NCBI RefSeq assembly: GCF_902364365.1
Contig: NZ_CABJDN010000003.1
Span: forward strand, 186,001-250,000
Source: Bacteroides intestinalis
GTDB lineage: Bacteria > Bacteroidota > Bacteroidia > Bacteroidales > Bacteroidaceae
Direction: 5' to 3'
Length of the DNA: 64,000 bases
In this document: piece by piece, positions 1 through 64,000 of the stretch
Position numbering within the stretch: the stretch's first letter is position 1
Layout of the letters: each line of letters starts with the position of its first letter
Position numbers and translations under genes: made by a program
The notes under the pieces: model-generated
What the model was told of the DNA's origin: nothing
The model's database searches: none
Seen by the model: only the letters and a program-made list of their open reading frames with translations

Positions 1-857
1 GCAAACAGCACGCTACCATCCACACAGTTAATCTGCGAAGACTCCAGTGCATCATCGAACGTACGGACCCGCTGGGAAAAGACTACATTACTGGACAAAC
101 TGGTATTGGAAACGGAACTGTAACGGAAATTACGCTTTTGAAGCACATTCCATAAAGCATAGACTTGCTTGTCCACCACTTCAGCATTGCCACCCTGATA
201 GCCCAAGAAACGATTGACAATGCGTGTATTCAGTGCTTCACGCAACAATTTGTCAATCATCGGATTCTCCTCATTAACGTATGCCGCAAAGAAAATTCCT
301 GTATCATGAAACTTAGTCCCATTCGTAACATACCCCAACAAGCACTCATTAATGCTGCGGACAGAAAAAGTACGAACCCGCTGCCCCAAATCCTTATCAT
401 TCATTTCTACCTTTACAGCCACACTAACCGGTTCCGCCTGGTTATTATTCTTCAGCGCTTCGTAATTCCAGATAATATCGGGATAAATCGTATATTCCGT
501 CCGTGGTTTAGCCAACACAAACTCTGATACGGAACGGGAAAAGAACGGAGTTTCAGAAACTTCAATACGTACCCTGCTATACGCCTTCCCCGAACGAATC
601 CGGATAGAAATACAGGATTTAGAATTACCTACATATAAGGAATCAGCCGGAACTATGACTTGCGCATCCGTCGTCGCTACAGAAAGAATGCTGGAAGGAA
701 AGATGTTGCCTCCCAACTCATCCGTTATCTCAAAACCGGAACGGAACGGAGCTGTATTCAGCCAAAAGGAACCTGCCACAACAATCACCAACAGACCCGT
801 CAAGATAGAAATACGCCATTTATGACGCTGAAAATCAATACTTGCCAATTCCTTCAT
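1..857 (-). CDS. Membrane-anchored transglutaminase-like protein, partial (C-terminus outside window)
   Basis: An open frame runs from an ATG at 857 to the window edge, giving about 285 residues without a stop. Residues about 13-33 form one hydrophobic segment after a short basic cytoplasmic start, so the bulk should lie outside the inner membrane. The visible end reads NCVDGSVLF around residues 277-285; Cys278 in this setting resembles the catalytic cysteine region of transglutaminase-like (papain-fold) domains, whose His and Asp would lie beyond the edge. The middle part is not recognised. It is divergent from the two-component pair that starts at 1302 and shares a 440-bp intergenic region with it. 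The family call rests on one motif only. Confidence 0.6.
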   Translation of the reverse strand, partial: MKELASIDFQRHKWRISILTGLLVIVVAGSFWLNTAPFRSGFEITDELGGNIFPSSILSVATTDAQVIVPADSLYVGNSKSCISIRIRSGKAYSRVRIEVSETPFFSRSVSEFVLAKPRTEYTIYPDIIWNYEALKNNNQAEPVSVAVKVEMNDKDLGQRVRTFSVRSINECLLGYVTNGTKFHDTGIFFAAYVNEENPMIDKLLREALNTRIVNRFLGYQGGNAEVVDKQVYALWNVLQKRNFRYSSVSNTSLSSNVVFSQRVRTFDDALESSQINCVDGSVLF

Positions 858-1168
858 ATTATTATATGTTTATCTTAAATACAAATTTACTGAAAAATCC
901 TCGGATTTCTCACACTTCATGCCAGATTTAAAAGTCCGCTCCACATTTTGCTCCACATTTTTTTCTTGAGAGTCATTTTTAAGAATATTCTCCCCTCATT
1001 TCCTCTTCGCTGTATAATTGGTTCTTTCTCATAGCAAATTCGGTTTATTATCGTAAAATATATATTTCAACCGAATTTACCATATCTTCATTCCCTGCTA
1101 TACAACTATCATTTTTTTGTTTCTTTGCATTGGATTGAATTTCTATTTTCATCCTGTAAAAGCAAAAA

Positions 1169-1207
1169 TGTAACCAAATTGTAACACGTGTTTCACTTTC
1201 CCGTAAC
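1169..1207 (+). promoter_or_regulatory. 11-bp phased TGTAAC direct repeats (possible PhoB/OmpR-type box)
   Basis: TGTAAC occurs at 1169 and 1180 and CGTAAC at 1202, all on 11-bp spacing with one register skipped. OmpR/PhoB-type regulators bind direct half-sites spaced 10-11 bp. The site lies about 15 bp upstream of the putative -33 element for the response regulator gene, which suggests autoregulation; this is inference. The rest of 858-1301 is AT-rich and shows no other gene. Confidence 0.4.
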
Positions 1208-1221
1208 AAAAACACCGCACC

Positions 1222-1254
1222 TTTGTCGCTGAAAAGAAATAAAGTATAACTTTG
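1222..1254 (+). promoter_or_regulatory. Bacteroides-type promoter for the response regulator
   Basis: TTTG at 1222-1225 (-33) and TAACTTTG at 1247-1254 (-7, consensus TAnnTTTG) are 21 bp apart. The start codon at 1302 follows after a leader of about 40 nt. Confidence 0.6.
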
Positions 1255-1301
1255 TGGTAGGAGAATTTGTTTTGAATACCTCATATTAATTAGAAAAAGC
1301 A

Positions 1302-1991
1302 ATGAACGATTATCGTATTTTAGTTGTAGACGATGAAGAGGACCTTTGCGAGATCCTGAAATTCAACCTTGAAAATGAAGGGTATGAAGTGGATATGGCC
1401 AACTCTGCCGAAGAGGCGTTGAAAATGGATATCGGTAGCTACAACCTGTTGCTGCTGGACGTGATGATGGGAGAAATATCCGGTTTCAAAATGGCCAGCT
1501 TACTGAAGAAAGATAAGCAGACCGCTCAGGTACCTATTATATTCATCACCGCCAAGGACACGGAAAATGATACGGTAACCGGTTTCAATCTGGGGGCCGA
1601 TGACTACATCTCCAAACCTTTCTCGCTGCGTGAAGTCATTGCACGCGTCAAAGCTGTATTGCGCCGCACCCAACAAGGAGAACCCGAACGGGCACCTGAA
1701 CAAATCAGCTACAAAACGTTAGTCATTGATATTGTGAAAAAGAAAGTAAGTATCGACGGGGAAGAAGCCCCTCTCACCAAAAAGGAATTTGAGATATTAC
1801 TTTTACTCCTCCAGAGCAAAGGACGCGTATTCTCCCGCGAAGATATACTGGCACGGATATGGAGCGACGAGGTCTATGTACTGGACCGCACCATTGATGT
1901 GAATATCACCCGTTTGCGTAAGAAAATAGGTATTTATGGTAAATGCATCGTAACTCGCTTAGGATATGGATACTGCTTCGAAGCTGAATAA
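1302..1991 (+). CDS. OmpR/PhoB-family response regulator
   Basis: A 229-residue DNA-binding response regulator. The receiver domain covers residues 1-120, with the acidic pair Asp10/Asp11, the phosphoacceptor Asp53 in LLLLDVMMG and the conserved Lys105 in YISKPFS. The C-terminal winged helix (about 135-227) has the usual RTIDVNITRLRKKIG recognition helix. It overlaps the start of the downstream kinase gene by 26 nt, so the two are probably translationally coupled and form a cognate pair. The stimulus is unknown; the phased TGTAAC repeats upstream and the PhoR-like kinase are compatible with a phosphate-type or envelope-stress signal, but nothing here proves that. It is not RprY, whose sequence as I recall it differs clearly. 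Confidence 0.93.
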   Translation: MNDYRILVVDDEEDLCEILKFNLENEGYEVDMANSAEEALKMDIGSYNLLLLDVMMGEISGFKMASLLKKDKQTAQVPIIFITAKDTENDTVTGFNLGADDYISKPFSLREVIARVKAVLRRTQQGEPERAPEQISYKTLVIDIVKKKVSIDGEEAPLTKKEFEILLLLLQSKGRVFSREDILARIWSDEVYVLDRTIDVNITRLRKKIGIYGKCIVTRLGYGYCFEAE

Positions 1992-3750
1992 TACCACACA
2001 TTTCCTGTCGTTCAGCCGGAAGTTGTTTCTTTCGGTCATTTCACTGTTTCTGGTATTTGCCGGATGCTTCCTGGCATATCAATACCAGCGTGAAAAAGAA
2101 TATAAGATAGATCTGCTGGATATACAGCTACAGGACTATAATGAACGGTTGCACCAGGAGCTTGCCCACATCCCGGACAGCTTATGGGATAGAACCTTGG
2201 AACAGTACCTGCAAAAGTACATCAAACAGGATCTACGTATTACGGTAGTTGATGTACAGGGTGACGTATTATATGACAGCTACGAAAATCAGAAGTTGGG
2301 CAATCATATCAATCGCCCGGAAGTGCAAAAGGCGCTGGCAGAAGGAAAAGGATATGACGTACGTCGTACTTCCGAAACAACGGGAGTGCCCTATTTCTAT
2401 TCTGCCACACTCTATGAGGGCTACATCATACGTTCCGCCCTCCCCTATGACCTGAACCTTATACGACACCTTGCAGCAGACCAGCACTACATTTGGTTTA
2501 CCGTCATCGTATCATTGCTATTAATATTCATCTTCTACAAATTCACCTCTAAACTGGGGACAGCCATCAATCAGCTACGTGAGTTTGCCAAACGTGCCGA
2601 TAAGAATGAACCTGTGGAAACAGATATGCAATCCGCCTTTCCGCACAACGAACTGGGAGAGATTTCGCAACATATCATCCAGATATACAAGCGATTGCGA
2701 GAAACAAAAGAGGCGCTATACATTGAACGGGAGAAACTGATCACCCACTTACAAACCTCGCATGAAGGATTGGGCGTATTCAATAAAGACAAGAAAGAAA
2801 TCCTGGTCAACAACCTGTTCACACAGTACAGCAACCTGATTTCGGACTCCAACCTGCAAACAACGGAGGAAATATTCTCCATCAATGAGTTCCAGAAAAT
2901 CACGGATTTCATCAACAAGACTCCCAAGCGTCCGGGAAAGGAAGAAAAGCGTATGTCTATCAACATCAATAAGAATGGACGTATGTTTATTGTGGAATGC
3001 ATCATATTCCAGGACTTAAGCTTCGAGATATCCATCAACGACGTCACCCAGGAAGAAGAGCAGATCCGCCTGAAACGCCAGCTGACGCAGAACATCGCAC
3101 ATGAACTGAAGACCCCGGTCAGCAGCATACAGGGATATCTGGAAACCATCGTCAACAATGAAAACATTTCCCGGGAGAAGATGCAGACATTCCTGGAGCG
3201 ATGCTACGCCCAAAGCAACCGGTTGAGCCGACTGCTACGCGACATCTCCGTATTAACGCGTATGGACGAAGCCGCCAACATGATCGACATGGAGAAAGTA
3301 GACATCAGTCTGCTGGTAGGCAATATTATAAACGAGGTAGCCCTGGAACTGGAAGAAAAGCATATCACCGTAGTCAACTCCCTAAAGCCGAAGATACAAC
3401 TACGGGGAAACTACTCCCTGCTATACTCCATTTTCCGCAACCTGATGGACAATGCCATTGCCTATGCAGGCACGGATATATGTATCAACATCAGCTGTTT
3501 CCGCGAGGACGAGAATTTCTACTATTTCAGTTTTGCCGATACCGGCGTAGGTGTCTCTCCCGAACATCTGAACCGCTTATTCGAACGCTTCTACCGGGTA
3601 GATAAAGGACGTTCACGCAAACTGGGTGGCACAGGATTGGGATTGGCTATCGTAAAGAACTCGGTAATCATCCATGGAGGTACCATTTCGGCCAAGAACA
3701 ACCAGGGTGGCGGATTGGAATTCGTATTCACACTGGCAAAGGAAAAATAA
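1966..3750 (+). CDS. Sensor histidine kinase, PhoR-like
   Basis: A 594-residue membrane histidine kinase and likely partner of the preceding regulator. TM1 lies at about residues 15-37, a periplasmic sensor region of about 130 residues follows, and TM2 is at about 172-192. A HAMP/coiled linker and a PAS-like segment (about 255-365) lead to the HisKA box NIAHELKTPVSSI, with phospho-acceptor His379. The ATPase domain shows the N box (RNLMDNAIAY), G1 (FADTGVGV), the F box (LFERFYRVDKGRSR) and G2 (GGTGLGLAIVK). ATG 1966 was chosen; it overlaps the regulator gene by 26 nt, and no better start leaves TM1 intact. A run of heptamer-type repeats (3751-3777) follows the stop. Confidence 0.92.
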   Translation: MDTASKLNNTTHFLSFSRKLFLSVISLFLVFAGCFLAYQYQREKEYKIDLLDIQLQDYNERLHQELAHIPDSLWDRTLEQYLQKYIKQDLRITVVDVQGDVLYDSYENQKLGNHINRPEVQKALAEGKGYDVRRTSETTGVPYFYSATLYEGYIIRSALPYDLNLIRHLAADQHYIWFTVIVSLLLIFIFYKFTSKLGTAINQLREFAKRADKNEPVETDMQSAFPHNELGEISQHIIQIYKRLRETKEALYIEREKLITHLQTSHEGLGVFNKDKKEILVNNLFTQYSNLISDSNLQTTEEIFSINEFQKITDFINKTPKRPGKEEKRMSININKNGRMFIVECIIFQDLSFEISINDVTQEEEQIRLKRQLTQNIAHELKTPVSSIQGYLETIVNNENISREKMQTFLERCYAQSNRLSRLLRDISVLTRMDEAANMIDMEKVDISLLVGNIINEVALELEEKHITVVNSLKPKIQLRGNYSLLYSIFRNLMDNAIAYAGTDICINISCFREDENFYYFSFADTGVGVSPEHLNRLFERFYRVDKGRSRKLGGTGLGLAIVKNSVIIHGGTISAKNNQGGGLEFVFTLAKEK

Positions 3751-3784
3751 TCACTTATCACTAACCACTAATCACTTTTTTCCT

Positions 3785-3792
3785 TATCTTTG
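3785..3792 (+). promoter_or_regulatory. -7 element ahead of the cobalamin riboswitch
   Basis: TATCTTTG fits the Bacteroides -7 consensus TAnnTTTG and lies just upstream of the riboswitch aptamer, so transcription would start near 3799. No clear TTTG -33 box was seen. Confidence 0.5.
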
Positions 3793-3805
3793 CAATGCAT
3801 TGGTT

Positions 3806-3972
3806 TACTGTCTTTGTTCGGAGACGGTAATTAAAAGGGAATCAGGTGCAAATCCTGAACAGTCCCGCTGCTGTAAGTTTCATGATAGGTTGCAGGCAAA
3901 CTACCAATAGCCACTGGAAGTCCGCTTCCGGGAAGGCGCCTGGCAACAGAAACAAGTCAGAAGACCTGCCAT
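3806..3972 (+). promoter_or_regulatory. Cobalamin (B12) riboswitch
   Basis: The segment carries the conserved cobalamin aptamer blocks in order: AAAAGGGAAnCAGGTGCAAA with TCCTGAACAGTCCCGCTGCTGTAA (about 3834-3877), the B12-box core GCCACTGG (3909), GGGAAGGCGCCTGGCAA (3930-3946) and AAGTCAGAAGACCTGCC (3954-3970). A rho-independent hairpin follows at 4110, so a transcriptional off-switch is likely. The usual Bacteroides target, a BtuB-type TonB receptor or B12 transport operon, is absent: the next genes encode a small GNAT protein and a ferredoxin-like protein. Confidence 0.9.
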
Positions 3973-4109
3973 GCACTGTTTTTATCACTGCTTTCGAGGA
4001 AAAAGCGTTGAGTCTAATGAAACGGGCAAATCGTCCCATCATTTCATTCATCCACTCTGCTTCAAAGAAAGTAAGGAACAATAAACTCTGCCAAGTTTAT
4101 TTGAATGGT

Positions 4110-4144
4110 GTCCGGTCGAAGGGATTTCGCCCGGACATTTTATT
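4110..4144 (+). terminator. Terminator downstream of the riboswitch (expression platform)
   Basis: The stem GTCCGG/CCGGAC is extended inward by CGAA/TTCG and followed by ATTTTATT. It sits about 140 nt after the aptamer and before the GNAT gene, as expected for a transcription-terminating riboswitch. Confidence 0.65.
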
Positions 4145-4176
4145 CTGTAGCTTTCCCAAAACAAATTTTATTATCC

Positions 4177-4192
4177 GTATGTTATAACATAC
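4177..4192. promoter_or_regulatory. Perfect 16-bp palindrome upstream of the GNAT gene
   Basis: GTATGTTATAACATAC reads identically on both strands and lies 24 bp before the ATG at 4217, after the riboswitch terminator. It may be an operator for a dimeric repressor and hints that the GNAT/ferredoxin pair has control of its own besides the riboswitch. Confidence 0.5.
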
Positions 4193-4216
4193 AGTAAACG
4201 ATTAATACGAAGAGTT

Positions 4217-4519
4217 ATGGAAGCAGATTATGAACTGATCGACAATGAAGAACGTCACCAATATGAGTTCCATGTCGAGAAATATACTCCAAAGATTGAG
4301 TACATGAAATCAACGAATGGAGAGATTTACCTGACACACACCGAAGTGCCCACTCAACTGGGTGGTAAAGGCATCGGCAGCCAGTTAGTAGAAAAAACAT
4401 TAAAAGATATAGAAAAACAAGGACTTAGATTAGTACCTCTCTGCCCGTTTGTAGCGGGATACATTCACAAACATCCTGAATGGAAAAGAATTGTAATGAA
4501 AGGTATTCACATTCAATAA
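4217..4519 (+). CDS. Small GNAT-fold acetyltransferase-like protein (YjdJ type)
   Basis: A 100-residue protein of the short GCN5-related family (acetyltransf_CG, YjdJ-like). The core reads TEVPTQLGGKGIGSQLVEKTL (residues about 42-62), in which the Q-L-G-G-K-G-I-G loop is the acetyl-CoA pyrophosphate-binding motif, followed by the typical LCPFVAGYIHKHPEW end. Members are much shorter than normal GNAT enzymes, and their substrates are unknown. Ten bases separate it from the next gene, a Fer4_19 protein; YjdJ and YjdI form the same pairing in E. coli, which supports both calls. It lies downstream of a B12 riboswitch and a 16-bp palindrome. Confidence 0.85.
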   Translation: MEADYELIDNEERHQYEFHVEKYTPKIEYMKSTNGEIYLTHTEVPTQLGGKGIGSQLVEKTLKDIEKQGLRLVPLCPFVAGYIHKHPEWKRIVMKGIHIQ

Positions 4520-4528
4520 TAAACAGTT

Positions 4529-4759
4529 ATGAATATAAAGAAAGAATATACGAACGGGGAAGTGACCATTATCTGGCAACCCGGACTGTGCCAACATGCA
4601 GGCATTTGTACCAAGACCCTTCCGAATGTGTATCATCCGAAAGAAAAACCGTGGATAACGGCTGAAAACGCAACGACGGAAGAATTGATTGCTCAAATCA
4701 AGAAATGCCCGTCGGGAGCATTAAGTTACAGAATGAATAACGAGAAAGAAGATAAATAA
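4529..4759 (+). CDS. Mono-cluster (4Fe-4S)-binding protein (Fer4_19, YjdI type)
   Basis: A 76-residue protein of the divergent Fer4_19 family. Cysteines at residues 21 and 27 (GLCQHAGICTK) and 60 (KKCPSGAL) give three ligands of the cluster; the fourth, if present, must come from another residue or partner. The family is cytosolic and of unknown function. It follows the GNAT gene by 9 nt and is surely co-transcribed with it. A bidirectional hairpin at 4764-4806 ends the unit. Confidence 0.85.
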   Translation: MNIKKEYTNGEVTIIWQPGLCQHAGICTKTLPNVYHPKEKPWITAENATTEELIAQIKKCPSGALSYRMNNEKEDK

Positions 4760-4763
4760 AAGA

Positions 4764-4806
4764 AATGAGGTTACCCCTTCAACCTATGAACCCGGGCAAC
4801 CTCATT
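4764..4806. terminator. Bidirectional hairpin between convergent genes
   Basis: AATGAGGTT (4764) pairs with AACCTCATT (4798-4806) between the ferredoxin-like gene and the end of tnaA. No strong T tract is present on either side, so efficiency is uncertain. Confidence 0.5.
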
Positions 4807-4828
4807 GATATTATGAAAAAGAAAGTGA

Positions 4829-6202
4829 TTATGTACGTTCCAATTGAACAGTGAAATGACGCATCAGGGGAGCCTCCCAAGCAATGCGGACTCCATTTGT
4901 AATGCTTTCACGACGGTCAAAAACATTTTTCAGCGCCACCGCTATCACATTCATGTGATTATCCGTATAGACGCGGCGGGGAATAGCCAGGCGCAATAAA
5001 TCCAATCCGGTAAAACGGTTCTCACGGGTAACCGGATCACGGTCCGCCAGGATATAGCCGATTTCACATCCTCTGATACCAGCTTCAAGATATAGCTCAA
5101 CCGTTAGAGTCTGTGCCGGAAATTCATTCTTCGGTACATGCGTCAGCACCTTCGTTGCATCCACAAAAATGGCATGTCCGCCTGCAGGACGCTGATAAGG
5201 AATACCATATTCATCCAACTTCTTTGCCAGATATTCCACCTGCCGGATGCGGGTTTCCAGATTATCAAATTCCGTATTCTCATCCAGCCCTGTGGCAAGT
5301 GCATTCATGTCACGACCATTCATACCACCGTAAGTAAGATACCCTTCATATTGCACGCAAAAGCCTTTGGCACCTTCGTACCAATCTTTTTTTCGTGTAG
5401 CAATAAAGCCTCCCATATTGACGATACCGTCTTTCTTGGCGCTCATAGTCATACCGTCAGCCAGATCAAACATTTCTTTAGTAATTTCCTTTATCGTTTT
5501 ACCACTGTAGCCCTCTTCACGCATTTTGATGAAGTAAGCGTTTTCTGCGAAACGCGCGGAGTCAAACAATACAGGTTTATTATACTTATCCGCAAGAGCA
5601 CGGACTTCACGAAGGTTCTGCATGGATACGGGCTGTCCGCCGGCCGTGTTGTTCGTAATGGTAACGATGATAAACGGTATACGGTCACCATGCTCCTGCA
5701 ACGCTTTTTCCAGTTTCACTGGATCTACATTGCCTTTAAAAGGTATTTCCAACTGGGTATTTTTCGCTTCATCAATAGTACAATCCAAAGCAATGGCCTT
5801 CCGGCCCTCAATATGCCCCTTTGTGGTATCAAAGTGAGAGTTGCCCGGAACGATATCCCCCTCGTGCACCAGATAGGAGAAAAGGACATTCTCGGCAGCA
5901 CGCCCCTGGTGGGTGGGAATGACATATTCAAAACCAGTCAGACGAGTGATTACTTCTTTCAAGTTGAAGAAAGAGGAGGCACCCGCATAACTTTCGTCGC
6001 CCAGCATCATCGCCGCCCATTGGCGATCGCTCATTGCTCCCGTACCGGAGTCGGTAATCAAATCGATATATACTTGTTCGGATTTCAGCTGGAACACATT
6101 GTAATGGGCTTCTTTCAGCCATTGTTCACGTTCCCGGCGGGTACTCTTCCGAATGGGCTCCACCATTTTAATTTTCCAAGACTCTGCAAAAGGTAATTCC
6201 AT
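4829..6202 (-). CDS. tnaA: Tryptophanase
   Basis: A 457-residue PLP enzyme that splits L-tryptophan into indole, pyruvate and ammonia. The lysine for the Schiff base is in MSAKKDG (about Lys257), and DSARFAENAYF, TITNNTAGGQPVS and LRLAIPRRVYT are family blocks. The relative tyrosine phenol-lyase was considered: the C-terminal LMRHFTVQL has the His that matches E. coli TnaA His463, whereas tyrosine phenol-lyase has Phe there, and the SAKKD box also fits tryptophanase. Unlike in E. coli, I found no TnaC-type leader peptide; the 120 bp upstream hold only a small hairpin. The product would make this strain indole-positive. Confidence 0.95.
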   Translation of the reverse strand: MELPFAESWKIKMVEPIRKSTRREREQWLKEAHYNVFQLKSEQVYIDLITDSGTGAMSDRQWAAMMLGDESYAGASSFFNLKEVITRLTGFEYVIPTHQGRAAENVLFSYLVHEGDIVPGNSHFDTTKGHIEGRKAIALDCTIDEAKNTQLEIPFKGNVDPVKLEKALQEHGDRIPFIIVTITNNTAGGQPVSMQNLREVRALADKYNKPVLFDSARFAENAYFIKMREEGYSGKTIKEITKEMFDLADGMTMSAKKDGIVNMGGFIATRKKDWYEGAKGFCVQYEGYLTYGGMNGRDMNALATGLDENTEFDNLETRIRQVEYLAKKLDEYGIPYQRPAGGHAIFVDATKVLTHVPKNEFPAQTLTVELYLEAGIRGCEIGYILADRDPVTRENRFTGLDLLRLAIPRRVYTDNHMNVIAVALKNVFDRRESITNGVRIAWEAPLMRHFTVQLERT

Positions 6203-6235
6203 AGTGCTTGCTTATTATTTTGACATTTAGTTAAC

Positions 6236-6266
6236 AAAAAGACCCATATAAATTATTCAACGGGTC
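6236..6266 (-). terminator. Small hairpin with T tract between the M23-like gene and tnaA
   Basis: On the minus strand GACCC, a 16-nt loop and GGGTC are followed by TTTTTG. It could end the M23-like transcript or attenuate tnaA; the 5-bp stem is weak. Confidence 0.35.
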
Positions 6267-6323
6267 GAATATAAGCATTTAAATAGAAACAAACAAGCAT
6301 TTTACTATCTTTTTGTCAACGAT

Positions 6324-7217
6324 TCATTCCTTTGACAGAAATTTCTTCTTCTCTTTTTTATTCATCTCCTGTATGACAATTGCGGTAGGATGCCAAGACT
6401 TATACATCACCCGCTCTTCAGGTTTGCCTGTTTCCTCGGGAGAAAGACAAAAATCAGGTACATACGAGTAATCCGGCTGATCGGGACAATAAATACTAAA
6501 ACGTAAGTGGGAACCCTGCTTGTAGTTTTCCCCGCCAATGATGCCAAGCGGCTGTCCCGGAATCACCTTTTCACCCGGAGAGACAAAGATCCCTCCATTC
6601 TGAAATAATTTGTAACGGGCAAAAGTCCCGTCCTTATGGAAAACCTCCAGATAATTTTCCGTCGAATGAAACGATGTATTTTCGGAAGTGGAAGCGGAGT
6701 TATCAACAACTTCCGTCACGAGTCCGCCACGGGCAGCAAAAATTGTATCTCCGACAGTCGTGGAAAAGCCGAGACCTGTAACACGTTTCTCCCCTTCCTT
6801 CCCAAGGAATTTCTCTAAAGACACCATCTTATTCACACGGACTACCTTCCCTTGTGCCAGAGGGAAGAGATACACAAAACTGGTATCCGTCTTCAAGCGG
6901 TTATTTCCCTTTTTATAGGTATAACGATATGAGAATCCAATCGAAACATTTTCCGTAGTCGGACGCAAAGTCAGCAGACGTGTTTTGCCATAATGGATAA
7001 CGGCATCATAAATCTCTCCTTCAGAAGAGGTAGTATTACTCAACCGGGAAAAAGTCATAGATACCGTATAAGGCGTGTGCGACTGAGTTTCGGCATAGAA
7101 AGTCACTTCCTCCTTGGCAGACCGTTCATAGCTGACCGTAACAGTTTTATCCGACTGTGCATAAACCAGCACAGGCAAGCAGAGAAGAAGAATACAGAAA
7201 TAGCGTTGTAGTTTCAT
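6324..7217 (-). CDS. Secreted M23/LytM-like protein lacking catalytic histidines
   Basis: A 297-residue protein with a signal peptide (about residues 1-20, ending VYAQS), a beta-rich N-terminal half of unknown role, and a C-terminal domain (about 140-260) with the LytM layout: GDTIFAARGGLVTEV, a strand-turn segment, PGQPLGIIGG and SHLRFSIY. Active M23 peptidases carry HxxxD early and HxH late; here the second site reads FARYKLF in place of the YxHL block and the first motif is not visible, leaving only the final His in SHLRF. It is probably a non-enzymatic peptidoglycan-binding or regulatory relative, like EnvC/NlpD-type factors. It lies 18 bp downstream of the phosphopantetheinyl transferase gene on the same strand. 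Confidence 0.75.
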   Translation of the reverse strand: MKLQRYFCILLLCLPVLVYAQSDKTVTVSYERSAKEEVTFYAETQSHTPYTVSMTFSRLSNTTSSEGEIYDAVIHYGKTRLLTLRPTTENVSIGFSYRYTYKKGNNRLKTDTSFVYLFPLAQGKVVRVNKMVSLEKFLGKEGEKRVTGLGFSTTVGDTIFAARGGLVTEVVDNSASTSENTSFHSTENYLEVFHKDGTFARYKLFQNGGIFVSPGEKVIPGQPLGIIGGENYKQGSHLRFSIYCPDQPDYSYVPDFCLSPEETGKPEERVMYKSWHPTAIVIQEMNKKEKKKFLSKE

Positions 7218-7235
7218 AGTATCATGTTTTTAAAA

Positions 7236-7868
7236 TTAATCGACTTGCCAGGTCAGCACAAAGTCCGGATGCAACATATAGCGAATTTCAAATTTACGCT
7301 GTTCCGGCGTTCTGTACTCTTCAGCTGAGAAGGCTCCTTTTTCAGTAACCGTAAAAGGAAAAATACGCAGATGCTCCCGGAAATCAACCTCCGGTGTATT
7401 CATACATTTAAACATCACTTCTTTGGCCGACCAATGAAGCAACAAAGCCCAGGTATCGGTCCCCTGATACGAAGACAGAGGTTCATCAGTACGCATATAC
7501 TTATGCGCCACCTTATGTACCCGTTCACCGTATTGTTCTATATCAATGCCCACTTCCTTACCGGCTTCACCGATAATCACCGATACATACCCACGTGTAT
7601 GAGAAATACTGATAGATGCAGATTTATCTGCCAGATACGGCTTTCCGCTGGGATAGTAAGCAACTTCCTTTTCCTCTCCCAATAGAGTGAACAGCAATAC
7701 ACGAACCGACAGCCACTCCAGACGGCGATGTTCAGCAGAGAAACGTTGCAACCCCTCCAGGTATGTTTCCTGTTGTGGAAGCATGCTCAGCAGTTCATCC
7801 AGTGTTTCGTCCATCTTCCAGACTCCCCACTTATATGAAGGATACGTATGTTGTATGAAAAGAGACAT
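7236..7868 (-). CDS. 4'-phosphopantetheinyl transferase (Sfp type)
   Basis: A 210-residue enzyme that loads the CoA phosphopantetheine arm onto carrier proteins. The diagnostic motifs are GIDIE (about residues 114-118) and WSAKEVMFK (about 149-157), which bind magnesium and CoA, and ISISHTRGYVSV before them. The length fits the Sfp/AcpT-like class rather than the short AcpS class, so its carrier could be the fatty-acid ACP or a special carrier; no carrier or synthase gene lies near. It is 13 bp downstream of gldE and probably in the same transcript. Confidence 0.9.
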   Translation of the reverse strand: MSLFIQHTYPSYKWGVWKMDETLDELLSMLPQQETYLEGLQRFSAEHRRLEWLSVRVLLFTLLGEEKEVAYYPSGKPYLADKSASISISHTRGYVSVIIGEAGKEVGIDIEQYGERVHKVAHKYMRTDEPLSSYQGTDTWALLLHWSAKEVMFKCMNTPEVDFREHLRIFPFTVTEKGAFSAEEYRTPEQRKFEIRYMLHPDFVLTWQVD

Positions 7869-7881
7869 ATTATTTTATAAA

Positions 7882-9228
7882 TCAATCTTTCTTATCGGAA
7901 TCCGACGGAGGAGTATTGATGGTGAACTTCACTTTAAGAATACGGCGGTTATCCATCTCCAGGACTTCAAATTCATAGTGATCGTAGGTAACCTTTTCAT
8001 GCAGGGAAGGAAATTCACCTTTCAGTTCTAGCAGTAATCCTGCAAGCGTATCAGAATCACCCGCTACTTCATCAAAGACTTCCTCGTCCACCTTCGTAAT
8101 CTTATAAAAGTCCGTCAACTGAGTTTTGGCTTCAAACACCCACGTATGATCGTTCAGCACTGCATACGTACGTTCTTCATCATCATATTCGTCGTGAATC
8201 TCCCCTACTATCTCTTCGATGATATCCTCCATTGTCACAATTCCCGAAGTACCGCCGAATTCATCAACCACAATAGCTATATGAATCTTATTGGCCTGAA
8301 AATCACGCAACAAATCATCAATCATCTTGGTTTCCGGAACAAAATAGGCCGGACGTATCAGTGACTGCCAACGGAAATCCACCTTATTCAAATGAGGCAG
8401 CAGGTCCTTGATATATAAGATACCCTTAATATTATCCCGGTTATCGGAATAAATAGGAATACGGGAATAAGCATTTTCGATGATACATTGCAATACATCC
8501 TTGAAAGGCGTGCGGATATCCAGATCGACTACGTCCAGACGGGAAGTCATCACCTCCTTCGCCGTTTCACCGCCAAAACGAATGATACCCTCCAGAATAT
8601 TATTCTCTTCCTTCAGCTCCGCCTTATCCGTCAGCTCAAGGGCGTGAGAAAGCTCGTCTACCGAGATATTATGGTTTTTGCGGGCAAAATGCTTGTTCAG
8701 GAATGAAGTGGAACGCACCAGCATGGAAGCTACCGGATAAAAGAGGGAACGAAACATCCAGATACCCGGGGCGGAGAAACGGCAGAAAGCCAACGTCTTC
8801 TGGGCTGAATAAATCTTCGGCATGATTTCACCGAAAAGAAGCAGCAGGAAGGTCAGGATGACGGTCAGTATCAGAAATTCCGCAATAGGAGAATGAAACT
8901 CAAACACGCTCATGAAGAAGAAGTTGCAGAGCACGATGATGGTTACATTCACAAAATTATTCGTTATCAGAATGGTTGCCAGCAACCTTTCCGTGTCATC
9001 CAGTAGTTTGCGAATTTTCTCGTCCGAGGGGTGTTTCTTCTCGTCAATGGCGTTCAGGTCGGATGGAGAAAGAGAGAAAAAGGCTATTTCTGAAGCTGAG
9101 GCAAAGCCGGATACGAACAACAGCAAGCCTGCCAACACAATGGCGATGATTGCCGAAATAGTAGGGCTATGTACGGATATACCATTAAAAACATTTGCCA
9201 ACTGGCATAAATAAGCGTCTGGGTCCAA
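7882..9228 (-). CDS. gldE: GldE-like CNNM/CBS-domain membrane protein
   Basis: A 448-residue protein with an N-terminal CNNM (DUF21) domain of four membrane segments (about 22-190), a CBS pair (about 205-340) and a C-terminal CorC/HlyC transporter-associated domain (about 355-440). This is the HlyC/CorC family, linked to Mg/Co transport. Bacteroidetes members are called GldE because of gliding motility work in Flavobacterium, although Bacteroides does not glide. The start is a TTG (9226-9228); no ATG is available before the first membrane segment. Upstream by 23 bp is ssb, and ssb-gldE order is conserved in the phylum. Confidence 0.9.
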   Translation of the reverse strand: MDPDAYLCQLANVFNGISVHSPTISAIIAIVLAGLLLFVSGFASASEIAFFSLSPSDLNAIDEKKHPSDEKIRKLLDDTERLLATILITNNFVNVTIIVLCNFFFMSVFEFHSPIAEFLILTVILTFLLLLFGEIMPKIYSAQKTLAFCRFSAPGIWMFRSLFYPVASMLVRSTSFLNKHFARKNHNISVDELSHALELTDKAELKEENNILEGIIRFGGETAKEVMTSRLDVVDLDIRTPFKDVLQCIIENAYSRIPIYSDNRDNIKGILYIKDLLPHLNKVDFRWQSLIRPAYFVPETKMIDDLLRDFQANKIHIAIVVDEFGGTSGIVTMEDIIEEIVGEIHDEYDDEERTYAVLNDHTWVFEAKTQLTDFYKITKVDEEVFDEVAGDSDTLAGLLLELKGEFPSLHEKVTYDHYEFEVLEMDNRRILKVKFTINTPPSDSDKKD

Positions 9229-9251
9229 AGATCTTGGTTTTAGTTAAACAA

Positions 9252-9710
9252 TTAGAACGGTAAATCGTCCGTTGTATTATCTTGTGCAGGGGTTGCCTGC
9301 GATTGCGCCATAGGTTGTGCAGGAGCACCTTGTGACATACCCGGTTGCGGAGCGGCAGCACCCGGTGCAGCAGTTCCTCTGGGGCTCAGCATTTCCATAG
9401 AGTCCACAAAGATTTCCGTAACATAGCGCTTTGCGCCGGTCTGATCATCGTATGAACGGGTACGTATTTTGCCTTCCACATAAAGTTTATCCCCTTTATG
9501 CACATATTTTTCGGCTGTTTCTGCCAGTCCGCGCCAAAGTACCAGATTGTGCCATTCCGTCCTTTCGGGTACCTGCGTACCGTTAGCCAATGTGTATGCA
9601 CGGTCTGTAGTAGCCAAAGGCAAAGAAGCCACAGCGATACCGGAATCAAGGTATCTTACTTCAGGGTCCCTACCTACATTTCCAATCAATATTACTTTAT
9701 TTACTGACAT
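9252..9710 (-). CDS. ssb: Single-stranded DNA-binding protein
   Basis: A 152-residue SSB with the OB fold in residues 1-110 (MSVNKVILIGNVGRDPEVRY start, WHNLVLWRGLAETAEKY core), a Gly/Gln/Pro/Ala-rich flexible linker and the acidic tip DDLPF that docks repair and replication proteins. It protects ssDNA in replication and repair. It lies between mutY and gldE on the same strand, which is a common Bacteroidetes arrangement. Confidence 0.96.
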   Translation of the reverse strand: MSVNKVILIGNVGRDPEVRYLDSGIAVASLPLATTDRAYTLANGTQVPERTEWHNLVLWRGLAETAEKYVHKGDKLYVEGKIRTRSYDDQTGAKRYVTEIFVDSMEMLSPRGTAAPGAAAPQPGMSQGAPAQPMAQSQATPAQDNTTDDLPF

Positions 9711-9788
9711 AAGCCTTTTTTCTTTTTATTTGAATTTGCTGCCAAAATTAAACAGAATAATCACACAATGCAAGAGTTAGCGCAACTT

Positions 9789-10829
9789 TTATAGATATTT
9801 CTCCAGAAAGGCATGCACCAGGCGAGAGACCGCATACTGCTCCAAATCCTCTGTTTTCACCCGCTGGAAGGCAGAAAAAGAAGTGGAATTTTCCGGTAAA
9901 ACAACTTCATAGAAATTGGCATAAATCACCCTGTGAGAGAGCACATGCTTCACATTTCCACTGATTAAACGCAATCCCGAAACCTCCCCGTCTGCAAAAA
10001 GCACACGTACCTGGGGCAATTCACGAAACTCTTCTTCCGTCACAGGCGCTTCCGTTTCTATCAGCGGAAATTCGAAAAGATTTTTCCAGATATCATCCTC
10101 CGTCCGCTTATGTAAGTAGGTACACGCGCCCACACGTACATATATATAATTGAAATAACGATTGGTGGTTTTCGTCTTATGCTGCTTTACGGGCAACTTC
10201 GTTATCGTACCCTCCTTCAAGGCCGAGCAGCTGTCAACCAAAGGGCAAAACAGGCAATTCGGTGATTGCGGCGTACATTGTATGGCACCGAAATCCATTA
10301 TCGCCTGATTGTAGACAGCAGGCTGCGATTTATCCATCATCTCATCTGCCAAAGCAGCAAACAATTTCTTGCCTTCCGTACTGTCCACCGGCGTATCGAT
10401 GCCGAAATAGCGCGAAAGCACACGATAGACATTCCCGTCCACCACTGCATAAGGCATACCGTAGGCGGATGAGCAAATAGCCGCAGCAGTATAGTCCCCT
10501 ACCCCCTTCAACGCACGCACCCCTTCATAAGTAACCGGAAAAACACCATTCATACTTTTTGCCGCCGCATGCAGATTACGTGCACGGGAATAATACCCCA
10601 GTCCCTGCCAGCATTTCATCACCTCATCTTCCGGTGCTTCAGCCAAGGCTGTCACATTAGGAAAACGATGGATAAAACGCAAAAAATAATCATAACCCTG
10701 CGCTACCCGGGTCTGTTGCAGTATAATCTCTGAAATCCATATAATATAAGGGTCGGTGGTATTCCGCCAAGGCAATTCACGCTTGTTTTCGGCATACCAG
10801 GCTATCAATTTCTCACTAAATATATTCAT
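9789..10829 (-). CDS. mutY: A/G-specific adenine DNA glycosylase
   Basis: A 346-residue base-excision repair enzyme that removes adenine opposite 8-oxoguanine. Seen are the helix-hairpin-helix (LKGVGDYTAAAICSSAYG, about residues 107-124), the catalytic Asp in VVDGNVYRVLSR, and the four-cysteine [4Fe-4S] loop CTPQSPNCLFCPLVDSC (about 189-205). The C-terminal NUDIX-like domain (about 225-340) that reads 8-oxoG is present. The 270-bp region upstream up to the HU gene holds only promoter-like sequence. Confidence 0.95.
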   Translation of the reverse strand: MNIFSEKLIAWYAENKRELPWRNTTDPYIIWISEIILQQTRVAQGYDYFLRFIHRFPNVTALAEAPEDEVMKCWQGLGYYSRARNLHAAAKSMNGVFPVTYEGVRALKGVGDYTAAAICSSAYGMPYAVVDGNVYRVLSRYFGIDTPVDSTEGKKLFAALADEMMDKSQPAVYNQAIMDFGAIQCTPQSPNCLFCPLVDSCSALKEGTITKLPVKQHKTKTTNRYFNYIYVRVGACTYLHKRTEDDIWKNLFEFPLIETEAPVTEEEFRELPQVRVLFADGEVSGLRLISGNVKHVLSHRVIYANFYEVVLPENSTSFSAFQRVKTEDLEQYAVSRLVHAFLEKYL

Positions 10830-11042
10830 CTCTATTACAGATAGTTATAAAAGTCTAAAAAGGGCAACGTCTTTCGCCTTGGATGGCTAACTTCTTCACA
10901 ATTTATGGCTACATCCCTAATATAAAAGCGTGTAGCCCTTCCTACAGCACAAAAATAGTTCTTTTTCCCCCAACAAACCTTAATCAAAAGACTTTTTTAG
11001 AAAATTGTCCAGAATATATTTTTTAGAGAGCGTAAAAAGCTA

Positions 11043-11050
11043 TATATTTG
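11043..11050 (+). promoter_or_regulatory. -7 element for the HU gene
   Basis: TATATTTG matches TAnnTTTG 50 bp before the HU start codon. The surrounding 10830-11100 region is AT-rich with no gene. Confidence 0.5.
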
Positions 11051-11100
11051 CAGTCCAAAAAATTAGGAAACTATAGTAATAATATTTTTTTTAAAGAAAA

Positions 11101-11376
11101 ATGACTAAAGCTGATATTGTAAACGAAATTACAAAGAACACCGGGATTGACAAAGTAACAGTGCTTACTACGGTTGAAGCGTTCATGGACACAGTAAAGG
11201 CATCTTTATCAAAAGATGAAAATGTTTACCTCCGCGGGTTTGGTAGCTTCGTAGTGAAGAAAAGAGCACAGAAAACTGCTCGTAACATCTCAAAGAATAC
11301 TACGATTATCATTCCGGAACACAACATTCCGGCATTTAAGCCTGCAAAAACATTCACCATCTCCGTGAAGAAATAA
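11101..11376 (+). CDS. HU-family DNA-binding protein
   Basis: A 91-residue histone-like protein. It has the N-terminal helical dimer part and the DNA-wrapping beta arms, with RGFGSFVVKKRAQKTARN (about residues 42-59) and the arm tip IIIPEHNIPAFKPAKTF, where the conserved Pro intercalates in DNA. It is a nucleoid protein of the HU/IHF type. A 30-residue basic peptide gene follows after 36 nt, and both precede a strong terminator at 11529. Confidence 0.93.
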   Translation: MTKADIVNEITKNTGIDKVTVLTTVEAFMDTVKASLSKDENVYLRGFGSFVVKKRAQKTARNISKNTTIIIPEHNIPAFKPAKTFTISVKK

Positions 11377-11412
11377 TAAACAAGAGTATTAACCCATTAA
11401 ATTATTGAAGCT

Positions 11413-11505
11413 ATGCCTAGCGGAAAGAAGAAAAAAAGACATAAAATGTCTACGCACAAGCGTAAAAAAAGACTAAGAAAGAACAGACATAAAAGCAAAA
11501 AGTAA
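11413..11505 (+). CDS. AURKAIP1/COX24 (mS38-like) short basic protein
   Basis: A 30-residue, extremely basic peptide (ATG 11413, TAA 11503-11505). Its core KRHKMSTHKRKKRLRKNRHK resembles the COX24/AURKAIP1 C-terminal domain, known in mitochondria as ribosomal small-subunit protein mS38. Bacteroidetes genomes carry such short genes annotated as AURKAIP1/COX24 domain proteins; a ribosomal role is likely but is inference here. It sits between HU and RNase G and ends before the hairpin at 11529. Confidence 0.8.
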   Translation: MPSGKKKKRHKMSTHKRKKRLRKNRHKSKK

Positions 11506-11528
11506 TTTTTAGTCTGAAGGACAGAAAT

Positions 11529-11577
11529 AAAGAACAAACTTGTGAAGCTATTTGTCTCGCGAGTTTGTTCTTTGTTT
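11529..11577 (+). terminator. Terminator after the HU/COX24-like unit
   Basis: A perfect 12-bp stem, AAAGAACAAACT (11529-11540) with AGTTTGTTCTTT (11562-11573), is followed by GTTT. It closes the HU unit and separates it from RNase G. Confidence 0.75.
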
Positions 11578-11656
11578 AAGTAACAAATTGTAGTCGGCAA
11601 GGTGACAAGGAAAAAGAAGATAAGGAAGATAGTCGCAATACACTTCCTCTTATAAA

Positions 11657-11689
11657 CTCGTCAACTTAGAACCTCGTCAACTTTAGAAC
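11657..11689 (+). repeat. Tandem duplication of a 16/17-bp unit before RNase G
   Basis: CTCGTCAACTTAGAAC (11657-11672) is followed directly by CTCGTCAACTTTAGAAC (11673-11689), which differs by one inserted T. It lies in the 5' leader of the RNase G gene; the function is unknown. Confidence 0.7.
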
Positions 11690-11707
11690 CTAAAAAGCAA
11701 AAAAATT

Positions 11708-13282
11708 GTGACAAGTGAACTCGTTGTAGACGTACAGCCCAAAGAGGTCTCCATCGCCCTGCTCGAAGACAAGAGCCTGGTGGAACTTCAAAGCGAAGGA
11801 AGAAACCTTTCTTTCTCGGTGGGCAACATGTATTTAGGACGAATCAAGAAATTGATGCCCGGCCTGAATGCCTGCTTCGTGGACGTGGGTTACGAGAAAG
11901 ATGCTTTTCTTCATTATCTGGACTTAGGTCCTCAATTTAACTCGTTAGAGAAGTACGTAAAGCAAACTTTAAGCGATAAAAAGAAACTACCGCAAATCAC
12001 CAAGGCAACCATACTTCCCGATCTTGAAAAAGACGGCACCGTAGCCAATACACTCAAGGTGGGACAAGAAGTAGTGGTGCAAATTGTCAAGGAGCCTATC
12101 TCTACCAAGGGTCCGCGCCTGACTTCCGAAATCTCATTTGCCGGAAGATATCTGGTGCTGATACCTTTCAACGACAAGGTTTCCGTATCACAAAAAATTA
12201 AATCGAGCGAAGAACGAGCCCGCCTCAAGCAATTGCTGATGAGCATCAAACCGAAGAATTTCGGAGTGATCGTCCGCACCGTTGCCGAAGGAAAACGCGT
12301 AGCCGAACTCGACGGAGAGCTTAAAGTTTTATTAAAGCACTGGGAAGATGCTGTCACCAAAATACAGAAAGCTACCAAATTCCCGACATTGATTTACGAA
12401 GAAACCAGCCGCGCCGTAGGCTTATTGCGCGACTTGTTCAATCCTTCTTTCGAGAACATCCACGTCAACGACGAAGCCGTGTTCCACGAAATCAAGGATT
12501 ACGTAACTCTTATCGCCCCTGACCGGGCAGGAATCGTAAAACTGTATAAAGGACAACTCCCCATTTACGACAATTTTGGTATCACCAAGCAGATCAAGTC
12601 TTCGTTTGGCAAGACGGTTTCATACAAGAGTGGTGCCTACCTGATTATTGAGCATACTGAGGCGCTTCACGTAGTAGACGTGAACAGCGGTAACCGCACC
12701 AAGAATGCCAACGGGCAGGAGGCCAACGCACTCGAAGTGAATCTGGGAGCTGCCGACGAACTGGCTCGCCAGCTGCGACTGAGAGATATGGGTGGTATCA
12801 TTGTGGTGGACTTCATTGATATGAACGAAGCCGAAAACAGACAAAAGCTTTACGAACGTATGTGTGCCAACATGCAGAAAGACAGGGCAAGACATAACAT
12901 CCTACCGCTCAGCAAATTTGGACTGATGCAGATTACCCGCCAGCGTGTGCGCCCGGCAATGGATGTCAATACCACAGAAATCTGTCCCACCTGTTTCGGA
13001 AAAGGCACCATCAAGTCCTCTATCCTCTTTACGGACACTTTAGAGAGTAAAATTGACTACTTAGTCAACAAACTGAAGATTAAGAAATTCTCGTTACACA
13101 TCCACCCGTATATTGCTGCTTACATCAACCAGGGACTTGTTTCCCTGAAACGGAAATGGCAGATGAAATACGGATTTGGTATCAAGATTATTCCAAGCCA
13201 GAAACTCGCGTTCCTGGAATATGTATTCTACGACCCGCAAGGGGAAGAGATTGACATGAAGGAAGAATTCGAAATTAAATAA
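11708..13282 (+). CDS. rng: Ribonuclease G/E family endoribonuclease
   Basis: A 524-residue RNase G-type protein that would cut single-stranded RNA in rRNA maturation and mRNA decay. It has the N-terminal S1 domain (about residues 35-130), the catalytic DNase I-like part with the metal-binding aspartates in HVVDVNSGN and IIVVDFIDM, and the Zn-link CPTCFGKG (about 430-437) used for dimer contacts. There is no long RNase E scaffold tail. The start is GTG at 11708. A strong terminator follows directly. Confidence 0.93.
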   Translation: MTSELVVDVQPKEVSIALLEDKSLVELQSEGRNLSFSVGNMYLGRIKKLMPGLNACFVDVGYEKDAFLHYLDLGPQFNSLEKYVKQTLSDKKKLPQITKATILPDLEKDGTVANTLKVGQEVVVQIVKEPISTKGPRLTSEISFAGRYLVLIPFNDKVSVSQKIKSSEERARLKQLLMSIKPKNFGVIVRTVAEGKRVAELDGELKVLLKHWEDAVTKIQKATKFPTLIYEETSRAVGLLRDLFNPSFENIHVNDEAVFHEIKDYVTLIAPDRAGIVKLYKGQLPIYDNFGITKQIKSSFGKTVSYKSGAYLIIEHTEALHVVDVNSGNRTKNANGQEANALEVNLGAADELARQLRLRDMGGIIVVDFIDMNEAENRQKLYERMCANMQKDRARHNILPLSKFGLMQITRQRVRPAMDVNTTEICPTCFGKGTIKSSILFTDTLESKIDYLVNKLKIKKFSLHIHPYIAAYINQGLVSLKRKWQMKYGFGIKIIPSQKLAFLEYVFYDPQGEEIDMKEEFEIK

Positions 13283-13283
13283 G

Positions 13284-13324
13284 AAAGACGGCGAAGTAAA
13301 TCAGAAACTTCGCCGTCTTTTTTG
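13284..13324 (+). terminator. Strong rho-independent terminator of rng
   Basis: AAAGACGGCGAAGT (13284-13297) pairs perfectly with ACTTCGCCGTCTTT (13307-13320), followed by more T residues. Confidence 0.92.
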
Positions 13325-13396
13325 TTTTTCCCGCCAACTTTTCAAAATCAATGGCCGATATCTAAAAGAAACTCACCATTTATATAGAAGCGACCA

Positions 13397-14578
13397 TCAC
13401 TCCCCTGCACATGCAAGGTGATAAATCTCTTTACTGTCCTGCTTTGTCAGCTTCACATAGTTCCCTACCAACTCTCCTTTATTGCGGTGCAGACTATCCG
13501 CCAGACGGTCAATATCAGGATTTTCAACACCCAGTTCTTTAAATGTCACAGGCAGACCAAGAGAGCTAAAGAAAGCTTTCAGCTTACCAATACCTTCCAA
13601 AGCAACCGCTTTCTTATCTTCTGATTCAGGAACGCCCCATACACGAACGGCATATTGGGCAATCTTTCCTACATTATACTCTACCATCCACGTCATCCAG
13701 GCAGGGAAGATAACAGATAACCCGGCACCATGGGTAACACCATAAATAGCGCTGATTTCATGCTCCAGGAAGTGCGAAGCCCAATCTTCCTCACAACCTA
13801 CGCCACAGGTACCATTATGCGCAATCATGCCCGCCCACATCAAGTTGGCACGCGCACCGTAATCTTCAGGATTTCTCATTACCTTGGGAGCTTCATTGAT
13901 GATAGCCATTAAAGTGCCTTCACAAAGACGATCTCCAATTTCCACCTCCTGAGTGTTCGTAAAATAACGCTCCATGATATGAGCCATCATATCAGCCACA
14001 CCACAGGCTGTCTGAAAGGGCGGCAAAGTATAAGTAAGTTCCGGATTCATAATAGAGAATATCGGACGCAAAACTTCCGGTACACGCAGGCTGAGTTTCT
14101 GCAAACCGTCCAGTTTCGTTATAACCGTATTACCGGAACCTTCACTTCCGGCAGCAGGAATAGTCAGCACAACAGCTACTTTCAGCGCTTTAGTCACTTT
14201 AGCCTTTCCGATATAGAAATCCCAGAAGTCACCTTCATAAAGCACACCTGCCGCTATGGCTTTGGCTGTATCAATGACAGAACCACCACCCACAGGCAAC
14301 AGCATATCAGCCTGTTCACGGCGGCAGAATTCAATGCCTTCATACACTTTTGTATCCACCGGATTCGGCTGCACGCCACCCATCAAACAATATTCAATCC
14401 CTGCTTCCTGCAAGGACTGCTTCACCCTATCCAGCAAACCACTCCGCACGACAGAGCCACCGCCGTACACAATCATCACTTTCTGCGCACCATGCTTCCG
14501 CGCCAGTGCACCGACTTGCATTTCCGTATCCTTACCGAATACAAATTCGGTAGGACTGTAAAAGACGAAATTATTCAT
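13397..14578 (-). CDS. Iron-containing alcohol dehydrogenase (butanol dehydrogenase BdhA/YqhD type)
   Basis: A 393-residue group III alcohol dehydrogenase. The nucleotide-binding part has VYGGGSVVRSG and LPVGGGSVIDTAKAIAAG (about residues 97-114); the metal site uses Asp and His residues in GVADMMAHIMERY, HFLEHEISAIYGVTHGAGLSVIFPAW and a further His downstream. Such enzymes reduce aldehydes to alcohols with NAD(P)H and help redox balance or detoxification. The gene stands alone, convergent with rng, so the substrate is not indicated. Confidence 0.9.
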   Translation of the reverse strand: MNNFVFYSPTEFVFGKDTEMQVGALARKHGAQKVMIVYGGGSVVRSGLLDRVKQSLQEAGIEYCLMGGVQPNPVDTKVYEGIEFCRREQADMLLPVGGGSVIDTAKAIAAGVLYEGDFWDFYIGKAKVTKALKVAVVLTIPAAGSEGSGNTVITKLDGLQKLSLRVPEVLRPIFSIMNPELTYTLPPFQTACGVADMMAHIMERYFTNTQEVEIGDRLCEGTLMAIINEAPKVMRNPEDYGARANLMWAGMIAHNGTCGVGCEEDWASHFLEHEISAIYGVTHGAGLSVIFPAWMTWMVEYNVGKIAQYAVRVWGVPESEDKKAVALEGIGKLKAFFSSLGLPVTFKELGVENPDIDRLADSLHRNKGELVGNYVKLTKQDSKEIYHLACAGE

Positions 14579-14678
14579 AATTTATTATATTATTATATGC
14601 GAAATACCGGCATAAAGTAGTATAGCCATAATAAGAGTTTACGTTTCTCCACAACCGAAGGGATAAAAGTCCCCACAA

Positions 14679-15734
14679 CTACATCATAAAATTACTGAAC
14701 AGGAAGAAGCAAGCATCGCCAACCTCCGGAAGTTCTTTCTTGCGGGAAAGATGAATGCCGCACCGGGAACAAAAATCCTTCAACAAGAATTCAGTTTTGT
14801 TATCTTCCACCTCAATGACGTGAGGTTTATTACCCTGCTCGCGCAAAACATTGACTAACTTCAATAGTAACTCCTCTGGATTGTTGTTCAAAGCATCCTG
14901 AGTCAAAATGGGAAATACCAACTCGTTGGCGGTATCCAAACAAAGTAATACGGTAGGGAGGTAAGGAGCTTCATCCTCATCTGCATCTATGGGCGTCGGC
15001 ATATGCAGATACTTCATTTGTAATGTCCCGGAAACAGGCAACTTTTTCATCTCGCCTGCCAGTATGTCGTTGGCAAACTTTGGTGCAACACACTCATCAG
15101 GCAGAAAAGCAGGAAGCTGAGTAATATTCCACTCGTATGTACCATCGGAATTGGGAATAAGGTACGGAACAGATTTTCCACCCTTTGCGGTAGGATAGTT
15201 GCCATTTACATCAAAGCCCAGCTTTACAAAGTCAGAGGTTGTCACCTTTGCCGCCACAGCAATAGCGGCCCGAAGCGCCTCAACGATATCACGCGCATCC
15301 TCCATACAAGTGATGCCATACTGCATCTTTCCAGGCTGATACCGGGTAAAGTCAGGCCAGCCTTTAGAGCGTCGAATCTTCAGCTTATGGGCATCGGCAT
15401 AATTACGGATAATTTTCTTTGTTTTCACATCCATGTCAGATGCTTGCATAAAGTCGCAATTGATACAATCGAAAGTTGTTGTCATTTCAAACATTTCGAT
15501 TTCTGAGAGATGTTCATTGCCTAAGCTGATAGTTTTCAAATAAGTAGTGAAACCTTTTCGCCCCCGGTAGAAACCCAAGGCAAGGTGTTCACCTGCATTT
15601 CCCATCACGCAACAATATCCGGTTTCCCCATCGGATAGGCGAAATGCAAATACATCACTATCTGTCAACTCTTTCCACAATTCTGTGTCCCGATATTGAA
15701 ATGCTACCGCAAGCATGTCGTCTACAAGAATCAT
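14679..15734 (-). CDS. Hypothetical protein (DUF7309/DUF6930-like)
   Basis: A 351-residue soluble protein without a signal peptide or membrane segment. The N-terminal half (LWKELTDSDVFAFRLSDG, then LALGFYRGRKG) resembles what I recall as DUF7309, and the C-terminal part (KPHVIEVEDNKTEFLLKDFC) resembles DUF6930; the two often occur together in one protein of unknown function. Cysteine pairs occur at CINCDF (about residues 90-93) and FCSRCGIHL (about 325-328), which might bind a metal. It is a monocistronic unit with no informative neighbours. The domain names are from memory. Confidence 0.6.
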   Translation of the reverse strand: MILVDDMLAVAFQYRDTELWKELTDSDVFAFRLSDGETGYCCVMGNAGEHLALGFYRGRKGFTTYLKTISLGNEHLSEIEMFEMTTTFDCINCDFMQASDMDVKTKKIIRNYADAHKLKIRRSKGWPDFTRYQPGKMQYGITCMEDARDIVEALRAAIAVAAKVTTSDFVKLGFDVNGNYPTAKGGKSVPYLIPNSDGTYEWNITQLPAFLPDECVAPKFANDILAGEMKKLPVSGTLQMKYLHMPTPIDADEDEAPYLPTVLLCLDTANELVFPILTQDALNNNPEELLLKLVNVLREQGNKPHVIEVEDNKTEFLLKDFCSRCGIHLSRKKELPEVGDACFFLFSNFMM

Positions 15735-15894
15735 TTTTCTAATTATTTATGGTTATAAATGTATTATTTTGTTCAAAGATAGGAAAAAAATTGAGACTTA
15801 GCGCAGGGCGCAGTAATAAGCCTGATAAATAGCACGGTGCTTTCATTTTTTTGCTAAATATCATGTCGTTTTCGGGAATAATCAATATCTTTAC

Positions 15895-16047
15895 ATGAAA
15901 TATCAAGTTAAATCAATTGAAATGGAGCGTATCAATAGATTACAAGTCGTTTTAGCAGAGAACGTTGAAACTTTCGATAAAATAGCTAATCTTCTGAATG
16001 TTGATATGAAAGAGAGATTCTATGACTCAAGCGGTTATATTGCCTAA
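15895..16047 (+). pseudogene. Remnant of an XRE-type regulator lacking its HTH core
   Basis: An ATG-to-TAA frame of 50 codons. MERINRLQVVLAE (from codon 10) looks like the start of the common Bacteroides XRE regulators (INRLKVVLAEK...TNKWLAEQ...), and NVETFDKIANLLNVDMKE looks like their end, where ETLxKIAxxLxVDxKELL follows the helix-turn-helix. The whole HTH in between, about 30 residues, is missing in frame. It is probably a relic of an internal deletion rather than a functional peptide. It lies 80 bp upstream of the broken RhuM gene. Confidence 0.6.
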
Positions 16048-16127
16048 AAACCGTAGCGATTTGAGAATAGTTTTAAAATAAATAATAATTAAGGAGTGAA
16101 GGGCAATTCTAACATTTAGAAGTATAC

Positions 16128-17143
16128 ATGGAACAACAAGATGAAATCATCATATATCAGTCTCAGGATGGTACGATAAAAGTTGATGTACTATTCTCTG
16201 AAGAGACGGTTTGGCTGACACAGACGCAGATTGGGTCTCTGTTTGGAAAGGCTAAATCTACTATAAGTGAGCATATCAAAAATATCTTCGAGGAAGGAGA
16301 ACTGAATGAAAATATGGTTGTTCGGAAATTCCGAACAACCACTCAGCATGGTGCGATCGAAAATAAGACCCAAAGCCACGAAGTTAATTATTACAATCTG
16401 GATGTAATTATCTCAGTTGGCTATCGGGTGAAATCTGTGCAAGGTACGCAGTTTCGTATTTGGGCGACACAGCGTTTGAGGGATTATATCATCAAGGGAT
16501 TTGCTCTGAACGATGAGCGATTCAAGAGCGGCTCGTCAATGAACTACTTTCGGGAACTGTTAGACAGAATTCGGGAGATTCGCTTGTCCGAACGGCTTTT
16601 CTATCAACAAATCAAAGATATTTATGCCACAAGCATTGATTACGATCCGTCCGATGAAATGACCCTTGCCTTTTATAAAGAGGTGCAAAACAAACTTCTT
16701 TGGGCGGTCAGCGGGAAAACTGCGGCGGAACTGATCGGGCAAATGCCACATTGCCGCAAATGGGGCTGACATCGACATCTTTACCCAATAAGGTTCGTAA
16801 GGCAGATGTAGAAATTGGAAAGAATTACTTGAATGAAGAAGAGATTGGGCTTTTGAAATTGATCGTAGAACAATTCCTTGCTTATGCAGAGACTCAGGCA
16901 ATACAGCACAAACCGATGTATATGCGGGATTGGATTGAGAAATTGAAGCAGGTACTTACGATGAATGATAAAAACATATTGGAGCACGCGGGATCAATCT
17001 CTCATAAATTGGCACTGCAAAAAGCCGCTGGCGAGTATGACAAATACAAGGAGGTACAAAAACAGTTGGAACGATTGGAAAGCATCAAAGAACTGGAGCA
17101 GGATATTCAAAAACTGAATAAAAATAAGAGAAAAAAGAAATAG
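16128..17143 (+). pseudogene. RhuM-family protein, split by a frameshift
   Basis: The first frame (16128-16769) gives 213 residues of the RhuM family: a DNA-binding-like N-terminus (VWLTQTQIGSLFGKAKSTISEHIKNIFEEGEL) and the ISVGYRVKSVQGTQFRIWATQRL block. The rest of the family sequence (DRANATLPQMGLT...) continues in another frame from about 16740 to 17143. At the break the DNA reads CTGATCGGG, where ELI and DRAN share the same GATC; loss of 7 bp between two GATC copies would give exactly this shift. RhuM proteins are of unknown function, often mobile and near restriction or defence genes. The first frame may still make a truncated protein. Confidence 0.8.
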
Positions 17144-17157
17144 TCTAAATTTAAAAT

Positions 17158-17196
17158 TATAACAGAGACTGAAAAGGACTCTTGGTCTCTGTTATA
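17158..17196. terminator. Hairpin after the RhuM gene
   Basis: A perfect 12-bp stem, TATAACAGAGAC (17158-17169) with GTCTCTGTTATA (17185-17196). It lies between convergent genes (RhuM and PAP2); no T tract follows, so termination is only likely. Confidence 0.6.
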
Positions 17197-17266
17197 ATAC
17201 TTCTGAATATTTTGGTTATCAACAAAATCTTTTCATCTATTTACATAGAGTTGTTTGAGGACTATA

Positions 17267-18199
17267 TTATTCAATATATTTACTATAACGTTCGAAGAAG
17301 CGCTTGAACGCTCCCCATTTCATCAACCCTTTTTCAAAGACAAAGATGCCCAGGAGAGCACAGAATATTCCCAATAATACATCAATCAGATAATGATGCC
17401 CCGAATAAACAGCTGTGCACCAGATACCCACCATAATAAATGCAAATAATGCTATCAGCCAACCCTTACAACGGTTCATTATAGCATAAGCCAACGCCAC
17501 AACCATATATGCCGCATGCAGCGAAGGAACGGCTGCAAATACATTTGCATTACGCCCATAGATAGAGTCGAATATCGTGCATCCCAGCAGTTCGTCAAAA
17601 CGCCCCAGTCCCGCCACATTTCCCGGAGTATTCAGCATCGCCTCAAATCCATAGTTCATAGCGTACCAAGGGGGAGCGGCAGGATGAATGTAATATCCGG
17701 CAAAGCCAATAAGATTAACCAGCAGGAAGACCATGGCAAAACGGAGATACATCCGGCGATCTCCCTTCAGATAAAGCCACAAACCGAAAGCTATAGGCAA
17801 AGGCACCCAGCAGAGATAGAACACCCCAGCAAAGAAATCGGCTACCGGCCAGTGATGTATGGCAAAGTATTCACAAGGAATCAGCGTAGCCCCATTCACG
17901 GATATACCGAAAAGAGACTTCTCCGCTTCATACAAGCCCTGCACATCGATAGGGTTCACCTGGTAATTGGGGTACACCCGCATCCAGTCGTAGGAAATCC
18001 CGAAAATAACAAATGGCAGCAAAGCCACTGCCAGCTTACGGGTTGTCTTTCCTGCAAAAAACAGAAACAGGAACAAGCCCGTCATTAGAAAATGCTCCGT
18101 ACGAAGTCCGATGCAAGTAGCCGTCAGCAACAGGAAAGCCAACGTAATGACTACCAGCAATGCCGTCTCTCTCACCGGAGGGAAATATCTTTTTATCAT
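17267..18199 (-). CDS. PAP2/AUR1-like membrane protein, candidate inositol phosphorylceramide synthase
   Basis: A 310-residue polytopic protein (about 6-8 membrane segments) of the PAP2_3 group. Catalytic motifs are VPSLHAAY (about residues 225-232) and YSGHHYLID (about 262-270), the two-His/Asp arrangement of yeast Aur1 and other IPC synthases. As the last gene of the inositol-lipid cluster, it probably moves phosphoinositol from phosphatidylinositol to a ceramide, releasing diacylglycerol. The cluster matches the BT_1522-1526 order described for B. thetaiotaomicron inositol lipids as I recall it. It overlaps the upstream synthase gene by 4 nt. It could instead be a plain lipid phosphatase. 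Confidence 0.82.
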
Positions 18200-18855
18200 T
18201 TATTCAAAAGTTTATAGCAATGTACCAAGCGGACAAAAGCCGTCAGATTAGCCAATATGGCAATGATTGCCAGAGGAACAATCAGGATCAGCATTGGGTC
18301 GAAGAGCGTGCAATCGGAAAATACACCGCAGAACAGGGCTCCCAGACTGGTCAGCACCACTCGCTCAGGGCGCTGCATAATACCCACTTTACATTCCAGT
18401 CCCAGACCTTCGGCACGTGCGCGTACGTAACTTACCATCAGCGAACCGATCAAAGCAAGGAAAGTAATAATGGAACCCAGGAAATATCCCTGCAATATAA
18501 GATAATAGGATATACCGAACAAAGTAAACAGTTCACTGTAACGGTCGAGCACCGAATCGTACAACGCCCCGAAGGTGGAAGACATATTGCCAAGACGCGC
18601 CACGCGGCCATCCATCATGTCAAACAGCCCGGCGAAGAGTATCAGTCCGCCTGTCCATCCCACTAAAGAAAGGTCCTCTTCCGAATCTGTAACCAACCCT
18701 GCATAAATAAATATACCGGCAGCCACAATGTTAAGTATCAACCCGGTAGTAGTAATAAAGTTAGGCGTAATGCCAATTTTAATCATGCCACGCACAACGG
18801 GATTGATAATCTTGTATATCACCTGTTGCAGCCAGTCTCTGTAATTCATGTTCAT
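18196..18855 (-). CDS. CDP-alcohol phosphatidyltransferase (phosphatidylinositol-phosphate synthase)
   Basis: A 219-residue integral membrane enzyme with the complete CDP-alcohol motif D-G-x2-A-R-x8-G-x3-D-x3-D, starting at [10 protein letters not shown] and ending at [10 protein letters not shown] (about residues 66-88). With the neighbouring myo-inositol-phosphate synthase, the likely reaction is CDP-diacylglycerol plus inositol-1-phosphate to phosphatidylinositol phosphate, which the PgpA homolog would dephosphorylate. It is 1 nt from the GtrA gene and overlaps the PAP2 gene by 4 nt. Confidence 0.88.
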
Positions 18856-18856
18856 T

Positions 18857-19366
18857 CTATTTTTTCTCCAAACGTTGTTTCAGAAATCTTTTTAAGTTGT
18901 GGTTCCGGTAGACGAAGACCCGTTGCAGATAATAATTCCAGAAAAATGCAACCAGCAAGGCTACCGTGATTTTAGAGAGGATAAACACGTCATAGACGTA
19001 ATATCCCAGCAACCCGTTCACCCACTTCATTCCTGCCAGCCATTCCGTCAAAGCAAAAGTACCCCATGTATTGATAAGGATGCTCCCACCCCATACTATG
19101 AAATACTTCAGCCCCACATGTATCTTCTTGCAGTCTTCCGCCTTAAATACCCATTCATAGTTGATTACACAATTGACCATGCCGCCAACCACGGAACCGA
19201 TAAATGTGGCATACAAATAGTATACACCAAACAATTTCACCAACAGAATAGTTATCAGAAAATCGATTACAGTGGCTATCTGTGCAGAAAGCTGCGCCTT
19301 CATAAAAAGCCACACTTCCCTGCGCCAACCTGCAAACCGACTCTGTTCATCTACTCCATCCACCAT
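18857..19366 (-). CDS. GtrA-family membrane protein
   Basis: A 169-residue protein with four membrane segments (about residues 25-47, 55-75, 90-110, 125-148) of the GtrA family, members of which are thought to help move lipid-linked sugars or other lipid precursors across the inner membrane. Its role in the inositol-lipid cluster is unknown; a lipid-translocation or scaffold role is a guess. The C-terminus is very basic ([11 protein letters not shown]). It overlaps pgpA by 16 nt, so the two are translationally coupled. The start could be the later Met at MKAQLSAQ. Confidence 0.82.
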
Positions 19367-19824
19367 CTTGCCACTATTAAAACGATGAAACCATACACTC
19401 CCGCCAATACATCATCCATCATCACCCCGACTCCACCCGGCAAGTTTTCCATCCGCCGGATGCCCAGCGGCTTCAGAATATCAAAGAAGCGGAACAAAAC
19501 AAATGCTGCCAGTCCATACCAGATATGACCTGCCGGAACTGCCAGAAGCGTGATCCACACACCTACCATCTCATCCACCACCACGCGCGACGGATCTTCA
19601 CCCCAGTAGGGTTCCAGACGGTCGGTAGCCCAAATGCCGGCTACGGTGAACAGGGATATCAATGCGACAGTCGTCCACAACAGACAGGTTTCTGATATGA
19701 GTAAAGAAAGTCCGAACCAGATTAGCGTAGCGAGTAAAGCGCCCGCCGTGCCCGGAGCAAAGGGAGAAAAGCCTGAGCCGAAGCCCGTGCCTATCAGGAC
19801 AGGGAAGAAGGAAGGTCTCCTCAT
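19351..19824 (-). CDS. pgpA: PgpA-family phosphatase, likely phosphatidylinositol-phosphate phosphatase
   Basis: A 157-residue membrane protein of the phosphatidylglycerophosphatase A family: GTGFGSGFSPFAPGTAGALLATLIW near the start, then DPSRVVVDEMVGVWITL, and FRFFDILKPLGIRRMENLPGGVGVMMDDVLAG (about 110-140) with the acidic metal-binding residues. In this cluster it most likely removes the phosphate from phosphatidylinositol phosphate, as proposed for BT_1525, rather than serving phosphatidylglycerol. The ortholog for phosphatidylglycerol could be elsewhere. Confidence 0.88.
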   Translation of the reverse strand: MRRPSFFPVLIGTGFGSGFSPFAPGTAGALLATLIWFGLSLLISETCLLWTTVALISLFTVAGIWATDRLEPYWGEDPSRVVVDEMVGVWITLLAVPAGHIWYGLAAFVLFRFFDILKPLGIRRMENLPGGVGVMMDDVLAGVYGFIVLIVARWWME

Positions 19825-19835
19825 AGAAAAAAGAT

Positions 19836-19925
19836 ATAAAAGAGTGATAAGGTGATAAAATGGTAAAGCGGTAAAGTAATACTACATCACCACTTTATCA
19901 CTCTACCACCTTATCACCTTATTAT
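19836..19925. repeat. Imperfect palindrome of 8-bp subunits between ino1 and pgpA
   Basis: The left arm repeats units like AGAGTGAT, AAGGTGAT, AAAATGGT, AAAGCGGT on an 8-bp period; the right arm carries the complementary ATCACTCT, ACCACCTT, ATCACCTT series. It sits in the only sizeable gap of the inositol cluster. Confidence 0.65.
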
Positions 19926-19931
19926 TATTTA

Positions 19932-21227
19932 TTAATCCAGATAGCTCGGTGATTTTTCACCCACCATCGTACGGATTGTTTCTTTCACCATTCTCCATTG
20001 AGTGAACAGATCATGGATCGGTTCATGCTCAAAGTCGTGCATCGGGCTCTTGCAGAAGAATGACAACCAGGTCTGGATTCCAGACATACCTGCACGCAAT
20101 GCCAGGTCACTGAAAATAACGAGGTCGAGTGCAATAGGAGCTGCAAGAATAGAGTCGCGGCACAGGAAGTTTACTTTGATTTCCATCGGGTAACCCATCC
20201 ATCCGAAGATGTCGATGTTATCCCATGCTTCCTTATTATCTTTACGGGGAGGATAGTAGTTGATACGAACCTTGTGGTAAACATCACCATAGAGGTCGGG
20301 ATATTTTTCCGGTTCGAAGATGTTATCGATAACAGACAGCTTGCTGACTTCTTTTGTTTTGAAGTTTTCGGGTTGATCGAGCACTTCACCGTCACGGTTA
20401 CCCAGGATGTTGGTAGAGAACCAACCGCTTACACCCAGCATACGAGTCTTGAACATCGGAGCGAGCACTGTTTTCATCAGTGTCTGTCCACTCTTGAAGT
20501 CCTTACCGGAAATGGGCACATTCATCTTCTTAGAGAATTCCCACATTGCCGGAGTATCTACGCACAGGTTAGGAGCACCCATGATGAACGGAGCACCTTC
20601 TGCAATTGCAGCATAAGCATAGCACATACTCGGAGAAATCACTTCCGTGTTATTAGCCTTCATTGCTTCTTCCAAAGCGGCAAGCGACTCGTGTTCTTTA
20701 CACAACGGAACGTAGATCTCGGTACTTGCAGCCCACAGCACGGCAATACGCTCGCAGTTGTTGGCAGCCTTGAAGTTACGGATATCCTCACGCAGTTGCT
20801 CCACCATTTCCCAGCGGGTAGCGGCGTTCTTGATATACGTACCATTCAGGCGTTTTGCAAAGTTGTGGTCAAAGGCAGCAGGCATCGGCTTGATGGCTTG
20901 CAATTCCTCTTTTACCAGATTTAAATCTTTTTCTTTCAGAACTTCTGCATACATCGCAGCTTCGTATGCATTATCAGGGAAGATATCCCATCCGCCGAAA
21001 ACAATGTCGTTCAAATCTGCCAAAGGCACTACGTCCTTAATCAGCTTTTCGTCGTTGTTCTCCATGCGTATTGTGGCCATCTGTGTAATAGACCCAATAG
21101 GTTTTGCCAGTCCCTTACGAGCAGCTAACGTACCCGTTATCATGGTGGTTGAGACCGCGCCACCCACTCCGACTACCAGTACACCCAAACGACCAGTTGC
21201 CGGCTTAATGTTTTCTTTCATTGCCAT
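19932..21227 (-). CDS. ino1: myo-Inositol-1-phosphate synthase
   Basis: A 431-residue NAD-dependent enzyme that turns glucose-6-phosphate into inositol-1-phosphate, the head group of the lipid cluster. Visible features are the NAD site GVGGAVSTTMITGTLAARKG (residues about 17-36), IVFGGWDIFPDNAYEAA, the SGKDFKSGQTLMKTVLAPM block (about 240-258) and NFLCRDSILAAPIALDL near the C-terminus, all family signatures. It is first in the minus-strand cluster, separated from pgpA by a 107-bp palindromic region. This links central sugar metabolism to inositol phospho- and sphingolipids, which affect envelope and host interaction in gut Bacteroides. Confidence 0.92.
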   Translation of the reverse strand: MAMKENIKPATGRLGVLVVGVGGAVSTTMITGTLAARKGLAKPIGSITQMATIRMENNDEKLIKDVVPLADLNDIVFGGWDIFPDNAYEAAMYAEVLKEKDLNLVKEELQAIKPMPAAFDHNFAKRLNGTYIKNAATRWEMVEQLREDIRNFKAANNCERIAVLWAASTEIYVPLCKEHESLAALEEAMKANNTEVISPSMCYAYAAIAEGAPFIMGAPNLCVDTPAMWEFSKKMNVPISGKDFKSGQTLMKTVLAPMFKTRMLGVSGWFSTNILGNRDGEVLDQPENFKTKEVSKLSVIDNIFEPEKYPDLYGDVYHKVRINYYPPRKDNKEAWDNIDIFGWMGYPMEIKVNFLCRDSILAAPIALDLVIFSDLALRAGMSGIQTWLSFFCKSPMHDFEHEPIHDLFTQWRMVKETIRTMVGEKSPSYLD

Positions 21228-21328
21228 TGTATCTTTTAAAGTTTAAAAAATTGCTCAAATTTAGACTATTTTGTTCAATTGAGACTCGTCTTTTTATCCG
21301 ATTTAATGTTCTGTTAGTAAGATTTAAG

Positions 21329-23875
21329 TTAAAAGGTCATGTGCAGACTGATTCTAAGACCGGATTTATCAATTCCGGGCAGATTTCTGTAAGTTAATCG
21401 CCAGACATAATCGAAGCGAAGCACCTTCAAAATATTCTCTACACCGACCCCCACTTCCATATAAGGAGTATCTCCCATATAAGAGGTTGTGACGGGAAAA
21501 CGGAAGAGGTCATTGCTGACTGTCGGATTATTTTTGTCGCTCAAATTCCCGTACAATCCCCTAAACGAAAGGACTTCACGCCATTTCAACTTTTTCAGCA
21601 AAGGTACGCGGTTGAACAAAAAGCCATTTAGATAGTAAGTAACGTCCCACGAAGCATATTCATCGTTCATAAACTCCATGGCATTCATCAGGGAGTAAGA
21701 CTCCGGCTGAATGGTATAAGAGAGGTTGGCGTTCGGGATAATCAGTAACGGGAAAGGTACTTTATCCCAAACTTTTCCGGCTTTCAGAATGACGTCCGTA
21801 TAGCCGAAGGCCGAAAACCAGAAACGTTTCTGAAAACCGGCCTCTGTATATTGATAGGTGTAATCGCCGCCCAACACTCCTTTTGCAGCCATCGTATGCG
21901 AAAGCGAGAAGACCGGAGCATCCAGTGATACCGGGAAGCGGTTCCATTGCGTCTGAAAGAATTTTTCATTCGGCGCATAACGCAATTTTACTTCAAACTC
22001 GGTATTCGATATATTCTTCACGGGCGTTGCCATCTCATCCTGTTTCAGGAAAGGGATGAGATACGAAGACTCATCCTGCCGGAATCGGGAAGTGAGCTGA
22101 AAAGAGAAGCCGGAATGGAACTCATTGGTGTAAGTCAGCTCCGCCTTGCGCTGATAGCCTATCCGGTCGTCCTTCTGGCGCTTCAAGCTCAGGAATACGT
22201 TGTCCTGACTGGTATAGAGGTAATGCTGCCCGTATTGGTTTACATCCGAGGTATATCGTGCTTTCAAAGAGTGAATAGGAAATTCGTTGGCATACTCCTT
22301 CTTCTTATGGAAAGAATATTCCACTTCCGCCATCCCCTTCATCCGGTGGTCTTTAAAACCGTAGGCCATATATCCTTTATAGAACAGGTGCGGATTGAGC
22401 CACGCCGTAGTCATACCGCCCGCACGCAGGCGCACACCTTCCAGGGTGTTGCCGCTTATGGTGGTATTCATCATACCTATATAGAACAGGGGTTCTTTCT
22501 CTTTAGGTGCGGGTATGTAGCCGGTAAACAGCACTTTCAAGGTCTTCTCCGTCCAGTAATAGACAGGATACGTGCGAAGCTGCGCCATCATTTTATCAAC
22601 GGAAGTTTCCTTCTTGCTGACTTCCACCTGACGGTTATCGTCCCAGTAAGCTTCCGTGCGATGCGTTGCTTCGGCCGGCTCAATCACTTTTTCCGGCTTC
22701 TTGAAGGCCGAAAGGGCATCCGCAGAAGGTTCATACACATAATTCCTGTAATACACATCCCGCTTGGCATAGATACCGTCACTGTTGTCCACCAGCTTGA
22801 ATTCGGTGGTGATATGTTCGTCAGCCAACTGGCGCGTACCATCCGCCCCACGGGTAAAGTTCTGTTCCAAAGACATATAATCCACAAAATTCAGATTGAT
22901 CTTCTGTGGAAAGTTCATGGTGGAACGACGCACGAAATAGGTACTGTCCAACGTAACGTACAAATGTCCCGTAAAACCGAAGGACTCGGAATTGAAGGGT
23001 ACGAACGTCAGGTCCACACAAGGCTGGCCCGCTATCGTAAGCGTGTCCATCAGATAATATTTATAGAATGAAGGTCCCAGGGAAGAAAGCGGGCTTACGA
23101 ACTTATTGGTGAACAGTGTGATGTTGTTTTCATAAATATCGACATCGGTCATTGTCACACTGATGGCTTGCTCCATGCCTTGCTGCGAAAGCATCTCATC
23201 CACACCGGCCTGTCGGCGGGCATGTACGCGTTGTTTCTGACTTTTGGGAGATTTGCGGTAATAATCCGTAGCCAGCAGCTCACGGTTGGAAACGGCAAGC
23301 ACAGGCTTTCCCGTAACGGCGGAAGTATCTACGTAGTCCGTCAGGAACTTGAATTTACGATAAAGCCACTTCTGCTGCTTTGCACTGTCGAAGTTGTTGA
23401 TGGCAAAGGTCATCTTCTCATAACGGTCCCGTTGCCAGAAGTCCAACTCTTTGGGCGAATAGTCATCCCGATGTTCTATCATCTGTCTCACAAATTCCAC
23501 GGCGGGATTATCTTTTTTCTTGTATCGCTCCCGCTTAGGCTTTACCACCACTTCGTTCAGGGCATACGTTGCCGGAGAAAGGGCGATGGTAAGGCGGATG
23601 CCTTGTGCCGGATGAATAAGGCGGGTGTATTCATTATATCCAATGGCAGAAATAACCAGCACGGCTTGGGGGCGGTAGGTATTGAAAGAAAACTGTCCTT
23701 TGTCGTTGGTCATGCCTCCCTCGGTAGTACCTTTCAGATATACAGATGTATAAGGGAGAGGCTCACGGGTTAACGAGTCTGTAACAACACCTTGTACCAC
23801 ATATTGTGCTTGCAGGGGGAAGCTCATCCAGCAAAGGCTGATGAACAATAAAATCCTTAAAAAAGTAAACCTCAT
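21329..23875 (-). CDS. DUF5686 outer-membrane protein with carboxypeptidase-like regulatory domain
   Basis: From the ATG at 23875 the product has 848 residues. It starts with a signal peptide (RILLFISLCWMSFPLQAQ), then a CarboxypepD_reg-like beta-sandwich (about 25-110, VVQGVVTDSLTREPLPYTSVYLKGT), and the long DUF5686 region, which is rich in alternating beta strands and ends in a Phe (LHMTF), as outer-membrane barrels do. Function is unknown; the fold resembles a TonB-receptor-like barrel without a plug. A longer frame starts 90 nt earlier, but its extra residues (RVRPPDPRRPRP) precede the signal peptide and are rejected. The gene seems monocistronic. Confidence 0.85.
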   Translation of the reverse strand: MRFTFLRILLFISLCWMSFPLQAQYVVQGVVTDSLTREPLPYTSVYLKGTTEGGMTNDKGQFSFNTYRPQAVLVISAIGYNEYTRLIHPAQGIRLTIALSPATYALNEVVVKPKRERYKKKDNPAVEFVRQMIEHRDDYSPKELDFWQRDRYEKMTFAINNFDSAKQQKWLYRKFKFLTDYVDTSAVTGKPVLAVSNRELLATDYYRKSPKSQKQRVHARRQAGVDEMLSQQGMEQAISVTMTDVDIYENNITLFTNKFVSPLSSLGPSFYKYYLMDTLTIAGQPCVDLTFVPFNSESFGFTGHLYVTLDSTYFVRRSTMNFPQKINLNFVDYMSLEQNFTRGADGTRQLADEHITTEFKLVDNSDGIYAKRDVYYRNYVYEPSADALSAFKKPEKVIEPAEATHRTEAYWDDNRQVEVSKKETSVDKMMAQLRTYPVYYWTEKTLKVLFTGYIPAPKEKEPLFYIGMMNTTISGNTLEGVRLRAGGMTTAWLNPHLFYKGYMAYGFKDHRMKGMAEVEYSFHKKKEYANEFPIHSLKARYTSDVNQYGQHYLYTSQDNVFLSLKRQKDDRIGYQRKAELTYTNEFHSGFSFQLTSRFRQDESSYLIPFLKQDEMATPVKNISNTEFEVKLRYAPNEKFFQTQWNRFPVSLDAPVFSLSHTMAAKGVLGGDYTYQYTEAGFQKRFWFSAFGYTDVILKAGKVWDKVPFPLLIIPNANLSYTIQPESYSLMNAMEFMNDEYASWDVTYYLNGFLFNRVPLLKKLKWREVLSFRGLYGNLSDKNNPTVSNDLFRFPVTTSYMGDTPYMEVGVGVENILKVLRFDYVWRLTYRNLPGIDKSGLRISLHMTF

Positions 23876-24164
23876 ACCTATTTTTATAATGTTGAAAGAT
23901 GAATGAGAATTCAGGGGGGAATGGGGACGCGGACGACGCGGATCAGGCGGACGAACGCGTACCAATTTTCGCTAAATAATCATTCCTCCTTCTTTAACGC
24001 CCGCAAAGGTACGTAAGAAAACTTTTTTATAAAGTTCAGTTTTGCTGAATAAATGTTCTAAAAAACCACTTTTGCGCAAAACACTTCCTTTGGCAAGCTG
24101 TTGTATATACTTTAAACGACGCAAAAAGCATCGAAAACCAATTAATAACCTAAACAACTTAATT

Positions 24165-25859
24165 ATGGAATGGATAATAAACCAGCTCAGGGAGCGCCCC
24201 GAACTTGCCATATTCCTCACCCTGTTCCTGGGGTTCTGGCTTGGCAAACTACGTATCGGGAAGTTCAGCTTGGGGACGGTCACAAGCGTATTGCTTGTAG
24301 GCGTATTGGTAGGACAACTGAAGATCGACGTACCGGGCCCCATCAAATCAGTGTTCTTTCTTCTCTTTCTGTTCGCCGTCGGGTATAAAGTGGGACCGCA
24401 GTTCTTCCGCGGGCTGAAAAAGGACGGACTCCCCCAGGTAGGCTTTGCCGTACTGATGTGTGTATCGGTATTGGTGGTGACCTGGCTTCTCGCCCTCGTG
24501 ATGGGCTATAATCCCGGTGAAGCCGCCGGATTACTGGCAGGTTCGCAAACCATCTCCGCCGTCATCGGAGTGGCCGAAGACACCATGGCAAACATGGGAC
24601 TGGACGAGGCGCAACGCCAAAGTTATATCAATATCATCCCCGTATCATACGCTGTGACTTACGTTTTCGGTACGGCAGGTTCAGCCTGGGTACTCTCCTC
24701 CCTCGGTCCCAAACTGTTGGGCGGACTGGAGAAAGTGAAAGCCGCCTGCAAAGAACTGGAAGCCAAAATGGGCAGTTCCGAGGCAGACGAACCGGGCTTC
24801 ATGCACGCCGCACGCCCCGTAACTTTCCGCGCCTACAAGATAGAAAACGAATGGTTCAAGCAAGGCCGTCGGGTGATAGACCTGGAAATGTACTTCCAGA
24901 AAGATGGTAAACGCCTGTTCGTAGAGCGCCTGCGCAAGCAAGGAGTCGTTCGGGATGTATCCCCGAATACCGTATTGAATATAGGAGACGAAGTCGTTCT
25001 CAGCGGACGCCGTGAATTCGTTATCGGCGAAGAGGACTGGATAGGCAATGAAGTACAGGACGCACAGTTGCTTGATTTCCCCGCAGAAACGTTACCTGTC
25101 ACGGTCACAAAGAAAACGTTCGCCGGAAAGACAGTGGCGAATATCCGCCGGCACAAATTCATGCATGGCGTCAGCATCCGCAGCATCAAGCGTGCGGGAA
25201 TTGAAATACCCGTACTGGCACAGACCAAATTGGATGCCGGCGACGTCATCGAAGTAGTAGGCACAAAGCAGGAAGTGGAAAGTGCCGCTGCACAAATAGG
25301 ATATGTGGACCGGCCTACCCACCAAACGGATATGATATTCGTAGGATTAGGTATTCTGATAGGCGGTTTGTTCGGTGCATTATCCATCCACATCGGTGGT
25401 GTTCCCATCAGTCTGAGTACGAGTGGAGGTGCATTGATAGCCGGATTATTCTTCGGTTGGCTGCGCAGCAAGCATCCTACGTTCGGACGCATTCCCGAAG
25501 CTTCTCTGTGGGTACTGAATAATGTAGGGCTGAATATGTTCATCGCAGTAGTAGGAATAGCCGCCGGACCGAGTTTTGTACAGGGTTTCCGGGATGTCGG
25601 GCTCAGCTTGTTCATTGTGGGGGCCATAGCCACTACCCTGCCGTTGATCATCGGTTTGCTACTGGGTAAGTACGTCTTCAAGTTCCACCCTGCAATAACA
25701 CTGGGATGCTGTGCCGGAGCACGTACAACGACAGCCGCGCTGGGAGCAATACAAGATGCAGTGGAAAGCGAAACGCCTGCGCTGGGCTATACCGTAACGT
25801 ATGCTGTGGGCAACACTTTATTAATAATATGGGGTGTCGTCATCGTACTGCTGATTTAA
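24165..25859 (+). CDS. aspT: Aspartate:alanine antiporter (AspT family)
   Basis: A 564-residue inner-membrane exchanger. Two blocks of five or so membrane helices (about 10-165 and 385-564) flank two TrkA-C/RCK domains (about 205-375), the AspT/YidE layout. [20 protein letters not shown] and [17 protein letters not shown] are the paired family motifs of the two halves. With aspD downstream, imported aspartate is decarboxylated to alanine and CO2, the exchange and proton use giving proton motive force. ATG 24165 was taken, since the frame upstream of it is basic and lacks homology. A 22-bp periodic array lies between this gene and aspD. Confidence 0.92.
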
Positions 25860-25872
25860 CCCGGCGGATATA

Positions 25873-26136
25873 GCATACAACTGATATACCGTATGCAAGA
25901 AACTAATCGCCGCGATGCGAAGAACTAATCTTCAAGATGCATATTATTATTCTTACAACAACTATTGTAATAAAGAAATATATCTATTGTAAGAAAGCAA
26001 CACAGTTATTGTAAGATACAATAACAGTTATGGTATGAATAGTTTTATGCATCTCCGAGAATAGATTCTTGCATCCCGAGAGTCAGTCTATCGCACTCAC
26101 AGGATTAGTCTATTACACCCCAAAATTAGATGATAA
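25873..26136. repeat. Degenerate array of twelve 22-bp units between aspT and aspD
   Basis: Cut every 22 bp from 25873, the units start GCATACAA, GCAAGAAA, GCGAAGAA, GCATATTA, ACTATTGT, TCTATTGT, GTTATTGT, GTTATGGT, GCATCTCC, GCATCCCG, GCACTCAC and ACACCCCA. Neighbouring units resemble each other more than distant ones: units 2 and 3 share CTAATC at offset 8, units 5-7 share TATTGTAA, and units 10-11 share AGTCTAT near the end. This is neither a CRISPR array (no constant repeat) nor coding. The function is unknown. Confidence 0.6.
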
Positions 26137-26154
26137 CAATTAAAACTTAACGAA

Positions 26155-27777
26155 ATGGATACCAAAAACTTTGAAAAGAAAATGGAAACAATCAGCCCAT
26201 TCGAGCTGAAAAACCAATTGATTGATATGGCCGATGAAAGCCTGAAGAAAACTGCCCGCACGATGCTGAACGCCGGACGCGGTAACCCTAACTGGATAGC
26301 TACCACCCCTCGCGAAGCTTTCTTCCTCCTGGGACAGTTCGGACTCGAAGAATGTCGCCGCGTCATGAACCTCCCCGAAGGCATCGCCGGCATTCCTCAA
26401 AAAGAAGGCATCGCCTCCCGCTTCGAAGCTTTCCTCAAAAAGAACAATGCCGCCCACGGTGCCAAGCTCCTGGAGCAGACCTATAACTACCTGTTAATGC
26501 AACATGCCGCCGATCCCGACTCCCTGGTGCATGAATGGGCAGAAGCCGTAATCGGCGACCAGTACCCTGTGCCCGACCGCATCCTGCACTTCACCGAAAT
26601 ACTGGTGCAAGATTACCTGTCGCAAGAAATGTGCGATAACCGCCCTCCCCGCGGCACATTCGACCTCTTTGCCACCGAAGGCGGAACCGCCGCCATGTGT
26701 TACCTCTTCGACTCCCTCCAGGAGAACTTCCTGCTGGATAAAGGTGACGGCATCGCCCTGATGGTACCCGCTTTCACCCCCTACATTGAAATTCCGCAAC
26801 TGAGCCGCTACCAGTTCAACATGATAGAACTGCATGCCGACCGCATGACGGACGACGGATTCCACCTCTGGCAGTACAATGACAAGGACATCGACCGCCT
26901 GAAAGATCCCGCCATCAAAGCGCTCTTCGTCACCAACCCCAGCAATCCGCCCAGTTACGCCCTCAGTCCGGAGACGATGGCACGCATTGTCGATATCGTG
27001 AAGAATGATAACCCCAACCTGATGGTCATCACAGATGATGTATACGGCACATTCAGTCCGCACTTCCGCTCATTCATGGCTGAACTGCCGCACAATACGC
27101 TTTGCGTCTATTCCTTCTCCAAATATTTCGGAGCTACCGGTTGGCGTGATGCCGTCATCGCCCTGCACGAAGACAACATTTATGACAAGCAAATTGCCCG
27201 CCTGCCGGAAGATAAACGCAATGCGCTGAACCGCCGTTACTCAAGTCTGACCCTGCACCCCGAAAAAATGAAATTCATCGACCGCATGGTAGCCGACAGC
27301 CGACAGGTTGCACTGAACCATACCGCCGGCCTGTCATTGCCCCAACAGATGCAAATGAGTTTATTCGCTTCCTTCGCCCTGCTGGATAAGGAAAACAAAT
27401 ATAAACTGAAGATGATGGAAATCATTGAGAAGCGTCTGCATGCCTTGTGGGATAATACGGGATTCACGTTGATAAAAGACCCGCTCCGCGTAGGATATTA
27501 TACGGAGATCGACATGCTGGTATGGGCAAAGAAGTTCTATGGAGATGATTTCGTAGAATACCTGAAACGTACCTACAGCCCGCTGAACGTCGTATTCCGC
27601 CTGGCAAAAGAAACGTCTCTCGTCCTGCTGAACGGCGGTGGCTTCGATGGTCCGGAATGGAGCATACGCGCCTCGCTTGCCAACCTGAACGAAAAGGACT
27701 ATGTGGTCATCGGCCAGGGCATCAAGCGGATTCTTGACGAATACGCAAAGGCGTGGAAAAAGACTACGGAAAAATAA
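26155..27777 (+). CDS. aspD: Aspartate 4-decarboxylase / aspartate aminotransferase
   Basis: A 540-residue PLP enzyme of the bifunctional aspartate aminotransferase/aspartate 4-decarboxylase family, longer than normal aminotransferases by its N-terminal extension. The lysine site is in YSFSKYFGATGWRDAV (about residues 319-334) and LFVTNPSNPPSY binds the cofactor and substrate. It turns aspartate into alanine and CO2, consuming a proton; AspT exports the alanine. The last 14 nt overlap the convergent kinase gene. Confidence 0.94.
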   Translation: MDTKNFEKKMETISPFELKNQLIDMADESLKKTARTMLNAGRGNPNWIATTPREAFFLLGQFGLEECRRVMNLPEGIAGIPQKEGIASRFEAFLKKNNAAHGAKLLEQTYNYLLMQHAADPDSLVHEWAEAVIGDQYPVPDRILHFTEILVQDYLSQEMCDNRPPRGTFDLFATEGGTAAMCYLFDSLQENFLLDKGDGIALMVPAFTPYIEIPQLSRYQFNMIELHADRMTDDGFHLWQYNDKDIDRLKDPAIKALFVTNPSNPPSYALSPETMARIVDIVKNDNPNLMVITDDVYGTFSPHFRSFMAELPHNTLCVYSFSKYFGATGWRDAVIALHEDNIYDKQIARLPEDKRNALNRRYSSLTLHPEKMKFIDRMVADSRQVALNHTAGLSLPQQMQMSLFASFALLDKENKYKLKMMEIIEKRLHALWDNTGFTLIKDPLRVGYYTEIDMLVWAKKFYGDDFVEYLKRTYSPLNVVFRLAKETSLVLLNGGGFDGPEWSIRASLANLNEKDYVVIGQGIKRILDEYAKAWKKTTEK

Positions 27778-29077
27778 TGCGGAACCGTGTCAACCCATCA
27801 CTGTACGTGCGTAAAGAGAACGTACACCCATGACGGGTAAGCACCTCACGAATAAACACCAGACCGATTCCCTGCCCGTTCGGTTTGGTGGAAAAGAAGG
27901 GACTGAAGAGCTTTGCTTCAGTCTCTTTTGTTATACCGGGGCCATTATCCACCACTTCAATCGTGGTAGGAGCGATTGTGCGGACTACAACCCTACCCTG
28001 CTGGATCGTTCCTTCGGGCGCATGTTCGATACTTTCCGCAGCATTCTTGATAATATTCACCAATACCTGTTCCAGCAGTGCCGCATCAAAGCGTACCGGT
28101 TCCAGCTTCGGATCACATTCCAGCCAGAGAAGAATATTCCGGTCGTTGCACATACCCTCCATAAAGCGTTTACACATGGAGGCCAATTCATTCAGTTTGC
28201 CCGTAACCAAGGTGGGCTCAGGAATCTTCACGACATCGGCAAAACGGGTGATAAAGCGGCTCATGGAGAAGCAACGCTCGGTACAAACGCGCATTACATC
28301 GCAGATATCCTCCATATTCTCTTCGGTGGAAAGAGCTTGTTCCACGGTATCAAGTGTAGACGTAATACCCGCCGTCGTATTGTTCACCTCGTGGGCAATC
28401 ATGCGGATCACCTTCTCATACGCTTTCTTTTCAGCACGCATCACCTCGTCCGTCATCTTCTCTATCAGATAGAAAGGATGATGAAAACCTCTGTCTATAA
28501 AGGATGAATGGGTGCACTTATAGATATTCGAGTCATTCAGACGCACCACTGCCGTCTGATCTTTTGAGATATTCGCCAGTTCTTCAGCCAGAGGAGAGTC
28601 TATATTCTCAATTTTCTTCCCCATCACTTCTTCCAGGCGTACGCCCATCATCTTCAATCCCATCGGATTGAGCTGGGATATTTCACCGTTCAGTGTGGTA
28701 ATGACAACTCCCATCGGCGAAGCCTGGATAAGCAAGTCCAGGAAATGGTTTTGCTCGCGCAGACGCAAACGTTCGTTCTTCAATTGCTCCATCATGCGGT
28801 TGAACACATTTACAATGCGGTCCGCCTCGTATTGCCCTACCTTGCTGAGCCTGCTGCTGAAATCCTGTTCGCGCAGCAATTCCATACCGCTGCCGATAAT
28901 ATTCATCGGTTTCACTATCTTACGGTAGAAGATGAACAGGAACACCAGAATGAATACAATGATTCCCTCCACAATGTAGAGGTGTAACGGCTTCATCCCC
29001 TTTGCCAAGTAGAGAAGCACGCCACCTAACCCCAGAAGGAAAAGGACAAGTATGGAGAAATAGAACTTTATTCTCAC
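27764..29077 (-). CDS. NtrY/NtrB-like sensor histidine kinase
   Basis: A 437-residue membrane kinase: two membrane segments close together (about residues 5-25 and 31-50), a HAMP-like linker, a PAS domain (about 105-200), the phospho-acceptor helix RMIAHEVNNTTAGITSTLD (about 222-240), and an ATPase domain with NIIKNAAESIEH, VVDNGPGI and GQGIGLVFIREVL. With almost no periplasmic part it probably senses a cytoplasmic or membrane signal. The start is GTG (29075-29077). It follows the sigma-54 activator gene and is its likely partner. Its stop codon lies inside aspD, a convergent 14-nt overlap. Confidence 0.9.
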   Translation of the reverse strand: MRIKFYFSILVLFLLGLGGVLLYLAKGMKPLHLYIVEGIIVFILVFLFIFYRKIVKPMNIIGSGMELLREQDFSSRLSKVGQYEADRIVNVFNRMMEQLKNERLRLREQNHFLDLLIQASPMGVVITTLNGEISQLNPMGLKMMGVRLEEVMGKKIENIDSPLAEELANISKDQTAVVRLNDSNIYKCTHSSFIDRGFHHPFYLIEKMTDEVMRAEKKAYEKVIRMIAHEVNNTTAGITSTLDTVEQALSTEENMEDICDVMRVCTERCFSMSRFITRFADVVKIPEPTLVTGKLNELASMCKRFMEGMCNDRNILLWLECDPKLEPVRFDAALLEQVLVNIIKNAAESIEHAPEGTIQQGRVVVRTIAPTTIEVVDNGPGITKETEAKLFSPFFSTKPNGQGIGLVFIREVLTRHGCTFSLRTYSDGLTRFRIIFP

Positions 29078-29104
29078 GTAATTAGTGATTAGTGGTCAGT
29101 GATT

Positions 29105-29191
29105 AGTGATAAGCGGTAAGTGATAAGTGATTAGCGGGCTGCGCTTTAATGCCGCATTGTACTAATCACTTATCACTTACCACTTATCACT
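29105..29191. repeat. Palindrome of heptamer subunits (AGTGATA/AGTGATT) at the activator gene end
   Basis: Arms of about 30 bp (29105-29134 and 29162-29191) pair with one mismatch and are built of 7-bp units of the AGTGATA type; extra units extend upstream to about 29080. The loop holds CTGCGCTTTAATGCCGCAT, which reappears reverse-complemented with two changes in the palindrome at 32294. It overlaps the last codons of the activator gene and may terminate its transcript. Confidence 0.85.
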
Positions 29192-30548
29192 TTTCTGTGA
29201 CTGTTATATTAAACTTTTCCAGTCGACGATAAAGCGCGGCACGACTGATGCCGAGCGTCATAGCCACCTGACTGAGATTTCCTTTATGGCGATCGAGCGC
29301 CTGCAAAATAGTCTGACGCTCTATTTCATCCAGCGTCATGCCTGCCAGAGACGATGCGTCCGAAGCCTTCACCGGTTCATTAGGACGCAGATATTGTGCG
29401 TCAAAATCCGAAGCTTCCAGTGTCGTCTTTCCGCTGACGAGAATCGTACGCTCTACCAGATTCTTCAGTTCACGGATATTTCCCGGATAAGGCAAGCGGG
29501 AAAGGAAGTTCAGGGCATCTGCCGAGAATTCCGTGCGGGGCAGTCCGTTAAGCTCTGCCTGACGGTCGGCAAAGTGGCGTGCCAGCAAAGGAATATCTTC
29601 ACGACGTTCGCGAAGGGATGGCAACTTAACGGTTATCAGGTTGATACGATAGAATAAATCTTCGCGGAAGGTACGTTCCGATACCATCTTGCGGAGGTCG
29701 GCGTTGGTAGCGGATACTACACGGATATCCGTCTTGCGGGGGCGGCTGTCCCCCAGCACTTCAAACGTCTGATCCTGCAATACACGGAGCAGTTTCACCT
29801 GACAGGAAGGATCGAGGTCACCGATTTCATCCAAGAAGATAGTACCCTTGTTGGCAAGTTCAAAGCGCCCTACACGGTCTGTAGTGGCATCCGTAAAGGC
29901 CCCTTTCTTATGGCCGAACATTTCGCTTTCGAAAAGGCTCTGCGAGATACCACCCAGGTTGACCTTTACAAACGGCTGTTTCACCCGCTGGCTGTTGATG
30001 TGGATGGCTTCGGCAATCAATTCCTTACCTGTTCCACTCTCACCCGTAATCAGTACCGAGGCATTGGTACGCGCAATGCGTGCCACTGTATTCAGCACTT
30101 CCATCAATCCCTGAGATTTTCCGATGATATGGCTGCGGTTCAGCGTCTCGCTCTGTTCTTCCGGCGCATCTTTCGGAACGGCAGTCAGTTCAAGGGCAGT
30201 CTCGATGCGTTGCAGCAAAGCGGCATTGTTCCAAGGCTTCGTGATAAAGTCGAACGCGCCTGCCTGCATACCCTGCACGGCAAGTTGTATACTCCCCCAC
30301 GCTGTCATCAGGATAACGGGTACATCGGGGCGGAATATTTTCACTTGCTTCAACAAAGTCAATCCTTCTTCTCCCGTTGTGGAAAGGGTGAAGTTCATGT
30401 CCATCAAAATGAGGGCAGGTGCCTCGGCACGCACCACATCCATTGCTTCGCGCGGTCCGGGAACAGTTTGCGCTTCATATCCTGCACGTTTCAGCATAAA
30501 ACTGAGGGAAGAACGTACGGCACTATCATCGTCGATTATCAGTATCAT
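29187..30548 (-). CDS. Sigma-54-dependent response regulator (NtrC/AtoC family)
   Basis: A 453-residue activator: receiver domain (1-120, Asp51 region LILMDMNF), AAA+ domain (about 145-375) with Walker A GESGTGKE, the sigma-54 loop KGAFTDA (a variant of GAFTGA), GTIFLDEIGDL and the arginine finger area, and a Fis-type HTH (about 410-450, LSQVAMTLGISRAALYRRL). The ATG at 30548 was chosen over an upstream TTG because the receiver fold begins MILIIDDD. Its clear candidate target is the TolC gene next door, which has a consensus -24/-12 promoter and an inverted repeat upstream. The kinase at 27764 is its probable partner. Confidence 0.93.
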   Translation of the reverse strand: MILIIDDDSAVRSSLSFMLKRAGYEAQTVPGPREAMDVVRAEAPALILMDMNFTLSTTGEEGLTLLKQVKIFRPDVPVILMTAWGSIQLAVQGMQAGAFDFITKPWNNAALLQRIETALELTAVPKDAPEEQSETLNRSHIIGKSQGLMEVLNTVARIARTNASVLITGESGTGKELIAEAIHINSQRVKQPFVKVNLGGISQSLFESEMFGHKKGAFTDATTDRVGRFELANKGTIFLDEIGDLDPSCQVKLLRVLQDQTFEVLGDSRPRKTDIRVVSATNADLRKMVSERTFREDLFYRINLITVKLPSLRERREDIPLLARHFADRQAELNGLPRTEFSADALNFLSRLPYPGNIRELKNLVERTILVSGKTTLEASDFDAQYLRPNEPVKASDASSLAGMTLDEIERQTILQALDRHKGNLSQVAMTLGISRAALYRRLEKFNITVTEK

Positions 30549-30572
30549 AAGATTTCGTTGTTTTATGGTTTG

Positions 30573-30580
30573 CAAAAATA
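30573..30580 (-). promoter_or_regulatory. -7 element for the sigma-54 activator gene
   Basis: On the minus strand TATTTTTG matches TAnnTTTG, 25 bp before the ATG at 30548. So the activator itself appears to use the housekeeping sigma factor. Confidence 0.5.
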
Positions 30581-30644
30581 AACGATTTCACACAGAAAGC
30601 ACAGAATATCACAGTTTTTTTCAATAACAAGCGAAAAACGGTTA

Positions 30645-30679
30645 TGAGTTATAAGTTATTATTCATAACTCATAACTCA
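30645..30679 (-). terminator. Hairpin terminator after the TolC gene
   Basis: Arms of 15 bp (TGAGTTATAAGTTAT and its near-complement at 30665-30679, one mismatch) enclose a 5-nt loop. On the minus strand a TTTTT run follows shortly after, 4 bp past the TolC stop. The arm is made of two 7-bp units. Confidence 0.7.
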
Positions 30680-30682
30680 AAC

Positions 30683-32176
30683 TCAGTCTCTCACAATTTC
30701 TTCAAAGTCCGCCTCCAGCTCACAATTCCGTTCAAAATCCCAAAGTGTCAGACTGCGGATCTGATAGAAATAGTACCAATAATAATAGAGCTCGGAAATA
30801 TGTTTCTGTCTGGCTTCATCTTTTGATTTCTGTGCGTCGTTCAGGTCCAGCGTACTGATTTGTCCGATCATAAAGGTTTCCACACTGGTTTTATAACGTT
30901 TTTCGGCAATGCCGTCAGCTTCCTGTGCAATGCCCAACTGTTGTGCCTGATTATTGAAGTTCGCTACGAGCAGGAAAATATCCTGATTGAAGTCCATCTG
31001 TTCCTGACGGATTCTGGAAAGCACCACTTCACGGTTACTCTTTGCCACACGTACTTTTCCGCGGCGTTTTCCCCAGTCCAAGATAGGTACTTTCACACCC
31101 ACCTGCACAATCTGGTTATCAAGCAGCCCCTTGTAAGCGGAAGTCAAATCACGATCCTGCCCCGTATAACCCACACTGGCAAACAGGTCGATACTGCGCA
31201 AATTTCCGCGAGCCGTAGCCACTTCATAGTCCGCTTCCAACTGGCGACGACGGATATTCTGTGCAAACGAGTTCCGGTCCAGAGCCTTGTTCAATACAAG
31301 ATTATATTCCATCTTCATATCCGGTGCAGAATTCGGCAGCATCGGATTCAGGCTCTCGTCTTCCGACAAACCGAGGAAGGAACGCAACTGGAACATTTTC
31401 GCATTCAGGTTACTCTCTGCTTCCGTCACATCCGCCTTGCCCTGCAAAGCATTCAATTTCAACTGCAACAGGTCATTTTCAGAAATCTGCCCCATCTTGC
31501 GCTTTGCCATTGCCACTTCATAGAGGCGGTCGGCATTCACCTTATTCTGTTGGGCAGTTTTCAAATTTTCTTTTGCCAGCAGCAGATTGAAGAAATAAGT
31601 GATTGTCTTCATCGTCACTTGTTCCGTAGCAGTGATAAAGGCTGCTTTCGCTTCTGCGTATCTCACCGGTTCGATACGGCGGTTCCATTTCAGATTGTTC
31701 ACTCCGAAGATAGGTTGCGACAACTCCAGACTGACGGGGACGGACATAAACCGTTTATCTCCTCCGGATCCTAATTGCTTGATATATTCAAGAGAAGAGG
31801 CCAGTGACAGTTTACCGCCCGTAAACCATAAGTTCTGGTCTATGGAGAGCGTTCCGGAAAGTCCCAGCGTATTGTTACGCACGAATGAGTAGGAACCATC
31901 CGAGTTTTGATATCTGCTGTAAGATTTATTGTAATTGGGTAAAGTACCGTTCAGATTCACTTCCGGTAACAGGTCGGCACGGAAGGTACGATATTCCCAG
32001 TATGAAGTCTTCAATTCATTCAGCGCTACGGCGGCATCCACTGACTGGGTACGTGCCAAAGCTATCGCTTCATTTAAAGTGATGAGACGTTCACGTTCGT
32101 TTGTCAATGTATCGTTCTGTGCAAAAGCGGCGAACGGAAATAGCATCCAAGCTGCGAGTAAAATATTCCTTTTCAT
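30683..32176 (-). CDS. TolC-family outer-membrane efflux protein
   Basis: A 497-residue outer-membrane channel of the TolC/OEP family with a signal peptide (RNILLAAWMLFPFAAFAQN) and two OEP repeats (about residues 60-260 and 285-480) rich in long coiled-coil helices. It would form the exit duct of an ABC or RND exporter, but no HlyD-type adaptor or transporter gene lies beside it. ATG 32176 was preferred to an upstream TTG. A consensus sigma-54 promoter lies 30 bp upstream, and a sigma-54 activator with its kinase lies just downstream, so production is likely inducible. Confidence 0.9.
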   Translation of the reverse strand: MKRNILLAAWMLFPFAAFAQNDTLTNERERLITLNEAIALARTQSVDAAVALNELKTSYWEYRTFRADLLPEVNLNGTLPNYNKSYSRYQNSDGSYSFVRNNTLGLSGTLSIDQNLWFTGGKLSLASSLEYIKQLGSGGDKRFMSVPVSLELSQPIFGVNNLKWNRRIEPVRYAEAKAAFITATEQVTMKTITYFFNLLLAKENLKTAQQNKVNADRLYEVAMAKRKMGQISENDLLQLKLNALQGKADVTEAESNLNAKMFQLRSFLGLSEDESLNPMLPNSAPDMKMEYNLVLNKALDRNSFAQNIRRRQLEADYEVATARGNLRSIDLFASVGYTGQDRDLTSAYKGLLDNQIVQVGVKVPILDWGKRRGKVRVAKSNREVVLSRIRQEQMDFNQDIFLLVANFNNQAQQLGIAQEADGIAEKRYKTSVETFMIGQISTLDLNDAQKSKDEARQKHISELYYYWYYFYQIRSLTLWDFERNCELEADFEEIVRD

Positions 32177-32205
32177 GTTTATCAAAAAATAGTTGTAAAC
32201 AGAAA

Positions 32206-32222
32206 AGCAAAGAGCGTGCCAA
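32206..32222 (-). promoter_or_regulatory. Sigma-54 (RpoN) -24/-12 promoter of the TolC gene
   Basis: On the minus strand the sequence is TTGGCACG-CTCT-TTGCT, a full match to the consensus TGGCAC-N5-TTGC. The transcript would start about 12 nt downstream, near 32195, about 20 nt before the ATG at 32176. Confidence 0.92.
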
Positions 32223-32263
32223 AGCGTCAGGATGCTTCTGGGTAGGGGTGGGTGTTCATTATC

Positions 32264-32290
32264 GGACAGTGGGGATGTCCAGAAACGGAC
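32264..32290 (-). promoter_or_regulatory. Candidate enhancer site for the sigma-54 activator
   Basis: GGACA-N7-TGTCC (32264-32280) is a perfect inverted repeat, overlapped by GTCC-N6-GGAC to 32290. It lies about 45-65 bp upstream of the -24 element, within range for an NtrC-type dimer, though closer than many such sites. Confidence 0.5.
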
Positions 32291-32293
32291 GGT

Positions 32294-32387
32294 AATTAGT
32301 GATTAGTGGGTAGTGATTAGTGATTAGTACCATGCGGCGTTACAGCGCAGCCACTAATCACTAATCACTACCCACTAATCACTAATT
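32294..32387. repeat. Perfect 35-bp inverted repeat of 7-bp subunits at the end of hisB
   Basis: The left arm 32294-32328 and right arm 32353-32387 are exact reverse complements, built of AGTGATT-type heptamers; the loop of 24 nt holds ATGCGGCGTTACAGCGCAG. The right arm reaches the last two bases of hisB. It may terminate the his operon. Confidence 0.9.
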
Positions 32388-33537
32388 AAAGCACTCCCTT
32401 CGAACTCGGCAATTCAAAGTGATAGATATCCCTCTTCACCGCCATCTTTATTGCGCGGGCCAGCGCTTTGAAAATGCCTTCTATCTTATGGTGCTCGTTC
32501 TGGCCTTCCGCTTTTACATTCAGGTTCATCTTGGCGGCATCGCTCAAGGATTTGAAGAAATGCAGGAACATCTCTGTCGGCATCTCACCTATCTTTTCAC
32601 GATTGAATTCTGCATCCCATACCAGCCAGGGACGTCCGCCGAAGTCCAGGCAAACCTGGCAAAGGCAGTCATCCATCGTCAGGGCATAGCCATAACGCTC
32701 GATGCCACGCTTGCTTCCCAATGCCTGATAGATGCAATCGCCTAATGCAATCGCAGTGTCCTCTATGGTGTGATGCTCGTCCACTTCCAAATCGCCTTTC
32801 ACATGGATCGTCAGGTCCAGACCGCCATGCTTGCCTATTTGCTCCAGCATGTGATCGAAGAAACCCAGTCCGGTATGGATGTCGCAGGCACCGTTACCAT
32901 CCAGATTCAGAGACACGAAAATATCCGTTTCCTTGGTCGTGCGGTGTACTTCCGCTTTCCGTTCTCCGGCAAAAAGGAATTCGGCAACTTTATCCCAATC
33001 TTTCGTAACAAGGGCGCATACCTCTTCCAAACCTTCGCAAGCGGCTGTTCCACCTTCGGATTCCGGTTTCAGCAACGTAGTATCATCCTGCAAATAAATA
33101 GCCCGGCAACCCAGATTCTTAGCCAGTTCCACATCCGTCGGGCGGTCGCCGATAACGAAACTTCCGGCAAGATCGTACTCCGGATTATTCAGATACTTCG
33201 TCAACATCCCTGTGCGCGGCTTCCGGGTAGGCGCCATATTTTCCGGCATACTGCGGTCGATGAAGATTTCATCAAACGTAATCCCTTCACCTTCCAGCGT
33301 CTTCATCATCAGGTTATGCGCAGGCCAGAAAGTTTCTTCCGGGAAAGATGCCGTGCCCAACCCATCCTGATTGGTCACCATCGCAAACTCAAAATCCAAT
33401 TTGCTACGGATGAAGCCCAGGTTACGCATCACTTTGGGATAAAACTCCAACTTTTCCAGCGAATCCAACTGGTAATCTACGGGCGGTTCAATCACCAAAG
33501 TCCCGTCACGGTCTATAAATAATACTCTCTTACTCAT
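32386..33537 (-). CDS. hisB: Bifunctional histidinol-phosphatase / imidazoleglycerol-phosphate dehydratase
   Basis: A 383-residue fused enzyme for steps 6 and 8 of histidine synthesis. The N-terminal HAD phosphatase (about 1-170) has FIDRDGTLV and the HAD Lys/Asp motifs; the C-terminal dehydratase (about 190-383) has the metal-binding [12 protein letters not shown] and [15 protein letters not shown] repeats. The fused form matches enterobacteria and Bacteroides. It is the last gene of hisG-D-C-B and overlaps hisC by 8 nt. Confidence 0.96.
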
Positions 33538-34567
33538 AGCTTTTCAATGCTTCTATCAGTTTATCATTCTCCATCCTCGTTCCTACCGTCACACGCAAGC
33601 AGTTGCCACACAGCGATATAGAATTACGGTTGCGGACGATGATCCCCTCTCCTACCAGATAATTATAGATCTTCACCGCATCCGTCACCCGTGCCAGAAA
33701 GAAATTGGCATCAGACGGAAATACTTCCACCGTCAACGGCAGTTCGGAAAAACGTTTCTTCAAATCCTCGCGTTCCTCTTTCAGCCTCTTCACCCAACGC
33801 TCTATCTCATAGTACTTATGCAACATCTCTATCGCCTGTTTCTGAGTCAGTTGGTTCACATTATAAGGGTACTTTATCTTGCTCAGGATGCCGATGATTT
33901 CCGTAGAAGCAAACGCCATTCCCAAGCGGATAGCCGCACAGCCCCATGCTTTAGAAAAAGTCTGGAACACAACAAGATTCGGATATTTATCTAAATCCAG
34001 CAAGAACGACGGTGATTCTGAAAAGTCACTGTACGCCTCATCCAGTATCACCAGCCCTTCAAACTCACGCAGCAACTTCTCTATCTCACTGCGCAACAAA
34101 TCGTTTCCGGTAGGATTATTAGGCGAACACAGGAAAATCAACTTCGTCCGTTCATCCGCAGCAGACAGCAACTTGTCTGCCGAGAACTGGAAATGCTCGT
34201 CGAGCAGGACTTTGCGATACTCCACATTATTCACATCGGCACACACCTGATACATGCCGTAAGTGGGATCGATAGCCACCACATTGTCCACTCCCGGCTC
34301 ACAGAAAGCACGGAAGACCAGGTCGATAGCTTCGTCGCTACCATTGCCCAGGAAAATATGCTCGGGAGACACTTTCTTTATCCTGGAAAGTTCCGTTTTC
34401 AGTTCCCACTGCATCGGGTCGGGATAGCGGTTATGCGGCAGATTGTACGGATTCTCGTTCGCATCGAGAAATACCGATGCCGTTACGCCTTTATATTCAT
34501 CACGTGCCGAAGAGTAAGGCTTCAGCTTCCAGATATTCGGACGGGTCAGTTCTTGCAATGTTTTCAT
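33530..34567 (-). CDS. hisC: Histidinol-phosphate aminotransferase
   Basis: A 345-residue PLP aminotransferase for step 7 of histidine synthesis. SPNNPTGN, the Tyr/Asp pair in [12 protein letters not shown], and [17 protein letters not shown] with the PLP lysine (about residue 211) are visible. It lies between hisD and hisB; a 94-bp gap with a weak palindrome separates it from hisD, and it overlaps hisB. Confidence 0.96.
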
Positions 34568-34602
34568 GATCTATAAATATGATAAAGTATTGAACACTAT
34601 TT

Positions 34603-34651
34603 ACGCGGATTACACAAATTTCATCTTTACCCTTATTCGTGTAATCCATGT
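34603..34651. repeat. Imperfect palindrome between hisD and hisC
   Basis: ACGCGGATTACACAAAT (34603-34619) pairs with ATTCGTGTAATCCATGT (34635-34651) with three mismatches. The units are related to the CGCGGATTA palindromes near 37.4 and 38.1 kb, so this may be a worn copy. Confidence 0.55.
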
Positions 34652-34661
34652 AATTTGTATT

Positions 34662-35942
34662 CTATATTGTTTTCAATCTCACTGTTACCGCATTTTTGTG
34701 CGCATCCAGATGTTCGTTTGCCGCCATCTCTTCAATGGCAGGGCCTATATTCTTCATACCCTCCGGACGGATTTCCTGAAACGTAATCTTGCGGATAAAA
34801 CTATCCAGGCTCACACCGCTATAAGCTTTCGCATATCCGTTTGTCGGCAAGGTATGATTCGTTCCCGAAGCATAATCTCCCGCACTTTCCGGAGAGAGCG
34901 ATCCCAAGAAGACGGAACCCGCATTCACCACACGTTCTGCCACCTGCATATAGTCCGCAGTTTCCACAATCAGGTGTTCGGGCGCATATTCGTTCGTCAG
35001 TTCGATGGCCTCTTCCATATCCTTCACCACGATAAGCTTACTGTTGGCAAGAGATTTCTCCGCAATTTCCTTACGGGGCAGAAGTTCCAACTGACGTTCC
35101 ACTTCCTCTTTCACGGCCTGTTGCAAAGCCTCCGAAGTGGTAATCAACATCGCCTGGCTATCCACACCGTGTTCAGCCTGGCTCAGCAGGTCCGCAGCTA
35201 CAAATACCGGATTCGCCGTTTCATCCGCCAGCACTTCCACTTCCGACGGACCGGCAGGCATATCAATCGCCACATCACGCAGACTGACCAACTGTTTCGC
35301 TGCCGTCACATACTGGTTTCCCGGACCGAATATCTTGTAAACCTTCGGCACGCTTTCCGTTCCGTAAGCCATCGCAGCAATAGCCTGCACGCCACCTGCC
35401 TTGAATATCCGGCTCACCCCTGCCACCTGTGCAGCAAAAAGAATAGCAGGATGCACCCTTCCTTCTTTATCCGGCGGTGTGCAAAGCACAATCTCCTTAC
35501 AACCCGCAATCTTTGCAGGCACAGCCAGCATCAGCACCGTAGAGAACAGAGGAGCTGTTCCTCCGGGAATATACAATCCCACCTTTTCAATAGCCACCGC
35601 CTTTTGCCAGCACGTCACGCCCGGCATGGTTTCCACCTTCTTGCCCTCAAAGCGCTGTGCAGCATGAAAAGTCTCTATATTCTGTTTAGCCAGACGGATA
35701 GCCGCCTTCAGCCTTTCATCCACCAGCGTCTCCGCCTCTTTCAGTTCCGCCTCCGTCACCGCCAGCGATGTCAGCTCCGCCTTATCAAACTTCGCCTCCA
35801 TCTCCAGCACCGCACGGTCACCGTCCGACTTCACGCGGTCTATAATCCCCCGCACCGTATCGAACAGATTCTCAGTATTCATCACCGGACGTTTCAGTAT
35901 CTCCGCCCACTGTGATCTATCCGGATTATTTATTAATTTCAT
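34662..35942 (-). CDS. hisD: Histidinol dehydrogenase
   Basis: A 426-residue zinc enzyme that oxidises histidinol to histidine with two NAD. The family blocks GLYIPGGTAPLFSTVLM, GPSEVEVLADE, DLLSQAEHGVDSQAML (metal and base residues), and EYAPEHLIVET are all in place. It is second in the minus-strand his operon, 260 bp behind hisG, the gap holding repeat-like hairpins. Confidence 0.97.
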   Translation of the reverse strand: MKLINNPDRSQWAEILKRPVMNTENLFDTVRGIIDRVKSDGDRAVLEMEAKFDKAELTSLAVTEAELKEAETLVDERLKAAIRLAKQNIETFHAAQRFEGKKVETMPGVTCWQKAVAIEKVGLYIPGGTAPLFSTVLMLAVPAKIAGCKEIVLCTPPDKEGRVHPAILFAAQVAGVSRIFKAGGVQAIAAMAYGTESVPKVYKIFGPGNQYVTAAKQLVSLRDVAIDMPAGPSEVEVLADETANPVFVAADLLSQAEHGVDSQAMLITTSEALQQAVKEEVERQLELLPRKEIAEKSLANSKLIVVKDMEEAIELTNEYAPEHLIVETADYMQVAERVVNAGSVFLGSLSPESAGDYASGTNHTLPTNGYAKAYSGVSLDSFIRKITFQEIRPEGMKNIGPAIEEMAANEHLDAHKNAVTVRLKTI

Positions 35943-36202
35943 ACCCTATTCCATTTTTAAGATTCATTCTACACTATCACCCCTACACCATCACCTCTGC
36001 ACTATCACCCCGAATGGTCCCCGGCCTCACTGTAGGAGCGTCAAACGCAGGTAGTATGTTCAGCGTCAAGAAGGGCAGTCTGTTTGAGCGTAGCGAGTTC
36101 CTGCCCTTTAGCTGAAAATGCTACCGGAGTAGCTCCGGAAGTGCAGCCTTGAGTTTTTCTTTTGGTATCTTTTCTTTTGTCTCAAGACAAAAGAAAAGTA
36201 CA
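35943..36202. other. Intergenic region hisG-hisD with hairpins and a half-palindrome
   Basis: No gene was seen. A stretch of ACTATCACC/CACCATCACC-type units at about 35971-36011 looks like one arm of the subunit palindromes without its partner. CCGGAG-TAG-CTCCGG (36124-36138) is a small hairpin. CTTTTCTTTTGTCT (36169-36182) pairs exactly with 36185-36198 around a 2-nt loop, right after the hisG stop. Confidence 0.6.
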
Positions 36203-37057
36203 TCACAATATCATTTTCTCAATCGGCAGCACCAAAATCCCTTCTGCCCCCAGCGACTTCAGCTTTCCGATAATCTCCCAGAAGCACTTTTCATCCAGCA
36301 CTGTATGTACCGAACACCAGCCCTCCTGTGCCAACGGCATCACCGTCGGGCTCTTCATACCCGGAAGCACCTGGATAATCTCTTCCAACTGTTCTTTCGG
36401 TGCATTCATCAGCACATATTTCTTATCTTCCGCCGTCTTCACAGCATCCATACGGAAAAGCAACTCCTTCAGGATTTCCTTTTTCTCGTCACACAGATTC
36501 CTGTTACCAATCAGCAGTGCTTCCGATTTCATCACCACTTCCACTTCTCTCAACCGGTTGCTCACCAGCGTAGACCCCGAACTAACAATATCAAAAATCG
36601 CGTCCGCCAGCCCGATGCCGGGTGCCACCTCTACAGAACCTGTAATCACATGTATCTCCGCATTCACATTCTGCGTTTTCAAGAATGTGCTGAGAATACC
36701 CGGATACGACGTCGCAATCTTCCGTCCTTCAAACCACTGCACACCCGGATATTCGATATCCTTCGGAATAGCCAGTGACAAACGGCATTTGCTGAATCCG
36801 AGACGCTTTACAATCTCTGCATTTTCATTCTTCTCCACATATTCATTCTCGCCCACGATACCTATATCCGCCACGCCTGTTGCCACCGACTGCGGAATAT
36901 CATCATCACGCAAAAATAACACCTCAACAGGAAAATTAGACGATTGTACCAGCAATGAACGTTTCACTGCATTCAATTTGATATCCGACTCTCCCAGAAA
37001 TGACATTGTCTCGTCATAAAGACGACCTTTAGCTTGTACTGCAATTCTTAATAACAT
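36203..37057 (-). CDS. hisG: ATP phosphoribosyltransferase (long form)
   Basis: A 284-residue enzyme for the first step of histidine synthesis. Its length, the ITGSVEVAPGIGLADAIFDIVSSGSTL core (about 137-163) and a C-terminal ACT-like regulatory domain (about 205-284) mark the long, hexameric, histidine-inhibited form that works without HisZ. It is the first gene of the operon and lies 68 bp behind an attenuator terminator and a His-rich leader peptide. Confidence 0.96.
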   Translation of the reverse strand: MLLRIAVQAKGRLYDETMSFLGESDIKLNAVKRSLLVQSSNFPVEVLFLRDDDIPQSVATGVADIGIVGENEYVEKNENAEIVKRLGFSKCRLSLAIPKDIEYPGVQWFEGRKIATSYPGILSTFLKTQNVNAEIHVITGSVEVAPGIGLADAIFDIVSSGSTLVSNRLREVEVVMKSEALLIGNRNLCDEKKEILKELLFRMDAVKTAEDKKYVLMNAPKEQLEEIIQVLPGMKSPTVMPLAQEGWCSVHTVLDEKCFWEIIGKLKSLGAEGILVLPIEKMIL

Positions 37058-37124
37058 AATCTTATTTATAATTTTACGATTTAACTACTCACAAAAACTA
37101 AACTAGACTTAACCAAACTCTTGA

Positions 37125-37164
37125 AAACAAAAAAACGAGGCTTGCCATTATCCGGCAAGCCTCG
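37125..37164 (-). terminator. Attenuator terminator of the his operon
   Basis: On the minus strand CGAGGCTTGCC and GGCAAGCCTCG form a perfect 11-bp stem with a 7-nt loop, followed by TTTTTTTG. It lies between the His-rich leader peptide and hisG, as in transcription attenuation. Confidence 0.93.
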
Positions 37165-37205
37165 TCGTTTATATGTTTATTCATTATGCACATACAATCA
37201 TACGC

Positions 37206-37262
37206 CTACCGATTATTCGTCAGGTAATGATGATGGTGATGATGTGCAACAATATTTTTCAT
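37206..37262 (-). CDS. hisL: his operon leader peptide with six consecutive histidines
   Basis: An 18-codon frame, MKNIVAHHHHHHYLTNNR, starts at 37262 and stops at 37206-37208, about 40 nt before the attenuator hairpin. When charged His-tRNA is scarce, the ribosome would stall on the six His codons and prevent terminator formation, so that hisGDCB is transcribed. This is the classic enterobacterial logic (seven His in HisL); the Bacteroides sequence here is unrelated but functionally equivalent. It was found by reading the 5' region, being too short for ordinary gene calls. Confidence 0.9.
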   Translation of the reverse strand: MKNIVAHHHHHHYLTNNR

Positions 37263-37284
37263 ACAATTCTTTTGTTTGATGCGA

Positions 37285-37316
37285 CAAAAGTAAACTATCC
37301 GTTTGAAACTTCCAAA
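37285..37316 (-). promoter_or_regulatory. Promoter of the his operon
   Basis: On the minus strand TTTG (37316-37313) and TACTTTTG (37292-37285) are 20 bp apart, matching the Bacteroides -33/-7 consensus. The leader peptide starts about 20 nt downstream. Confidence 0.7.
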
Positions 37317-37430
37317 GATTTATCACAAAAAGTTTTGTTTTCCTATCATTTTCTTAGTTTACGTTACAAATTACACTGATTTGCACAGATCAATTTATTA
37401 TGGGAAAGTAATGAACTAAATGCCGATAAT

Positions 37431-37535
37431 AATTTTAGGCGCGGATTACGCGGATTACACGGATTAATGACTGCGCTATCACACTATATTACAGGAAAAG
37501 AATCCGTGTAATCCGCGTAATCCGCGCCTAAAATT
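37431..37535. repeat. Perfect 35-bp inverted repeat of 9-bp subunits (CGCGGATTA type)
   Basis: Left arm 37431-37465 and right arm 37501-37535 are exact reverse complements; the arm holds GCGGATTAC, GCGGATTAC and ACGGATTA units on a 9-bp period. The 35-nt loop contains CTGCGCTATCACAC. It lies between the his promoter and the thioesterase gene. Confidence 0.92.
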
Positions 37536-37565
37536 ATATTCATTAACCGTCCATAGTAAGCAAAC

Positions 37566-38057
37566 TTAAATCAGCGGCAGAATCTCCTCCTTCTCCACAT
37601 CGCAGTGATGAAAGTGCATTTCCTGCTCCGCCTTCTCCTTCGGAAAAGTGAAGTAAGTGCATACCGCCTCCGAGCACACCTCTCCCGCTTCATTATAAAG
37701 TTTCGCATCGATAATCACGATATTCCGCTTCTGCTCGCGTATGGAAGCCCGCAACACGACATGCGAGTCTTTAGTCGACACCGGTTTACGAAAACGAGTT
37801 TCCATCTTCGAAGTCACCCCGCTTGTCTGCAACTTACGCACTACCACCCATCCGCAAATTTCATCCAGCAACACCGACTGAATGCCACCATGCAGCGTAT
37901 TCAACCAACCCTGATACTCCGGACGCGGCTTCCAGATGCTCACCACCTCGTCGCCATCCTCGTAAAACTCCATTTTCACACCGGACTCATTATGGGGAGC
38001 ACAACCGAAACAATTGTACCCTTCCAAATCTTTCCACGGGTTAATAATCTTCTTCAT
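37566..38057 (-). CDS. PaaI-family hotdog thioesterase
   Basis: A 163-residue single hotdog-fold protein. The block GWLNTLHGGIQSVLLDEICGWVVVRKL (about residues 51-77) is the thioesterase signature with the HGG turn and the catalytic acidic residue on the next helix. The N-terminal part with CFGCAPHNESGVKMEF is typical of the subgroup. It would hydrolyse acyl-CoA or aryl-CoA thioesters, substrate unknown. The gene is flanked on both sides by long palindromes of 9-bp units. Confidence 0.88.
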   Translation of the reverse strand: MKKIINPWKDLEGYNCFGCAPHNESGVKMEFYEDGDEVVSIWKPRPEYQGWLNTLHGGIQSVLLDEICGWVVVRKLQTSGVTSKMETRFRKPVSTKDSHVVLRASIREQKRNIVIIDAKLYNEAGEVCSEAVCTYFTFPKEKAEQEMHFHHCDVEKEEILPLI

Positions 38058-38124
38058 ACAATTTCGTTTTTATTTTTAATTCAAGTTTCGCAGATTCTAC
38101 AAAAAGATTGTAAATGGTACTTTT

Positions 38125-38217
38125 TTAGGCGCGGATTACACGGATTACGCGAATTTTTTAGTTAATTGACACAATAGCGCAGCTTTAAATCCGCGCAATC
38201 CGTGTAATCCGCGCCTA
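38125..38217. repeat. Long palindrome of 9-bp subunits, second copy of the CGCGGATTA type
   Basis: Left arm about 38125-38155, right arm about 38187-38217; 24 bp match perfectly and the rest with few changes. The loop carries AGCGCAG. Unit order differs from the copy at 37431 (ACACGGATT before ACGCG), so the two are related but not simple duplicates. Confidence 0.88.
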
Positions 38218-38226
38218 ATATCCACA

Positions 38227-39792
38227 CTAATAATATGTATATTCACGCTCTTCGTACACCACCGGCACATCATCTATATACTTGATTCTGATTTTCCAGT
38301 TTCCCTGATTGTCATTATGGAATTTATAGACGTATTTCACTTCTTCGGTTTGCCCTTCCGGACGCTCTGTTCCGGAAATCAGTTCCCCTTTGGTATTGTA
38401 CCGATACGTATGCTGGCTTTGAGATGTACCATCCGGTGAAAGATATTCTTCGAACACTACACGTCCCTGAAAATTATAGCCTCTCCGAACAGAGCCAACC
38501 GGATCGGCTCCTTCGGGCTGCAACAGCACTTTCTGCTCTATTTGCTGCCCATAGGAATCATATATATAACGGAACTCACTACATTTTGTTCCATTCGTCA
38601 GGTAACCCACTTCCTGTACCATATTACCTTCTATGTCATAGCGAAACACATCCCGCTGCATAATTTCACCCTTATCATCCAGTATTGAACAGTGCTTGAG
38701 ACGCCCTTCCTTATCATATCCATAACTCTTGTTTACCGTCAGCACATCCGCCGGCGTATAATGACTTTCTTTCGACAAATTCCCATTCTCATTATATTCA
38801 TACTGAATCTTCTCCCGGCATACTCCCGCATCCGTGAACCGTTCCTCTTTTACTTTCCGTCCGTTTTCACCAAACTCGTAAACGAAGAACTGCCCTTTCT
38901 TCTCTCCCTTATCCACCGCCTGCGGACCTTTGGCGATGGCAACGTACGACCTTTGCTGTACCTTCTTCACTTTACCGCGCACGGGTATTTTCTCCCAGTC
39001 ATTTCCACCGCCTGCATACTCTATATCCCTGCGGATAATGAAATTCGGTTCTCCATATTCATTGCAACCTTCAAAACGCTCTGTCCAGTTACCCGCTTCA
39101 TCTATCTTCCGAATCGGATTCTTCTGATTATCATCTTTCACCACCCGCATCTTACCTAACTGTAGTGCCCCCCTTCTTTTCAGCGTCAGTGTATCCCCCT
39201 TTCCAATCGGGTATTCTCCCACGCGTTCCATCTTTTCATCCGGACCACCCATCAAGATGATCTTCTCCGGCGTTCCATCCGCATTATACAGTACTTGTCT
39301 GCCCGATGACCTCTTTTTCACATAGTCTCTGGAGTACGTTTTCAATATCTTTCCCGCTTCATCATACAAAGCAGAAGTAATCTGGAGTGTATCTTCCTGC
39401 CCGTTCATATAGGCAATGCAATTCAGCCGCCCTTTTTCATCGTATGTATAGCCCCAACAATCGCTGACTCCTTTATCCGCAGTTGCATAAATCTCACGCG
39501 ACACCTGTCCGGCAGGGTTATACACATACACCAGTTTACCATGCGGACTGCCGTCCGGCTTCAGCCTGTTCTCTACCATCTTACGACCTTTACTGTCGTA
39601 CTTCACGAATGTAATGTAATCCACCACCTTACCGGTCACCCACGTAGTGTCCTTCAGTAGCGGCTCATACACCACCGTACGTATGTTTTTAATGCCCGGC
39701 TGATCCTGGGCACGAAGTGCAGCCGAACCGGCTGCCAACAGAAGAAGCAAAACAAATATTTTACATCTCTCAGAGATAAATCTGTGTTTCAT
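38227..39792 (-). CDS. Secreted YD-repeat (RHS-like) protein
   Basis: A protein of about 521 residues from ATG 39792, with a signal peptide (KIFVLLLLLAAGSAALRAQ). From about residue 70 on it is made of 20-residue beta-hairpin repeats of the YD type, for instance YVYNPAGQVSREIY, YTYDEKGRLNCIAY, YEYNENGNLSKESHY and YGYDKEGRLKHCSI. Unlike Rhs toxins, it has no core-associated PxxxxDPxGL end and no variable toxin tip, so it is probably a surface or periplasmic structural protein. Function is unknown. Ten extra residues upstream are possible but precede the signal peptide. Confidence 0.82.
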   Translation of the reverse strand: MKHRFISERCKIFVLLLLLAAGSAALRAQDQPGIKNIRTVVYEPLLKDTTWVTGKVVDYITFVKYDSKGRKMVENRLKPDGSPHGKLVYVYNPAGQVSREIYATADKGVSDCWGYTYDEKGRLNCIAYMNGQEDTLQITSALYDEAGKILKTYSRDYVKKRSSGRQVLYNADGTPEKIILMGGPDEKMERVGEYPIGKGDTLTLKRRGALQLGKMRVVKDDNQKNPIRKIDEAGNWTERFEGCNEYGEPNFIIRRDIEYAGGGNDWEKIPVRGKVKKVQQRSYVAIAKGPQAVDKGEKKGQFFVYEFGENGRKVKEERFTDAGVCREKIQYEYNENGNLSKESHYTPADVLTVNKSYGYDKEGRLKHCSILDDKGEIMQRDVFRYDIEGNMVQEVGYLTNGTKCSEFRYIYDSYGQQIEQKVLLQPEGADPVGSVRRGYNFQGRVVFEEYLSPDGTSQSQHTYRYNTKGELISGTERPEGQTEEVKYVYKFHNDNQGNWKIRIKYIDDVPVVYEEREYTYY

Positions 39793-39868
39793 ATCCAATA
39801 GTGTCTTTCTATATGTTGCCACAAATATAACAATACTTCAACACGCACAAAAAAAGGCGGGGAGTTTT

Positions 39869-40324
39869 TTACTCCCACGCCTCCGCTTTTACTTCAAAAC
39901 AAGGACACTCTTTCGTCCTTTCCCAAGGATCTACAATGCCGTTGTAGTTTTTATCAGGACTCAGATCCCGGTGTCCCACCACCCGCGCCCCCGGATAACT
40001 CTGCAACAGACTGGCTACCAGTCGGTGCATCGCCTCTTTCTGTCGTAAGGTCCGCGTATCGGCGGGACGTCCGTTCACATCCAGCCCACCCTCATAACAC
40101 ACTCCGAGACTGTTTGCATTATATCCCCGGGCATGCGCCCCAGGCACATCTTCCTGCCTCATCAGCTCCACCTGTCCCGACTTTCGGATATAATAGTGAT
40201 ACCCCCACGATGAAAAGCCCCTGTAACGGTGCGCCGTATCCACGTCCTGCGCACTGAAATCACTGTCCGCCCTTGTGGCGGAACAGTGAATAATAATCAG
40301 ATCAATCTTTCTCATAACCGGCAT
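39869..40324 (-). CDS. N-acetylmuramoyl-L-alanine amidase (Amidase_2, T7-lysozyme type)
   Basis: A 151-residue zinc amidase. LIIIHCSATR (first His ligand), SWGYHYYIRKSG, GVCYEGGLD and VVGHRDLSPDKNYNGI (second His region) and CPCFE mark the Amidase_2/T7 lysozyme fold that cuts the bond between muramic acid and the stem peptide. It lacks a signal peptide, as phage endolysins do. The start may be the third Met-proximal ATG (MRKIDLI, 40315). It is third in the HU-like/smalltalk/amidase unit and starts 5 bp after the smalltalk stop. Confidence 0.9.
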   Translation of the reverse strand: MPVMRKIDLIIIHCSATRADSDFSAQDVDTAHRYRGFSSWGYHYYIRKSGQVELMRQEDVPGAHARGYNANSLGVCYEGGLDVNGRPADTRTLRQKEAMHRLVASLLQSYPGARVVGHRDLSPDKNYNGIVDPWERTKECPCFEVKAEAWE

Positions 40325-40329
40325 ACCAT

Positions 40330-40425
40330 TTATATCGTCATAGCATGTGCACTCAACGCCCCCAATAAGGCAGAAGCCATCGCAATAACAACTTTCAATA
40401 CTGTGTCCCAGGTAATCTTCTTCAT
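40330..40425 (-). CDS. Smalltalk-type short membrane peptide
   Basis: A 31-residue peptide, starting MKKITWDTVLKVV and ending SAHAMTI, with one membrane segment (about residues 9-28). Bacteroides genomes carry such peptides, named smalltalk in automatic annotation, always between an HU-like gene and an amidase gene. Position and size suggest a holin or an amidase-release factor, but there is no proof. The gene is too short for usual gene callers. Confidence 0.85.
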   Translation of the reverse strand: MKKITWDTVLKVVIAMASALLGALSAHAMTI

Positions 40426-40461
40426 AACGATCAGTTTTTAGTGATTTAATATTTAGTGATT

Positions 40462-40920
40462 CTATCCCAACGGATTCTCTTCAATCCCTCCATCAGCAGA
40501 ACCACCCGACTCGGACGACTGCATACTTCGCGTCACCACACGCGTGTACGCCATCGTCTTTGTGATGTCCGTCAACCCCTTGCTGGGGCGGAAGTTGATA
40601 TGTGATTTCTTAATCATGGATATTGTGAAATCTTCCGCCTTCTCCGCGCCTGTACTGCTGACGCCCATCTGCAAAGACCCCAAATCTCCCAACCTGACGA
40701 TACGCCCCGCTTTCAGAGCACGTTTCGCCTCATAGATGATGCCCGCCAGTGCGGCACGCACATCAGTTTCCGTACAAGTAGTACGTCCGGTTATCGCTTC
40801 GCACATTTCGTCGAAGTCCAACTCGCCCGAAGCTTGCGCCAGGGCATAATACTTGGCGGGCTCACTCTTCTTAGAAGGATTTTTACGAGCCACCACTGAA
40901 TAATTCATGGATGTTGCCAT
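40462..40920 (-). CDS. HU-like DNA-binding protein (HU-HIG type)
   Basis: A protein of about 152 residues starting MATSMNYSVVARKNP. It has the HU-type core (YYALAQASGELDFDEMCEAITGRTTCTETDVRAALAGI, then GRIVRLGDLGSLQMGVSS) with an extended C-terminus rich in Ser, Gly and Glu (residues about 128-152). It belongs to the HU-HIG group restricted to Bacteroidetes. It heads the HU-like/smalltalk/amidase unit, divergent from DUF4248 and VapE. A -7 element, TATATTTG, lies 46 bp upstream. Confidence 0.88.
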   Translation of the reverse strand: MATSMNYSVVARKNPSKKSEPAKYYALAQASGELDFDEMCEAITGRTTCTETDVRAALAGIIYEAKRALKAGRIVRLGDLGSLQMGVSSTGAEKAEDFTISMIKKSHINFRPSKGLTDITKTMAYTRVVTRSMQSSESGGSADGGIEENPLG

Positions 40921-40965
40921 ATTGATTAAAATTTTAAAGTGAATGTAAATCACCGATCTACACTG

Positions 40966-40973
40966 CAAATATA
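40966..40973 (-). promoter_or_regulatory. -7 element of the HU-like unit
   Basis: TATATTTG on the minus strand fits TAnnTTTG. A divergent transcript for DUF4248/VapE must start within the same 186-bp gap. Confidence 0.5.
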
Positions 40974-41106
40974 CCGGATAACAGACATCCCTCAGTCGTC
41001 AATGAAGCTTTACGAATATTATTGAAATAAACACGTCTCAAAACTTTCACCAACCGTTTATTTTCAGTAAATTTACATCACATTAAGAATCAATAAATAC
41101 AAGAAA

Positions 41107-41337
41107 ATGAAAGAAGAAAAAGGCACCTTCGTAGTGCGCAGTTACACAAAATCGGAACTGGCTCATCTTTACAATCCGCAACTAACCCTTAAAAACGCCA
41201 CCCAAGTACTTCGCCGCTGGATACTCCACAACGCCGAACTGCATGCAGAACTGATTCATTTGGGTTATCAGGACCGGAACCACATTTTCACTCCCCGCCA
41301 GGTAGAAGTCATAGTCCACTATTTGGGCGAACCTTAA
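41107..41337 (+). CDS. DUF4248 protein
   Basis: A 76-residue protein of the DUF4248 family (SYTKSELAHLYNPQLTLKNATQVLRRWI, then FTPRQVEVIVHYLG). It looks like a small winged-helix or excisionase-type protein and could regulate the cassette, although the role is unknown. It stands 81 bp before the VapE gene on the same strand and divergent from the HU-like gene; this arrangement recurs in Bacteroides. Confidence 0.85.
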   Translation: MKEEKGTFVVRSYTKSELAHLYNPQLTLKNATQVLRRWILHNAELHAELIHLGYQDRNHIFTPRQVEVIVHYLGEP

Positions 41338-41418
41338 ACTTAACTTTACGTGAAAAGCCAAAAGTTATTCCCTGTTATCGGACACATATGTTAATTTGCA
41401 ACAAAATTTATACAAACA

Positions 41419-43530
41419 ATGAAGTATTCATATTATCAAAACAAAAAACAACCGCCCTGCGCCGAAGTAACCGACGAAGAAGTGGCCAACCTCATCCGCC
41501 ACGATGAAAAACTGGCACACATGACCCTTGACATCCGACAGCATATCACTGCCAATGACATCGCAACCGCTGATTTCATCAAAGGAGAACTTCCCTCCGT
41601 CACCTTCTCCGCCCGCTTCACCGGTGGACGCCGATACGACAAACTGACTGAGTATAACGGGGAAATCGTCCTCGACCTTGACAAGAAATCCCCCGAAGAA
41701 CTGACACGCATCTCAAAAGCAGTCACCGGAAATCCGCATACCCACATCAGCTTTACCAGTCCGAAGGGCAACGGTTACAAACTGACCACAATCACCAGTC
41801 TGCCCGACGGTACCCTGCCGCAATCTCCCGAAGAAGTCCGCAACTACCATGCACATGCCTATGACCAGGTTGCCGCACTCTACGAAGAGCTTTGCCGGAC
41901 GGACATCGACGAATCGGGCAAAGACATGACGCGCATCTGCTATCTGCCTCACGATGAGAATGTCTATCTGAACCCTAATCCGCAGGTTCTCATCGTCGAC
42001 CTCAACCGCCCTCTCAGGGAAAAGAAAAAGAAGACTCCCGGACGGAAAAAGTCTTCGGGAGCAACACCAGACACACCTCCGTGCAAAAAACCTTCGGACA
42101 ACATCTCTTATCCCCAAAGCGAAAGCCGCTCCCTGCTCGCCCTCCTTCTTTACTATCACGACCACAAAAACAAGTACGAAGAAGGCAACCGCAACAACTA
42201 TCTGTTCCGGCTAACCTGCACATACAACGCTTACGGCATCCCCAAAGAAGAAGTCGCCCCTTTCCTGCGCCTCAACTTCACCGACATACCGCCCGAAGAG
42301 ATTGACTCCCTGACGGACAGTGCTTATCAGCATACGGACGAATTTAACACACGTAAATTGAGAACCTCGCAATGGAACTTCCTCCGCATCGGACAGTATA
42401 TCAACAATCATTACGAAACGCGCTACAACCAAATGAAGCACCGCATGGAATGTCGAAAAAAGGGTGAAGATGATTTCGTCATGCTGGATGACATGGTAAG
42501 CAACAGCATCTGGATGGAACTGAACGAAGCCGGTTATCCTTGCAGCGTCAAGAACATGGAGAACCTGATCTACTCCGATTTCAGTATTTCCTACCACCCC
42601 ATCCGCGAGTATATGAACCATCTGCCCCAATGGGACGGCATCGACCACATCGGCCGTCTTGCCGAAAGTGTCCATACCATTCCTGCCCAGAGAGAGTTCT
42701 GGCTGAAAGGTTTCAGGCATTTTCTGGTAGGTATGGTAGCCGCCGCCACGCAAGAAGAAGTAGTGAACCACCTCTGCCTCCTGCTATGCAGCAAGCAGAA
42801 TCTGGGAAAAACGACTTTCATCAACAAAATTCTGTCAGATGACTTACGAACCGATTATCTCAGCACCGGCATCATCTCCGCCGGAAACAAGGACGACCTC
42901 TCCCGCATGGCGGAATTTATGCTCATCAACTTCGATGAGTTCGAAGGCATGACGGGGCACGAACTCAGTCTGCTGAAGGACCTTATCACCCGGAAGTTTA
43001 TCAGCATCCGCCTGCCTTATGCCCGCCACACCCTGAACCTGCCCCACTGGGCATCCTTTGCCGGTACCTGCAACTATCCGCAAGTGTTGTACGATCCTAC
43101 CGGCAACCGCCGCTTCCTCTGCTACGAAATCGAAAAGATAGACCGCTACGAAATCGACTACCCACAGCTCTACGCCCAAATCAAGCATCTGCTGGACACC
43201 GGCTACCGCTACTGGTTCGAAGCCGACGAAAATGATGAGATAGAGCGCAACAACAAGCCTTTCATCTTTCAGACTCCCGAAGAAGAAATGCTGTTGACGC
43301 ATTTCCGCAAACCGGAGCGCTTCGAAAGTTTCAAGTATATGACGGTAAGTGAAATAGCGGAAGAAATCAGAAACAGAACCGGCTATCAATATAACCATGC
43401 CGGAAAAATCCTGTTAGGGAAGATTCTCACCAAATATGGCTTCCAGTATGTTACAAGCAAAAATATGAGGCGCTACGAGGTAATACTTCTGGAGGTGGAG
43501 AGTGTGAAGAATAATCAGCTGTATCAGTGA
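41419..43530 (+). CDS. Primase-helicase-like protein (BT4734 N-terminal domain plus VapE/VirE)
   Basis: A 703-residue protein. The N-terminal part (about 35-200: FSARFTGGRRYDKLTEYNGEIVLDLD, FTSPKGNGYKL, DMTRICYLPHDENVYLNP) is the BT4734/BF3469 domain related to primase-polymerase folds. The C-terminal half (about 370-640) is the VirE/VapE superfamily-3-like ATPase: Walker A in LLCSKQNLGKTTFINKIL, Walker B in FMLINFDEFEG, and the sensor region GTCNYPQVLYDPTGNRRFLCY. VapE-type proteins replicate mobile islands, satellites and prophages. Here no integrase, capsid or terminase gene lies nearby. Confidence 0.88.
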   Translation: MKYSYYQNKKQPPCAEVTDEEVANLIRHDEKLAHMTLDIRQHITANDIATADFIKGELPSVTFSARFTGGRRYDKLTEYNGEIVLDLDKKSPEELTRISKAVTGNPHTHISFTSPKGNGYKLTTITSLPDGTLPQSPEEVRNYHAHAYDQVAALYEELCRTDIDESGKDMTRICYLPHDENVYLNPNPQVLIVDLNRPLREKKKKTPGRKKSSGATPDTPPCKKPSDNISYPQSESRSLLALLLYYHDHKNKYEEGNRNNYLFRLTCTYNAYGIPKEEVAPFLRLNFTDIPPEEIDSLTDSAYQHTDEFNTRKLRTSQWNFLRIGQYINNHYETRYNQMKHRMECRKKGEDDFVMLDDMVSNSIWMELNEAGYPCSVKNMENLIYSDFSISYHPIREYMNHLPQWDGIDHIGRLAESVHTIPAQREFWLKGFRHFLVGMVAAATQEEVVNHLCLLLCSKQNLGKTTFINKILSDDLRTDYLSTGIISAGNKDDLSRMAEFMLINFDEFEGMTGHELSLLKDLITRKFISIRLPYARHTLNLPHWASFAGTCNYPQVLYDPTGNRRFLCYEIEKIDRYEIDYPQLYAQIKHLLDTGYRYWFEADENDEIERNNKPFIFQTPEEEMLLTHFRKPERFESFKYMTVSEIAEEIRNRTGYQYNHAGKILLGKILTKYGFQYVTSKNMRRYEVILLEVESVKNNQLYQ

Positions 43531-43602
43531 TATGGCTTGTCGTTTGTAGCTCGTAGCTGCATCAAAACTGTGCCAAAACGAACAATTCTGAAAAAAAACA
43601 AT

Positions 43603-43610
43603 TATCTTTG
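43603..43610 (+). promoter_or_regulatory. -7 element for the AAA/nuclease gene
   Basis: TATCTTTG matches TAnnTTTG, 27 bp before the ATG at 43638. It makes the AAA gene a unit separate from VapE. Confidence 0.55.
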
Positions 43611-43637
43611 AAGCTATAAAAGAAAAAATGTGTGTTT

Positions 43638-45206
43638 ATGGAATATAATACATCATTACGCAAGCTTCCTATCGGAATACAAACTTTTGCGGATATCCGC
43701 CAAGGTAATTATCTATATGTGGATAAGACTGCGCTTGTTTGGCTTATTGCCAATACAGGCAAGCCTTATTTCCTGAGCCGCCCCCGCCGCTTCGGCAAGA
43801 GCCTGCTCCTGTCCACTTTCGAGGCTTACTTCGAAGGTAAGAAAGAACTCTTTGAAGGCCTTGCCATTGAAAAGATGGAGACGGAATGGAAAAAATATCC
43901 GGTACTGCATCTGGATTTGAATGCCAAAAAGTATGAAACTCCAGCCGACCTGATAGCAATGCTCAACCAAACATTGGAAAAATGGGAAATTGTATACGGA
44001 AATGAAAAAAAGGATCGTAGCCCCGAAGAACGCTTTGCATATGTCATAGAACGTGCCTATGAACAGGCAGGTTGTGGTGTAGTGGTCTTAGTGGACGAGT
44101 ACGACAAACCCCTGTTGCAAGCCCTCGATAATGATGCCCTACTGGAAGATTATCGCAAAACTCTAAAAGCTTTTTACGGGGTACTGAAAAGTGCCGACCG
44201 CTACCTGCGTTTTGCTTTCCTTACGGGAGTTACTAAATTCTCGCAAGTCAGTGTGTTCAGCGATCTGAATCAACTGAATGACATCAGCCTGGATTATTCT
44301 TATGCCACAGTATGCGGCATCACCCGGACAGAATTGGTTGAAACCTTTACGCCCGAAATAGAAGAATTCGGCAGGGTTAACAAGCTTTCTGCTGAAGAAA
44401 CTGTCGATAAAATGGCCCGTCAGTACGATGGCTATCACTTTCATCCGAAAGGAGACGGAGTCTTTAATCCCTTCAGCGTGCTGAATGCTTTCAGTAAACG
44501 GGAATTAGGAGATTACTGGTTTCAGACAGGAACTCCGACTTTTCTGGTTGAAATGCTCCGTAAGTCAGAATATGACCTTCGTATCTTACTTGATGGCATC
44601 GAAGCCCCGGCTTCTATGTTCTCCGAATATCGTGTAGAAGCTAATAATCCGATTCCGTTGATTTATCAGAGTGGTTATCTTACTATAAAGGATTACAATG
44701 AGCGTTTTCGGAATTATCTGTTGGAATTTCCTAATGATGAAGTTCGCTATGGTTTCATGAGTTTTCTTGTACCATTTTATACCAGCGTAAATAATGATGA
44801 TCAGGGCTTTTATATCGGCCAGTTTGTAGAAGAGTTGGAAAGAGGCGATTACAATGCCTTCTTCACCCGCCTACAAGCCTTCTTTGCCGATTTCCCCTAT
44901 CAACTGAACGCGAAGACCGAACGTCATTACCAGGTCGTTTTCTATTTGGTTTTCAAACTGATGGGACAGTTCACCCAAGCAGAAGTTGAAAGTGCCACAG
45001 GACGTGCAGATGCCGTAGTAAAAACCCCTAAATACATTTACGTCTTCGAATTCAAACTGAACGGTACAGCCGAAGAAGCCCTGCAACAGATTGAAGACAA
45101 AGGTTACCTGATTCCTTATCAGGCTGACGGACGTGAAGTGATAAAACTTGGAGTAGAGTTCAGCGCGGAAGAGCGTAATATCAGCCGTTGGCTAAATGTG
45201 ATGTAA
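43638..45206 (+). CDS. AAA-ATPase-like / PD-(D/E)XK nuclease (DUF1703) protein
   Basis: A protein of about 522 residues. The N-terminal AAA-ATPase_like domain (about 5-290) shows DIRQGNYLYVDKTALVWLI, an atypical Walker A, SRPRRFGKSLLLST, and Walker B VVVLVDEYDKPLL. The C-terminal DUF1703 (PDDEXK_9, about 350-520) ends YIYVFEFKLNGTAEEALQQI, the E-x-K core of the nuclease. Such proteins are widespread in Bacteroides, many copies per genome; defence or signalling roles are suspected only. ATG 43638 is preferred over the in-frame GTG at 43632. Confidence 0.88.
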   Translation: MEYNTSLRKLPIGIQTFADIRQGNYLYVDKTALVWLIANTGKPYFLSRPRRFGKSLLLSTFEAYFEGKKELFEGLAIEKMETEWKKYPVLHLDLNAKKYETPADLIAMLNQTLEKWEIVYGNEKKDRSPEERFAYVIERAYEQAGCGVVVLVDEYDKPLLQALDNDALLEDYRKTLKAFYGVLKSADRYLRFAFLTGVTKFSQVSVFSDLNQLNDISLDYSYATVCGITRTELVETFTPEIEEFGRVNKLSAEETVDKMARQYDGYHFHPKGDGVFNPFSVLNAFSKRELGDYWFQTGTPTFLVEMLRKSEYDLRILLDGIEAPASMFSEYRVEANNPIPLIYQSGYLTIKDYNERFRNYLLEFPNDEVRYGFMSFLVPFYTSVNNDDQGFYIGQFVEELERGDYNAFFTRLQAFFADFPYQLNAKTERHYQVVFYLVFKLMGQFTQAEVESATGRADAVVKTPKYIYVFEFKLNGTAEEALQQIEDKGYLIPYQADGREVIKLGVEFSAEERNISRWLNVM

Positions 45207-45227
45207 AAATCCGAAAGGCACTTACCG

Positions 45228-45279
45228 TCATTCTGTCATTCAAAGTATAGCTAAAATTTATCCTTGAATGACAGAATGA
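45228..45279. repeat. Perfect 16-bp inverted repeat between convergent genes
   Basis: TCATTCTGTCATTCAA (45228-45243) pairs exactly with 45264-45279; each arm repeats TCATTC twice on an 8-bp period. It is a likely bidirectional terminator and belongs to the subunit-palindrome class. Confidence 0.8.
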
Positions 45280-45288
45280 TAAATTCCA

Positions 45289-46275
45289 TTATAAGGCTTT
45301 CAAAGTAAAAGCTTCTCTAAAATCAATTAGTTTATTGGTGCCATAATACTTTTTCCAAGCATCTTCATTATGACTTATGGCAGAAATATCGGCAGCAGTT
45401 GAATTTTTAAAATTTTCATATACAGATTCTAACACTGACAATTCTTCCTGAGAAAAAACATTCATATCCGCCATCAATAATGAATCTAACTTTACCCCGG
45501 AATAACCAGATTCAAATTCAACAATATCTTGGTCAATACCATCCACCAAACTATATACCCTATCCCATCTTACAGGTACAGGACCATATTGAATAGCCTT
45601 ATAAGCCAAACCACTCATGGCCCTTCCATACTTTTTATAACAAAGAAAATCGGTATAGAAAAGTAACTTATTCATCTTAGTATTAAACACCCCGTCACAA
45701 CGCTCTATAAAGTATAATAAGATATTCTTAAGCTTCTTATACGACTGCGCAGCATAGCCATTTATACTCCCTCTTGTATATGAGTCATAAATCAGTTCTT
45801 CTTCAATATTAGGTAGTTGGGATTCTATTACTTTATTTAGCTTAGCCAATATCCGTTTAAACTCTTTTTCTTCCAACTGATATCTTGCATTTCTTACAAA
45901 TGTCTCGAAGATTGCAGGATCTTTTATCAAGTTCAGCACTTTTCCATTCGCTTCACTTGGCATGTCTCCACTTTCATACAATCTATACTGGTTGTCCCCA
46001 AACCCCAATATCTCAGACATCTTTAAAGCTGACAGATCATACATTTCTCGTATCTGCTTTATTTCATCAGGAAACGGGATACCATATTTTATTCTGTACT
46101 GATTGTACACTTGTGCAAGATTTAGCTCATCAATTTCCGTCGTTGTGAAATGCTCTTTAGTATCCTCACACTCATAATAAAGATAAGTGTATTGAAACTT
46201 CTCTTTGCGAAATACCAATTCTGAATTTTCTTGCTGAAGGCTTACATTTCCTCCTGTAAAAGGGCTTTTCATCAT
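45289..46275 (-). CDS. MqsA-like antitoxin fused to a Panacea (SocA/DUF4065) domain
   Basis: A 328-residue protein. The first part (about 1-120) follows the MqsA layout: a small N-terminal domain (SPFTGGNVSLQQENSELVFRKEKFQY) in which the usual zinc cysteines are absent, then a helix-turn-helix (IKQIREMYDLSALKMSEILGFGDNQYRLYESG). The C-terminal part (about 190-320: NKLLFYTDFLCYKKYGRAMSGLAYKAIQYGPVP) is the Panacea/DUF4065 domain that confers antitoxin activity in many unrelated TA pairs. It overlaps the upstream toxin gene by 4 nt. The order toxin first, antitoxin second is as in mqsRA. Confidence 0.8.
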   Translation of the reverse strand: MMKSPFTGGNVSLQQENSELVFRKEKFQYTYLYYECEDTKEHFTTTEIDELNLAQVYNQYRIKYGIPFPDEIKQIREMYDLSALKMSEILGFGDNQYRLYESGDMPSEANGKVLNLIKDPAIFETFVRNARYQLEEKEFKRILAKLNKVIESQLPNIEEELIYDSYTRGSINGYAAQSYKKLKNILLYFIERCDGVFNTKMNKLLFYTDFLCYKKYGRAMSGLAYKAIQYGPVPVRWDRVYSLVDGIDQDIVEFESGYSGVKLDSLLMADMNVFSQEELSVLESVYENFKNSTAADISAISHNEDAWKKYYGTNKLIDFREAFTLKAL

Positions 46276-46628
46276 TTTCCTCCTTTAAATGGGTACCTCA
46301 TTCTATATTCTGCAATATGAAATGAAATACATATCGTTTGACAATTATCTCTTCCAAGCGAAATCTTTATATAAATCTCATGACCTTTCACATCCTTTCC
46401 GAACACCCACATATCGCCTAAATGATTAAGTGTATCAACTATTGGTCCCTGAGAATAATCTTCTACTTCAATTGCTTTTATAATAGTTTCTCTATATTTT
46501 GGGGTTATTTCCAAATCAGCTAATGTTTGAGCATTTTTTCCTCTTTCATCTCTAAAGATAATACTAAAGACTTTTAACTTCTGATGGAATTGCTTTAAAA
46601 ACGCTTCAACCTCCTCTTGTGTTGCCAT
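46272..46628 (-). CDS. MqsR-like toxin (probable RNA endonuclease)
   Basis: A 118-residue protein. The C-terminal strand block MWVFGKDVKGHEIYIKISLGRDNCQTICISFHIAE matches the pattern of the MqsR/RelE fold (E. coli MqsR has TGQVYLKITVIHDVLIVSFKEK), and the N-terminus FLKQFHQKLKVFSIIFRDERGKNAQTLADL is typical for the Bacteroidetes group. It would cut mRNA in the cell when the antitoxin is lost. The catalytic residues cannot be assigned with certainty. It starts the TA unit behind a palindromic operator. Confidence 0.65.
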   Translation of the reverse strand: MATQEEVEAFLKQFHQKLKVFSIIFRDERGKNAQTLADLEITPKYRETIIKAIEVEDYSQGPIVDTLNHLGDMWVFGKDVKGHEIYIKISLGRDNCQTICISFHIAEYRMRYPFKGGK

Positions 46629-46643
46629 ATTATTATTTTTCTA

Positions 46644-46713
46644 CAAAAATAGACATTAAAATTGAATACTCGCAAAATTTAAAGCAATATTTCAACTTCA
46701 AAGTTGAAATATT
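46644..46713 (-). promoter_or_regulatory. Promoter and palindromic operator of the TA pair
   Basis: On the minus strand TTTG (46676-46673) and TATTTTTG (46651-46644) form a -33/-7 promoter. Directly upstream, 13-bp arms AATATTTCAACTT (46686-46698) and AAGTTGAAATATT (46701-46713) are perfect inverse copies around CA. The antitoxin HTH domain may bind here and autoregulate. Confidence 0.65.
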
Positions 46714-46788
46714 ACAAATAATCCCCAATACAAATCAAACAAACTCTTCATTTTAGTCAATATTTCAATATCAAAAGCATGCAAATAA

Positions 46789-46862
46789 TGCAATATATTG
46801 CACTTTTCCCTATTTTATTCAATGATAAATGCTATATTTACCCATAAAAGGCAATATATTGC
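46789..46862 (+). promoter_or_regulatory. Twin palindromic operators of the HipB-like gene
   Basis: TGCAATATATTGCA (46789-46802) and GCAATATATTGC (46851-46862) are the same perfect palindrome about 61 bp (six helical turns) apart; the second lies directly before the ATG at 46866, where binding would block translation start or transcription. This fits autoregulation by the XRE protein. Confidence 0.65.
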
Positions 46863-46865
46863 ACC

Positions 46866-47069
46866 ATGAATATAAGTCAAATCATAAAAGATCGCCGCTT
46901 GCAATTAGAATTAACCCAACAAGATCTGGCTGATTATACAGAATTAAGTCTGCGCATAATCAAAAGTATAGAGGCAGGCAAGGGTAATCCCACATTCAGC
47001 ACTCTCAGCAAGATTGCTGAAATATTGGGATTAGAGATTATCATGCAGGTAAAGGAGATAAATAAATGA
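46866..47069 (+). CDS. Orphan HipB-like XRE regulator
   Basis: A 67-residue helix-turn-helix protein: ISQIIKDRRLQLELTQQDLADYTELSLRIIKSIEAGKGNPTFSTLSKIAEILGLEI. The pattern is that of HipB antitoxins, which normally precede a HipA kinase gene. No hipA follows: the next 220 bp hold a palindrome and then an unrelated membrane protein gene. It is either an orphan antitoxin or a repurposed regulator. Two identical palindromes upstream are probable operators. Confidence 0.85.
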   Translation: MNISQIIKDRRLQLELTQQDLADYTELSLRIIKSIEAGKGNPTFSTLSKIAEILGLEIIMQVKEINK

Positions 47070-47127
47070 GGTGACACAGAATAAAGGGTCAGAAAGTACT
47101 CTATTTGCATCCGATATGAAACAATCT

Positions 47128-47249
47128 GTTAGGTCAGGTTAGGTTACTTTTGTAACTTCCCTTATACACTTAAACTTCAGAGAGTAATTACTTTCTATTT
47201 TTATCCTTTCTCACGAAAGTTTTAAAAGTAACCTAACTCTACCTAACCG
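47128..47249. repeat. Long imperfect palindrome of GGTTA-type subunits
   Basis: Left arm 47128-47156 and right arm 47219-47249 are near-complementary (AGGTTAGGTTACTTTT against AAAAGTAACCTAACT and beyond, few mismatches). Each arm has repeated GTTAGGT units. It fills most of the gap between the HipB-like gene and the membrane protein gene. Confidence 0.75.
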
Positions 47250-47289
47250 TTCTAATATATTCTTCAATAATCAACAAAACAAAAAAGCT

Positions 47290-47784
47290 ATGGCAGTAAA
47301 GAAACTCAAACCGCAAGGAATTAAAATTTTGAAGATGTTCCACATCTTTTTCGCATTTAGTTGGATCATTGGAGGTGTTGCACTTTGCCTTCTGGTCTTT
47401 ACTGTTCATCCAGAATCTGGAGATGAACTTTATATGCGTTCAAGAATATTGCAGATAATAGACGATTACTTCATTATTTGTGGTGCCTTTGGATCTCTTA
47501 TTACGGGATTGATATACAGCATTTGGACTAATTGGGGCTTTTTCAAGCATCGCTGGATTATTGTAAAATGGGTAATGACAATCCTGCAAATGGCATTCGG
47601 CACATGGGTATTAGGGCCTTGCATAAATAATAACGTCATTATTGCCAATCAACTCAGAGATGCCGCCTTGACAGATCCCGCCTTTCTCGATAATATACAG
47701 ACCACACAAATATGGGGTACTGTTCAAACTGTATTATTATTAGTACTCATTTTTATTTCTGTGCAAAAACCATGGAAAAAGTAA
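47290..47784 (+). CDS. Four-helix integral membrane protein, unknown function
   Basis: A 164-residue protein with membrane segments at about residues 16-38, 60-84, 92-113 and 142-160 and a basic N-terminus (MAVKKLKPQGIKILK). It resembles DUF2269-type small membrane proteins, but I cannot assign a family firmly. His and Trp residues in the membrane (MFHIFFAFSWIIGG) may bind heme or metal. It overlaps the truncated GNAT gene by 13 nt, so the two were probably one operon. Confidence 0.7.
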   Translation: MAVKKLKPQGIKILKMFHIFFAFSWIIGGVALCLLVFTVHPESGDELYMRSRILQIIDDYFIICGAFGSLITGLIYSIWTNWGFFKHRWIIVKWVMTILQMAFGTWVLGPCINNNVIIANQLRDAALTDPAFLDNIQTTQIWGTVQTVLLLVLIFISVQKPWKK

Positions 47785-48023
47785 TAATTCGTCCTATCGA
47801 AGAAAAAGACAATAAGGAAATAGCTGCCCTGATACGCAAAGTCTTTGAAGAGTTTGATGCGCCTAAAACAGAAAGTGTATATAAGCAACTCTATATCGAA
47901 TCATTTCCTCAATTTCAAAATGCAGTCTCCCTATACGAACGTAAAGGCTTCCGACATTTAGAATCACGGTTAGGCAGTTCAGGACATACCGCCACAACAA
48001 TTCATATGATAAAAGACATATAG
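47772..48023 (+). pseudogene. GNAT acetyltransferase with internal deletion
   Basis: An 83-residue frame: the N-terminus IIRPIEEKDNKEIAALIRKVFEEFDAPKTESVY and the C-terminus YKQLYIESFPQFQNAVSLYERKGFRHLESRLG are those of a normal GNAT enzyme of about 160 residues, but the central part, including the acetyl-CoA-binding R/Q-x-x-G-x-G/A loop, is missing in frame. The join lies at a TAT codon (VY/YKQ) where a small repeat could have recombined. The protein cannot bind acetyl-CoA normally. The expected full-length form is from family knowledge and was not compared with a database. Confidence 0.75.
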
Positions 48024-48070
48024 GAATAAAAGCAAGGAAATATCCTCCGGAAAATTGGCGGAAAGATTAA

Positions 48071-48130
48071 AAAAAGCGGCGAAAGATTTGAAAAACACCG
48101 TCCTATTTTTCAAATCTTTCGCCGCTTTTT
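48071..48130. terminator. Perfect 25-bp hairpin between convergent genes
   Basis: Arms 48071-48095 and 48106-48130 are exact reverse complements (centre GCGGCGAAAGATTTG), with A runs on one end and T runs on the other. It is a strong terminator in both directions for the GNAT remnant and DUF5053. Confidence 0.93.
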
Positions 48131-48141
48131 TAATAACTTCT

Positions 48142-48576
48142 TTATTGTCCCACAAAAGCTGAAGCAGCATGCGTTAACTTACCAGCCACATCCTTCAATG
48201 CATTAGCCAAAGTAATCAGCTCAGTTGGGGTAAATGTAGCTACTTTCCCATGTACAGCATTCCCATTAATCCGTTGATGTAACCATGAGGCAGATTTGCC
48301 AAAGTATCGTTTTGCAAATTCTGAAACTGAAATAAAAGGGAGCACCCCTTCCAACTGCTTGCGAACTTCGATACGCTCACGAAATTCTTTACTCTCATCA
48401 ATAATTTTATGGACATGGGCAAAGTCCTCTGCAACAGTTGCATTAACCAACTCTTTTTCTTCTTCACCAAGAGATTCGAAGAATGCATTCAGCTTACGTT
48501 CTGCTTCATCACGCTCGGAACTACTTGATTTTATCCACAGTTCCTTCAGTCTGAAATATTCCTTTTTTACATCCAT
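48142..48576 (-). CDS. DUF5053 protein
   Basis: A 144-residue protein with a charged helical N-terminal half (MDVKKEYFRLKELWIKSSSSERDEAERKLNAFFESL) and the motif FAKRYFGKSASWLHQRINGN (about residues 89-108), a helix-turn-helix-like stretch. It belongs to DUF5053, common in Bacteroides and often near mobile elements; function is unknown. It probably follows the 57-residue gene at 48642 in the same direction. Confidence 0.8.
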   Translation of the reverse strand: MDVKKEYFRLKELWIKSSSSERDEAERKLNAFFESLGEEEKELVNATVAEDFAHVHKIIDESKEFRERIEVRKQLEGVLPFISVSEFAKRYFGKSASWLHQRINGNAVHGKVATFTPTELITLANALKDVAGKLTHAASAFVGQ

Positions 48577-48610
48577 ACTATAACTGTTTAAATCAACAAT
48601 CTAACTTTAC

Positions 48611-48632
48611 CCACCGGCAGCTACCCCGGTGG
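48611..48632. terminator. Small GC-rich hairpin before DUF5053
   Basis: CCACCGG (48611-48617) pairs with CCGGTGG (48626-48632), loop of 8 nt, just after the stop of the 57-residue gene. No T tract follows on the minus strand, so it may regulate DUF5053 rather than terminate. Confidence 0.45.
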
Positions 48633-48641
48633 ACCTTCTTT

Positions 48642-48815
48642 CTATCGGAGGACTTCTTTAATTTTATCCAGTTCTAACTGAATAAGCTTAATTTCATCAT
48701 CCAATACCTTTTTCCTATAACCGTTTGCAATGAGACGATGATAGTTCATAAGGAAGAAATTGAGATTTTCTAGAAGTTCAATTTCCCGCGCTTTTAGCGC
48801 TTCTTCATCAGCCAT
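48642..48815 (-). CDS. Short charged helical protein, unknown
   Basis: A 57-residue frame, ATG 48815 to TAG 48642, starting MADEEALKAREIELL and ending LELDKIKEVLR. It is predicted to be two amphipathic helices with a coiled-coil character. I recognise no family. It lies 65 bp upstream of DUF5053, whose N-terminus is similarly charged, and may be its partner. Confidence 0.6.
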   Translation of the reverse strand: MADEEALKAREIELLENLNFFLMNYHRLIANGYRKKVLDDEIKLIQLELDKIKEVLR

Positions 48816-48921
48816 TCAAAGAGCTCTTCTTGATTGACACAACAAAGATAAAGAAATTATTATCATCCACAAAACTTCTCTGATAAAAAAATCATTATCA
48901 GAGAAAAATTACCATAAAGAA

Positions 48922-49380
48922 CTATAGCACATGCCTCCTCACCCCCTTATACAGCCCCCTTTTCCTCTTCAATATATGAAGTACCCCCAAAACACTTACA
49001 AAAATACCGATTCTATAATGCCACAACCCCAGCGAAGAGTTTGCACCATCAACGAAGCACACCAGTAATATCCCCGAAACAACAGCCAACAGAAAAACAA
49101 TCGACAATAGCAATACAGCTTTTCTTTTTCCTTTGCATCCTACCGTTCTCAGCCCCTTATACCAAGCCCAATGACTCTTGACATGAATAATCCCCAATAT
49201 CATAAACAGCAGACTGGCATTCGTGTGAAATATCGCCCAGATATGCCAACTCTCATGATCGACCCCTTGTCCTGCAATATGCAACTCGACGCCCGTGTAG
49301 AATGATAAAATAAATACAAGGAGCAACATTAAATCCGTGAAGTAAATAAATCTGTTTCTATTCATCTTTTTTGTTTGCAA
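48922..49380 (-). CDS. DUF4405 membrane protein (cytochrome b561-like)
   Basis: A 152-residue protein with four membrane segments (about residues 12-32, 48-66, 88-108, 120-138). Paired histidines, HIWAIFHTNASLL and GIIHVKSHW, then LWHYRIGIF and LGVLHIL, are spaced like heme ligands of b-type cytochromes in the DUF4405 family. It probably carries electrons in the inner membrane; partners are unknown. The AraC regulator gene starts 53 bp upstream of it in the same direction and may control it. Confidence 0.8.
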   Translation of the reverse strand: MQTKKMNRNRFIYFTDLMLLLVFILSFYTGVELHIAGQGVDHESWHIWAIFHTNASLLFMILGIIHVKSHWAWYKGLRTVGCKGKRKAVLLLSIVFLLAVVSGILLVCFVDGANSSLGLWHYRIGIFVSVLGVLHILKRKRGLYKGVRRHVL

Positions 49381-49433
49381 AGTTACAGTGCATTGATAAA
49401 TAGAAGAATAGACTATGTAAGGTTAAGATTGTA

Positions 49434-50276
49434 TTATTCGAGGTATTTTTTCCGGTAGAGAGTGGGACTTATGCCAACCGCCTTTGTAAACAACCGTGTG
49501 AAATAGGCATAATCATCTATCCCCAGATGAGTGGAAATCTCTCGCACAGTCAGAGAGGTATATACCAACATTCGTTTGGCATGCAATATGAGTTCATTTT
49601 GAATGTACCCGCTTACGCTCACGCCTGTAACGTTCTTAATCACCTCGTTCAGATATACCGATGAGATGTGCAAAGATTCTGCATAATAAGATACATTTCT
49701 GTTTATTTGCTCATTAGCAGAAAGTAATTCTTTGAAGGCCAATGTAATTTCAATGTGCCTTCTGTTTTTGGATTCACGCCCGATTATTTTCCGGGCGGCA
49801 TCCGTTATGATCCCGACAACGGTACATGCCAGATTCTGTAAAACCGTTTTCGATTCATCATTTTCCCGCTCGCCTATCCTGCGGAGAATCATGGCAAACA
49901 GTTGAATCAATTCGGTGCGTTGCGTATCGCTTATCTTAAATGGTATCGGCGATAAGGCATACTCGGCAAGGGTCTGTTTGGTGGGAGCATCTATAAATAC
50001 CCCGTCGATGAATAAGAGAAACGACTTTGCATCCCCTTTATCAACGATCCGATGCACCTGATGCGGCTGGGTGCAGATAACGCTCCCCGCCGACAGGTCG
50101 CAATCTTTGAAATCAATGCCGACACGACAGGTTCCACTCTCCACTATACCGAATATATAGTAACTATCCCGATGTGTGTAATTGATCAGCCGGTTCGGGG
50201 AAAAAGGAGAAACTTCCTTTGCAAATATCCCGAAATCGGATTGCTGAACTGCTTTATGTAGAGGAATATCCGCCAT
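49434..50276 (-). CDS. AraC-family transcriptional regulator
   Basis: A 280-residue regulator. The N-terminal cupin-like sensor (about 25-120, GTCRVGIDFKDCDLSAGSVICTQPHQVHRI) binds an unknown ligand, and the C-terminal double HTH (about 180-278) ends ISTHLGIDDYAYFTRLFTKAVGISPTLYRKKY. The preceding DUF4405 gene on the same strand is a possible target. Its start codon coincides with the edge of the duplicated segment (50275 onward) that also precedes the Fic gene. Confidence 0.9.
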   Translation of the reverse strand: MADIPLHKAVQQSDFGIFAKEVSPFSPNRLINYTHRDSYYIFGIVESGTCRVGIDFKDCDLSAGSVICTQPHQVHRIVDKGDAKSFLLFIDGVFIDAPTKQTLAEYALSPIPFKISDTQRTELIQLFAMILRRIGERENDESKTVLQNLACTVVGIITDAARKIIGRESKNRRHIEITLAFKELLSANEQINRNVSYYAESLHISSVYLNEVIKNVTGVSVSGYIQNELILHAKRMLVYTSLTVREISTHLGIDDYAYFTRLFTKAVGISPTLYRKKYLE

Positions 50277-50300
50277 GCAATGTTTTTTGCAAAGTTAGCA

Positions 50301-50324
50301 AAAAGGCGGATTACTCCGCCTTTT
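50301..50324 (-). terminator. Terminator of the frameshifted gene at 50330
   Basis: AAAAGGCGGA (50301-50310) pairs with TCCGCCTTTT (50315-50324), loop of 4 nt; T residues follow on the minus strand. A copy stands at 63819-63842. TAACTTTG just beyond it (50297-50290) could be the -7 element of the AraC gene. Confidence 0.75.
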
Positions 50325-50329
50325 CTCCC

Positions 50330-50696
50330 TTATTCTTCCGGCAACTCCCCCGACCGTATCCACTTTACATACGATACCAGCGACTCCCCGCTCATTATCT
50401 TTCCCGTTGATTCATTCACCACATCCACCACCGCAGTCAGCGTGCGGATGATCCGTGAGTAATTGTCCTCACCGTTGTAGCGCAGCTTCCCTTGCTCTAT
50501 CAACTTCACAAGCACGCGGGTAACTGCTTTCGGGTTACCGTAATACTCCACCCTCGCAGGCGTATCATTTTTCTCTGTTTGCCTGATCTGTTTAATCAAA
50601 CTTTTTTTTATCGACACAGACCAACAGCTCTTCAATGAGAGCATACTCGCGAGCACTGGCTATTTTCAGTGCATCACGCAATTCTTCAAGTTCCAT
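50330..50696 (-). pseudogene. Hypothetical gene interrupted at an A8 tract
   Basis: Frame 1 starts at ATG 50696 (MELEELRDALKIASAREY) and stops after 34 residues, just past a run of eight A. Shifting by one base at this run joins it to a second frame (SLIKQIRQTEKNDTPARVEYYGN... to SGELPEE, TAA 50330), giving about 120 residues of one protein. Seven A would restore the frame. It is either a pseudogene or made by transcriptional slippage. The family is unknown; the product would be soluble. A second, more decayed copy with nine A is at the window end. Confidence 0.7.
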
Positions 50697-50726
50697 AATC
50701 TTAGTTGTTATTAATTTATACAATAC

Positions 50727-52079
50727 CTATTCAGGCTCTTTATTCCGAGCATTCCAAACTAATAATGCTAACAATACTGATAAGATTGCAGCCCCAATCC
50801 AAAACCAATTGATATACGTAAAGTCATAAACATCCGTTCCATCCACTACCGTCTTGTTTCCTTCGATCAACACACCACTCATCACATCCTGCAATCCGGC
50901 GCCTATGTAACTGGCAATCCCCACTACTCCCAGCGCCGCACCCGAAGCGTTACGCGGAGCAATATCAACCGCCATCAGTCCACCCAGGAAACACAGTAAC
51001 ACGCCGATGCTCGTTCCAAACAATATCATGGCCACCACATCTACCCAAGTATGTGTACCGGGAACGAGCAGGAACAGACACAAAGCGGCTACATTCATTA
51101 ATCCGAAAATCAATGCAGGCACATTGCGACGTCCGCCGAACAGTTTATCCGATATGAATCCGGAAAAAACTGTACCAACAATGCCGCAAACCGAATTGAT
51201 AGAAATAATAAAACTGGCATCCAAAGTGGTATATCCCTTCTCCGCTTCCAGATAAAACACTCCCCAACTGTTCACCGCATAACGGCTGATGTACATAAAA
51301 GCACTGGACAAAGCCAATATCCAAATGGCAGGCATCAACAAAACCTGCTTTTGCGCTTTATTATAATCAGCAGCTTCCGCAGTATTCATTTCTTTTTTCT
51401 CTTTAGGCTGATTCACCGCCGGAAGTCCTTCGCTTTGAGGAGTATCATGAAGGAATCGCCATATTATCAATGCTCCGATAAGTCCCACGAGACCTGCGCC
51501 CAGAAAACCATACCTCCATCCCAGAACACTAACCACAGAAGCAACAATGATGAAAGTCAAAGCCTCGCCTATGTTATGGCTGGCAGACCAAAAGCCATAG
51601 AAAGACCCACGCTCTTTATCACTAAACCAACGGGAAAGCCCCACTACACACGAAGCAGCTCCCATAGACTGAAACCAACCACTGATTCCCCAAAGAATGG
51701 CAAAGAGAATAAATGAGTTGGTAAATCCCAAACAAAGATTGACCAAGGCAGTAACCAATAAGCCTGTAGTCATGAAACGTTTTATATTACTGCGATCAGC
51801 CAGGAATCCGTTTGTAAACTTTCCGATTGCATAGGTAAAGAAGAGTACAGAACCGATGATTCCTAATTCGGTTTCTGAAAAAATTCCCTCATCTACAATC
51901 GGTTTCTTCATTACATTCAAACTGAGCCGACAAACATAGTACATTCCATACCCAAAGGTTGCAGCCAAAAAAGTAGACCATTGCAAACGCTTCAACCGTT
52001 TCTTCTGTTCGGACAAAGACTCTCCGTTACAAGGTCTCGGCATTGAGACCCTGTAAAAATTAATAATATATTTCAGCAT
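50727..52079 (-). CDS. glpT: MFS organophosphate:phosphate antiporter (GlpT/UhpT type)
   Basis: A 450-residue carrier with 12 membrane segments and a large cytoplasmic loop at about 210-235. WSTFLAATFGYGMYYVCRLSLNVMKKP at the start and RWFSDKERGSFYGFWSASHNIGEALTF (about 143-170) are the signatures of the organophosphate:phosphate antiporter family, which includes GlpT, UhpT and PgtP. Behind a glycerophosphodiesterase gene (12-bp gap), glycerol-3-phosphate is the most likely cargo. It is the last gene of the SusCD-led operon. UhpT-like substrates cannot be excluded. Confidence 0.82.
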   Translation of the reverse strand: MLKYIINFYRVSMPRPCNGESLSEQKKRLKRLQWSTFLAATFGYGMYYVCRLSLNVMKKPIVDEGIFSETELGIIGSVLFFTYAIGKFTNGFLADRSNIKRFMTTGLLVTALVNLCLGFTNSFILFAILWGISGWFQSMGAASCVVGLSRWFSDKERGSFYGFWSASHNIGEALTFIIVASVVSVLGWRYGFLGAGLVGLIGALIIWRFLHDTPQSEGLPAVNQPKEKKEMNTAEAADYNKAQKQVLLMPAIWILALSSAFMYISRYAVNSWGVFYLEAEKGYTTLDASFIISINSVCGIVGTVFSGFISDKLFGGRRNVPALIFGLMNVAALCLFLLVPGTHTWVDVVAMILFGTSIGVLLCFLGGLMAVDIAPRNASGAALGVVGIASYIGAGLQDVMSGVLIEGNKTVVDGTDVYDFTYINWFWIGAAILSVLLALLVWNARNKEPE

Positions 52080-52091
52080 ATTCTTGTGAGG

Positions 52092-52997
52092 TTAATCGTG
52101 AAGCTTTTTTGCTTTCAGATATTCCAGCAATAGCGCAGGCCGATCTGTCTGAATCAGTTTAGCTCCTTGTCCAATAATCCATCCCCAACTCTCACCCGGT
52201 TGTTTCAACTCTACAGCGAGGTCATCATCATGGCCACCACAAAGTTCAGGCCACAAACTGTTTATGAAAATCTTCGCGCCACTATCATGTACTTTCTTTA
52301 TCAGTCTCAGCACCTCCGGTCCGTCATTATCAAATACCAATTCAAAAGCCTGAGGTTTCATGTGTTCTAAATAACCGTCAATAATCGCTTCAGCACCTTC
52401 CTTGTGTAAATTGATCACAGGCATGAAAATCATCTTATCCAGCACTTCTCCATTTTCTGCTTTCACCTGATCATAAGGTAGCCCGGCTTTCATTATGCAC
52501 TGATGCACAGTACCTGTTTTTTCAAGAATAGCGTATGCCTCTTTAAAATAGTCATAACCTTTATCCACATTCACCATAATTTTACCTTTACACAACTTCA
52601 TCACTTCTTCAAAAGTAGGTATCAGGTGACGGGTTTTATGTCCGGCTCCACTTCGCATACGGAACTGGCGCAACTCTTCCAACGTATAATCTTCCGGTTT
52701 ACCTTTACCCGTGGTAGTACGGTCAATCGTTTTGTCATGCATCAGGATAAGATGCCCATCTTTAGTACGCTTCAAATCAATTTCAACCATATCCACCCCC
52801 ATATCAATGCAATTTTGAATGGCTTGCAATGAGTTTTCAGGAGCATTACGCCAATCCGCACGGTGCGAAACCACCAGAATTGATTTTTCAGCAGATTCAT
52901 TAAATGCTTTATGAATCCGTTCAGCAGGACTTTGCCCCCATAACGCAACTGTACACAATAATAAAAGACAACTCAATAAAAATAGATTCCTTCTCAT
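52092..52997 (-). CDS. Glycerophosphodiester phosphodiesterase (exported)
   Basis: A 301-residue enzyme with a signal peptide (LFLLSCLLLLCTVALWGQS). The GDPD motifs are complete: VVSHRADWRNAPENSLQAI (His and Arg plus the PEN), MVEIDLKRTKDGHLILMHD (metal Glu/Asp and catalytic His), and WGWIIGQGAKLIQTDRPALLLEYL at the end. It would split glycerophosphodiesters in the periplasm or at the surface into glycerol-3-phosphate and an alcohol such as choline, ethanolamine, glycerol or inositol. It lies 12 bp from both neighbours. Confidence 0.9.
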   Translation of the reverse strand: MRRNLFLLSCLLLLCTVALWGQSPAERIHKAFNESAEKSILVVSHRADWRNAPENSLQAIQNCIDMGVDMVEIDLKRTKDGHLILMHDKTIDRTTTGKGKPEDYTLEELRQFRMRSGAGHKTRHLIPTFEEVMKLCKGKIMVNVDKGYDYFKEAYAILEKTGTVHQCIMKAGLPYDQVKAENGEVLDKMIFMPVINLHKEGAEAIIDGYLEHMKPQAFELVFDNDGPEVLRLIKKVHDSGAKIFINSLWPELCGGHDDDLAVELKQPGESWGWIIGQGAKLIQTDRPALLLEYLKAKKLHD

Positions 52998-53009
52998 AAA
53001 TTTTATTGT

Positions 53010-54212
53010 TTATTTTATACATTCAAGTATATCCGATTCGTAGATGACATGGCTTTGGAATACAGGAACCGCATCATCAAAAACATACATACGATATTTG
53101 TTACCTTCCGGATATACACGTACCATTATATGCCCCTGATGGGATGCCATTCTGTCAACCAAATCACCGATAACAATTTTAGTAGCCGGATGCATATTCG
53201 TGGAGAATATCTTTCTCTCTTCCGGATAAACTTCTTTAGAGAAAAGACGATACAGCACCGTATGATTAGGATGCAGAGCATCCCAAGTAGACATTATGAT
53301 ATTCTGAGGTGATAAATTCCGGAGAAATTTTTCATTAGTCCCGTCCTCATTGCCATGATGATTTAAAACCGCCACTTCCACTTTGCCTACCACATCAGAA
53401 ACCGGAGCCTCAATATCATGCCACTCTGGACGTCCCGGACGGGGAAAACCTGGAATATCTCCTCCTGTATAGTAATCAAATGCACCATAACTCAACTTTA
53501 TCACGCAGCTATACATATTTTCTCTGGGCATTTCGCTTTTTGAATAGTTGCCCTTTTCAGGAAATAATGAGACAGATCCTGCATCTCCATCCCAAACCTT
53601 GCCATTAGCATATACATTACGCACACCAAATGAATGATATTTTTCCGGTTCATTGCATAACACAAACTGCTTGCACGATCCCACATTAAAGGTTTCACGT
53701 TTAGTGCAGTCAGAGATTGATTTTACGAAATTACGATAGTTCATATAGCAAGAATCCTTATCGGAAGGAGGCATAAAGTCATCCCCTCTATCCACGATCA
53801 CCTTAGCAGGAAAATTCTGATATACCTCGGAAATACCGGTCAGATAATACCTGCCTTTATCCTCTTTCTTATGTAACCAACTACCGATATGATCTGAATG
53901 ATAATGTGTCAAGAGATAATAATCGATATTCGTTTTGCCTTTAGGTATAAAATAGCGAATATAATCTGCGATCCACTCACCAGCTTTCTTGGTATCATCA
54001 GGTTTGGCAGCTACGACCCTCTCTCCGACTCTATTATTCTCTCCGGCATCAATCAACAGAGTAGTTCCATCCGGCAAAATACAAAATGTGCAATCCCCTC
54101 GCCCGGTATTTATATGATGAATATCCATATATCCCTCTTTCCATTGAGGCAATTCCTGTGAGAAAGCACATTCAGCCACCAAGGCAAACAACAGTCCCCA
54201 AATATATTTCAT
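53010..54212 (-). CDS. Exported metallo-beta-lactamase-fold hydrolase (ComEC/Rec2-like)
   Basis: A 400-residue protein with a signal peptide (LLFALVAECAFSQ) and an MBL fold: DIHHINTGRGDCTFCILPDGTTLLIDAG at the start and the metal motif LLTHYHSDHIGSW (HxHxDH, about residues 101-110), with further His/Asp ligands (YTGGDIPG, LNHHGNEDG). It resembles the competence-type MBL group without membrane parts. In a locus with GDPD and GlpT, it may be a phosphodiesterase or phosphatase acting on imported or surface substrates, which is inference. Confidence 0.82.
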   Translation of the reverse strand: MKYIWGLLFALVAECAFSQELPQWKEGYMDIHHINTGRGDCTFCILPDGTTLLIDAGENNRVGERVVAAKPDDTKKAGEWIADYIRYFIPKGKTNIDYYLLTHYHSDHIGSWLHKKEDKGRYYLTGISEVYQNFPAKVIVDRGDDFMPPSDKDSCYMNYRNFVKSISDCTKRETFNVGSCKQFVLCNEPEKYHSFGVRNVYANGKVWDGDAGSVSLFPEKGNYSKSEMPRENMYSCVIKLSYGAFDYYTGGDIPGFPRPGRPEWHDIEAPVSDVVGKVEVAVLNHHGNEDGTNEKFLRNLSPQNIIMSTWDALHPNHTVLYRLFSKEVYPEERKIFSTNMHPATKIVIGDLVDRMASHQGHIMVRVYPEGNKYRMYVFDDAVPVFQSHVIYESDILECIK

Positions 54213-54281
54213 GTTCCATAGTTTTAGAAGGAAGCCTGAAAGTATTACCTCTCAGGCATCCCCACTCAATAAATACTCAGA

Positions 54282-55673
54282 TTAGTTATATCCCGGATTT
54301 TGAGGGAATGTTTCCGGATTGTCGATCAAATCAACCTCCGTTTTCGGAATAGGATATAAATAATCATTCTTTGTTATCGTGAAACCAACCTTTGACATAG
54401 CTTCTATCGCCGTATCTGTACGAATCAAATCAAACCAGCGATGCAGTTCGAACGGAAATTCCAAACGGCGTTCTTCCAATACAGCCTTGCGGAAAGCACT
54501 CTGGTCTTTCAAATCCGTCACTTTATATTCCACTGCATTTGCACGCTTACGAATCAAATTCAAATAGCTCAGTGCCTTACTTGATTCAGAATTTTCATAG
54601 GCCACTTCATTATGAGCCTCAGCACACATCAGCAATACATCCGCCCATCTCAATAATGGTAAGTCAAATCCAACCTTTGCCGTAGTAGCGTCGAACGTAT
54701 CGTAATACTTGGCTATTACATTATTGTTAGCATCCACCTTCTTATATTCGATCATGGCTTTACGATCGTCCGTATTTCCATAAGAAGCTAAAAGTTTGCT
54801 ATCAATAACCGACTTATCCTTAAAGTAATCGTTGTAGCCATGTCCTTCCCCAAGAACTGACTTTGAATATCGTACAGCGAACAGAATTTCTTTATTCATC
54901 TCCTGGTTTACATCAAAAACATCAGCAACGGTGTTCTGCAAACCATATTTAGATGAATAATCTTTGACTATGTTATCCAGCAAAGTCGCTGCTGCCGACC
55001 ACTTTTGTTGTGTCAGATAAGCTTTTGCCAATAATGCCTTTGCAGCTACGGAAGTGGCTCTTCCCAGATTGTCATCATCATAAGCAGAAGTAAGCATACC
55101 GGATGCAACCTCCAAATCCTCTTCTATGGCTTTATAGACATCCGCCACTGCACTACGCCCATAGCTCTTAGCTTCAGCAGCGGTCACCGGTTTCAGAATC
55201 AGAGGTGCAGCTCCCCAAAGACGAACAATATTGAAATAGGCTAAAGCCCGTAAAAACATAGCTTCCCCTTCATACTGCTTTTTCAACGCGGCATCTGTTA
55301 CCACATCTATACTTGCAAGTACATTGTTGCATCTATATATCTGGTTATATAATTCTTTCCATGCATAGCGAACGACATTATTTCCGGATGTAGCAGTAAA
55401 ATTATCAATGAAGTAGAACATACCGGCTGCTCCACCGGGATTAATGTCCTCCACATTATCAGACCTTAACTCCATGAGGGAAATGAAGTATTCGCCATAT
55501 TGATAGGTTCCTTGTAATGAACCATAACAAGCGGACAATGCAGAATTTATATCAGAAGTATTTTTATAGTAATTTGCCGAAGAAGCCTCAGATATAGGTG
55601 TCAAGTCCAGAAAATCACTACAGCTGGTAAGCAACAGAGATGCAAAAGCTACAATATAATATTTAATTTTCAT
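54282..55673 (-). CDS. SusD/RagB-family outer-membrane lipoprotein
   Basis: A 463-residue lipoprotein; the lipobox LLLTSC gives Cys18 after cleavage. DFLDLTPISEASSANYYKNTSDINSALSACYGSL and the C-terminal RRLEFPFELHRWFDLIRT, then YLYPIPKTEVDLIDNPETFPQNPGY are family hallmarks. It is the lid of the SusC channel and binds the substrate at the surface. It follows susC by 11 bp. Its length is at the short end of the family, which suggests a compact or unusual substrate. Confidence 0.94.
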   Translation of the reverse strand: MKIKYYIVAFASLLLTSCSDFLDLTPISEASSANYYKNTSDINSALSACYGSLQGTYQYGEYFISLMELRSDNVEDINPGGAAGMFYFIDNFTATSGNNVVRYAWKELYNQIYRCNNVLASIDVVTDAALKKQYEGEAMFLRALAYFNIVRLWGAAPLILKPVTAAEAKSYGRSAVADVYKAIEEDLEVASGMLTSAYDDDNLGRATSVAAKALLAKAYLTQQKWSAAATLLDNIVKDYSSKYGLQNTVADVFDVNQEMNKEILFAVRYSKSVLGEGHGYNDYFKDKSVIDSKLLASYGNTDDRKAMIEYKKVDANNNVIAKYYDTFDATTAKVGFDLPLLRWADVLLMCAEAHNEVAYENSESSKALSYLNLIRKRANAVEYKVTDLKDQSAFRKAVLEERRLEFPFELHRWFDLIRTDTAIEAMSKVGFTITKNDYLYPIPKTEVDLIDNPETFPQNPGYN

Positions 55674-55684
55674 ATCTTGATTAT

Positions 55685-58600
55685 TTAAAAGGTTACGTTT
55701 AATCCGAATACAAATGATTTAGACAGAGGATATGTACCATAATCGATACCGGGAGTCAGTGAACCGCCTTTCATATTCACTTCCGGATTATATCCGCTAT
55801 ATTTGGTAAAAGTGAAAGGATTCTGGGTAGAGAAATAAACTCTTGCCCGGCTGATTCCTACATTGGTCAGCAATGATTTAGGCAGCGTATATCCAAAAGT
55901 GATATTCTTAATTCTCATATAAGAACCATCTTCAATATGCCAGGTAGAAGTAGTACCATTCATACCCGTTGCACTTCTGTTTGCACGGACTACATAGCCG
56001 CTGCCCGGATTACTTTCTGATTGCCAGCGGTCCAAAGCATCGACCTGACAGTTATTTCCTCCTTCCATATTATCAATGTAGCGACGGAATATATTAGCAA
56101 TCTTATTTCCTTGTACACCCTGCAGGGCAATAGAGAGATCAAACCACTTATATTTCAACTCTGTAGAGAAACCATACGTGAACTTCGGCATATAATTTCC
56201 TGTAATAGTACGGTCGTTCTCGTCAATCTCCATATTACCGTCCATATCTTTGAAACGGAAATCTCCCGGTTTCGCGCCACTGACATAAGCATATTTACGT
56301 TGGCTCTTATCCGGATTCTTCGAGTTATCAATCTCTGCCTGATTGGCAAATACACCATCCGTTACCAAAGTGTAATAGTTGCCGATAGGCTCTCCGACTT
56401 TGGTAATGAAAGTCACACTCTCGGCAGTTGTTATCATTTCATCAACACCGCCCAAATCCTTTACTTCATTCCGGTTGGCGGAGATATTAAAGCGATTGTT
56501 CCACGTAAAGTCTCCCCAAGTATTTGTAGTAGAAATAGCAAATTCGACACCCTTATTATTTACTTTTCCGATATTCATAGGCACTGTACTGAAACCGGAA
56601 AATTCGGCAACCGGTACATCCAGTAACATATCAGTTGTATTACTGTTATATAAATCCAGTTCTAAAGTCAGCATATTGAACAGTCCTATTTCCAGACCCA
56701 GATTGAACATAGCTGTCTTTTCCCACCCCAAATCAGGATTTCCAGCCGTTGCAGGACGCAAACCGCTGGCAAGAGTGCCGTCAGCTTTTCCCAACACATA
56801 ATTGTCTTCCGATAACGTAGCATAATACTCGTAATTGCCAATATTGAAATTACCGCTGATACCGTAGCTCGCACGCAATTTCAGGGATGTAAGCCATTTT
56901 ATATCTTTCATAAAATCTTCTTCACTGATATACCATCCGGCAGAAGCTGAGGGAAACATACCCCACCGGTTATTCTTTCCGAAACGGGATGAACCATCCA
57001 TACGGGCAGCAGCAGATAGCAGATACTTGCCCTTATATGAATATTGCACACGTGCCAATGCCGATAACAACGACCATTCGTAAGCTGTTGCACTCCAGCT
57101 TGTAATAGCTGATGCTGCATTCATGGTATGTACCAAGTCATTAGGATAACCATTACCGGCCAGCAATGAAGTGTTCACAGATTCTTTCTGTGCAGTCCAC
57201 CCGGCTATGGCAGACAAATTATGTACATCTTTAATGACTGTAGTATATGACAAAGTGTTTTCCCATACCCAGTTCAGCATATTCTTATCACGCTTCGACC
57301 CTTCCGGCACTGAAGGCGGAAGTCGGTCTAAAGAAGTAGGCAAGGTGGAAGGTCTGTAATAAGAACGGCTGTAGCTGTTGAAATCCACACCGAAACTTGT
57401 CTTGAATTTCAGATTCTTATAGAGTTCATATTCACCATAGACGTTCCCCATAAAACGGTAACGTTTCATTTGGTCTTCCTTTTCATTTGCCAAAGCTACA
57501 GGATTTACAATCTGCGGATGCTTATACTGCCAGTTCCATTGATCAAAATTATAAGAACCGTCGGCATTGTACACCGGCATAGTGGGCGACATGGCCAAAG
57601 CAGAAGCAACGATTGTCTCTTCTTTATATCTGTCCTCGGTAGGAACGATGTTATACACAGAATAATTAAAAGACAGATTAGTCCCGAAGGTGAATTTCTT
57701 ATAGTTAGCATCGACTTTTCCTCTGGCTCCCATCTGTTCAAAATCCGAACCGATAACAATACCCTGTTCTTTCATGTAATTACCGGAAATAAAATATCTG
57801 GTAGCCTTGTTCCCTCCGGACAGAGAAAGATTATGGCTTGTGACGATTCCTGTTCTCATAACTTCGTCTTGCCAATCTGTATTCGTCAGTCCGGTTTCAC
57901 CATTGATATATGGCATTATTTCGGGAGGTAGCAAATAAGCCTGATTGATAACATCCGGTTTCTTCCCCAACTTCTGGTTACGAACTTCATTAGAATCATT
58001 GATGCTACCTTCAATACCTTTACTTTCCAGCAAATCAAGATAAGCATTGTTGTGTCCGTCATAGGAGAGCCGAGCATATTCATACGCATCCAGCATATCT
58101 ATCTTTTTAGTACGCTGCTGGAAACCTACATATCCATCATATTGTACGGTAGGCTTCATATCTTTGCCTTCTTTACCCTGCTTAGTAGTAATAATGACTA
58201 CACCGTTTGCACCTCTTGATCCATAAATGGCTGCCGCCGAAGCATCTTTCAAAACTTCGATGGACTCAATGTCATTCATATTAATGGAACTCAAAGGAGA
58301 TACATTCTGCCCTGTACCACTTCCGGCTTCACCGGACATGGGGAAACCATCTACTACATACAACGGTTCCGTACCGGCAGTAATACTACCACTACCTCTT
58401 ACCTTAATAGACAATCCTCCACCCGGGATGCCATTCGGTTGTGAAACCTGCACACCGGTCATCTTACCGACAAGCGCCTGATCCACACTGGAAACGGGAA
58501 CTGCCAGTTCACTCGCTTTCATTGAGGAAATAGAAGTGGTTACATCGCGTTTACGTTGTACACCGTATCCTACTACCACGACTTCATCCAACATTTCGTT

Positions 58601-59158
58601 ATCTTCCTTCAAAGTGATATTTTGCAAGGCTTTGTCATTCGCTTTAAAAGTCAGTGTCTGGTAACCAATGAATGAAATGGTTACTTCTGCATTTTCCGGA
58701 ACATTGGCTAAGGTATATTCACCGTCAATGTTTGTAATTGAGCCCAGCGTAGTTCCTTGTATCGCCACACTCGCCCCAATCACCGGCTCACCGTTTTCAT
58801 CAATGATCTTTCCGGTGATTGATCTTACTTTTGTTTGGTCAGCACCCGGCATTGTCCCTTTTTTGGAAATCACAATCATCTTATTCTTTAGGTTCACCTC
58901 CAATGATTTGTCAAGGATAGATGACAATGCCTCTACAACGGGAGTATTTTCAAAAGTCGCATTAACCTTTTTATTCTCGTTTACTTCGTCTTTCTGATAG
59001 ATAATGGACAGCCCTGTTTGACTCTCAATTTCCTTCAACACAGTTTTCAATGTTTGTTCCTCAAAAACTTTGCTGACTGTCTGGGCATTTACTGACAATG
59101 AACCCAAACTGAGCAAGAACAGAAGGAATAAGCATAGAATTGATTTTCGGTTGTTCAT
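55685..59158 (-). CDS. SusC/RagA TonB-linked outer-membrane receptor with STN domain
   Basis: A 1157-residue importer: signal peptide (about 1-26), STN domain (about 50-100, IIYQKDEVNENKKVNATFENTPVVEAL) that signals to FecR, carboxypeptidase-like domain (about 112-195), plug with VVVGYGVQRKRDVT and SAAIYGSRGANGVVIITTKQG (about 205-330), and a 22-strand barrel ending FGLNVTF. The STN domain marks control through the anti-sigma FecR gene just upstream (38-bp gap). With SusD it brings in a substrate; the associated genes suggest a phosphodiester rather than a glycan. Confidence 0.96.
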   Translation of the reverse strand: MNNRKSILCLFLLFLLSLGSLSVNAQTVSKVFEEQTLKTVLKEIESQTGLSIIYQKDEVNENKKVNATFENTPVVEALSSILDKSLEVNLKNKMIVISKKGTMPGADQTKVRSITGKIIDENGEPVIGASVAIQGTTLGSITNIDGEYTLANVPENAEVTISFIGYQTLTFKANDKALQNITLKEDNEMLDEVVVVGYGVQRKRDVTTSISSMKASELAVPVSSVDQALVGKMTGVQVSQPNGIPGGGLSIKVRGSGSITAGTEPLYVVDGFPMSGEAGSGTGQNVSPLSSINMNDIESIEVLKDASAAAIYGSRGANGVVIITTKQGKEGKDMKPTVQYDGYVGFQQRTKKIDMLDAYEYARLSYDGHNNAYLDLLESKGIEGSINDSNEVRNQKLGKKPDVINQAYLLPPEIMPYINGETGLTNTDWQDEVMRTGIVTSHNLSLSGGNKATRYFISGNYMKEQGIVIGSDFEQMGARGKVDANYKKFTFGTNLSFNYSVYNIVPTEDRYKEETIVASALAMSPTMPVYNADGSYNFDQWNWQYKHPQIVNPVALANEKEDQMKRYRFMGNVYGEYELYKNLKFKTSFGVDFNSYSRSYYRPSTLPTSLDRLPPSVPEGSKRDKNMLNWVWENTLSYTTVIKDVHNLSAIAGWTAQKESVNTSLLAGNGYPNDLVHTMNAASAITSWSATAYEWSLLSALARVQYSYKGKYLLSAAARMDGSSRFGKNNRWGMFPSASAGWYISEEDFMKDIKWLTSLKLRASYGISGNFNIGNYEYYATLSEDNYVLGKADGTLASGLRPATAGNPDLGWEKTAMFNLGLEIGLFNMLTLELDLYNSNTTDMLLDVPVAEFSGFSTVPMNIGKVNNKGVEFAISTTNTWGDFTWNNRFNISANRNEVKDLGGVDEMITTAESVTFITKVGEPIGNYYTLVTDGVFANQAEIDNSKNPDKSQRKYAYVSGAKPGDFRFKDMDGNMEIDENDRTITGNYMPKFTYGFSTELKYKWFDLSIALQGVQGNKIANIFRRYIDNMEGGNNCQVDALDRWQSESNPGSGYVVRANRSATGMNGTTSTWHIEDGSYMRIKNITFGYTLPKSLLTNVGISRARVYFSTQNPFTFTKYSGYNPEVNMKGGSLTPGIDYGTYPLSKSFVFGLNVTF

Positions 59159-59196
59159 AGCTTTTCTTGATTTAATTAGTTGTTACAAAATTGATT

Positions 59197-60186
59197 TTAT
59201 TCTCTGATATATATATCCTTTCCTCTGCGTTCGACGGTTATCGGGATGATCTCCTGCAAAGCAGCCATCACCTCTCCTATCGTCTCACGGTTTCTTAATG
59301 AAATACGGAAACGCTTGGCACCTACCTGTTCCGATTCCAGACTGATGTTGACGTCATACTGGCGGGATAGTTTCGCTACCAGTTCTTTCAACGTAATATC
59401 CTCAAATTCAATCCGATTCTCCGACCAGGCTTTCCATTGCTTCACATCGTTACGGGTACGTGTGATTTTTCCGGTAGCCATATCCAACTTCACAAATTCA
59501 CCGGGAGTCATCTCTATCCGCTGTTCTCCATGATGGATTTCGACAATACCTTCCATCAGTGCCGTAGTGACAACTGAGTCTTCGGGATAGGCGGAAACAT
59601 CGAATTTCGTTCCTTTCACCACTACATCATATCCACAGGTTTGCACCGTGAAGTTGGCCTTTTCCTTCTTCGTGACTTCAAAATAAGCCTCACCGCTAAG
59701 TATTACTTTACGATTCCGTTCGTTGAACTTATCCGAATACTTCAGTACGGAACCGGCATTCAGCCATACCACCGTACCATCTGCCAAAGTCATCTTGCTC
59801 TTTTCTCCGTAGGGAGCCTCGAATACGAAATAATCTTCGGTAGAAGATAAGGAAGCAATGTTCCAGATGCCCAGCGTAGCCCCGGCAGTAAGCACCACGA
59901 TGGCGGCTACGGCAGCCACTCTGCGCCAGAAGCTGAAATAGCGGCGTGGCAACATCGGCATGATAGCCTCTTGCGTACGAAGGCGGCGTTGCAGACGTTG
60001 CCATTCCTGCATGGTCTGTTCGTCCCCTTCATTAGTAACTTTCCATTCTTTTTCCCACTGGCGAAACCGCAGACGGTTTTCTTCCGCTTGCTCAATGTAG
60101 CTGAACAAGAGTTTCTCTTCCGTCTTTGAAATGTGTCCTTCAAAGTAGCGGATCGCCAATTCGTGAATGTTTGTTTCTGTTTTCAT
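59197..60186 (-). CDS. FecR-family anti-sigma factor
   Basis: From ATG 60186 (MKTETNIHELAIRYFEGHISKTEEKLL) the protein has about 329 residues. A cytoplasmic anti-sigma part (about 1-78) is followed by a membrane segment (AAVAAIVVLTAGATLGIW), the FecR domain (about 110-215, ANFTVQTCGYDVVVKGTKFDVSAY) and a C-terminal DUF4974 (about 255-325) that contacts the receptor's STN domain. It holds the ECF sigma factor until the receptor signals that substrate is bound. A longer frame from 60213 adds residues with no counterpart in the family. Confidence 0.93.
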   Translation of the reverse strand: MKTETNIHELAIRYFEGHISKTEEKLLFSYIEQAEENRLRFRQWEKEWKVTNEGDEQTMQEWQRLQRRLRTQEAIMPMLPRRYFSFWRRVAAVAAIVVLTAGATLGIWNIASLSSTEDYFVFEAPYGEKSKMTLADGTVVWLNAGSVLKYSDKFNERNRKVILSGEAYFEVTKKEKANFTVQTCGYDVVVKGTKFDVSAYPEDSVVTTALMEGIVEIHHGEQRIEMTPGEFVKLDMATGKITRTRNDVKQWKAWSENRIEFEDITLKELVAKLSRQYDVNISLESEQVGAKRFRISLRNRETIGEVMAALQEIIPITVERRGKDIYIRE

Positions 60187-60298
60187 AAATTCTCTTTCTA
60201 TAGGATGTAACAACTAATTTTAATTCTACCCAACCCCGGAAATAGAAAAAAGCAGAAAATTTTTAGTTCTCTGCTTTTTCTCCTCCCGGTTATTCTGT

Positions 60299-60928
60299 TT
60301 ATTCGTTCATAATCACCCAAGCTAAAACCATTATATAGATGTCTACCGGATATTTATCCTTGAAGTGACGTTCAAAAAGGGCAAGGGCTTTAGAAATATG
60401 TTTCTCCACGGCTGTAGTGGATATTTGCAGTTTATCGGCTATCTCCCTGTTCTTGAGATGTGTGAACCGGCTCAACAGGAAGACTTCGCGGCAACGGTCG
60501 GGCAACTGACCGATGACGAGTTTGATTTGCTCCTGCAATTCGTCATAGAGGAGTTTATTGTCCGCGTCAAAGGTGAAGTCGGTATAGTAAAGCCGTTCTT
60601 CCCCGTCAATGGACGCCAGGTATTCAATCCGGTGTTTCTCTACAATAGATATGTGTTTCAGGTAATTCAGGCATCCGTTGCGCACCATTGCAAACAGCAA
60701 AGAAGTTATAGAGACTGACGAAAGCAAGTCCCTCTTCTCCCAGAATTTCAGGAAACATTCCTGAATAATATCCCGGACGATTTCTTCATCTTCTATAAAG
60801 CGAACAGCATATCCACGCAAACGGGGAAAGTAATTTTTAAACAGATAGACGAAGGCTTCTTCGTTTCCCCGTTTTATCTCCCCCAATAAATAGCTATCAT
60901 CTGAAAAATCAGCCATATTCTTTTCCAT
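60299..60928 (-). CDS. ECF RNA polymerase sigma factor (Bacteroidetes group)
   Basis: A 209-residue sigma-70-like factor: region 2 (about 25-95, LFKNYFPRLRGYAVRFIEDEEIVRDIIQECFLKFWEKRDLL) and region 4 (about 130-185, LPDRCREVFLLSRFTHLKNREIADKLQISTTAVEKHISKAL). It is controlled by the FecR gene downstream and should drive the susC operon. Its own promoter must lie in 60929-61174, which shows the palindrome AGGTTTTGCAAACCT near 60972 and nothing else clear. A later ATG (MADFSDD) four codons in is equally possible. Confidence 0.94.
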   Translation of the reverse strand: MEKNMADFSDDSYLLGEIKRGNEEAFVYLFKNYFPRLRGYAVRFIEDEEIVRDIIQECFLKFWEKRDLLSSVSITSLLFAMVRNGCLNYLKHISIVEKHRIEYLASIDGEERLYYTDFTFDADNKLLYDELQEQIKLVIGQLPDRCREVFLLSRFTHLKNREIADKLQISTTAVEKHISKALALFERHFKDKYPVDIYIMVLAWVIMNE

Positions 60929-61174
60929 GCTTATATTTTAAAGGAACAAAGATTGTTAGAAGTAAATAATTAGGTTTTGCAAACCTATTAAAATTTTGTT
61001 CCAATACAAAATGAAAAAGGGATTGTTTTTTTATTCGCTTACTGATTTTGAAGAATTGAACAAGAAAAGTTCTTTACATAAAACATAATGCAACAATACA
61101 CTACACAGATATCAGCGGAATCAGTGACAGTGTTCTTGTTAAACAGGCTTTTATAAATAGATACCAATATAGAT

Positions 61175-61771
61175 TTAATCCTGTATCTTTAAAAAATTCT
61201 GCAATTTCTGAACCCCCTCTTGATGTTTCTTGGGATTGCTCTTTACTAATTTATCAATATTCTGCAATTTCCACTTTACCGAAGGATAATTGCTCGGATG
61301 CTGCCGACTTAATGCTGCTGCTATTTTACCACCATAAAGTTGACTATATGAAACCGTACGGGCTTTACAGGTCATATTAAACTCCTTTATAGCCTTTGGG
61401 CACAACATCTTTTCTTCAACTTCTCCAATAATACCTCTTTTTGTCCCATTTACTTCTATTTTTACAGTGGCACCATCAAGTATACAAAGCAGTTTACATA
61501 CTTTAGGCTTATGCTCAACTTTAATACCTGGTATTGTTTTTTCGATATTTGTCTTTAATGCCAGCAAGTGACGGTTAATATTTGCAAGACTCTCGTCTCT
61601 GTCTTGTATGGGAATATAAGTGAGATCTATATCAACCGAATATCGAGGCATGTCCTTATGAAATAGATTAATAGCTGTGCCACCGTGAATTGCAAAGTCT
61701 ACAACGCGATATATAGATGGTACAATACGTATCAACAGAGAAACTTGTTTTCTATATATATCATTATTCAT
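61175..61771 (-). CDS. AbiEii-family nucleotidyltransferase toxin, apparently with internal deletion
   Basis: A 198-residue protein of the AbiEii/AbiGii family (type IV toxin). FAIHGGTAINLFHKDMPRYSVDIDLTYI has the GG...DxD nucleotidyltransferase core, and YSQLYGGKIAAALSRQHP is the third motif. Family members normally continue with RDLFD and about 100 more residues, but here RQHP goes straight into SNYPSVKWKLQNIDKLVKSN, a C-terminal tail typical of full-length forms. So a central segment seems lost in frame, and activity is doubtful. It overlaps the antitoxin gene by 8 nt. Confidence 0.8.
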   Translation of the reverse strand: MNNDIYRKQVSLLIRIVPSIYRVVDFAIHGGTAINLFHKDMPRYSVDIDLTYIPIQDRDESLANINRHLLALKTNIEKTIPGIKVEHKPKVCKLLCILDGATVKIEVNGTKRGIIGEVEEKMLCPKAIKEFNMTCKARTVSYSQLYGGKIAAALSRQHPSNYPSVKWKLQNIDKLVKSNPKKHQEGVQKLQNFLKIQD

Positions 61772-62528
61772 ATTCGTGTAATTCTTTGGGTATAGTTATT
61801 TTATATTTAGGCACATATATACCGCCTTCCACCAATTGTAGTTTGGATGTACCGAGGGCAACTTTAGAAGCATCAAGCATATCGAACCAATAGTGTCCAG
61901 CTTTCTCAGCCATATATAAAAACAGACGTTTCACTCTCAAACTTTTAGTTGTTTCAAGTAGCTTTTGTACAACTTCAGAGCGCAGTGTAGTCAGTTGCTC
62001 CATCACATAGTATAAATCAATATAACTATATTGTTGTGGTGCAAGCAACAAACACTCCATAAATGCTTGTTCAGGTGTCGATATTAGTAAGCTTAATTCA
62101 TCTTTTTGAATAGTAGTTACTTGTGGAATCAGAAAGGTTTCGGTAGTGAATGTTTTGATTGTTCTGTCAAAAGTATCACTTCTCATCCATTCAGGAATGC
62201 TTTGCTTTGTGTGTCCCACCATAAGTAAAGGTTTACCCATGGGTACATAGTGATTAAAACCAAACAATTCTAAGGCTGAGTGTGCTGCTATGCGAAATTC
62301 TTTTCCTAATTGTTGATTATAACATTGTAATGCAGCATATGCCGATAAAACATCTCCAGTACGAAACATAACCCCTTTTGCCAATGTACTGAGCCACCCC
62401 GATTGTCGATACTTGCTAACTAGCTGATCTGAGTAGCCATTCTTTTTTAACCATTCGGAAAAGAACAATCCGTTCCTTGTTCCTAATAGAAGCAATTGGT
62501 TTATTTTATTTTGAGATACTAAACTCAT
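61764..62528 (-). CDS. AbiEi-family antitoxin (type IV TA)
   Basis: A 254-residue protein with an N-terminal winged helix (about 1-90, SEWLKKNGYSDQLVSKYRQSGWLSTLAKGVMFRTGD) and the AbiEi C-terminal domain (IAAHSALELFGFNHYVPMGKPLLMVGH, then LLISTPEQAFMECLLLAPQQYSYIDLYYVMEQL). AbiEi represses its own operon and neutralises AbiEii. In this pair the antitoxin is intact while the toxin looks deleted. A good promoter lies at 62558-62588. Confidence 0.88.
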   Translation of the reverse strand: MSLVSQNKINQLLLLGTRNGLFFSEWLKKNGYSDQLVSKYRQSGWLSTLAKGVMFRTGDVLSAYAALQCYNQQLGKEFRIAAHSALELFGFNHYVPMGKPLLMVGHTKQSIPEWMRSDTFDRTIKTFTTETFLIPQVTTIQKDELSLLISTPEQAFMECLLLAPQQYSYIDLYYVMEQLTTLRSEVVQKLLETTKSLRVKRLFLYMAEKAGHYWFDMLDASKVALGTSKLQLVEGGIYVPKYKITIPKELHEYE

Positions 62529-62557
62529 AGTTTATTATTTCTATTCTAATTCAACTA

Positions 62558-62588
62558 CAAAGATAAATCTTTCTCGGTAAATAACAAA
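62558..62588 (-). promoter_or_regulatory. Promoter of the AbiE operon
   Basis: On the minus strand TTTG (62588-62585) and TATCTTTG (62565-62558) are 19 bp apart, a full match to the Bacteroides consensus. The start codon follows 30 bp later. The rest of 62566-62721 shows nothing further. Confidence 0.75.
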
Positions 62589-62721
62589 TATAATGGTTTA
62601 ATATAACTCTACAATCTGCACTAATGGTATAGAATTAGATGACAAAACAACTACAGTTTTCGATTTATAAAGGGTATCTCATAGTACCAATGCCTTGAAT
62701 GAAAGTAACAACTCTCTCTCA

Positions 62722-63750
62722 TTATCCCCCTCTCAACTCCCAATGCCCCGATTTGTTAGAGCCAACACGTTTGATCAGCCCCTTCTCCTTTAATGCTGCC
62801 ATAATCCGTTCCCCCTGTCGTAAGGAAACCGAAAGCGATTCTGCAATCTCTTTTGCAGTGATTCGGTTATTTATCTGGATAAGCTCCAATACACGTTGTT
62901 CGTTTATACCGACATTTATACCGACATTTATACCGACATCGATACGAGGTTCTAAACCTTCATCCTCTATGGATGCCTGATAATTACGAATCGTCTGCTC
63001 TAAATTGCGGATATGTTCATCGAACATAAAGTTGTGAAATGGTTCTATATCATCGTTTTCACGAGTAGCTATAAGAGATTCAATATATTCCGCTTTATGG
63101 TCTTTGTTAATATTGGTAGGAATGATTCCAAACTCAAACTGCAACTGATTCATCAGCAAACGAGACATCCTGCCATTGCCATCAGCCCACGGATGAATTG
63201 TTACTAAATGGAAGTGAGCGTCGAAACTCAACTTATAGCATTCAATAACATTCGTTTTTGAAAGAGCCTTTCGTCGCTGATTTATACTTTCGCAAAGTTC
63301 TGCCAACTTTGTAGGTACCTTTGAGTAATTCATATAAGAGCGTCCTCCAGTTCCGGCTGTGACGTTCAGTAATCGTAAATCTCCATTCGCTGACGAAAAT
63401 TCACCTAATGCGGTTTGATATATTGTTCCAGTATTCTTCAGAACGATAGAAGATAGTTTCTTAAGCATATCAACAGAAATATCACTATGGCTCTTTGCAA
63501 AAGCAATAGATTGTTCGTATGCTGCTTTCAGGTCTAAGTTCATTAGTTGCTCAGTCATAGAACGACCTTTCGCACTGATGCCCTCATCAAACAAAAGTTG
63601 ATTCTCAATTTCAGTGACAGTAGAACCTTCAATAGCTGTTGAATGGGTAATAAGAGAATACAGATAGAATTTATCATAATCTATCTGTTTGTCAATACCC
63701 AGTTCCTTAAACTGGGCTAACAAGGATAATATCTTCTGTTCTCTTGTCAT
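62722..63750 (-). CDS. Fic-domain protein (AMPylase-type) with C-terminal winged helix
   Basis: A protein of about 342 residues from ATG 63750. The inhibitory motif STAIEGS (about residues 33-39; S/T-x3-E-G) lies before the Fic core (about 95-245) with the active site HPWADGNGRMSRLL (about 189-202), matching HPFxDGNGRxxR with Trp for Phe. The C-terminus (about 275-340) is an HTH of the DUF977/winged-helix type (NNRITAKEIAESLSVSLRQGERIMAALKEKG). A (V-G-I-N) repeat linker joins them. It would transfer AMP to proteins and is autoinhibited. Partner and target are unknown. Confidence 0.9.
   Translation of the reverse strand: MTREQKILSLLAQFKELGIDKQIDYDKFYLYSLITHSTAIEGSTVTEIENQLLFDEGISAKGRSMTEQLMNLDLKAAYEQSIAFAKSHSDISVDMLKKLSSIVLKNTGTIYQTALGEFSSANGDLRLLNVTAGTGGRSYMNYSKVPTKLAELCESINQRRKALSKTNVIECYKLSFDAHFHLVTIHPWADGNGRMSRLLMNQLQFEFGIIPTNINKDHKAEYIESLIATRENDDIEPFHNFMFDEHIRNLEQTIRNYQASIEDEGLEPRIDVGINVGINVGINEQRVLELIQINNRITAKEIAESLSVSLRQGERIMAALKEKGLIKRVGSNKSGHWELRGG
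62904..62939. repeat. Three exact 12-bp tandem repeats inside the Fic gene
   Basis: TTATACCGACAT occurs three times in a row and codes for repeated N-V-G-I in the linker between the Fic and winged-helix domains. Because 12 is a multiple of three, copy-number changes alter linker length without breaking the frame. Confidence 0.95.
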
Positions 63751-63791
63751 AAAAATGTTTTTTAATGCTGCCTTTATATGACCATAAAGGT

Positions 63792-64000
63792 ATGCAATGT
63801 TTTTTTGCAAAGTTAGCAAAAAGGCGGATTACTCCGCCTTTTCTCCCTTATTCTTCCGGCAACTCTCCCGCCCGTGTCCATTTTACATACGATACCTGAT
63901 CTGCTTAATCAAACTTTTTTTTTATCGACACAAACCAACAGTTCTTCAATGAGAGCATACTCACGAGCACTGGCTATTTTCAGTGCATTGCGCAATTTTT
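63792..64000. repeat. Second copy of the segment at 50275-50690
   Basis: From ATGCAATG on, the sequence matches 50275 onward (including the hairpin AAAAGGCGGA/TCCGCCTTTT and TAACTTTG on the minus strand), then jumps after GATACC (63896) to the equivalent of 50584, missing about 205 bp. Both copies sit directly upstream of a minus-strand regulator or effector gene (AraC and Fic). The copy continues past the window. Confidence 0.92.
63848..64000 (-). pseudogene. Decayed second copy of the A-tract gene, partial
   Basis: It retains both ends of the gene at 50330-50696 but lacks its middle. The deletion of about 205 bp (not a multiple of three) has CC at the join. The A tract has nine A, two more than the seven that would keep the frame. 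The two remaining parts are in different frames, so no complete product is possible. Confidence 0.85.

Follow-up and report, generated by a model that had tools for sequence, protein, structure and literature searches.

What would a bacterial chromosome gain from genes for replicating DNA that stand back to back with genes for opening the cell wall? The question is raised by a divergent cassette of Bacteroides intestinalis, which we analysed within a window of 64,000 nucleotides (the whole stretch from position 186,001 to 250,000 of contig NZ_CABJDN010000003.1). Leftwards, the cassette encodes an HU-HIG protein, then a smalltalk peptide and then a T7-lysozyme-type amidase; rightwards, it encodes a DUF4248 protein and then a BT4734/VapE primase-helicase, i.e.:

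39869..40324, minus strand: N-acetylmuramoyl-L-alanine amidase, T7-lysozyme type, 151 aa (PF01510 5.4e-17, phrog_822)
40330..40425, minus strand: smalltalk peptide, 31 aa, one hydrophobic segment (NF033879 2.9e-13, DUF6486 1.6e-10)
40462..40920, minus strand: HU-HIG DNA-binding protein, 152 aa from ATG (PF18291 6.8e-31)
40462..40482, minus strand: codons and stop of the C-terminal peptide EENPLG, after a Gly/Ser-rich acidic linker (degenerate-pattern match)
40921..41106, no strand: divergent intergenic region, 186 bases (alignment to four homologous loci)
41107..41337, plus strand: DUF4248 protein, 76 aa, predicted four-helix domain (PF14053 1.3e-26)
41419..43530, plus strand: BT4734/VapE primase-helicase, 703 aa (PF05272 4.3e-30, PF08800 2.4e-32, PriCT_1 1.9e-6)

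None of the five genes is interrupted, and all are under purifying selection. A sequence-only reading had named the same five genes in divergent orientation, and both points are borne out, by profile matches for all five proteins and by the gene strands, respectively; the range that it gave for the set (40330..43530) holds four of the genes, but the amidase gene lies outside, at 39869–40324.

Parts of the two arms

The HU-HIG protein scores 107.4 bits against a curated cut-off of 26.2 for PF18291, and its start codon is supported by a homologue of 152 aa (P0036). The divergent region shows a mean column identity of 69 % with four homologous loci, over an aligned stretch that includes the coding edges, and on its HU side carries the promoter-like pair TATATTTG / TATCTTTG, of the Bacteroides -7 type.

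The VapE protein with a primase-like domain that had been proposed for the rightward arm is matched by PF05272, BT4734-like_N (PF08800) and PriCT_1 alike. It comprises a primase domain (residues 55–183), PriCT_1 (251–305), a VapE-like ATPase (401–613) and DUF3874 (619–686), and its closest solved relative is 7PDS (‘Similar to D. nodosus vapE’, 2e-20). In an alignment of ten proteins from the VapE slot, D86, D88 and D164 do not vary and K464 hardly does; by our own reading, these would be the primase and Walker motifs. The AlphaFold2 model of the DUF4248 protein has a mean pLDDT of 91.

By its match to phrog_822 (1.1e-50), the amidase is an endolysin-type peptidoglycan hydrolase. Its closest solved relative is T7 lysozyme (1LBA, 4e-24), H13, H118, K138 and C140 are invariant among 25 aligned homologues, and no N-terminal signal sequence was seen on inspection by eye. 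The smalltalk peptide reaches 49.4 bits for NF033879 (curated cut-off 24.7) and gave no PHROG match at 1e-3. A small membrane peptide adjoining a T7-type amidase with these invariant residues resembles the holin-endolysin cassettes of phages, but here no structural genes stand alongside and smalltalk has only one short hydrophobic segment. Some species have smalltalk copies ending in a lipobox-like Cys, and the peptide could instead be secreted or lipidated.

Chromosomal setting and viral relatives

The locus had been likened to a domesticated phage satellite. Such an element, domesticated or active, would be amplified by its primase-helicase when a helper phage arrives and released by its lysis arm, with an integrase acting in trans or lost. 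The VapE-type replication protein, the phage-like exchange of modules described below, the presence of some cassettes within predicted proviruses and the frequency of amidase kin in viral contigs (at least 583 of 600 candidate stretches) all speak for this. Phage-inducible (PICI-like) satellites share the primase/VapE-type replication protein, and the VapE/VirE satellite replication modules and BT4734-like primases, as described by Kazlauskas et al. 2018 (PMC5862659), share the fusion of a primase domain with a VapE-type helicase.

However, the locus is syntenic across three species, i.e. in the window, in the nearest genome, B. cellulosilyticus (G001, where the sequence has N across the HU part), and in B. 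oleiciplenus, and it adjoins his genes (gene names from the sequence). Between the window and B. oleiciplenus, dN/dS is 0.10 for VapE, 0.13 for DUF4248, 0.09 for HU, 0.06 for the amidase and 0.03 for smalltalk, the last value coming from 31 codons at which synonymous change is saturated. Since an AAA/PDDEXK gene at 43632–45206 has no counterpart in the B. oleiciplenus locus and homology resumes at window position 47122, we place the cassette's right-hand end near 43530. In agreement with the reported absence of integrase, capsid and terminase, neither an own integrase nor structural genes were found among the seven proteins scanned (38.2–45.2 kb). ARAGORN found no tRNA in the window, and neither iteron-like (origin-like) repeats nor a flanking repeat resembling the att sites that had been suggested as a check were seen at the locus. 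The cassette differs from PICI-like satellites in lacking an own integrase and att sites, and from the VapE/VirE modules in lacking integrase, packaging and interference genes and in its conserved chromosomal site.

When 2.9 million viral contigs were scanned by pattern, no close relative of the window's HU or DUF4248 protein was confirmed. Against this, among 80 IMG/VR entries fetched by the amidase, a more distant HU occurred in 9 and a more distant DUF4248 in 8, which we took to be the putative host flank of predicted proviruses. What we observe is a maintained, vertically inherited chromosomal locus rather than a recent insertion. A mobile satellite finds no support at this locus, given its synteny, purifying selection, the missing integrase, att sites, tRNA, iterons and structural genes and the absence of confirmed close viral relatives of HU and DUF4248 in the scans; in the broader form given above, the satellite explanation is unlikely.

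A recurrent locus with interchangeable parts

As had been claimed, the set recurs in Bacteroides: DUF4248 was found in 12 of 21 genomes searched, with up to 12 matches each, i.e. as a multi-copy locus type. The 54 matches listed fall into 50 stretches (51 with the window), from which 43 DUF4248-centred loci with full flanks (42 from other Bacteroides and the window) were counted and eight on short contigs omitted. HU was present in 38 of these 43 loci, the amidase in 32, a replication enzyme in 36 (VapE in 24, DnaB with an initiator-like protein in 8, a toprim primase in 4) and smalltalk in 20, so that the families are linked in this survey, and the random scattering that would have spoken against the sequence-only reading is not seen. 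The nearest HU gene was adjacent and divergent to DUF4248 in 25 of the 38 loci; seven genomes have 11–41 HU-HIG matches each, and even at 41 matches in 7.0 Mb (G013), by our own arithmetic, a random 16-kb stretch would contain one with a chance of about 9 %. The arms are nevertheless separable, because 11 of the 43 loci lack the amidase, 23 a smalltalk match and 7 a recognised replication enzyme.

The slots are filled by VapE, a BT4734 primase with DUF3987, DnaB with an initiator-like protein, or DnaB_C, toprim or CHC2 primases on the replication side, and by an amidase, a D-Ala-D-Ala carboxypeptidase-family hydrolase, a glucosaminidase or GH108 on the lytic side, where the membrane peptides of this locus type interchange as well. 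Like-for-like exchange is typical of phage modules, and as like is replaced by like here, the slots appear to signify replication and wall opening. The proposed mix of replication and lysis-type parts is supported, with a phage-like exchange for functional equivalents. The same kind of locus lies beside pfl and beside glycosyltransferase and LTA-synthase genes in B. finegoldii and is also present in P. distasonis, and in these loci the amidase slot may instead hold a D-Ala-D-Ala carboxypeptidase-family hydrolase or a glucosaminidase. BT4735–38, which include an amidase beside pfl, appear with 2.6–8.3-fold values in the iron-depletion table of PMC10434189, and PMC6231650 shows a P. gingivalis DUF4248 gene flanked by queG and a lyase gene.

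In B. cellulosilyticus, genes for an HU protein bearing the terminal peptide discussed below, smalltalk and a GH108/PG_binding_3 hydrolase precede Pvc16_N, two sheath proteins and a gp19 tube protein, in what we read as a contractile-injection operon. In such a setting, lysis is expected for release. Because the HU-smalltalk-hydrolase trio also opens this putative operon, lysis by the cassette is plausible, as is its joint role in replication and lysis.

Gene content and linkage, the exchange of modules, synteny, purifying selection and the largely uniform HU tail are observations; membrane opening, docking, trigger and purpose are what we infer. Our preferred explanation, offered tentatively and at somewhat less than even odds, is a chromosomal, host-serving cassette of phage- or satellite-like parts that would join regulated cell opening with DNA priming and unwinding. 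The small membrane peptide would permeabilise the inner membrane, letting an amidase without export signal reach the wall, and the HU/peptide/hydrolase arm would form a regulated cell-opening module; the DUF4248/primase-helicase arm would unwind and prime DNA; and the flexible linker and C-terminal peptide of HU would dock to one cellular partner common to the tagged proteins of the genome. The most likely use may be a conditional one, in which some cells of the population are lysed or permeabilised on meeting foreign or stalled replication. The families of the cassette have names but are not known to share a joint function. If the lysis reading is true, the chromosomes of dominant gut bacteria hold several modules for self-opening, in part next to capsule loci, which would matter for phage ecology and for the release of DNA and vesicles.

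Killing could also serve anti-phage abortive infection, in which one arm would sense foreign replication, the peptide and amidase would kill the infected cell and the diverse copies would form a repertoire. This would fit the many DUF4248 copies per genome and the cassette alleles that differ between conserved flanks (loci L037 and L039). It would also fit the company of UpxY-type NusG genes: for 16 of 31 of these, a tail-bearing gene lies no more than 40 kb away, versus 4.6 expected (six presumed housekeeping NusG omitted, genome sizes rounded and contig ends ignored). Beside the window's own cassette, no UpxY-type NusG gene was seen. Furthermore, Burroughs et al. reportedly described the HU-HIG family in 2017 and are said to have predicted that the HU expansion of Bacteroidota serves the recognition of invasive DNA. 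However, PADLOC matched VapE alone among the five cassette proteins, on the primase models PrimPol and RTasVirE-PriCT2, and stable synteny is less usual in defence genes, and we regard abortive infection as rather unlikely.

The C-terminal peptide of the HU protein

The new element of the cassette is the tail of its HU protein. The degenerate EENPLG pattern has a single match in the window and none in 100 shuffles. HU copies end in a Gly-rich linker and a short peptide. In most genomes read, the copies agree in this peptide fully or nearly so, yet it differs between species. In the literature searched, which leaves out the founding family paper, we found no description of a genome-specific terminal HU-HIG peptide.

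Tails were compared among 43 HU frames from DUF4248-centred loci, picked independently of the tail. The ends were EAPDPTV in 9/9 frames of G002, ETPDPAA in 10/11 of G013 (the eleventh without Gly-rich linker), ENPLG or DDPLG in 6/6 of G001 and QEGSPL in 4/4 of G008; all six HU genes of G004 lacked the linker. With the window and the eleventh G013 frame omitted, the last five residues were identical in 98 of 119 within-genome pairs and, excluding G004, in 98 of 104 (mean HU identity 0.29) and in 88 of the 92 pairs with less than 35 % HU identity. Between genomes, tails matched in 20 of 701 pairs, in 1 of the 10 with at least 70 % HU identity (mean 0.88) and in 0 of 9 such pairs (mean 0.87) without G010/G013 and G001/G012. 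The observed value was not attained in any of 2000 label shuffles. In a larger set of 63, biased in that many loci were fetched by tail, 0 of 23 such between-genome pairs matched (mean HU identity 0.81).

Across eight genomes, the ETPDPAA pattern had 19 matches in G013, 5 in G010 and 0 in the other six; EAPDPTV had 13 in G002 and 0 in the other seven; the NPLG type had 15 in G001, 6 in G012 and 1 in G004, the last in a 10-residue frame and taken as chance; and the QEGSPL type had 7, in G008 only. Reversed-pattern controls gave 0 for all four. Two broader patterns, applied to 80 genomes of the genus, matched in 19 and 23 genomes, with at least three matches in 15 and 14 (reversed controls: 2 and 4 matches); no genome with at least three matches belonged to both sets and 40 of the 80 matched neither, all tails in this survey being pattern matches, HU or not, in genes known from the pattern alone. 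Among the matches listed, tails were uniform in G027 (16), G048 (19), G065 (14), G070 (9), G034 (10) and G025 (8), nearly uniform in G086 (12/13) and G041 (9/11), EEDPLG in 16 of 21 in G082, variable between N and D in G089 and mixed in their last residues in G037, G046, G060, G063 and G072. In P. distasonis, 5/6 fetched HU proteins (of seven records hit) end in S(E/D)SP(D/S)EI; in B. finegoldii, 2/2 end in EAPDPAE, one linkerless HU not being counted; and in P. massiliensis the tail is found in 0/2.

Gene conversion or recent duplication of paralogues might produce such uniformity with no partner reading the tail. Tail codons are indeed more alike than expected from codon usage in G013 (0.58 versus 0.35) and somewhat so in G002 (0.47 versus 0.36), but identity equals expectation in G001 (0.42 versus 0.41, 12 of 15 tails used), the HU domains of tail-sharing paralogues are only about 26–29 % identical and no conservation was seen downstream of the HU stop codon, making this origin highly improbable. 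Since synonymous codons vary within the tail, the simplest reading is that selection acts on the peptide, with shared descent contributing in G013.

A terminal peptide that follows a flexible linker, is largely uniform and drifts slowly fits a docking signal, and through this tail HU probably docks onto a single partner that is shared and co-evolves with it. SSB-type docking tails likewise combine a DNA-binding domain, a flexible linker and an acidic, proline-containing terminal peptide; the HU peptide, however, is unlike the DDLPF that ends the window's SSB, and it changes between species. In its HU domain, Gly-rich C-terminal part and many copies per Bacteroides genome, the protein resembles the rest of the HU-HIG family (PF18291), from which its genome-specific terminal peptide sets it apart. 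The sequence-only reading does not mention this peptide.

Beyond the DUF4248 loci of G001, G002, G010, G012 and G013, the tail-bearing copies that were fetched are HU-type with few exceptions, namely one protein each with DUF6266 and DUF4469, two short fragments and 152-aa proteins that have no Pfam match. Such a spread might be expected of a cargo signal, and HU, peptide and hydrolase form one unit by transcription direction, as they would in a holin-endolysin export route that releases tagged HU without killing, e.g. to bind extracellular DNA. Considering that tagged HU genes also occur without adjoining peptide or hydrolase, export is very unlikely. Returning to docking, it is tempting to speculate, with somewhat less confidence than even odds would give, on a lineage-specific C-terminal address code, by which up to about 30 genes per genome, mostly HU-type with a few unrelated domains, would be recruited by one hub protein; the code would shift from species to species, with all copies drifting together, and the HU-smalltalk-hydrolase cassettes would be hub clients in programmed lysis. 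The genome-specific tail makes the question testable, as a protein binding the EENPLG or EAPDPTV peptide would reveal the hub of the system.

Of 47 smalltalk matches from six genomes (two of the 47 under the curated cut-off), 42 stand behind a tail-bearing gene, 37 lying at most 1.6 kb downstream of an exact tail-pattern match and five behind variant tails (two in G010, one in G008, two in G001). The other five have no tail-bearing gene upstream (one in G002 and four in G012, one of these at a contig end), and G004, the seventh genome searched, gave no smalltalk match. Since G013 has 19 tail-bearing genes versus 7 smalltalk genes, the tail is not solely a signal for a smalltalk partner.

Variation in HU and its C-terminal tail

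When loci L037 and L039 of the Bacteroides genomes G002 and G013 are compared, the two common flanking genes show 93-99% identity, but HU (54% identity) and DUF4248 (56%) diverge strongly, suggesting that alleles have been replaced at one site. The short tail of HU may itself be subject to slippage or phase variation, since the B. thetaiotaomicron HU P0097, compared with P0101, appears to be frameshifted within the Gly-rich linker. P0097 and 11 further clusters have GNNELE as their C-terminal end.

HU fused or its tail on another protein

In the metagenomic protein P0107, this HU runs in frame into the amidase's C-terminal portion; a deletion spanning the peptide gene is the probable origin of the fusion. 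The HU tail is also carried by a 152-aa protein of genome G012 (L086:7079-7537 and L050), which is followed by a smalltalk match; the L086 copy, when scanned, gave no Pfam match.

Neighbouring genes and smalltalk variants

One further gene adjoins VapE, i.e.:

window 43632-45206, AAA-ATPase-like/PDDEXK_9 gene

B. cellulosilyticus has a counterpart of this gene, and no match was found within the B. oleiciplenus locus. In B. cellulosilyticus (G001), at L076:6573-13237, an operon of contractile-injection type begins with a tagged HU, followed by the smalltalk peptide and a hydrolase of family GH108; its genes further include:

Pvc16_N, two sheath proteins and a gp19 tube protein

The smalltalk peptides of L203-L206 (G012) and of L194 and L196 (P. 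distasonis) have a lipobox-like Cys near the C-terminal end, followed by only one to three residues, as if they were minimal lipoproteins.
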